A DNA stretch of 24,212 bases from a virus. A program made the translations under genes and the position numbers. The notes below the pieces were generated by a model. That model had not been told where the DNA came from. It saw nothing but the letters and a program-made list of their open reading frames with translations, and did no database searches. This document shows, piece after piece, positions 1 through 24,212 of this stretch (positions are counted from its first letter, which is position 1; the number at the start of each line of letters is the position of its first letter). The stretch covers positions 1 to 24,212 of the IMG/VR virus record IMGVR_UViG_3300032331_001275; one strand, given 5' to 3'.

Positions 1-171
1 ATCACTGGCGAAATCGCGCTGGAATCAGCCGCAGGAGCTGCGACTAGCGGTAAGCCTATTACCATCGGGAACGTCGGTATTGAAGCACTGAAGACCGCGA
101 AAGAGCACAAAGACGCGGCCATCAAGCGCGACATGGACCTGGCGTACCAGGATGAGATCCGGCGGGGCTGA
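1..171 (+). CDS. 3' end of an unidentified phage protein (partial)
   Basis: The first reading frame is open from base 1 and stops with TGA at 169-171, giving the last 56 residues of a protein whose start lies outside the window. The fragment is Ala/Lys/Glu-rich and ends in a charged, probably helical tail finishing DEIRRG. I do not recognise the family. It lies about 50 bp upstream of the small-terminase-like gene on the same strand, so it probably belongs to the same or the preceding phage transcription unit. The reading frame is clear; the function is unknown. Confidence 0.55.
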   Translation: MTGEIALESAAGAATSGKPITIGNVGIEALKTAKEHKDAAIKRDMDLAYQDEIRRG

Positions 172-190
172 TTTGCAATTAAGCTTTTGA

Positions 191-211
191 TTGCGTTAGA
201 TTTGCGTTAGA
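191..211 (+). repeat. Tandem direct repeat TTGCGTTAGA x2 before the packaging genes
   Basis: Two perfect copies of TTGCGTTAGA lie at 191-200 and 202-211 in the 52-bp gap before the small-terminase-like gene. They are followed by GATACG (212-217). The core TTGCGTT recurs at 2743-2749 and 2958-2964, and GATACG recurs at 2503-2508 and 2951-2956, all in non-coding DNA. This makes a regulatory role plausible (operator or phage-type promoter element). No good -35/-10 pair can be assigned. Confidence 0.35.
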
Positions 212-223
212 GATACGAAAAGC

Positions 224-628
224 ATGGCCAGACAGGTCGGAACGCCCAATAAACGCACCCAGGAGACGGCTGATAAGCTGGCGCGTCTGGGTTGCGATCC
301 GATCACCGGAATGGCTCACATCGCCATGAACCAGCTTCCATGTGGGGTGTGCCGTGGCGAACTGAAGACGAAGTACCTCATGCCTCAGGGAAGCCACACG
401 ACCGAATGCAGGACGGCCAACAGCGCGGAATGCACCTGCGAGGGTATCGGTACCCGCGTATGCCAATCGTGCTACGGCAGCGGTTGGGAAGCGTGCAGTC
501 CTGAGTTGCGCGGCAAGATGTACGCGGAGATTGCGCAGTATGTGTTGCCGAAGCGCAAGGCCATCGAGCATAGCGGCATCGACGGCGAGGACATCGGCGT
601 TAAACTGGTGGTGGAGTTTACCAAATGA
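224..628 (+). CDS. Small-terminase-like protein with inserted cysteine (zinc-finger-like) domain
   Basis: This 134-aa protein lies directly upstream of TerL, separated only by one tiny ORF. Residues 1-36 (basic start, then GCDPITGMAHIAM) and about 92-118 (SPELRGKMYAEIAQYVLPKRKAIEHSG) resemble halves of a widespread phage DNA-binding/small-terminase-like protein, which would recognise phage DNA and hand it to TerL. Between them, residues 40-91 hold eight cysteines: C40/C43, C62, C70/C72, C80/C83 and C91. Several have DnaJ-type CxxCxGxG spacing (CQSCYGSG). I infer a zinc-binding insertion that may contact DNA or a partner. The stop overlaps the next ATG (ATGA at 625). The small-terminase assignment rests on position and recalled family features and is moderate; the cysteine cluster is plain in the sequence. 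Confidence 0.6.
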   Translation: MARQVGTPNKRTQETADKLARLGCDPITGMAHIAMNQLPCGVCRGELKTKYLMPQGSHTTECRTANSAECTCEGIGTRVCQSCYGSGWEACSPELRGKMYAEIAQYVLPKRKAIEHSGIDGEDIGVKLVVEFTK

Positions 629-798
629 AATATGCCCTGGTGTGTGCGCTTCTGGCGCTGTTTGGCGTGGCGATGGTGGCGAACGGCTACCGACAGGACG
701 CTGCTCAATGGCAGCACGCCTACGAGGCCGAGCTGGAGATTCGCTCCAACCTCGACGAGCTGTTGAAGGAGTTCCGCTCCGTCTGCGCTGAGAGATGA
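625..798 (+). CDS. 57-aa single-membrane-pass or secreted peptide
   Basis: This short ORF starts inside the stop of the preceding gene (ATGA at 625) and ends inside the start of TerL (ATGA at 795), so translational coupling on both sides argues that it is real. The product starts MKYALVCALLALFGVAMVANG, a Lys followed by about 17 hydrophobic residues, and continues as a charged, probably helical tail rich in Glu and Leu. It could be a signal-anchor protein facing the periplasm or a secreted peptide. A spanin subunit or a small exclusion protein are possibilities, but nothing in the sequence identifies one. No family recognised. Confidence 0.6.
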   Translation: MKYALVCALLALFGVAMVANGYRQDAAQWQHAYEAELEIRSNLDELLKEFRSVCAER

Positions 799-2090
799 CC
801 ACCAAGCGCATCCAGCTTCCGCCGTGGTCGCGCATGTTGTTCCAGCCAGCCCGGTACAAGGTGGCATACGGCGGGCGTGGTGGGTCGAAGAGTTGGACGT
901 TCGCGGCGGCGTTGCTCATCATGGGAGTGCAGCGGCCGATTCGCGTTCTCTGCGCACGCGAGACGATGCAGTCGATGAGGGATTCAGTTCATCGCACGCT
1001 GTCGGATGCTATCGACCGGATGGGCATGGGGGCGCATTACACGGTGCAGCAAGCGACTATTGTGGGGAAGAACGGGACGGAGTTCATCTTCGCTGGTTTG
1101 CTTCACAACGTGGCCAACATAAAGTCTGCCGAGGGCATCGACGTGGTATGGGTGGAGGAGGCGCAGACGGTCAGCGACGACTCCTGGAACACGCTGATAC
1201 CCACGATCCGCAAGGATGGCAGTGAGATTTGGGTAGGCTTCAATCCCCGGCTGGCGACGGACCCGACGTACAAACGCTTCGTGGTTTATCCGCCGTCGAA
1301 CGCCGTCGTTCGCAAGGTGAACCCAGAGGATAACCCGTGGTTTCCCGAAGTGCTGCGCATCGAGATGGAGGAGGACAAGCGCAAGGATTACGCCAAGTAC
1401 CTGCATATCTGGATGGGCGAGTGCACCACGGCAATCGAGGGAGCTGTCTACGGCGACGAGATGGCCAAGGCGCTGAACGAGGGCCGGATCACCAAGGTCA
1501 GCATCGACCGGACCCGTGCCGTTGATACGTTTTGGGATCTTGGCTTCGGAGACTCTACCGCCATCTGGTTTGTTCAGGCGCTGCCCGGTGGCACGTTTCA
1601 CATCGTTGACTACCTGGAGGACTCGAGCAAGGCAATCTCGCACTACCTCATCGAACTCCAGAAGAAGGGATATCTCTACGGCACCGACTGGCTCCCGCAT
1701 GACGGAGTGGACGCGATCATTCACAAGAAGCTCGCCAGTGGCGACCGTTCGCGCTCCATCGAGCAGATCATGCGGGCGTCTGGCCGTCGCGTTCGCATCG
1801 CCCCCAAGCTCAACATCACGACAGGCATCAACGCGGTGCGGTCGATCTTGCCAAACTGCCGTTTTGATGAGGGACGCTGCGGGCGCGGTCTGGACTGCCT
1901 GCGCATGTACCAGTGGGGAGCGCCGTCGAAGACCGGGGTAGAGCGTGCCGAGCCCCTGCATGATCAGTACAGCCACGGGGCCGACGCTCTGCGCACGATG
2001 GCGACCTCGATCAAGACGCCGACGATCATCCGCGAGGAGAACTTGTTCTCGAGCAATCAGAACTACTCGCCCGATGCGTGGATGGCGTAG
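795..2090 (+). CDS. Phage terminase large subunit (TerL), ATPase-nuclease
   Basis: TerL is the motor that pumps phage DNA into the procapsid through the portal and cuts the concatemer. The 431-aa length is normal for the PBSX/Sf6-type (Terminase_3) family. The ATPase domain has a Walker A-like GGRGGSKS at residues 26-33, a Walker B strand IDVVWVEE with the presumed catalytic Glu at 122, and the downstream GFNP coupling segment at about 148-151. The nuclease domain opens with DTFWDLGFGDST at about 243-254, an RNase H-fold first acidic motif, and closes with an HGADALR motif near 395 that supplies a late acidic residue. The start overlaps the preceding ORF (ATGA). With a P22-like portal downstream, headful packaging is the likely mode. 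Confidence 0.95.
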   Translation: MTTKRIQLPPWSRMLFQPARYKVAYGGRGGSKSWTFAAALLIMGVQRPIRVLCARETMQSMRDSVHRTLSDAIDRMGMGAHYTVQQATIVGKNGTEFIFAGLLHNVANIKSAEGIDVVWVEEAQTVSDDSWNTLIPTIRKDGSEIWVGFNPRLATDPTYKRFVVYPPSNAVVRKVNPEDNPWFPEVLRIEMEEDKRKDYAKYLHIWMGECTTAIEGAVYGDEMAKALNEGRITKVSIDRTRAVDTFWDLGFGDSTAIWFVQALPGGTFHIVDYLEDSSKAISHYLIELQKKGYLYGTDWLPHDGVDAIIHKKLASGDRSRSIEQIMRASGRRVRIAPKLNITTGINAVRSILPNCRFDEGRCGRGLDCLRMYQWGAPSKTGVERAEPLHDQYSHGADALRTMATSIKTPTIIREENLFSSNQNYSPDAWMA

Positions 2091-2114
2091 GAATCGGTTC
2101 ATTTTGGTGATAAA

Positions 2115-2504
2115 ATGGTCAATATGCCACTGGATTACGAGATTGACGGCTATTTGTGCGCAGCCGACGCGACGATAGACCAGATCCACCCGCGCAAGGA
2201 CATCTTGCTGGTTCGGCGCATCCCGGATGAGGAAGTGCTGGCCAGCGGGCTGGTCATCCCGGCCATGGCGCGAGACTCCAAGACTGGCGTTCGCATCGGC
2301 GAGGTACTGAAGTGCGGGCCGGGGGAGGAATACGACTGTGATTTGATGTTTGACGGTGCGCATCGAGTCGTTAACCTCATCCCCACCGAGTGTCAACCAG
2401 GTGACCGCGTGGCCTACATGCGCTGTCCCGACAACGACGTGAACATCGGCGGCGTCGATTGCGTTCTGTTGCGCGAGGAGCAGCACGTGCTGGCGATTTT
2501 GTGA
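2115..2504 (+). CDS. Phage-encoded GroES-like co-chaperonin
   Basis: The 129-aa product matches the Cpn10/GroES pattern. Residues about 25-35 (IHPRKDILLVRR) correspond to the N-terminal strand (RPLHDRVIVKR in E. coli GroES). EEVLASGLVIP (about 39-49) sits where the GroEL-binding mobile loop lies. TGVRIGEVLKCGPG matches the TRGEVLAVGNG strand, and CQPGDRVAYMR followed by VLLREEQHVLAIL matches the C-terminal half. An N-terminal extension of about 24 residues and a longer central loop are unusual. GroES caps GroEL, and P22 coat folding depends on GroEL/ES, so a phage version next to head genes fits coat or portal folding. ATG 2115 follows GGTGA at 4 nt; ATG 2124 is an alternative start. Its stop overlaps a promoter-like box at 2502. 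Confidence 0.8.
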   Translation: MVNMPLDYEIDGYLCAADATIDQIHPRKDILLVRRIPDEEVLASGLVIPAMARDSKTGVRIGEVLKCGPGEEYDCDLMFDGAHRVVNLIPTECQPGDRVAYMRCPDNDVNIGGVDCVLLREEQHVLAIL

Positions 2505-2510
2505 TACGAT
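2502..2510 (+). promoter_or_regulatory. Extended -10-like box TGATACGAT
   Basis: TGATACGAT has the extended -10 form TGnTAnnnT and overlaps the stop codon of the GroES-like gene. A near-identical box (TGATACGCT) occurs just before the portal gene at 2950-2958. No convincing -35 is visible, so either an extended -10 promoter or a shared regulatory motif is possible. Confidence 0.3.
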
Positions 2511-2548
2511 AGCCTCAGCGCTGTTCAATCCCTCAATCCGAGCCAGAG

Positions 2549-2573
2549 AGCCCCGTCGTGCAGCGGGGCTTTT
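2549..2573 (+). terminator. Rho-independent terminator after the GroES-like gene
   Basis: AGCCCCG (2549-2555) pairs perfectly with CGGGGCT (2564-2570) across an 8-nt loop, and the stem runs directly into a T-run (2570-2573). This closes the packaging/GroES-like unit, so the portal gene probably needs its own promoter downstream or read-through. Confidence 0.75.
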
Positions 2574-2578
2574 CTGCG

Positions 2579-2584
2579 TATAAT
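2579..2584 (+). promoter_or_regulatory. Perfect -10 hexamer TATAAT upstream of the structured RNA region
   Basis: TATAAT lies 6 bp after the terminator T-run and is preceded by TGCG. Initiation about 7 nt downstream would produce a transcript beginning near 2591, just before the foldable segment at 2598-2723. The -35 region at 16-18 bp spacing is poor, which lowers confidence. The surrounding 26 bp recur in diverged form at 2736-2762. Confidence 0.4.
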
Positions 2585-2597
2585 GGGCATGAATGGA

Positions 2598-2723
2598 GCT
2601 GTACCGGATGCGTCCCGGTGGAGGCGGTTAGGTGCTGGAAGGGCGTGCATAGCTCAGATACCGCTGCACGCAACAAAGACTTCCGGCATCACACATAGAA
2701 GCCCAGTACAGCCGACTTAACCG
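2598..2723 (+). ncRNA. Candidate structured RNA with three stacked stems and a possible pseudoknot
   Basis: Three nested helices can be read directly. P1 is 2625-2633 with 2715-2723 (9 bp, one G-U). P2 is 2634-2641 with 2680-2687 (8 bp, one G-U). P3 is 2643-2649 with 2665-2671 (7 Watson-Crick bp, 15-nt loop). P1 and P2 abut without a gap and P2 and P3 are 1 nt apart, so the 5' strand is almost continuously paired. In addition GCTGTAC (2598-2604) is complementary to GTACAGC (2706-2712), which would form a pseudoknot with P1. It competes for two bases with a local hairpin, ACCGG/CCGGT (2603-2607 with 2615-2619). A TATAAT box lies upstream. It could be a phage ncRNA, a leader/attenuator or a packaging RNA; no known class was recognised. 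Confidence 0.5.
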
Positions 2724-2735
2724 AAGGCGTTTGAC

Positions 2736-2762
2736 GGGGTTTTTGCGTTATGATGGGCGTGG
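2736..2762 (+). repeat. Second copy of the T-run/-10 element
   Basis: This stretch (GGGGTTTTTGCG, then TTATGATGGGCGTG) is a diverged copy of the one at 2565-2590 (GGGGCTTTTCTGCG, then TATAATGGGCATG), 171 bp apart. It carries TATGAT at 2749-2754 as a weaker -10 hexamer. The duplication suggests that the terminator-tail/promoter arrangement is a unit that occurs twice. Confidence 0.45.
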
Positions 2763-2881
2763 ACATAACAGCGGTGGGCCTGTCCAGGCGCGAAAAATGC
2801 AGCGCAGTAGCCAGAGAGACGAGGACGCCCGAAAGACCCGTAGGCCAACCAGCCGGTTACGCTCTAGACTCTGACACCACC

Positions 2882-2948
2882 AGCATGTCCAAATTTTATA
2901 CATTCTCCACTGACTCAAAAATCACGCTGTACAAAATTTAGACAGTCT
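2882..2948 (+). repeat. 20-bp imperfect inverted repeat upstream of the portal gene
   Basis: Arm 2882-2901 and arm 2929-2948 are complementary at 16 of 20 positions, including an uninterrupted AAATTTT/AAAATTT core, with a 27-bp spacer. The segment is markedly AT-rich against the GC-rich surroundings and ends 17 bp before the portal ATG. The geometry suits paired operator half-sites or a looped regulatory site. It lacks a T-run and does not look like a terminator. Confidence 0.5.
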
Positions 2949-2949
2949 G

Positions 2950-2958
2950 TGATACGCT
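2950..2958 (+). promoter_or_regulatory. Extended -10-like TGATACGCT just before the portal start
   Basis: TGATACGCT matches TGnTAnnnT and ends 7 nt before ATG 2966. Initiation from it would fall at or next to the start codon and give a leaderless portal mRNA. This is consistent with the absence of a Shine-Dalgarno sequence there. A good -35 is not visible. Confidence 0.3.
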
Positions 2959-2965
2959 TGCGTTG

Positions 2966-5065
2966 ATGGCATCTGACGAAGCCGAACGCCAGACCGGGGA
3001 CAAGAAGATCATCGCTGAGGCCCGCAAGCGCTTCAAGGTGGCCAAAGAGGCGTCGGCAGACCAGCGCAAGGACTTTAAGGAGTCCATGCGGATGACGTTT
3101 GGTGAGCAGTGGGATCAAGCGACCAAGACGGCGCGTGTGAAAGCAGGACGGCCCGCGTTGTCGTTCCCGGTGTTGCATACCTACGTGCAGCGCATCACTA
3201 ACCAGGCCCGCAAGGAACGCCCGCAGCCCAAGGTAAACGCTGTAGGCGAGGGCGCATCGCAGCAAGTAGCGGATGTCTACGAGGGGCTGTTCCGGCACGT
3301 CCACACGGCGTCAAATGCTGACGTGGCCTATGATGGCGCAGTAGAAACAGCGGCTGCGGGCGGCTGGGGCTTTTACGAGTTCCTGACCGAATACGTGGAC
3401 GACGTATCGTTTGACCAAGAGCCTCGCATCCGGCGCGTGTTGGACCCTCTCAGCGTGTATTTCGACCCGCACGCGATGGAACCGGACTACTCGGACGCGA
3501 AGTACTACTTCAAGCGGCGGCGGATGTCGAAGGAAGAGTTCAAGGCTGCCTTCAAGATGGAGCCTGAGTCAGATTGGGACGACGAAGACGCGCGGCAGGA
3601 CTGGACGCACGGGGACGACGTGTTCGTTGCTGAATACGTTTATGTGGAAGAAAATTCTCGCACGCTTCAGCAATTTAATGCCGAGAGGGAGGTGATCGCT
3701 GAGCGTGTAGTGATCGACCGTAGCATTTCCAAGTGCATCTTGGATGGCTCCCGCGTGCTGGAAGAAACTACCTGGCTGGGCAAGTGGTTGCCGATGGTGC
3801 CCGTGTTGGGCAAGGAAGTGGTGGTAGAGGAAAAGCGTCGGCTGTTCAGCGCAGTGCATTTCTCGCTGGACTCACAGAAGCTCATCAACGCCACCGGTTC
3901 CGGGATTGCCGAACAGTTGCAGCTTGCCTCTCGCGCTCCGTGGGTGGGTGCCAAGGGCAGCATGAAGGATAAGCGCTGGGATGACAACTCCCAGAACTTT
4001 TCCAAGCTGGAGTACGAACCGTTCAATGACGACGGGATGCCGTTGCCGCCCCCGCAGCGCAACGCCTACGAAGCCCCTATCCAGGCGCTAACGCAGGCGA
4101 AGATGGTCTACACCGACGACATTCGCAAGTCGATTGGGTACGTCGATGGGCTGGTGAATCCTTCGCAGTCGGACCTATCCGGTATCGCGGTGAAGCGGCG
4201 GGACGAGCAGAGCGATCTGGCAAACTTCCACTTCGAGGATAATCTGGTTCGCTCCCAGTGGCACGGCGGGCGCATCCTCCTCGACCTCCTACAAAAGTAC
4301 ATCGACACGCCCCGCGCCATGCGCATCCTTGCCCCGGATGGCACGGTATCCATGCAGGCAATCACGATGGCGATGGACGGCGGCGCAGTGCCCATGGTGC
4401 AGGGCTACGAGGGCAAGCCTCATGTGCGCGTCGATGTCGGGCGCTACGATGTCACGATCAACACCGGCCCAGGCTACGCTTCGCGGCTAGAATCAGAGAT
4501 TGATGTGCTGCTGAAGTCGTTTGCCGCCGATCCGCAGTTGTGGGGCATCGCCGGTGATCTGCTGTTTAAGGCGATGGGATACCCGGATCTGGAGGCGCGG
4601 CTTCGTATGGCCCTTCCACCGCAGATCCAGGAAGCGCTGGCGAACAAAGAAGCCAATATCTCGCCCGAAGCTCAGGCGAAGATTATGCAGATGGCGCAGG
4701 AAAGCCAGCAGCTCAAGGCGCAAATGCAACAGCTTGTCGCCGCGCTGCAAAAGCTCATGATGGAGCGCGAGGCAAAGATCATCGACAACCAGGCAAAGGT
4801 GCTGGTGACGCAGATGAACAACGAGTCGAAGGAAAAGATCGCCGCCGCATCAAACGTCACCGATGTGGCCGTGCAGGATCGCAAGCACGGACACGAAACT
4901 GCTGCGATGATCGCTCAAAACGATGCGGAAATGGACCGTCAGATCCGTCAACTGCTGCACGATGCAACGCAAACCCTCGAGGGGCATGGCCTTGAGCGGG
5001 AAAAGATGGCAAACAGCGCTCAACTCGCGCTCATGAAGCCCACCCCAACGAAGAGGACCAACTGA
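2966..5065 (+). CDS. P22-like portal protein
   Basis: The portal forms the dodecameric ring at one capsid vertex through which DNA enters and leaves. The 699-aa length is close to P22 gp1 (725 aa). The N-terminal part (KKIIAEARKRFKVAKEAS, then GEQWDQATKTARVKAGRPALSFP and RITNQARKERPQPKVNAVG) and the DPLSVYFDPHAMEPDYSDA segment with the following KRRRMSKEEFKAAF are characteristic of the P22 portal family. From about residue 545 on, the protein is Gln/Ala/Lys-rich and coiled-coil-like, corresponding to the barrel that projects into the P22 capsid. No Shine-Dalgarno precedes ATG 2966; TTG 2963 is an in-frame alternative. Homology from the first residues supports starting here. One base separates it from the next gene. 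Confidence 0.92.
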   Translation: MASDEAERQTGDKKIIAEARKRFKVAKEASADQRKDFKESMRMTFGEQWDQATKTARVKAGRPALSFPVLHTYVQRITNQARKERPQPKVNAVGEGASQQVADVYEGLFRHVHTASNADVAYDGAVETAAAGGWGFYEFLTEYVDDVSFDQEPRIRRVLDPLSVYFDPHAMEPDYSDAKYYFKRRRMSKEEFKAAFKMEPESDWDDEDARQDWTHGDDVFVAEYVYVEENSRTLQQFNAEREVIAERVVIDRSISKCILDGSRVLEETTWLGKWLPMVPVLGKEVVVEEKRRLFSAVHFSLDSQKLINATGSGIAEQLQLASRAPWVGAKGSMKDKRWDDNSQNFSKLEYEPFNDDGMPLPPPQRNAYEAPIQALTQAKMVYTDDIRKSIGYVDGLVNPSQSDLSGIAVKRRDEQSDLANFHFEDNLVRSQWHGGRILLDLLQKYIDTPRAMRILAPDGTVSMQAITMAMDGGAVPMVQGYEGKPHVRVDVGRYDVTINTGPGYASRLESEIDVLLKSFAADPQLWGIAGDLLFKAMGYPDLEARLRMALPPQIQEALANKEANISPEAQAKIMQMAQESQQLKAQMQQLVAALQKLMMEREAKIIDNQAKVLVTQMNNESKEKIAAASNVTDVAVQDRKHGHETAAMIAQNDAEMDRQIRQLLHDATQTLEGHGLEREKMANSAQLALMKPTPTKRTN

Positions 5066-5066
5066 T

Positions 5067-7169
5067 ATGGCCGGAAGCGTCAAAATCGCCAGCAATAGCC
5101 TGAGCAACGGGGCCGTCGTCGCCATCGAAATGAACTGGGTGGGCGATGCGATCAATGGCAGCGTGCCTGATACCGCGTTCCCCACGGCCAAATACGCCTG
5201 CGACGGCTTTGTCGTGTCCAACGTGGGCATCTCCATCGGCGACATCGCGCCCACCAGCGGCTACACGGTGCGCGTGTACAATTCGCAGGGCATCGACATG
5301 CTGGAAGGCGCTGGCGTGGGGCTATCGACCATCCCATATGCCCTCGGGGTGTCCTCCAACATCCCCCCGGCATATGGTGGAATTTCGATCAGCGTCAGCG
5401 GTAACAGCGTTCCTCTCGCCAAGGGGAAGATCGTCGTTTACTTCCGACAGGTGAGCACCACGCAGCTTGTTCAGCCAGCGGACGCCACGTCATCGGCGGG
5501 CACCGCGCTGACGGCCAGCGATGTGACGAGTGCATACGCATGGACCCGCACACCTGACTCGACGGTTGCGCTGACGGCTGGCGTTGCGGCGACGATCACG
5601 CTTACCCCGATGCCTGCGGGTATCAACGGTTCCAGCGTCAGTAAGCACTACGTGTCAGTGGTGACCGGATCGGCGCGGAAGGCGTACCTCATCACGGCGG
5701 TTGGCGCTTCGTCGATCACGTTCACGCCATCACTTTCCTACGCGGCGGGCTCGTGGGCGCTTCAAAGCGCGTCCGGTGGCATCCAAGAGGCGATTTACGC
5801 CACTTCTTACAAGTCCCTGACGGTACCCCAAGGGTCAATCACCTACGATGCCCTTCGCGTCTGGAACCCACGCAAGATCCAATTGAACGGGCAGGGCAAG
5901 GATGCCACGCTCATCGTCATTCAGGACGCCACGGCGAACGTGTTTCTATCCGACGAATGGGGATTGACGATCACAAACATGGGCTTCCGGTCGCTGGCCG
6001 GGGCTCAGACGGCAGGCGCTTGCGTCGGCATAGTCGGGACCACCCCGGAGTATAACGGTGACGCCGACGTGAACGTATGGGACTGCGATTTCTACCAGGT
6101 CTGGGACGCCATTAAGTGCGATTGGCCCGGTGGGTTCCTACGCGCTCAGAACAACTACTTCCGAAACATCGGACGCTACGCCTGCTACTCGAAAGCCAGC
6201 TCGGCTGGTGCCATCCAAATCTGCGACAACTACGCGGACGGGCGCACCTCGGTAGGCCTGATCTGGCTTGAGGGCACGTTGGCCGGTGGGATCATCGCTG
6301 ACAATTGGATGCAGGCCAGCTTGGCCCATATCGTCGTAAACGCCGTGAGCGGCAACCCGGTAAACGAACTTGTCATCACCGGCAACATTCTAGATCAAGA
6401 CACGGCTGCTACTGGCTGTGTGGTCGTCAACGGGAACGGCGTCGAGGGCAATTCCTCGAACTGCGTCAAGATCAGCGCCAACTTCTTCGCCTCCCCGAAT
6501 TACGGCGTGCTCATCCAGGACGGCTGGAACGTGTCGGTGACCGACAACCACATGCGCCAGCGCGGCGTATCGGCTTGCGTGGCGGTAGCTGGCACGACGA
6601 GCGGCAAGATCGCCATCAAGGGCAATGCCATTGAGTGTGAGAGCGCCGTTCAGGGATACTCGATCCAGATCAGCGCGACGAACACCAACCAGTGCGAGGT
6701 GAGCGCGAACCGGGGAACGGCAACAGCTACTATGCTGGCCTTCATCGGCGTGGCCACCACCATCGTCAGTAACCTCCACATCCTCAACAACTCGGCTGGG
6801 GCGAACTACACGCGCTTGCTCACCAACACTGGGAGCGTCGGTGCCGGGTTGGGCGTCATGCAGGGGAATGTTGCGCAGAACACGCCCAGCGTAGCAGTAT
6901 CGGCGGCGGCGACTATCACGTTGCCATTCACGGACGAGTCGCAAGTGGTGGCCATCAGCGCTACTGGTACTCCTATTACTGAGATCAACGGGATTCTGGC
7001 TCGCGCCGGTCGTCGGGTGACGTTCCTCGTTGACGGCGCGGTCACTTTCAGCACATCCGCAGCAACGGATAACAAACTTGGCGTGGCATTTGGGCCTACA
7101 GCAGCCAACGCAAGCGTTACGTGGGCCAAATATAGCGACAACCTCTGGTACGTCGTAGCGAAATCTTAA
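5067..7169 (+). CDS. Tailspike-like right-handed beta-helix protein
   Basis: This 700-aa protein has three visible parts. Residues 1 to about 135 form a Ser/Gly/Val-rich beta domain (about 22-130: NWVGDAINGSVPDTAFPTAKYACDG, ending KGKIVVYFRQ). A linker domain follows to about 230. A long right-handed beta-helix runs to about 600, shown by repeated short rungs such as VNVWDCDFYQVWDAI, FLRAQNNYFRNIGRYA, IQICDNYADGRTS, ELVITGNILDQDT and VSVTDNHMRQRGV. The last ~90 residues look like a compact trimerisation or cap domain. Such proteins bind and often cleave surface polysaccharide; no catalytic residues can be assigned by eye. GAGG lies about 10 nt upstream of the ATG. Its position between portal and scaffold is unusual for a spike gene. 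A virion-decoration role is an alternative. Confidence 0.7.
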   Translation: MAGSVKIASNSLSNGAVVAIEMNWVGDAINGSVPDTAFPTAKYACDGFVVSNVGISIGDIAPTSGYTVRVYNSQGIDMLEGAGVGLSTIPYALGVSSNIPPAYGGISISVSGNSVPLAKGKIVVYFRQVSTTQLVQPADATSSAGTALTASDVTSAYAWTRTPDSTVALTAGVAATITLTPMPAGINGSSVSKHYVSVVTGSARKAYLITAVGASSITFTPSLSYAAGSWALQSASGGIQEAIYATSYKSLTVPQGSITYDALRVWNPRKIQLNGQGKDATLIVIQDATANVFLSDEWGLTITNMGFRSLAGAQTAGACVGIVGTTPEYNGDADVNVWDCDFYQVWDAIKCDWPGGFLRAQNNYFRNIGRYACYSKASSAGAIQICDNYADGRTSVGLIWLEGTLAGGIIADNWMQASLAHIVVNAVSGNPVNELVITGNILDQDTAATGCVVVNGNGVEGNSSNCVKISANFFASPNYGVLIQDGWNVSVTDNHMRQRGVSACVAVAGTTSGKIAIKGNAIECESAVQGYSIQISATNTNQCEVSANRGTATATMLAFIGVATTIVSNLHILNNSAGANYTRLLTNTGSVGAGLGVMQGNVAQNTPSVAVSAAATITLPFTDESQVVAISATGTPITEINGILARAGRRVTFLVDGAVTFSTSAATDNKLGVAFGPTAANASVTWAKYSDNLWYVVAKS

Positions 7170-7170
7170 C

Positions 7171-7186
7171 TGGCCACGGCTGGCCA
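7171..7186 (+). other. Small hairpin between tailspike-like and scaffold genes
   Basis: TGGCCA (7171-7176) and TGGCCA (7181-7186) are mutually complementary across a CGGC loop. The hairpin starts 2 bp after the spike stop codon. There is no T-run after it, so it is better seen as a processing or mRNA-stability hairpin than a terminator. Confidence 0.35.
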
Positions 7187-7211
7187 AAATCAGCCGGTAA
7201 GGAAAACCAAC

Positions 7212-8108
7212 ATGGAAGCCATCCAAGACATTATCGAGAAACCCGTTCCGCAGCCGGAACTCGACTCGTTTGAAGCCTACGAGGCCGCGAAAGCGCCCAA
7301 GGACGCAGACGAGAAAACTGCTGCCGACGCAGAAAAACCGACTGAACCGCCCGTAAAGCTGGAGACACCGGGCGACTCCGAACAGCAGGCAGGAAAGCCG
7401 AAGCGGGATCGCACCGCCGAAGGCCGAATTGCCGAGTTGACGAATCAGCTCAAGGCCCAAAAGGAAGAGTTTGAGCGATGGAAGGCACAGCAGGCAACCC
7501 CCGCCGCGCCCGCCGCCGCTCAGGTGGACAAAAAGCCGGAAGCCACCAACGGCAGACCTCTTCTCAAGGACTTTGTGAATGGGCTGAAAGCAGACGAGAC
7601 GTATGAAGACGCGCAGGAGCGCTGGAATGACGCTGTACAGGACTGGCGGGAGGCCCAAGCGGCCAAACGTGCAGAAGAGTCGGAACACGCCAAGCGTTCG
7701 CAGGAAATGCAGGACAAGGTGCAAACCAAAGTCCAAGCAGCCATGGAGAAATTCGAGGACTTCAACGACATCATGACGCGGCAAATCCCTGCGTCGATGG
7801 TGCCCGCGATCCAAGACTTCATGGAGGAGTTCGACGCGCTGGATGCTCTCCACGCTGTTCTCTCCGATCCGGCTGAAATCCAGCGCATCTCGCAACTCTC
7901 GAAAGCTCGTCAACTTGTTGAACTCGGCAAGATCGATGATCGACTATCCAAACCTGAACCGAAACCCACCGCGCCGCCAGTCTCGAAGGCCCCGGCACCG
8001 ATCCGCAACATTGGCGGGTCGGCCTCGGAAGCCAACGACGATATCACTCAGGCCAAAAGCCTTGAGGAGTACGAGCGGATGCGTGAAAAACAACGAAAAC
8101 GAGGATAA
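7212..8108 (+). CDS. Scaffolding protein (P22 gp8-like)
   Basis: This 298-aa, highly charged protein sits immediately before the coat gene and is almost the length of P22 scaffold (303 aa). Scaffold directs coat assembly into a procapsid and then leaves. Residues 1-70 are acidic and Pro/Ala/Lys-rich, and presumably disordered. Residues about 70-100 and 145-240 are Glu/Lys/Ala/Gln-rich and predicted helical. The end (PAPIRNIGGSASEANDD, then a linker and YERMREKQRKRG) resembles the C-terminal coat-binding tail of many phage scaffolds: a basic short helix after a flexible linker. A strong TAAGGAA Shine-Dalgarno lies about 7 nt before the ATG. Confidence 0.85.
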   Translation: MEAIQDIIEKPVPQPELDSFEAYEAAKAPKDADEKTAADAEKPTEPPVKLETPGDSEQQAGKPKRDRTAEGRIAELTNQLKAQKEEFERWKAQQATPAAPAAAQVDKKPEATNGRPLLKDFVNGLKADETYEDAQERWNDAVQDWREAQAAKRAEESEHAKRSQEMQDKVQTKVQAAMEKFEDFNDIMTRQIPASMVPAIQDFMEEFDALDALHAVLSDPAEIQRISQLSKARQLVELGKIDDRLSKPEPKPTAPPVSKAPAPIRNIGGSASEANDDITQAKSLEEYERMREKQRKRG

Positions 8109-8111
8109 ACG

Positions 8112-9362
8112 ATGTCTAACCAGCTTCTGACCTCCCAGGTCATCACATACGAAACGCTCTCGGTCCTGAAGAACGATCTCCGCATCGTCAAGAACTTCTG
8201 GCGCGACGGCGACAAAGAGTTCGGCAAGAAGGGCGACAAGATCGGCGATACGCTGTACGTGCGCAAGCCGCAGCGCTTCATCGGCCGCGACGGTCAGGCT
8301 TTCCAGCCGGAAGGTCTTTCCGATACCCAGGTGCCCATCACCATCAACCAGCAGAGCGGCGTGGACTTTGAATTTTCTACCGCCGAACTGTACCTCTCGA
8401 TTGACGACTTCCGCAATCGGTATCTGGCGAAGGCGGGCGAGTCCATCGCCAATAAGCTGGATCTGCGCTGCGCCCAGATGGCCGTGCTGAACACCGCGAA
8501 CAACGTCGGCACAGTGGGCACCATCCCCGGCCTCAGCGGCTCAGATGCGTTCCTGATCTACTCGCAGGCTGGCCGTCTCCTGACGGAAAATGGCTTCCAG
8601 CGCAACGTAAAGCGCACTATGGCGCTGACGGCGGGCGCGGAAGTCGGCTGGAACACCTACTCCAAGGCGTTCTTCAACCCGTCTGGCAAGTTGAGCGACC
8701 AGTGGGACAGCGGGCAGGTGTCGAACGCCCTCGGTTACCAGTGGTACGTGGACGAAAACCTGCCGACTCAGACCATCGGTGCCCTCGGCGGTACGCCTGC
8801 CGTTGACGGCGCAAACCAGACTGGGACCACGATCAACCTAAAGGGATGGACGGTCAGCGTTACGGGCGTTCTCAACGTCGGCGATGTAATCAGCTACTCT
8901 GGCGTGTTCAACGTTAACCCGCAGTCGCGCCTCTCCACCGGCCAGCCCTTCCAGCAGGTAGTGCAGGCCATCGCGTCCTCGGACGGCGGCGGACTGTGCG
9001 CTGTGTCGGTGTATCCGGCCATGGTGCCCAGCGGTCAGTATCAGAACTGCACTGGCTCCCCTGCCGATAGCGCTCTCGTCAGCGTGTACGGCGTGGCGGC
9101 TGCGGGTCAGTCTGCCATCGCTGGCGTTGCGACTCGCCAGCAGTTGCTCTGGACGCCTGAAGCCTACGCCTTCATGAGCTTCCCCGGCGACGTGCCCAAG
9201 GGCGTCGATATGGGCTACGCAGCCAACGACAACTCCAGCGGCGTTTCGCTGCGGTTTGTCCGTCTCTTCGATGCGGTCCGCGATCAGTGGGTGAACCGGT
9301 TCGACGTGTACTACGGCGCTTCGCCGATGTACCCCGAAGGCGGAGTTCGCATCAACAGCTAA
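8112..9362 (+). CDS. Major capsid protein (P22 gp5-like coat)
   Basis: The 416-aa product has the P22 coat family signature (P22 coat is 430 aa). It begins NQLLTSQVITYETLSVLKNDLRIVKNF, then has GDKIGDTLYVRKPQRF and the segment PITINQQSGVDFEFSTAELYLSIDDF. A helical stretch follows, AKAGESIANKLDLRCAQMA. The middle section from about residue 225 to 345 (GWTVSVTGVLNVGDVISYSGVFNVNP and after) corresponds to the inserted I-domain of P22 coat, an HK97-fold protein. The end VSLRFVRLFDAVRDQWVNRFDVYYG is also typical. GAGG precedes the ATG at about 7 nt. A strong hairpin follows the stop, consistent with differential expression of the coat. Confidence 0.93.
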   Translation: MSNQLLTSQVITYETLSVLKNDLRIVKNFWRDGDKEFGKKGDKIGDTLYVRKPQRFIGRDGQAFQPEGLSDTQVPITINQQSGVDFEFSTAELYLSIDDFRNRYLAKAGESIANKLDLRCAQMAVLNTANNVGTVGTIPGLSGSDAFLIYSQAGRLLTENGFQRNVKRTMALTAGAEVGWNTYSKAFFNPSGKLSDQWDSGQVSNALGYQWYVDENLPTQTIGALGGTPAVDGANQTGTTINLKGWTVSVTGVLNVGDVISYSGVFNVNPQSRLSTGQPFQQVVQAIASSDGGGLCAVSVYPAMVPSGQYQNCTGSPADSALVSVYGVAAAGQSAIAGVATRQQLLWTPEAYAFMSFPGDVPKGVDMGYAANDNSSGVSLRFVRLFDAVRDQWVNRFDVYYGASPMYPEGGVRINS

Positions 9363-9370
9363 CCCAGTGG

Positions 9371-9391
9371 GGGGCGGCGAACCGCCCCTTT
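9371..9391 (+). terminator. Terminator-like hairpin after the coat gene
   Basis: GGGGCGG (9371-9377) pairs perfectly with CCGCCCC (9382-9388) around a CGAA tetraloop, followed by TTT. The short T-run suggests a partial terminator or attenuator that would favour coat over the secreted-protein genes downstream. Confidence 0.6.
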
Positions 9392-9400
9392 GGAACCAGT

Positions 9401-9877
9401 ATGAGAATCCTACTCATCATCTTCGCCGCGTTGACCTGCTTCGGGCAGGACGCGACGTACTTTGCGATCTCCTCGCAGACTGGTGTGGTGTCTGACAAGC
9501 TGACGATCCAGCAGAATCAGAGCAACCCGGTTTACATGCAAGGCGTGCGCGCTGTCGTCGTATCTACCACCGCAGGGACCTGCGTCACGCAGCAGGGCGG
9601 GACGGCTCCAACCACCACGGCCACGACCATTCGCCAGACCAACGGCGCGGCGTCATTCTCCCGCGTGTCGGCTTTTGCGGCCTCGAACGTCGGTAGCAGC
9701 GTCTCGACCTCTCCGGTCTACACCCTAGCGCAAGTTGGCTCGATTTATACCCTGACGCTCGACATGACGCCCAGCGGCTTTGTCGGCACCGGCACAACCA
9801 AAAACATCACCGTATCATGCTCGATCTCGGCTGGAGACATTCAGATCGCCATGTACTGGAAGGAACAGCAGCAATGA
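9401..9877 (+). CDS. Signal-peptide protein of unknown function
   Basis: From ATG 9401 the product has 158 residues. It begins with a classic Sec signal, MRILLIIFAALTCFGQ followed by DATYF, with probable cleavage after Gly15 or Gln16. The open frame extends upstream to 9287, but that extension overlaps the coat gene and would bury the signal, so 9401 is chosen. The mature part is Thr/Ser/Val-rich, predicted beta, with one internal Cys pair (TCVTQ, VSCSI), and ends EQQQ. No family recognised. It is the first of three adjacent signal-bearing genes bounded by terminator-like hairpins. Its stop overlaps the next ATG (ATGA at 9874). It could coat the host surface or be a lysogenic-conversion factor. 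Confidence 0.65.
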   Translation: MRILLIIFAALTCFGQDATYFAISSQTGVVSDKLTIQQNQSNPVYMQGVRAVVVSTTAGTCVTQQGGTAPTTTATTIRQTNGAASFSRVSAFAASNVGSSVSTSPVYTLAQVGSIYTLTLDMTPSGFVGTGTTKNITVSCSISAGDIQIAMYWKEQQQ

Positions 9878-11070
9878 GCAACTACGTCAAACGATTCAAG
9901 CTGTGGCTGGGGATTATGTTTTGCGCCGCTGCATTTGGCCAGCAAACAACAAAATCCACCACGCTTACCACCGCCGTCCCGCTGTCAGGCACTACTCAAT
10001 GGTGCTTGACCAGTGCAACCGGCGTAGTAGTGCCGAACATCTCGACCGGGCAAAACGGCTCCTACTTGCTCGTTGACCGCGAGGTAGCGCAGGTACAGGC
10101 TGCTGGCGTGTCTTCAACATGCTTCAAGGTCGTGCGCGGGCAGATGAGTACATCGGCAAGCGCATCGCATACGGTAGCGTCAACCGTTTGGATCGGCCAA
10201 CCGGCCACATCCAGCAGTGATCCATCGCGTCCTTTCAGCGGCGCGTTCATCACCGTAGTCCCAACCGGATCATGCGTAGCCAGCAATCAGTTTACCCTTC
10301 CGGTATTGTTTGTCGGCTCTGCTTCCCTTGGTGCTTCCCCAGGAACTCCGTATAACTGCATCAACAGCCAATGGGTAGTCACTGGAGATTTCCGCGTCAG
10401 CGCGGTTAACGCTCCGGCTGTCGTTTTTGCGGATTCCATTGGTACATCAACGCCTGCTTTTATCACGCAACGAGCCAACGGGACTCAGGCTGCTCCAACG
10501 GCGCTTCAATCAGGCAATATCTTTGGAGTGGTAGGCGGGCGAGGATATATGGCTACGGGGTATACAACCGTTTCCCGTGCTGATATTCAGTTCCTGGCCA
10601 CCGAAAACTGGACGGATAGCGCGAACGGGGCCAGGCTGGTATTTAGAACGACGGCTAACGGCGCGGCTTCTGCTACCAGCCGATGGTATGTTGACCAGGA
10701 CGGCGGGCTGAAGCCATTCACAGATGGTTTAGGATCGCTGGGGAGTTCATCTCAGCAAGTACAGAGCGCGTCGTTCGTCAATTGCACCAGCGCAGCATCA
10801 CCTTCCGTTTGTGGTGCCTCTGTAGTTGGAGGCGTAGCGGTGGCGGCGGCGGCAACCACTCTAGTCGTCAACACCACGGCGGTTACAGCCAAATCCAGGA
10901 TCGTCCTCACCATGGATTCCAGTCTTGGCAGCGACCTTGGCGTCACTTGTAATACCACCAACATTGCGGCGTGGGTTTCGGCCCGAACCGCATCAACCTC
11001 ATTCACCATCACCACGGCATCCGGCCCGGTGACAAACCCAATGTGCCTATCCTGGCACTTACTCAACTGA
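9874..11070 (+). CDS. Signal-peptide protein with a tail-fibre-like C-terminal region
   Basis: Starting at the ATGA overlap (9874) the product has 398 residues. Residues 1-23 (KRFKLWLGIMFCAAAFGQ ending) form a signal peptide. Residues 24 to about 165 are clearly homologous to the same region of the next gene, including four conserved cysteines (WCLTS, TCFKV, SCVAS, NCINS). From about 181 to 285 it changes to a segment of the kind seen in phage fibres before chaperone domains (PAFITQRANGTQAAPTALQSG, GGRGYMATGYTTVSRADIQF, ENWTDSANGARLVFRTTANG). The end is a Val/Thr/Ala-rich beta domain. By eye the DNA of the fibre-like segment is less GC-rich than its neighbours, hinting at acquisition. Secretion of a fibre-like module is odd for a virion component. 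Confidence 0.7.
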   Translation: MSNYVKRFKLWLGIMFCAAAFGQQTTKSTTLTTAVPLSGTTQWCLTSATGVVVPNISTGQNGSYLLVDREVAQVQAAGVSSTCFKVVRGQMSTSASASHTVASTVWIGQPATSSSDPSRPFSGAFITVVPTGSCVASNQFTLPVLFVGSASLGASPGTPYNCINSQWVVTGDFRVSAVNAPAVVFADSIGTSTPAFITQRANGTQAAPTALQSGNIFGVVGGRGYMATGYTTVSRADIQFLATENWTDSANGARLVFRTTANGAASATSRWYVDQDGGLKPFTDGLGSLGSSSQQVQSASFVNCTSAASPSVCGASVVGGVAVAAAATTLVVNTTAVTAKSRIVLTMDSSLGSDLGVTCNTTNIAAWVSARTASTSFTITTASGPVTNPMCLSWHLLN

Positions 11071-11098
11071 CGGCGAAAGCCAAAAAGGACACCAGAAC

Positions 11099-12139
11099 AT
11101 GCCTCAGATCCTCATTTTGCTCGTTCTTTCGGCTCTCGCCGCGTTCGGGCAGCAGACCACCACCAGCACGACCCTATCCACCGCGCTCACCAGCACCACG
11201 AACGCGGAGTGGTGCATCGGCAGCGCTACGGGCGTCGTGCTCAACTCCACCAGCGGCAACGCCTCCTATCTCTTCGTTGACCGCGAAGCCGCTCAGATCA
11301 CCTCGCAGGGCAGCACCTCGACCTGCTACAAGGTGAAGCGGGCGCAACTCGGAACCGCTCAGATGGCTCACGCTGCCACCTCGAAGGTTTGGGTTGGCGC
11401 TGCGGCTACGGGCACGGGCGACACCTCGCGGCCCTTCACTGGCGCGTTCACGTCTTCGCTTCCCAGCGGGGCTTGCACGGCCACAGCGCAGTACACGCTG
11501 CCGATCATCTACACTGGGACTGCCAGCGGCGGGGCGTTCCCCGGAAGCGTCATCAACTGTATCGGCTCTCGGTGGAGCGGGCAGGCTGACAAGACGTTCT
11601 TCGTCTCCCCGTCTAATTGCACTTTCGCCCCGACCACGTTGACGACCACCAACACGCTAATTCAGGTAGGAGCTTCGGCGGTCTACGTCCTGAATGGCAC
11701 GTCGAACGCGGCTGCGGGCACTAACACGCTGACCTGCAACATCGTTGTTCCCACGGCGGTTTCTGCGCTTCAGGGCGCGGTCATCACCGATATCGTCGGG
11801 TACTACGGTTCGCAGACCACGGCCCCCACGTCCATCGGCACGGCCACGCTTGGCAGCATCTCCTTCGCTACCCCGGCGACGGGCGCGGCCGTCTCCACCG
11901 TTACCCCGGTGAGCTTCGGCGGCACGATCACCAACACCGTCCCGACGCTCATCACGACGGTGACCACGGCGGGCTCGTTCCTCCCGATCCGATCCGCTCT
12001 CAGTACTCCGGTCACGTTGTCCACCGACAATCAGATCCTCGTGTACAAGTTGCCGTTCGTTCAGAGCGCGGCGGCGGCTATGACGATCAACACCCCCGGC
12101 CTGATCGTCCATTACGCGGCAGCCACGACTTTGCCGTAG
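11099..12139 (+). CDS. Signal-peptide protein, N-terminal paralogue of the preceding gene
   Basis: The 346-aa product begins MPQILILLVLSALAAFGQ, a textbook signal peptide with likely cleavage near residues 17-18. Residues 18 to about 160 align with the preceding gene product: QTTTSTTLSTA, SYLFVDREAAQI, STCYKVKRAQ, DTSRPFTGAF and CIGSRW all have counterparts, as do the four cysteines, so disulfides outside the cytoplasm are plausible. The C-terminal ~180 residues (Thr/Ser/Val-rich, predicted beta) are unrelated to the tail-fibre-like end of its paralogue. AAGGA precedes the ATG, and a strong terminator follows. Function unknown. Confidence 0.7.
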   Translation: MPQILILLVLSALAAFGQQTTTSTTLSTALTSTTNAEWCIGSATGVVLNSTSGNASYLFVDREAAQITSQGSTSTCYKVKRAQLGTAQMAHAATSKVWVGAAATGTGDTSRPFTGAFTSSLPSGACTATAQYTLPIIYTGTASGGAFPGSVINCIGSRWSGQADKTFFVSPSNCTFAPTTLTTTNTLIQVGASAVYVLNGTSNAAAGTNTLTCNIVVPTAVSALQGAVITDIVGYYGSQTTAPTSIGTATLGSISFATPATGAAVSTVTPVSFGGTITNTVPTLITTVTTAGSFLPIRSALSTPVTLSTDNQILVYKLPFVQSAAAAMTINTPGLIVHYAAATTLP

Positions 12140-12158
12140 GCACTCCGAAGGCACTCCG
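12138..12158 (+). repeat. Tandem AGGCACTCCG duplication
   Basis: AGGCACTCCG occurs at 12138-12147 and again at 12149-12158, starting inside the stop codon of the preceding gene and running into the terminator stem. It looks like a small slippage duplication and is of little functional weight. Confidence 0.6.
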
Positions 12159-12187
12159 GGGAGGGACAGCCAACCTCCCCACTTTTT
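12158..12187 (+). terminator. Rho-independent terminator ending the secreted-protein block
   Basis: GGGGAGG (12158-12164) pairs perfectly with CCTCCCC (12174-12180) across a 9-nt loop, followed by AC and five T (12183-12187). It separates the signal-peptide genes from the tail-factor genes. Confidence 0.75.
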
Positions 12188-12215
12188 CAACCCCTAACCG
12201 AACATAGAGGAAACT

Positions 12216-12779
12216 ATGGCTTCTGAACAAGAGATTACACGCGACATTCTGAACCAGCTCAACGACAACCGGGCGACCAATCAGCTGCCACTTGGCATCG
12301 ACCAACTCGACTTGATGCGCGGCAAGAACGGCGGGTATCCCCGCGATATGTACCACGCCACACATGAACCGATTCGCGTCACAAACCGGGATCAGGAAGC
12401 GGCGATGAGCCAACGCGGCTACGTCCGCAACTATATCAAGCACGCCTACCCCAAAACGATCTTTCGGCGCAACTCGCAGACCGTCAAGCAGCGCATCGGC
12501 GACACGAAGGAGTTCGAAGACGTCGCGAAGTTCACTGACTTCGTTGAGACTCGCGTGGTGCTTTCGGCTGACCACGAAAAGGCATCGTTGGCGGAACGCG
12601 CCCCGCGTGGCTGTTCGGCGTGGATGACCGAGTACGCCGCGCTCCCCCCGGTCAGCGACGAAACCGCTGGCGACAAGGACGCGGAACTCATGCGGCTGCG
12701 CGGTAAGGTGGAGGCCTTGGAAGGCACGCCGGAACCGCAGCGCCGATCTCGACGCGGCCAGCACGCAGAGCAGGACTAA
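12216..12779 (+). CDS. Unknown 187-aa hydrophilic phage protein
   Basis: A strong GAGGAAAC Shine-Dalgarno lies just before ATG 12216 and the gene follows a terminator, so it probably opens a new expression unit with the tail-factor genes. The product is soluble and charged, with motifs such as DMYHATHEPIRVTNRDQEAA and GYVRNYIKHAYPKTIF. A Glu/Arg-rich helical stretch follows (DAELMRLRGKVEALEG) and the tail is basic (RRSRRGQHAEQD). No signal peptide or membrane segment. I do not recognise a family. Its place between the head genes and the gp4-like genes would suit a minor head or assembly protein, but this is only positional. Confidence 0.6.
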   Translation: MASEQEITRDILNQLNDNRATNQLPLGIDQLDLMRGKNGGYPRDMYHATHEPIRVTNRDQEAAMSQRGYVRNYIKHAYPKTIFRRNSQTVKQRIGDTKEFEDVAKFTDFVETRVVLSADHEKASLAERAPRGCSAWMTEYAALPPVSDETAGDKDAELMRLRGKVEALEGTPEPQRRSRRGQHAEQD

Positions 12780-12797
12780 CGAAAAAGGCCGGGAATC

Positions 12798-13517
12798 ATG
12801 CCAAACCCCATCTCACTCACGACTATGGCGACGGACGCACTCAGCTACCTGGGTGTGCTGGACGCTGGGGGCACCCCTTCGGCCACGGAAGTAGCTCAGG
12901 CGCTCCGCACGGCGAACGACATGCTCGACAACATGTCCTCAGAGGAGTTGATGATTCCCGGCCTACTGCTTCAGACGTTCACTCTCACGGCGAGTACGGC
13001 ATCCTACACTATTGGAACCGGGCTGACGTTCAACGTAACGCGCCCGATGGCGATTGAAGCGGCTGTGCATATCAACACGTTGAACTCTCAGCCGCTGGAA
13101 ACGCCGATCAAGGTGGTTAACGGCGCGGAATGGGCATCCATCGACAACCGCGCTCAGGACAACAACTTCATCGAGTACCTGTTCTACGACCGCGCCATAA
13201 GCGGGGCGAAGGTCTACGTTTCCCCACGGCCGCTTGGCGGCTCCATTCAACTTACCATGTGGACGGCGCTGACGCAGTTCGTTGACGCTACCACGACGCT
13301 CAGCTTCCCGCCAGGGTACCTCCAGCCGCTCACCTACATGCTGGCCATGGCTCTCGCGCCTCGCTACGAAGTCGCTCCCAGCGACGTGCTGGTGAAGAAC
13401 GCGATGGACTCCATGGCGCGATTGCGTGACCTTAACGCCGCGCTGATGGGCCGAAAGCCACCGGCAGGCCAAACCGAAGCCGCCACCGCGCCGCCGTCAT
13501 CGATTCAGACGAACTAA
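12798..13517 (+). CDS. P22 gp4-like tail accessory / DNA-stabilisation protein (copy 1)
   Basis: In P22, gp4 binds the underside of the portal after packaging and begins tail assembly. This 239-aa protein has the typical start, an N-terminal helix pair (ATDALSYLGVLDAGGTPSATEVAQALRTANDMLDNM), and the same gene position between coat and gp10. It then has a beta insertion (TASYTIGTGL, RPMAIEAAVHI, WASIDNR, LFYDRA) and a C-terminal helical part beginning LSFPPGYLQPLTYMLAMALAP that corresponds to the end of P22 gp4. It is longer than P22 gp4 (166 aa), as in related phages of other hosts. The next gene is a diverged copy and abuts with no gap. Confidence 0.7.
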   Translation: MPNPISLTTMATDALSYLGVLDAGGTPSATEVAQALRTANDMLDNMSSEELMIPGLLLQTFTLTASTASYTIGTGLTFNVTRPMAIEAAVHINTLNSQPLETPIKVVNGAEWASIDNRAQDNNFIEYLFYDRAISGAKVYVSPRPLGGSIQLTMWTALTQFVDATTTLSFPPGYLQPLTYMLAMALAPRYEVAPSDVLVKNAMDSMARLRDLNAALMGRKPPAGQTEAATAPPSSIQTN

Positions 13518-14315
13518 ATGAGCATCCAATCCTACAGCGCCAACGAACTCGCATACCAAGCGCTCCGCGACCTCGGGGCGCTGCGGGCTGGTCAGGGACC
13601 GTCTGCCGAAGTGCTGGCGGATTGTTTCGTCGCGGTCAACCAGTTGATCGACTCGTGGCTAATCGACCAGCTTTTGGTCTACGCCTACGTGCCGAACCAG
13701 TACACGCTCAACGGGACTTCTATCACGTACACCATCGGGCCTGTCGGTGCCGACTTCACCGCGCCGCGTCCCACGGGCATCCAAGACGCCAATATCATCC
13801 TGAACACGACATCCCCGGTGGTTCGCCAAGCCGTCAGCATCATCAATGTGGACCAGTGGGCCTCGATCCGAGTGCAGAACCTTCAACCCGCCATCCCGTT
13901 AGTCCTCTATTACGACGCCAATTTCAACCCGACGCTGGGCTACGGCTCGATCAACCTCTGGCCGGGTCCGCAGGCGTCCTACATCCTCGAAATCTACACC
14001 TGGCAGCAGTTGACGGCGTTCGCGGATCAAACCACGCCGATCAAGTTTCCCCCTGCCTACGCGCAAGCGCTGCGGAAGTGTCTCGCCGTCGCCATCGCCC
14101 CCATGATGCTGCTGTATGGCAAGGAAAATCAGATCGTAGGCAGCGCAATCGAGAAGGCTCTCCCGTTGGTTCAGCAGCAGGCTAGGCTTGCAATGGCCGC
14201 GTTGCGGTCCTACAACGCCAAAACGCCCGTCCTGAGCCTCGATCCGGCCTTTGATGCCGTCACTAACCGTACCGGGTTCAATTACATGACCGGAAACGCG
14301 GGAAGGGGCTGGTGA
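13518..14315 (+). CDS. P22 gp4-like tail accessory protein (copy 2)
   Basis: The 265-aa product is a diverged paralogue of the preceding one. Matching blocks occur in the same order: ELAYQALRDLGALRAGQGPS at the start, ITYTIGPVG, RPTGIQDANIILNT, IINVDQWASI, LYYDANFNP, LTAFADQTTPIKFPPAYAQAL and the helical AIAPMMLLYGKE. It probably occupies a neighbouring ring of the neck, or replaces copy 1 in a heteromeric adaptor. The ATG immediately follows the stop of copy 1. A C-terminal extension (LDPAFDAVTNRTGFNYMTG) is not in copy 1. Confidence 0.68.
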   Translation: MSIQSYSANELAYQALRDLGALRAGQGPSAEVLADCFVAVNQLIDSWLIDQLLVYAYVPNQYTLNGTSITYTIGPVGADFTAPRPTGIQDANIILNTTSPVVRQAVSIINVDQWASIRVQNLQPAIPLVLYYDANFNPTLGYGSINLWPGPQASYILEIYTWQQLTAFADQTTPIKFPPAYAQALRKCLAVAIAPMMLLYGKENQIVGSAIEKALPLVQQQARLAMAALRSYNAKTPVLSLDPAFDAVTNRTGFNYMTGNAGRGW

Positions 14316-15778
14316 TGAAGACGATCCCAGTCCCCGGCTTCGGTGGCCCAACGTATCTCGCTGTTTCTCCCGTCATGGACGCCGAACGGGCTATCAACCT
14401 ATACCCGGAACCGGGTGGGGCAAACTCGAAAAGTCCCGCGATGCTCGTTGGTCGTCCTGGCCTTGCGGCTTGGGGCTCGGTCAACAGCGTGGTGCGCGGC
14501 TTGTGGGCTGGCGATACGCTGGGCGGGCTTGGTCGGCTGTTCGCTGTCGGCGGCACTCACGTCTACGAGCTGGCCAGCACTGGGGCCGTTATTACCGACT
14601 TCGGCGCGATGGGAGGGTCAAACGTCGGTCCGGTTCAGATCGTCGCCAACGGCGATCAATTGATGGTAATGAACCTGTCGGCTGGGCAAATCTACAATGT
14701 CGCTGGCGGCGTCGTGACGGCTGTTTATGCTGGGAGGGCGTTAGAGTATCTAGACGGCTTTTACATCGCTCTGGACGCGGCGGAAGAGCGGAAAATCAAC
14801 GTCTCTGCGTACCTTGACGGCACCACATGGAACGCTCTCGATACCGTCGTCAAAACCGGATCTGCTGACAGAATCGTGCAACTTGCCGTGCTCAACGGGC
14901 AGCTTTGGCTGTTCGGGCAACAAACCACGGAAATCTGGTACAACGCTGGCAATCCGCTGTTCCCCTTCGCCCGCGTACCTGGTGCTACGCTGAACTTCGG
15001 CTGTATCGCGCCGTGGTCGGTCGTCAAGTTCTCTAATACGATCATGTGGCTGGGGTGCGATCAAAACGGGTTTATGCAGGTGTTCATGACTCAGGGAACC
15101 AACCCGATCCGCGTCTCCAACTTCGCTATCGAGAACCAGTTGACTGGCATTACACAGGCAAACCCACAGGGTAACGTCCAATATCTTCAGTATTGTCGTG
15201 GGTATGCCTACGAGGAATCCGGCCACACGTTCTACGTCCTCACCGTAATGAGTTCGCACTCCGCGCCAGTCGCAACCTACGTATATGACCTTATGACTGG
15301 GATGTGGCATGAGAGAGTATACGCCGGAGCGTGGCCTATCTGCTTCGCTAGTGTGCCGCAAGCGGCGTTCTCCACCGTTGGCGCTTCATTCGTCGGTGAT
15401 ACGCTGTCGGGCAATATCTACATTCAGAGTCAGGGATACCCGTCCGACGCTGGAACGGCCATCACCTACACGCGCACTTTTCCCACCGCTTCCGACCGTC
15501 AACACCAGATCAAGTATCCGCTCCTGCAACTCGATGCCGATATGGGCGCAGCTACAGCCTCGCTGGAGTGGTCGAACGACGGAGGAAAGACGTTCCCATT
15601 CTCCCGCGCTGCGATCTCGCCATCGGCCGAGACTTCGCAGAGCAACGCGCCGCGCTATATGTGGCGGCAGTTGGGAATGGGGAGGCAGCGCACGTTCCGC
15701 ATCAAAACGACATCCAGCACTGAACTAGTCCGCTACATCAACGCCTACATGGGCGTCTCTCCGGGTACCGAACAATGA
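14315..15778 (+). CDS. P22 gp10-like packaged DNA stabilisation protein
   Basis: The 487-aa product is close to P22 gp10 (472 aa), a neck hub that closes the portal after gp4. Family features are the opening VPGFGGPTYLAVSPVMDAERAINLYPE, then SPAMLVGRPGLAAW, repeated beta-propeller-like stretches (LFAVGGTHVYEL, NGQLWLFGQQTTEIWYNAGN, FGCIAPWSVVKFSNTIMWLG) and the late WSNDGGKTFPFSR motif. The ATG at 14315 overlaps the previous stop by one base (TGATG) and sits after GGAAGGGG; an in-frame GTG at 14312 is the alternative. The stop overlaps the next ATG (ATGA). Confidence 0.88.
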   Translation: MKTIPVPGFGGPTYLAVSPVMDAERAINLYPEPGGANSKSPAMLVGRPGLAAWGSVNSVVRGLWAGDTLGGLGRLFAVGGTHVYELASTGAVITDFGAMGGSNVGPVQIVANGDQLMVMNLSAGQIYNVAGGVVTAVYAGRALEYLDGFYIALDAAEERKINVSAYLDGTTWNALDTVVKTGSADRIVQLAVLNGQLWLFGQQTTEIWYNAGNPLFPFARVPGATLNFGCIAPWSVVKFSNTIMWLGCDQNGFMQVFMTQGTNPIRVSNFAIENQLTGITQANPQGNVQYLQYCRGYAYEESGHTFYVLTVMSSHSAPVATYVYDLMTGMWHERVYAGAWPICFASVPQAAFSTVGASFVGDTLSGNIYIQSQGYPSDAGTAITYTRTFPTASDRQHQIKYPLLQLDADMGAATASLEWSNDGGKTFPFSRAAISPSAETSQSNAPRYMWRQLGMGRQRTFRIKTTSSTELVRYINAYMGVSPGTEQ

Positions 15779-16716
15779 GCGTCTCCGCCAACATCAACGT
15801 CGGGCTCCCTCCCATCCAATCGCCCATCACGGCAGGGCAGGGCGGACAGAACGGCGTCCCGTTCAATATGCGTCCCGCGAATCCGATGCCCGCTGGCGTG
15901 CTGACGGCGGCGTGGGCTGGGTGGTTCAATCAACTCGGAAAGCTGGCCGGTCAACTTCCGACGATCAGCGGGTTGAAGGCGGCGATGGTGCCAACGGGTG
16001 GCGGCGCAGCGGTTACCGACTACACCCCGGACGCATGGCAGCGATTCATCTATTACCAGACGGACACCGGACTCGCCTACATCTCGCGCATCGTCTCGAA
16101 TACGTGGGTGTGGGCTTACTTCTCAGGAGCGGCGACGGTGGCGCTGCTGGCCGATCTGCCGACGACGCTGGGCGTTAACGATACGGGCGCGATCTATTAC
16201 GAGCTTCAATACGGGCACGCCTACCAGTGGACGGGCACGGTGTGGCGGTTCCTCCCCGGTGATCCTGGCGCTAAGTATATCGTGGCTGGCATCGCAGCGC
16301 CGAAGGGCGGAAAGTGGCAACTCTGCGATGGAACGGCGGTTCAGGTGTCAAACGGCGACGGCACAAGCTCAAGCGTCACTACGCCAAACCTTGCCACCAG
16401 CGGATTTAGCGGTGGGCCAGTCCTCATCGGCGGCGGCGGCACCGGGTTTCAGGCGGCAACCACGCCGGAATGGCAAGCGGCGGCGAAGACGGACGACGAA
16501 TCGGCGCACACGCACCCCATCACGGCGGCAATCGTGGTGCAATCCGGCGCGGGATCGTCGCCAGCGGCCACGGGCAACACAGGGGCTGGAACGGCGCACA
16601 GCCACACTCTTTCAGACGCAAACGCCAAGCTCAAAAAGCCGTCCGATGGCGCGGACGCAACACACGGAGGCGGTATGCCGGACAGATTCTACTTGAATTG
16701 GTATATGAGGCAATAA
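15775..16716 (+). CDS. Tail-collar / fibre-tip protein with HxH motifs
   Basis: The 313-aa product has a Pro/Gly-rich N-terminus (GLPPIQSPITAGQGGQNGVPF), a central domain with aromatic motifs (DAWQRFIYYQTDTGLAYISRI, YGHAYQWTGTVWRFLPG), and a collar-like C-terminal domain. That domain has GKWQLCDGTAVQ, TTPNL, a Gly run, HTHP at about 245-248 and HSHTL at about 276-280, ending RFYLNWYMRQ. The collar/fibre-tip family uses such HxH pairs to bind metal (as in the T4 gp37 tip) and to contact receptors. It lies where P22 carries the gp26 tail needle, so it may form the distal tail tip. Start is in an ATGA overlap with gp10. Confidence 0.72.
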   Translation: MSVSANINVGLPPIQSPITAGQGGQNGVPFNMRPANPMPAGVLTAAWAGWFNQLGKLAGQLPTISGLKAAMVPTGGGAAVTDYTPDAWQRFIYYQTDTGLAYISRIVSNTWVWAYFSGAATVALLADLPTTLGVNDTGAIYYELQYGHAYQWTGTVWRFLPGDPGAKYIVAGIAAPKGGKWQLCDGTAVQVSNGDGTSSSVTTPNLATSGFSGGPVLIGGGGTGFQAATTPEWQAAAKTDDESAHTHPITAAIVVQSGAGSSPAATGNTGAGTAHSHTLSDANAKLKKPSDGADATHGGGMPDRFYLNWYMRQ

Positions 16717-16717
16717 C

Positions 16718-17785
16718 ATGGCAGCAGCAGCGATTCTTCCATTCATCGGACCAGCGGCCAGCCTTTTCAGTTCCATTCTTGGGTTTGGCAGCGCTGGCAA
16801 ATCGGCAGATCAGATTGCAGCGGCCAATCAAGCGGCGATGGCTGGCGTCCTCGGGGCTTCATCCAACGGGCAAGCCGGGGTGTCCAACGCAGCCAATCTC
16901 GGCATACAAGGCGTACAGAATGCCAGCCAAACCGGGCAAGCTGGCGTCAATGACGCTTTCGCGCAAGGGTCGAACAACCTCAACGCGGCTGGCGGGCAGG
17001 CTATTGGGGCGGTCAACAACGCCACCGGGACAGCCAACACCACGCTGGCCGACATGCTCGGGACGCAGACGGCGGCGATCAACCCGTATCTGCAAGCGGG
17101 CCAGACCGGGCTGACGAATCTGGCCTCACTCGTCGGCGGTCCCGGCTTCCAGTTCAACTACGAGGATTACAAGAACGACCCGGCCTACCAATTTCAGCTG
17201 GAAAGCGGTTCTCGGGCTATCCAGAACGCGGGGGCGGCGCGGGGCTTAGGCTCCAGCGGTTCCACGCTGAAGGAATTGACCAATTACGGTCAGGGTGTAG
17301 CGTCAACGCACTATCAGGATGCCTTCAACCGGGCGAGGGACAGCTTCAACACCAACTTCAACACCGGACTCGCGGGAAACACGGCTCTCATCGGGGCTGG
17401 CACAACCGGACTCGGGCAGTTCAACGCGGCACAAGCCAACGCGGGCAACCAGATCGCACAGAATCAAGTCAACGCGGGAAAGTACGAAGGCGACACCACA
17501 ACGAATATCGCGCAAATCCTTGCGGCGCTGGGGCTGGACGCTTCCAAGTTCAACAGCCAGACCGGAATGACCGGCGCACTCGCAAACAGCGCCACCGGGC
17601 TGCAATCGGCTATCGTCAACAGTAATACCGGCATGAACGCGGCGAATAGCGCCGGAAACTTTGCCGTAGGCGGGGCCAACGCACGGGCGGCCGGTACGCT
17701 TGGTCAAGCCGATCAGCTCAACTCTGGCATTTCAAGCATCGCTGATATCCTTTCCGCTTACTTAGGGAAGAGAAAGGGCAACTAA
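16718..17785 (+). CDS. DNA ejection (DNA transfer) protein, gp7-like position
   Basis: The 355-aa product begins with a hydrophobic stretch (AAAAILPFIGPAASLFSSILGFG) and continues with Ala/Gly/Asn/Gln-rich repeats (for example NGQAGVSNAANLGIQGVQNASQTGQAG). The family signature of phage DNA transfer proteins is clear: YKNDPAYQFQLESGSRAIQNAG, ARGLGSSGSTLKELTNYGQG, then HYQDAFNRARDSFN. In P22, ejection proteins leave the virion with the DNA and form a conduit across the envelope. GAGG precedes the ATG. It heads a run of three TAATG-coupled ejection-type genes (P22 order 7-20-16). Confidence 0.82.
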   Translation: MAAAAILPFIGPAASLFSSILGFGSAGKSADQIAAANQAAMAGVLGASSNGQAGVSNAANLGIQGVQNASQTGQAGVNDAFAQGSNNLNAAGGQAIGAVNNATGTANTTLADMLGTQTAAINPYLQAGQTGLTNLASLVGGPGFQFNYEDYKNDPAYQFQLESGSRAIQNAGAARGLGSSGSTLKELTNYGQGVASTHYQDAFNRARDSFNTNFNTGLAGNTALIGAGTTGLGQFNAAQANAGNQIAQNQVNAGKYEGDTTTNIAQILAALGLDASKFNSQTGMTGALANSATGLQSAIVNSNTGMNAANSAGNFAVGGANARAAGTLGQADQLNSGISSIADILSAYLGKRKGN

Positions 17786-19263
17786 TGGGCACCCCAGCAT
17801 CACTCCTCGAACTCATCGCCACGGGAGGATCGCGGCGGCAGGCGTTGAACGCCGAACTGACACAGCGGGCGGCGCAAGCGAAGCAGGCCGAAGCCGCCGC
17901 ACGTCATGCCGACGCGGAAACCGAAAAAGCCACCATCGAAGCCGACGCGATGCGGCAAGCGCAAGCCGATCAGCAGGTGATCTCCGACGCTTTCGCGCAC
18001 GTCGGCGGGAATCCAAAGTTGATGGACAAGTACATCAAGGCCAATGCCAGCGGTGCGGGCGTCCAGCGGTGGCAGATGGATAACATGAAACTGCGTGAGC
18101 AGATGTCGAAGACCAGCGCGGCCGATCTTGACCGTGCCGAAAAGGTTCACAAGGTCATGGGCTCGTCGCTCGGCTACCTGAACGATGTTCCAGACGACCA
18201 ACTGCAAGCCGAGTATGCAAAGGTTTCCCCAGCCGTGCAGCAGCTCGACCCGACCATCCAACTCCCGCCGCAGATCGACCGAATGGGACTGAAACGGCTA
18301 ATGGGGCAACTCACTTACGCCGATGAGGTGTTGAAGCAGCAGAAGGAAGCGGCCGCGCTCGAACAGACCAAGCAACAGACGGCTAACTCCCGGCAGGAAG
18401 GCGAACTGAAAGAGCGTTCGGCGTTCCTCCAAGGGGTTCGGCCAGACATGCCATATGCGGAGTACAAGGCGCTCCCCGGCTATGACAAGTTCGCCAAAGT
18501 CTATCCTTCCCCAGCGGCGGCGGCGGCTGCGGCGAAGGTTGAGGGCATCGCCGTAAAGGATCGCACGAAGGCCGAACAGGACGCCCGCGTGCTGGCTGGT
18601 ATGTCGCCAACGGGCATCACTGCCGAACAGCAAGCGCGGATTGACCAAGACAAAGAGGAGGCGAAGCAGCGAGAGCGGCAGCACCGAGAATCACTTGGTG
18701 TTCAGATCCGGGGTCAGAATATGACCAATGAGCGGATGCGCGAAGCCAACGACAACCGCCCGCCATCGGCTGAAGAATCGAAGGCCTACGGGTACTTCAA
18801 GCGCATGGACGACGCGGCGAGGGCGCTGGCGACAATGGATTCAGCTATCGCGCAGAAAAGCACCATCGGGCAGGCGTGGCAGAACAACGCGCCCAACTTC
18901 CTGCAATCGGAAGAGGGGCAGGTTTTCAACCAGGCGAAGAAGCAGTTCACGGAAGCGTATCTGCGGCGCGATTCCGGCGCGGCCATCAGCAACGGCGAGT
19001 ACGCGCAGGTTGACCGCGAATACTTTCCGCAACCCGGCGACGGGCCGCAAGTCCTGGCACGCAAACAGCAAGGACGCAAGGTGGCCATCGAAGCCATCGA
19101 GAAGGAAGCGGGCCGCGCGATTCGCAAGTTTGACGCACCGGGCGCGGCTCCGGCCAGTGGAGGCGGCTCCTACGAGCATTTCGCGGTTGACGGCAAAGGT
19201 CACCAGATCGGCAGTCGCGGGAACAAGTGGTTCGACGTGAAGACGGGTAAGGAGATTCAATAA
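17785..19263 (+). CDS. Internal virion / ejection protein, gp20-like position
   Basis: This 492-aa protein is Ala/Gln/Glu/Lys-rich with long predicted coiled coils at about 15-65 and 180-215, and again at 255-320. A conserved-looking block at about 370-430 (NFLQSEEGQVFNQAKKQFTEAYLRRDSGAAISNGEYAQVDREYFPQPGD) resembles a motif common in phage internal virion proteins. The C-terminus (HQIGSRGNKWFDVKTGKEIQ) looks like a small capping motif. No signal or membrane segment. Start and stop are both shared with neighbours (TAATG at 17783 and 19261), which supports stoichiometric co-expression with the other two ejection genes. The exact role is inferred from position. Confidence 0.68.
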   Translation: MGTPASLLELIATGGSRRQALNAELTQRAAQAKQAEAAARHADAETEKATIEADAMRQAQADQQVISDAFAHVGGNPKLMDKYIKANASGAGVQRWQMDNMKLREQMSKTSAADLDRAEKVHKVMGSSLGYLNDVPDDQLQAEYAKVSPAVQQLDPTIQLPPQIDRMGLKRLMGQLTYADEVLKQQKEAAALEQTKQQTANSRQEGELKERSAFLQGVRPDMPYAEYKALPGYDKFAKVYPSPAAAAAAAKVEGIAVKDRTKAEQDARVLAGMSPTGITAEQQARIDQDKEEAKQRERQHRESLGVQIRGQNMTNERMREANDNRPPSAEESKAYGYFKRMDDAARALATMDSAIAQKSTIGQAWQNNAPNFLQSEEGQVFNQAKKQFTEAYLRRDSGAAISNGEYAQVDREYFPQPGDGPQVLARKQQGRKVAIEAIEKEAGRAIRKFDAPGAAPASGGGSYEHFAVDGKGHQIGSRGNKWFDVKTGKEIQ

Positions 19264-21224
19264 TGCCACCTCCCCCGCTCCCCAAGGGTTACAGCATTGC
19301 CCCGCCGCCGCCCCCCGGCTACGCCCCTATTGACGCCCGCACTCCTCCCTTTGTCGCGCCTCAGGGTATAGGCGCTGGCGGTCACGTTCCCGGAACGCCA
19401 TGGACCAAGGAAGAGGAGCGCGCCGTAAGCGGAGAACCAGAGGAGCGTTCGTGGTGGGATACCGTAAAGTCTGTCGGAACAGGAGTGGCCAACGCTGCCA
19501 AGGGCGTGGTAGATATGGGGAAGCGTGTGGTAGAAGGCCCGCAGGGGGTAGACGAGGAGATTCTGACCGCCCTGGCGGGGCCGCTGGGACCACTCATCAA
19601 GGACACGGTTCTGTCTCATATCGCGGTGGCAAAGAAGGCGAAAGAGGAATTGGACAAGGGCGATACCCTATCCGGCACGGCCCGCGCCGCTCTCGCCGCA
19701 ATCCCAATCGTTGGCCCAATCGGTTCAGGCATTGCCGACAAGATGAGCGAGACGGACGAACAGGGTCGCCCTCGGCCTGGAGCCATGGCTGAGGGGATAG
19801 GAGAACTGGCGGCGAATGTCGCTGCACCTGAGGCAATACGACGCGCGGCAACCATCATTCCGGGTGGGTTGCGACCGTCGAACCCAGTCACACGGGCGGC
19901 GATGGAGTTCAAGGACTTTAACGGCATTCCCTCGTCGATGCGGACGGCCACGGGCTCACCGTTCATCGGGTATGCGCAGGCGGCAGCGGACCTGACACCG
20001 CTGGGCGCGATGGTGGCCGAAAAGGCGCGGCAAGTTGAGGTAGGCGGGTTTAAGCGCGTCGGTGGTGAGCTGGCGGAGAAAACCAGCCCAGGCCAACCGA
20101 TTACACCAGAAGGCGCTGGCGTCGAGATCCAGAAGGCGCTTCAGGACAAAGTGGACCGCTTCACCTCATCGGCCAATCAAGCCTACGGCGCATGGCGTGC
20201 GGAGATGGATTCGCCAGCCGCAACACGCATGGCGAATTGGAACGCGGCGACTGGCCAGATGGAGCCGATTCAAGCTCCGGTGGAGATCGGCCAGATCAAG
20301 AACCAGATGCGCTCCATCTTCGAGGAAATGGAGATGATGCCAGCCGCGCAGAAATCGGCCAGCGCTGGATACAACGCCATTCGGGAGTTGATCGCCAGCC
20401 CAAATCTGGTACCTGCCACCACGGCTGAACTTGGCCTATCCTACTTCAAAGAGATGGCGCGCGACGGCACGGGTCGGAACGCTGGGCTTGCGAAGCAGTT
20501 GGTGGCGCGGCTTCAGCCGCTTGTTGACGCAGCGGTTAAAGACGTTTCTCCACAGGCGTTTCAGGCGCTCAAGGACGGGAGAGAACTCGTCACCAATCAA
20601 AAGCGCATCGAATCCGTCGCCAATAAGGTCCGAGAGGAGCCCGTTCAGGCCTACGGGCAGACGATCTGGCCGAAAGACAACGGAATTGAGCATTTACGCC
20701 GTGTAGTAGACGAAACACCGGACGTTGCGCCAAAGATTGGTCGCGCATGGCTGGAGGACGCGCTGTCGAAGGCTGAATACGAGGGCGGGTTCGACAAACT
20801 AGACGGGCTGCACGCGAAATGGCGTGATATGGGGCCGGAAACCAAGCGCATATTGTTCAAGAATCCGGCGCTTATCAAGGACATCGGCGACTTCTTCCAA
20901 GCGGCGAAGGACAGCGCTAAGGACATGAACCCCAGCGGGTCTGGCAAGCTCATCTCTGTTGGTGGCCAACTCACCTACATCTTCACGGAACCGACCACTG
21001 GTATCCCGCTGGCTATTGGCGCTGGGGCATTGTCAAAACTGATGCACTCGCCCGCCGTGGTGAAGGCGCTGACTCAGGGTATGAAGGTAAACGCGCGGGA
21101 CGTGGGCGCAGCGACATCGGCGGCGATGAAGATTCGGTCTCTGACTCGAGACGTGGCTGTTCCGCTTGACAAGGTGGCCGATAAAGAGCAGCAAGAAAAG
21201 CAAGCGAAAGGCCAGCAGCCATGA
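19263..21224 (+). CDS. Large internal virion / ejection protein, gp16-like position
   Basis: The 653-aa product is the third of the ejection set and close in size to P22 gp16 (609 aa). It opens with a proline-rich tract (MPPPPLPKGYSIAPPPPPGYAP), then short amphipathic and hydrophobic stretches (SVGTGVANAAKGVVDMGKRV; SGTARAALAAIPIVGPIGSGI) that could insert in membranes. A long helical region follows (about 260-560), and a second weakly hydrophobic segment (TTGIPLAIGAGALSKLM) lies near the C-terminus, which is Lys/Gln-rich. No lytic transglycosylase motif was seen. I recognise no specific family; size, order and composition make it a probable ejection protein. The stop overlaps the next small ORF (ATGA). 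Confidence 0.6.
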   Translation: MPPPPLPKGYSIAPPPPPGYAPIDARTPPFVAPQGIGAGGHVPGTPWTKEEERAVSGEPEERSWWDTVKSVGTGVANAAKGVVDMGKRVVEGPQGVDEEILTALAGPLGPLIKDTVLSHIAVAKKAKEELDKGDTLSGTARAALAAIPIVGPIGSGIADKMSETDEQGRPRPGAMAEGIGELAANVAAPEAIRRAATIIPGGLRPSNPVTRAAMEFKDFNGIPSSMRTATGSPFIGYAQAAADLTPLGAMVAEKARQVEVGGFKRVGGELAEKTSPGQPITPEGAGVEIQKALQDKVDRFTSSANQAYGAWRAEMDSPAATRMANWNAATGQMEPIQAPVEIGQIKNQMRSIFEEMEMMPAAQKSASAGYNAIRELIASPNLVPATTAELGLSYFKEMARDGTGRNAGLAKQLVARLQPLVDAAVKDVSPQAFQALKDGRELVTNQKRIESVANKVREEPVQAYGQTIWPKDNGIEHLRRVVDETPDVAPKIGRAWLEDALSKAEYEGGFDKLDGLHAKWRDMGPETKRILFKNPALIKDIGDFFQAAKDSAKDMNPSGSGKLISVGGQLTYIFTEPTTGIPLAIGAGALSKLMHSPAVVKALTQGMKVNARDVGAATSAAMKIRSLTRDVAVPLDKVADKEQQEKQAKGQQP

Positions 21225-21352
21225 GCGGGAACGCCAACATCCAAGCGCCTTTTACGACAATCGAAATATCTGAGGCGGCGACGGCATACGACGCGACCAG
21301 CGCGAACCACACCGACGAAGCCACAATCCAGCAACGTATCACCACAAAATAA
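21221..21352 (+). CDS. 43-aa small protein of unknown function
   Basis: The ATGA overlap with the ejection gene and the following Shine-Dalgarno of the next gene (AAGGATA beginning inside its stop codon) argue that this short frame is translated. The product is polar and Thr/Ala-rich (MSGNANIQAPFTTIEISEAA at the start, IQQRITTK at the end), without membrane or signal segments. No family recognised. Confidence 0.5.
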   Translation: MSGNANIQAPFTTIEISEAATAYDATSANHTDEATIQQRITTK

Positions 21353-21361
21353 GGATATCTT

Positions 21362-21736
21362 ATGCTACAAGCACCCAACAAGGCCGACAACATCATCATC
21401 GCGGACGCGGCGAAGTTTGCTGACAAGCTGACCAAGCTCGGCCTCCGCATCGGTCCGCTGCACATCAATGAAACCGTGGCCGGTGAGGCGGTTGCCTCCA
21501 TCGCTCCAATCGAGGCTTTTGATGGGTTGGAAGCCGACAAACCCTACTGCTTGGTCGTTTGGGCTGGCAGCGACTGGCACAACGTGGCTCAGTTGGTCCG
21601 CATGTGGGGCGAAGGCACGATTCAGGACTTCCGCGAGGTCTACACAGACATCTACCCCGGCAAGGACGCGAACACCGGGCTGCTCGACATCCCTGGCGTC
21701 AACGCGGCCATCGCCAAGCTGATCGCCAAAGCCTAA
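21362..21736 (+). CDS. Unknown 124-aa soluble protein
   Basis: ATG 21362 is preceded by AAGGATATCTT. The product reads as a compact alpha/beta protein: helix ADAAKFADKLTKLGL, strands around EAVASIAPIEAF and YCLVVWAGSDW, helix NVAQLVRMWG, and a C-terminal helix VNAAIAKLIAKA. No cysteine cluster or signal peptide. It lies between the ejection and holin genes, where many phages keep small accessory proteins. No family recognised. Confidence 0.6.
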   Translation: MLQAPNKADNIIIADAAKFADKLTKLGLRIGPLHINETVAGEAVASIAPIEAFDGLEADKPYCLVVWAGSDWHNVAQLVRMWGEGTIQDFREVYTDIYPGKDANTGLLDIPGVNAAIAKLIAKA

Positions 21737-21742
21737 ACCAGT

Positions 21743-21766
21743 AGCGGCGGGCGCAGCCCCGCCGCT
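21743..21766 (+). terminator. Strong GC hairpin before the holin gene
   Basis: AGCGGCGGG (21743-21751) pairs perfectly with CCCGCCGCT (21758-21766) around a 6-nt loop, 7 bp after the stop codon. Only two T residues follow, so it is a weak or Rho-assisted terminator, or an mRNA-stabilising hairpin separating structural from lysis genes. Confidence 0.5.
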
Positions 21767-21799
21767 TCCCGATCCTGCCAACGATCACGAGGGAGTACC

Positions 21800-22420
21800 A
21801 TGAGCCTGCTACACGAAACCACGTCAAGGAGCGAACAGCCGATGCAAAGCTGGTTCAAAACAGTAATCTCGACCGCAGCCCCATCCTCCGAGTGGCCCTG
21901 GTGGGCGATCTCGGCTCAAACTGCCATCGCCGCGCACGTCGGCTACTTCTGGTCGATGAACGCCGCGTTCCGTTGGCTGGTGCTAGGCATCGCGGCGAAC
22001 TTACTCGCGACTCTAGCGTGCGTCGTGTTTCTACCAGACAAGCGCGGTCAGGTCCACTTCAAACAGGACGTGGCCGTGAAGTCTCTCATGATTTGGCTGG
22101 TGTGGATGCTATCGAAGGAGCCGATGCTACAGGTCGATATCGCTGGCCAATCGGTGAGCATCGCCGCCGTCCTCGCGGCCTATTTCCTGACGGCGGAATG
22201 GATCGGGTTTCTCCAGCGTGCTGGCGACCTCGGCATGAAGTTCCCCAAGTGGGTCGGTGACGCGCTCCAGCGGGCGAACGACAGCATCAATAACGCGGAC
22301 GTTGGAGGCAAGGTGATTGGAGCTATGACGAGCTTCACGCAGCGTTCTGACGGGTCCACCGAAACCATCAGCAATACATCGACCATCGTGACCACGAAAC
22401 CGGAGGCACCGAGTGCGTAA
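21800..22420 (+). CDS. Phage holin (Holin_4-like)
   Basis: Holins make timed holes in the cytoplasmic membrane to trigger lysis. This 206-aa protein has hydrophobic segments at roughly 33-52 (WPWWAISAQTAIAAHVGYFW), 57-78 (FRWLVLGIAANLLATLACVVF), 96-104 and 118-137 (VSIAAVLAAYFLTAEWIGFL). The section from the second segment onward, with EWIGFLQRAGDLGMKFPKWVGDALQRA following the last one, resembles the Phage_holin_4 family, where Glu followed by an ...LENAGRLGVPVPKW-type motif is typical. The C-terminal ~55 residues are a polar Thr/Ser-rich tail. GAGGGAG precedes the ATG. No endolysin is adjacent. Its end overlaps the next gene by 8 bp. Confidence 0.78.
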   Translation: MSLLHETTSRSEQPMQSWFKTVISTAAPSSEWPWWAISAQTAIAAHVGYFWSMNAAFRWLVLGIAANLLATLACVVFLPDKRGQVHFKQDVAVKSLMIWLVWMLSKEPMLQVDIAGQSVSIAAVLAAYFLTAEWIGFLQRAGDLGMKFPKWVGDALQRANDSINNADVGGKVIGAMTSFTQRSDGSTETISNTSTIVTTKPEAPSA

Positions 22421-23213
22421 CGTATTTTTGATCCTGTTGGCGGTTTCGGCCGCATGGGCACAGTACCCGATTCCGGGGGCTGGCGGCGGTGGTGGCAGCA
22501 CGATAACCGCTGGAACCGGCATCACGGTCGTAGGGTCAACGGTGAGCGCTGACACCGCCGTCATGGAGAGCCGAGCGACGGCACAGGCTGGCACCTCGAC
22601 GTATTGCCGCAGTACAACGGGTAATGACACGTACACCTGCACCCTTACCCCAACGCTCACCGCCTACACGACGGGCTCTTGCTTGGTCCTCAACCCAGAC
22701 ACAGCAAACACTGGGACGGCGACGATCAATGTAGACGCGCTGGGGGCGAAGTCGATTCTCGGGCCCAACGGCGGAGCACTCGCAAACGTGGACATCCCTG
22801 CCAACAAGCCCGTCCAGATCTGCTATGACGGGACTCAATTCCTGCTAGTGGGCGGCGTGGCTACCCAATCCCTTGGCGTAGCCGTAGGTGATCCGGCTGG
22901 ATCCGCGCTGGCTACCGGGGTGCTTGGGTACTTGGTGGCTGCAAGTTCCTGCACTATCGTGGGGTGGGACATCGTCGTCGACAGCGGCACGGCCACCGTG
23001 GACGTTTGGAAGATCGCCACTGGCACTGCCAAGCCGACGGTGGCAAATACGATCACCGCGTCTGCAAAGCCCGCTATCAGCACGGGTACCGCTGTAGCCT
23101 CGACAACGCTTACGGGCTGGACGACTGCGGTTTCACCGGGAGATATCATCGGCTTCAACCTGGACGCCACGTCTGGCCCGAAGTACATCACGGTTGACGT
23201 GAGGTGCCGATGA
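22413..23213 (+). CDS. Signal-peptide protein with fibre-like beta domains
   Basis: The start is GTG 22413, 6 nt after GGAGG and overlapping the holin end by 8 bp; this start restores a perfect signal peptide (RNVFLILLAVSAAWA, then Q). The mature protein begins with a glycine run (GAGGGGG) and a fibre-type motif STITAGTGITVVGSTVS. Next is a domain with several cysteines (TYCRS, YTCTL, SCLVL, QICYDG) that reads like a small phage-fibre repeat. The final domain (IVVDSGTATVDVWKIATGTA, SAKPAISTGTAV, LTGWTTAVSPGDIIGFNLDA) is common at the ends of phage fibre proteins. A secreted protein built from fibre modules is unusual. The function is unknown; adsorption-related or surface-exclusion roles are guesses. 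Confidence 0.68.
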   Translation: MRNVFLILLAVSAAWAQYPIPGAGGGGGSTITAGTGITVVGSTVSADTAVMESRATAQAGTSTYCRSTTGNDTYTCTLTPTLTAYTTGSCLVLNPDTANTGTATINVDALGAKSILGPNGGALANVDIPANKPVQICYDGTQFLLVGGVATQSLGVAVGDPAGSALATGVLGYLVAASSCTIVGWDIVVDSGTATVDVWKIATGTAKPTVANTITASAKPAISTGTAVASTTLTGWTTAVSPGDIIGFNLDATSGPKYITVDVRCR

Positions 23214-23896
23214 TTCGCGCATTGCTTCTTATCGTCGCGGCGCTTCCGTCGTTTGGAGCAATCGCCTACGTGAACGGGGTGGCTACTGCCGGGTCCACAA
23301 TGGGTGCCCTGAGCGTTACCACCGGTAACATGGTGGTCGCCTGTGCGCTATACCAAACTGGTGGTGCCTCAGTTACAGCAGCGGATACTGCTGGCAACAC
23401 TTACGTTGCACTTCCGCAGCAAGCAAGAGGCACAGATTTCGCGTACGGAGTGTGGTGTTTCTATGTGCTTAACGCAACGGGCAACGCAGCCAACGTGGTC
23501 ACGTTTTCCGGGCCGTTTATTTATGAGGGTGCCGTAACGCAATACTCCGGTGTGGCCACATCGGCGGCGCTTGATGTCACGAATAAAGGCGCTGGCGGGA
23601 ATAGCATAACGGCCACGACTCAATCGTTTTCAACGACCACCGCAAACCAACTCATCCTCATTTCTGGCCCTTCTGAAAACTGGGCGTTAGTGTCAACGGA
23701 TATAGCGGGCACTGCGGGAAACGTTCGGGTCACCGCTCCCAACGGAACCATCACGATTGCTGATCGCATCGTGTCTAGTATTCAAAGCAGTGTGACCGCG
23801 TCCATGACAAATATCAGTAGCCAGAAGTGGGCAATTGTAGTTTTCAGTTTCAAAGAGGCGTCAAGCGGACGCCGCAGAATCACGCTGATCCAATAA
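23210..23896 (+). CDS. Signal-peptide protein, beta-rich, unknown function
   Basis: From ATG 23210, in an ATGA overlap and 4 nt after GAGGTG (an in-frame GTG lies at 23204), the 228-aa product starts MIRALLLIVAALPSFG, a short signal peptide. The rest is Thr/Ser/Ala/Val-rich and probably a beta-sandwich: VNGVATAGSTMGALSVTTGNMVVACALYQTGG is split by polar turns, then TAADTAGNTYVAL, WCFYVLNATGNAANVVTF, YEGAVTQYSGVATSAALDV and KWAIVVFSFKEA. It ends with a basic tail (RRRITLIQ). This strand pattern resembles adhesin-like domains in secreted bacterial proteins, but no family is certain. Parts of the gene look less GC-rich than the structural genes. Confidence 0.65.
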   Translation: MIRALLLIVAALPSFGAIAYVNGVATAGSTMGALSVTTGNMVVACALYQTGGASVTAADTAGNTYVALPQQARGTDFAYGVWCFYVLNATGNAANVVTFSGPFIYEGAVTQYSGVATSAALDVTNKGAGGNSITATTQSFSTTTANQLILISGPSENWALVSTDIAGTAGNVRVTAPNGTITIADRIVSSIQSSVTASMTNISSQKWAIVVFSFKEASSGRRRITLIQ

Positions 23897-23897
23897 C

Positions 23898-24212
23898 ATG
23901 CGCCTACTACTACTGTTCCTCGCGTCTTTGCCGCTCGTAGCCCTCGAAAACGGCGTATTTAACGGGTCTAATTACCTCAGCTTCACCGGGCCTACGACCA
24001 ACCTCACTGACTACCGGTTAGAGTTCAGGCTCAGTGGCTTTGCTGCTGCGGGCGTGCAGGGAGTCGTTGGCAATAACGGCTCAGGGCCCCACTGCCTCCT
24101 CGTATCCGGTTCGGTTACGCTGCGGTGCCGGGATTTCAGCGGGGCCGGGGATCAGGTGGACATCAGCCTGACGGGCCGCACCGACGTGCGCGTCCGGTTC
24201 CAGCGGTTCTAC
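23898..24212 (+). CDS. Signal-peptide protein with lectin/LamG-like start (partial, runs off the window)
   Basis: ATG 23898 lies 1 bp after the previous stop and the frame is open to the last base (105 codons). The product starts MRLLLLFLASLPLVA, a signal peptide, followed by LENGVFNGSNYLSFTG. Next come alternating strands typical of concanavalin-A/LamG-like jelly rolls: TDYRLEFRLSGFAAAGVQGVVGN, HCLLVSGSVTLRCRD and VDISLTGRTDVRVRFQRF. Such domains bind sugars or proteins. It is the third consecutive secreted-protein gene after the holin. The C-terminal part is outside the window. Confidence 0.6.
   Translation, partial: MRLLLLFLASLPLVALENGVFNGSNYLSFTGPTTNLTDYRLEFRLSGFAAAGVQGVVGNNGSGPHCLLVSGSVTLRCRDFSGAGDQVDISLTGRTDVRVRFQRFY

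Follow-up and report, generated by a model that had tools for sequence, protein, structure and literature searches.

A portable pseudoknotted RNA module of phages and an altered copy of it in a probable small-RNA cargo insert upstream of a phage portal gene

The closest described counterparts of the element discussed here are structured RNAs of several kinds. In phage T4, two small stable RNAs, C and D (species 1 and 2, annotated in AF158101), are encoded in the tRNA cluster and their function is not known. GOLLD and ROOL are large structured RNAs of phages or prophages, which are partly located near tRNAs. Both are counted as ornate RNAs (PMC12286853). For hammerhead and twister ribozymes, natural examples exist in which a single fold is circularly permuted (PMC10085705). 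The T4 RNAs resemble the present module in being small RNAs of a phage tRNA cluster; however, a covariance model of the module (R1, built from 13 phage sequences with the window excluded) reaches at best 6.6 bits in the T4 tRNA region and finds nothing in the T4 genome, and none of the conserved blocks are shared. GOLLD and ROOL are much larger than the module and no Rfam match to either was found in any locus; the consensus cores of hammerhead and twister are absent from it, and Rfam gives no match to them. One member of the family is a domain within a phage tmRNA, but the others, including the copy in the window, stand alone and have neither tRNA-like ends nor a tag frame; similarly, a group I intron of a DNA polymerase gene has one member in its P6 region, as a P6 extension only, whereas the others have no intron core. 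Because no family in Rfam 15 matches the module as such and a full-text literature search found no description of it, the RNA class is rated as new, with the reservation that it may be described in other papers.

The stretch of DNA analysed, called the window, is a viral sequence of 24,212 nt (IMG/VR virus record IMGVR_UViG_3300032331_001275). An initial annotation had proposed a structured RNA between its GroES-like and portal genes, at 2579-2745. Such an RNA is present between these genes, but the one that passes homology and covariation analysis lies at 2787-2875, outside the proposed coordinates. In the reading favoured here (with a probability of about 0.8), the region 2575-2880 is a lineage-specific small-RNA cargo insert, which holds an orphan segment and a member of a portable phage RNA module (Table 1). 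The cargo would have been inserted between a conserved terminator and the portal-operon control region and would comprise two pieces, the orphan segment and the module, flanked by one and the same promoter-like element.

Table 1. Features between the GroES-like and portal genes of the window (all on the + strand)
Feature	Position	Strand	Basis or remark
Conserved upstream unit	2500..2574	+	Common to all five phages
Extended -10-like TGATACGAT over GroES stop	2502-2510	+	Followed by ~60 nt, then terminator
Hairpin-T terminator	2549-2573	+	Closing pair A-U in window, G-C in L005
Left copy of bracketing element, TGCGTATAATGGG	2575..2587	+	Pattern match
Orphan insertion with P2/P3 hairpin	2579..2743	+	Homologue not detectable
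P4 pseudoknot arm	2598-2604/2706-2712	+	7 bp
Local hairpin of initial annotation	2603-2619	+	Present
P1 arm	2625-2633/2715-2723	+	9 bp, one G-U
Sole robust hairpin of orphan segment (P2 extended to 11 bp, P3 inside)	2631..2690	+	Pair probabilities ~1, MFE
P2 arm	2634-2641/2680-2687	+	8 bp, one G-U
P3 arm	2643-2649/2665-2671	+	7 bp
Right copy of bracketing element, TGCGTTATGATGGG	2744..2757	+	Pattern match
Member of portable pseudoknotted phage RNA family, type II order	2787..2875	+	Models R1, R2
Block GAAAAA	2792-2797	+	Comparison with 15 phages
Pseudoknot strand b5, TGCAGC	2798-2803	+	Between GAAAAA and AGTA blocks
Block AGTA	2806-2809	+	Comparison with 15 phages
Helix a, CAGAG/CTCTG, 5/5 pairs	2812-2816/2869-2873	+	Covaries in family
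Pseudoknot strand b3, GACGCC	2824-2829	+	Block comparison
Most conserved unpaired block, CGAAAGACCCGTA	2830-2842	+	Block comparison
Helix c, GGC/GCC, 3/3 pairs	2843-2845/2852-2854	+	Block comparison
Conserved block GGTTACGCTCTAGA	2855..2868	+	Counterpart of AGTAACGCTCTTAG of type I members, there 5' of core
Putative portal-operon control region	2886..2958	+	Pattern matches
Operator-like sites, consensus GTNCAAAWTTTAGACA	2886-2902, 2928-2944	+	Two in window
Extended -10-like TGATACGCT	2950-2958	+	In putative portal-operon control region

Four close relatives from IMG/VR (L002-L005; portal 88-94% and terminase 91-95% identical) allow the insertion point to be located. In L002, L003, and L005 the terminator is followed directly by the portal control region and the orphan segment is missing; in L004 a different insert is found at the same point, and then a good terminator-like hairpin. 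The near-repeat TGCGT(T)ATRATGGG occurs twice in the window (0.00 expected), flanking the orphan segment on both sides, and L003 and L004 have a single copy apiece, located at the insertion point. Since the inserts of the relatives differ or are absent and this element marks the insertion point, the slot is one that accepts small noncoding cargo, and the orphan segment is one such piece, without homologues. Positions 3027-3087 of L004 match RF00005 with 26.6 bits (E 0.0013), short of the gathering score; in this degenerate tRNA-like element the acceptor stem is short and the anticodon loop nearly absent, while the T arm is perfect. Homology of the orphan segment to this tRNA-like insert was considered and rejected, as the best local score was reached by 53 of 1000 shuffles.

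The unit upstream of the slot (2500-2574), conserved across all five phages, has a layout like that of a late promoter from which a short leader RNA is made. Downstream, the operator-like pattern has four matches (0.34 expected), all in the region of 2886-2958, and three GTNCAAAWTTTAGACA sites are present at the same place in L005 (5925-5970); there are none elsewhere in the window or in L005. In L002-L004 a different palindrome, TGTGTCAA..TTGACACA, is found at the operator-like position, as if the regulator had been swapped. The GroES-like protein of L003 carries an extra cysteine-rich C-terminal tail of ~50 residues, derived from an insertion (L003:5685-5835).

For the segment at 2579-2745 the roles of a portal-unit leader and, by analogy with phi29, of a packaging RNA had been raised. 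The packaging role finds no support, and that of a leader cannot be upheld as a conserved feature, because relatives that share the terminase and portal genes do not have the element. The likeness to the phi29 packaging RNA consists in a position close to packaging genes and nothing more; there is no Rfam pRNA match and the virus group is a different one. The Rfam search of the window, a check named in the initial annotation, returned no hit.

All pairing arms claimed for this segment are present in the sequence where they had been placed; whether they form is a different matter. The minimum free energy (MFE) of 2579-2745 is -56.6 kcal/mol (z = -1.32; 22 of 200 shuffles are as stable), and that of the narrower stretch 2590-2725 corresponds to z = -1.88 (7 of 200 shuffles), a value undercut by ~7% of all 135-nt windows on the + strand of the whole phage. 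The statement that so many complementary arms are unlikely by chance is therefore weak; a test for stacked nested helices gave P ~0.005, which has to be discounted because the statistic was chosen post hoc and one segment was picked from 24 kb. In the ensemble of 2590-2745, P2 and P3 pair with a probability of ~1, but P1 (0.0) and P4 (0.001) do not, and forcing P1-P3 to form yields -45.7 vs. -56.6 kcal/mol, a cost of ~11 kcal/mol. Formation of P1 and P4, and with them the proposed two-state switch, is thus not predicted, and the fold as such is not supported.

It could nevertheless be that the initial annotation was right in substance and that 2590-2725 is itself a functional regulatory RNA gene of the phage, which we consider rather unlikely. 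The segment does have the layout of a small transcription unit, with a TATAAT box and the bracketing near-repeat, it contains one strong hairpin with the z-score just given, and L004 carries other RNA cargo at the same slot. The TATAAT at 2579-2584 and the terminator upstream of it are visible by eye, but a consensus scan called neither, finding no sigma-70 -35/-10 pair and no terminator here; the 3' terminator of the segment is weak, with a stem that requires a loop of >30 nt. Homologues were absent in all searches, that is, in viral contigs (two 20-21-mers), genome contigs (19-mer), phages, and plasmids, so there is no covariation to appeal to, and a copy in a host genome or prophage, sought via TerL, was not found either. 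Further points against a regulatory RNA are that P1 and P4 are not predicted to form, that three of the four close relatives do without the segment, and that a 45-codon open reading frame also crosses it. This frame (2583-2720) was not accepted as a gene, having no Pfam match, and neither was one of 63 codons (2750-2941), likewise without a Pfam match and overlapping the RNA at 2787-2875. A search of the segment for tRNAs, with introns allowed and thresholds relaxed, gave nothing beyond an implausible candidate on the opposite strand.

The second piece of the cargo is of another kind. In a permissive search with the insert and its 3' side, 2791-2846 was found to be 77% identical over 56 nt to a Brevundimonas jumbo phage, in an unannotated gap of a tRNA cluster. 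With a shorter query, Klebsiella phage KP13-26 showed a weak intergenic match in its tRNA cluster (E 8), which alone proves nothing; that sequence has the same blocks, in rotated order. Used as a query, it retrieved 81 phage records, and further ones came from searches with other members. Members include RaK2, Erwinia and Klebsiella Vequintavirinae, T5-like Proteus and Klebsiella phages, the T4-like phage mogra of E. coli K-12, Rhizobium phage RHEph12, Pseudomonas phage Milchi, and Cellulophaga phages; the hosts are Klebsiella, Erwinia, Proteus, Escherichia, Rhizobium, Pseudomonas, Brevundimonas, and Cellulophaga, and the virus groups T4-like, T5-like, Vequintavirinae, jumbo, Rhizobium, and crAss-like. 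Each of 15 phage genomes has a single copy, and T4 has none. Matches in a fecal phage and in Gordonia, Salmonella, Listeria, and Bacillus were left unused, as they are short and lie inside or near coding sequence.

The module comprises ~90-110 nt. A hairpin, d, exposes in its loop a strand, b5, which pairs with the downstream strand b3, so that helix b crosses helix d and a pseudoknot results; two further helices, a and c, complete the fold. The order of motifs is d5 - GAAwAA - b5 - nnAGTA - d3 - a5 - n(2-9) - b3 - CGAAAnACCCnnA - c5 / c3 - block - a3, where the block preceding a3 is AGTAACGCTCTTAG or GGTTGAAGCTnnTA; strongly conserved and unpaired are GAAwAA, nnAGTA, CGAAAnACCC, and ACGCTCTTAG or GAAGCTnnTAG. 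In type II members (Brevundimonas, Rhizobium, Cellulophaga, and the window) a loop joins c5 to c3 and a3 forms the 3' end; in type I members (most enterobacterial phages and Milchi) the RNA is closed by pairing of c5 with c3, and the core is preceded on its 5' side by the block and a3. The two types are circular permutations of one another.

An alignment of 13 sequences including the pseudoknot (A6) has 89.3% of its cells paired vs. 62.3% when shuffled, and double changes occur at 17 of the 19 pairs, in four helices of which one is a pseudoknot, although these counts overstate independence because rows inside the virus groups are related. The covariation score is 0.656 vs. 0.176 for shuffled alignments (reached by 0 of 500) and ≤0.124 when the alignment is slid. 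In A6 the type I rows were joined by hand, end to end, into the type II order, so the counts for helices a and c partly depend on this joining; a sequence-only model built from 5 natural type II members (R2) is independent of it. Members outside R1 obey the same pairing and score 44.2 (L126), 49.7 (L127), and 36.1 bits (L129); in L129, helix a was read by eye as TAAACTTATAC/GTATAAGTTTA, the script having misregistered it. A Bacteroides candidate (L128) with only 16.2 bits was left out.

In the window, R1 finds 2787-2875 with 49.6 bits (E 6.1e-9), the next best match reaching 10.5 bits, with the same outcome when filters are off, and R2 finds the same stretch with 38.2 bits (E 2.3e-11), all E-values being from a shortened calibration; the lead over the next window match is ~39 bits for R1 and ~34 bits for R2. 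The blocks that characterise the family (GAAwAA, AGTA, CGAAAnACCC, and ACGCTCT or GAAGCT) are found here, and all five conserved unpaired blocks are present together with helices a and c. Helix b, by comparison, has 3 of 6 pairs vs. 5 or 6 in the other 15 copies and is the only broken one among the 16; hairpin d has 2 of 3 pairs by eye and 1 of 2 in the register of the script. That the match is due to chance or convergence and the region plain noncoding filler is highly improbable: the broken pseudoknot helix would fit this, as would the MFE of 2746-2890, no better than that of shuffled sequence (z +0.84), although MFE folding is blind to pseudoknots, but two independent models with such E-values and leads, and the full set of blocks with helices a and c, speak against it. 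The window copy is taken here to belong to the family by descent, which is a statement about ancestry and not one about an intact fold. We regard it as altered and possibly decaying; since half of the pseudoknot helix is broken, it could be in the course of being lost. GGGCGT at 2755 and at 2641 is complementary to ACGCCC at 2825-2830, an alternative pairing that would alter the topology and may be due to chance. A further copy of the family was not found elsewhere in the contigs of the relatives (G001-G004). Within the window no tRNA was detected by ARAGORN or RF00005, including relaxed settings without introns, nor a tmRNA (tRNA-like ends with a tag frame), nor a group I intron (RF00028). 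We take GAAAGACCC to resemble 23S rRNA and CGCUCUUAGG E. coli tmRNA; such likenesses are often expected by chance and were not used.

The carriers of the module are diverse. In seven phages (L108, L115, L116, L118, L119, L123, L124) it lies within ~0-5 nt of a tRNA gene, and in L108, L118, and L119 it ends just ahead of the start of the next tRNA. The link is not universal, because 6 of the 16 copies (L117, L120, L121, L122, L126, L127) have no tRNA within their 300-nt flanks. In the crAss-like Cellulophaga phage phi14:2 (L129) the module is inside a tmRNA (ARAGORN, 92-561), and the enclosing Rfam tmRNA match reaches 46.0 bits, where the cut-off is 47; in Klebsiella phage VLCpiM5b a group I intron (L117:191-495, Rfam 69.8 bits) has the module as its extended P6. 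The Cellulophaga members are followed by a hairpin and a T run that, on inspection by eye, resemble a terminator.

Some observations on these loci may be recorded apart. The tmRNA gene of phi14:2 (L129:92-563) is unannotated in the record, where two small hypothetical genes overlap it on the other strand; the intron of VLCpiM5b, which separates two DNA polymerase pieces, is likewise unannotated. Between tRNA-Leu and the module, KP13-26 has a further RNA that looks structured (L108:655-735), and Klebsiella phage FKP3 and Enterobacter phage FENT2 have it too. Jumbo phages of Brevundimonas and Caulobacter share a conserved noncoding stretch in their tRNA clusters, GTCTTCGGACGGGAAGGCCATA..GCCCACAAGGGC (L106:503-680; L111, L114), located upstream of the module or occurring without it and annotated as a hypothetical protein in CcrColossus.

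Functioning in such different carriers, the module would have to fold on its own, and it may act as a self-contained folded RNA. In tRNA operons it could be released through tRNA processing, and its placement suggests that it serves translation or the handling of tRNA or tmRNA during infection, one possibility being that it binds a conserved host factor. The main rival is that the module is a self-cleaving ribozyme which separates phage tRNA transcripts, the window copy being spare or decaying. The compact pseudoknotted fold, the many invariant unpaired bases, and the two circular permutations, as known for hammerhead and twister (PMC10085705), are in line with this, as is the close abutment to tRNAs in the seven phages. 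However, no Rfam ribozyme family matches, no single invariant junction outside the helices is recognisable as a cleavage site, and within the tmRNA of L129 or the intron of L117 cleavage would cut an RNA that needs to be whole. The position inside a tmRNA in particular disfavours simple self-cleavage, and we regard the ribozyme as quite unlikely. The broader proposal, for which the odds seem to us evenly poised, is that an uncatalogued, autonomously folding module is a movable domain that spreads through Pseudomonadota and Bacteroidota phages. It would occur in two circularly permuted forms, be it alone, as a fusion to tRNAs, within a tmRNA, or within a group I intron, and would have one conserved function in the translation or tRNA economy of the infected cell, or else represent a new ribozyme class.

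An uncatalogued RNA with four covarying helices across many phage groups is a new class to be explained, and its placement in a tmRNA, in a group I intron, and flush with tRNAs makes its function directly testable in laboratory phages of E. coli. Short intergenic inserts of viruses, which are passed over by gene annotation, can hold such RNAs.
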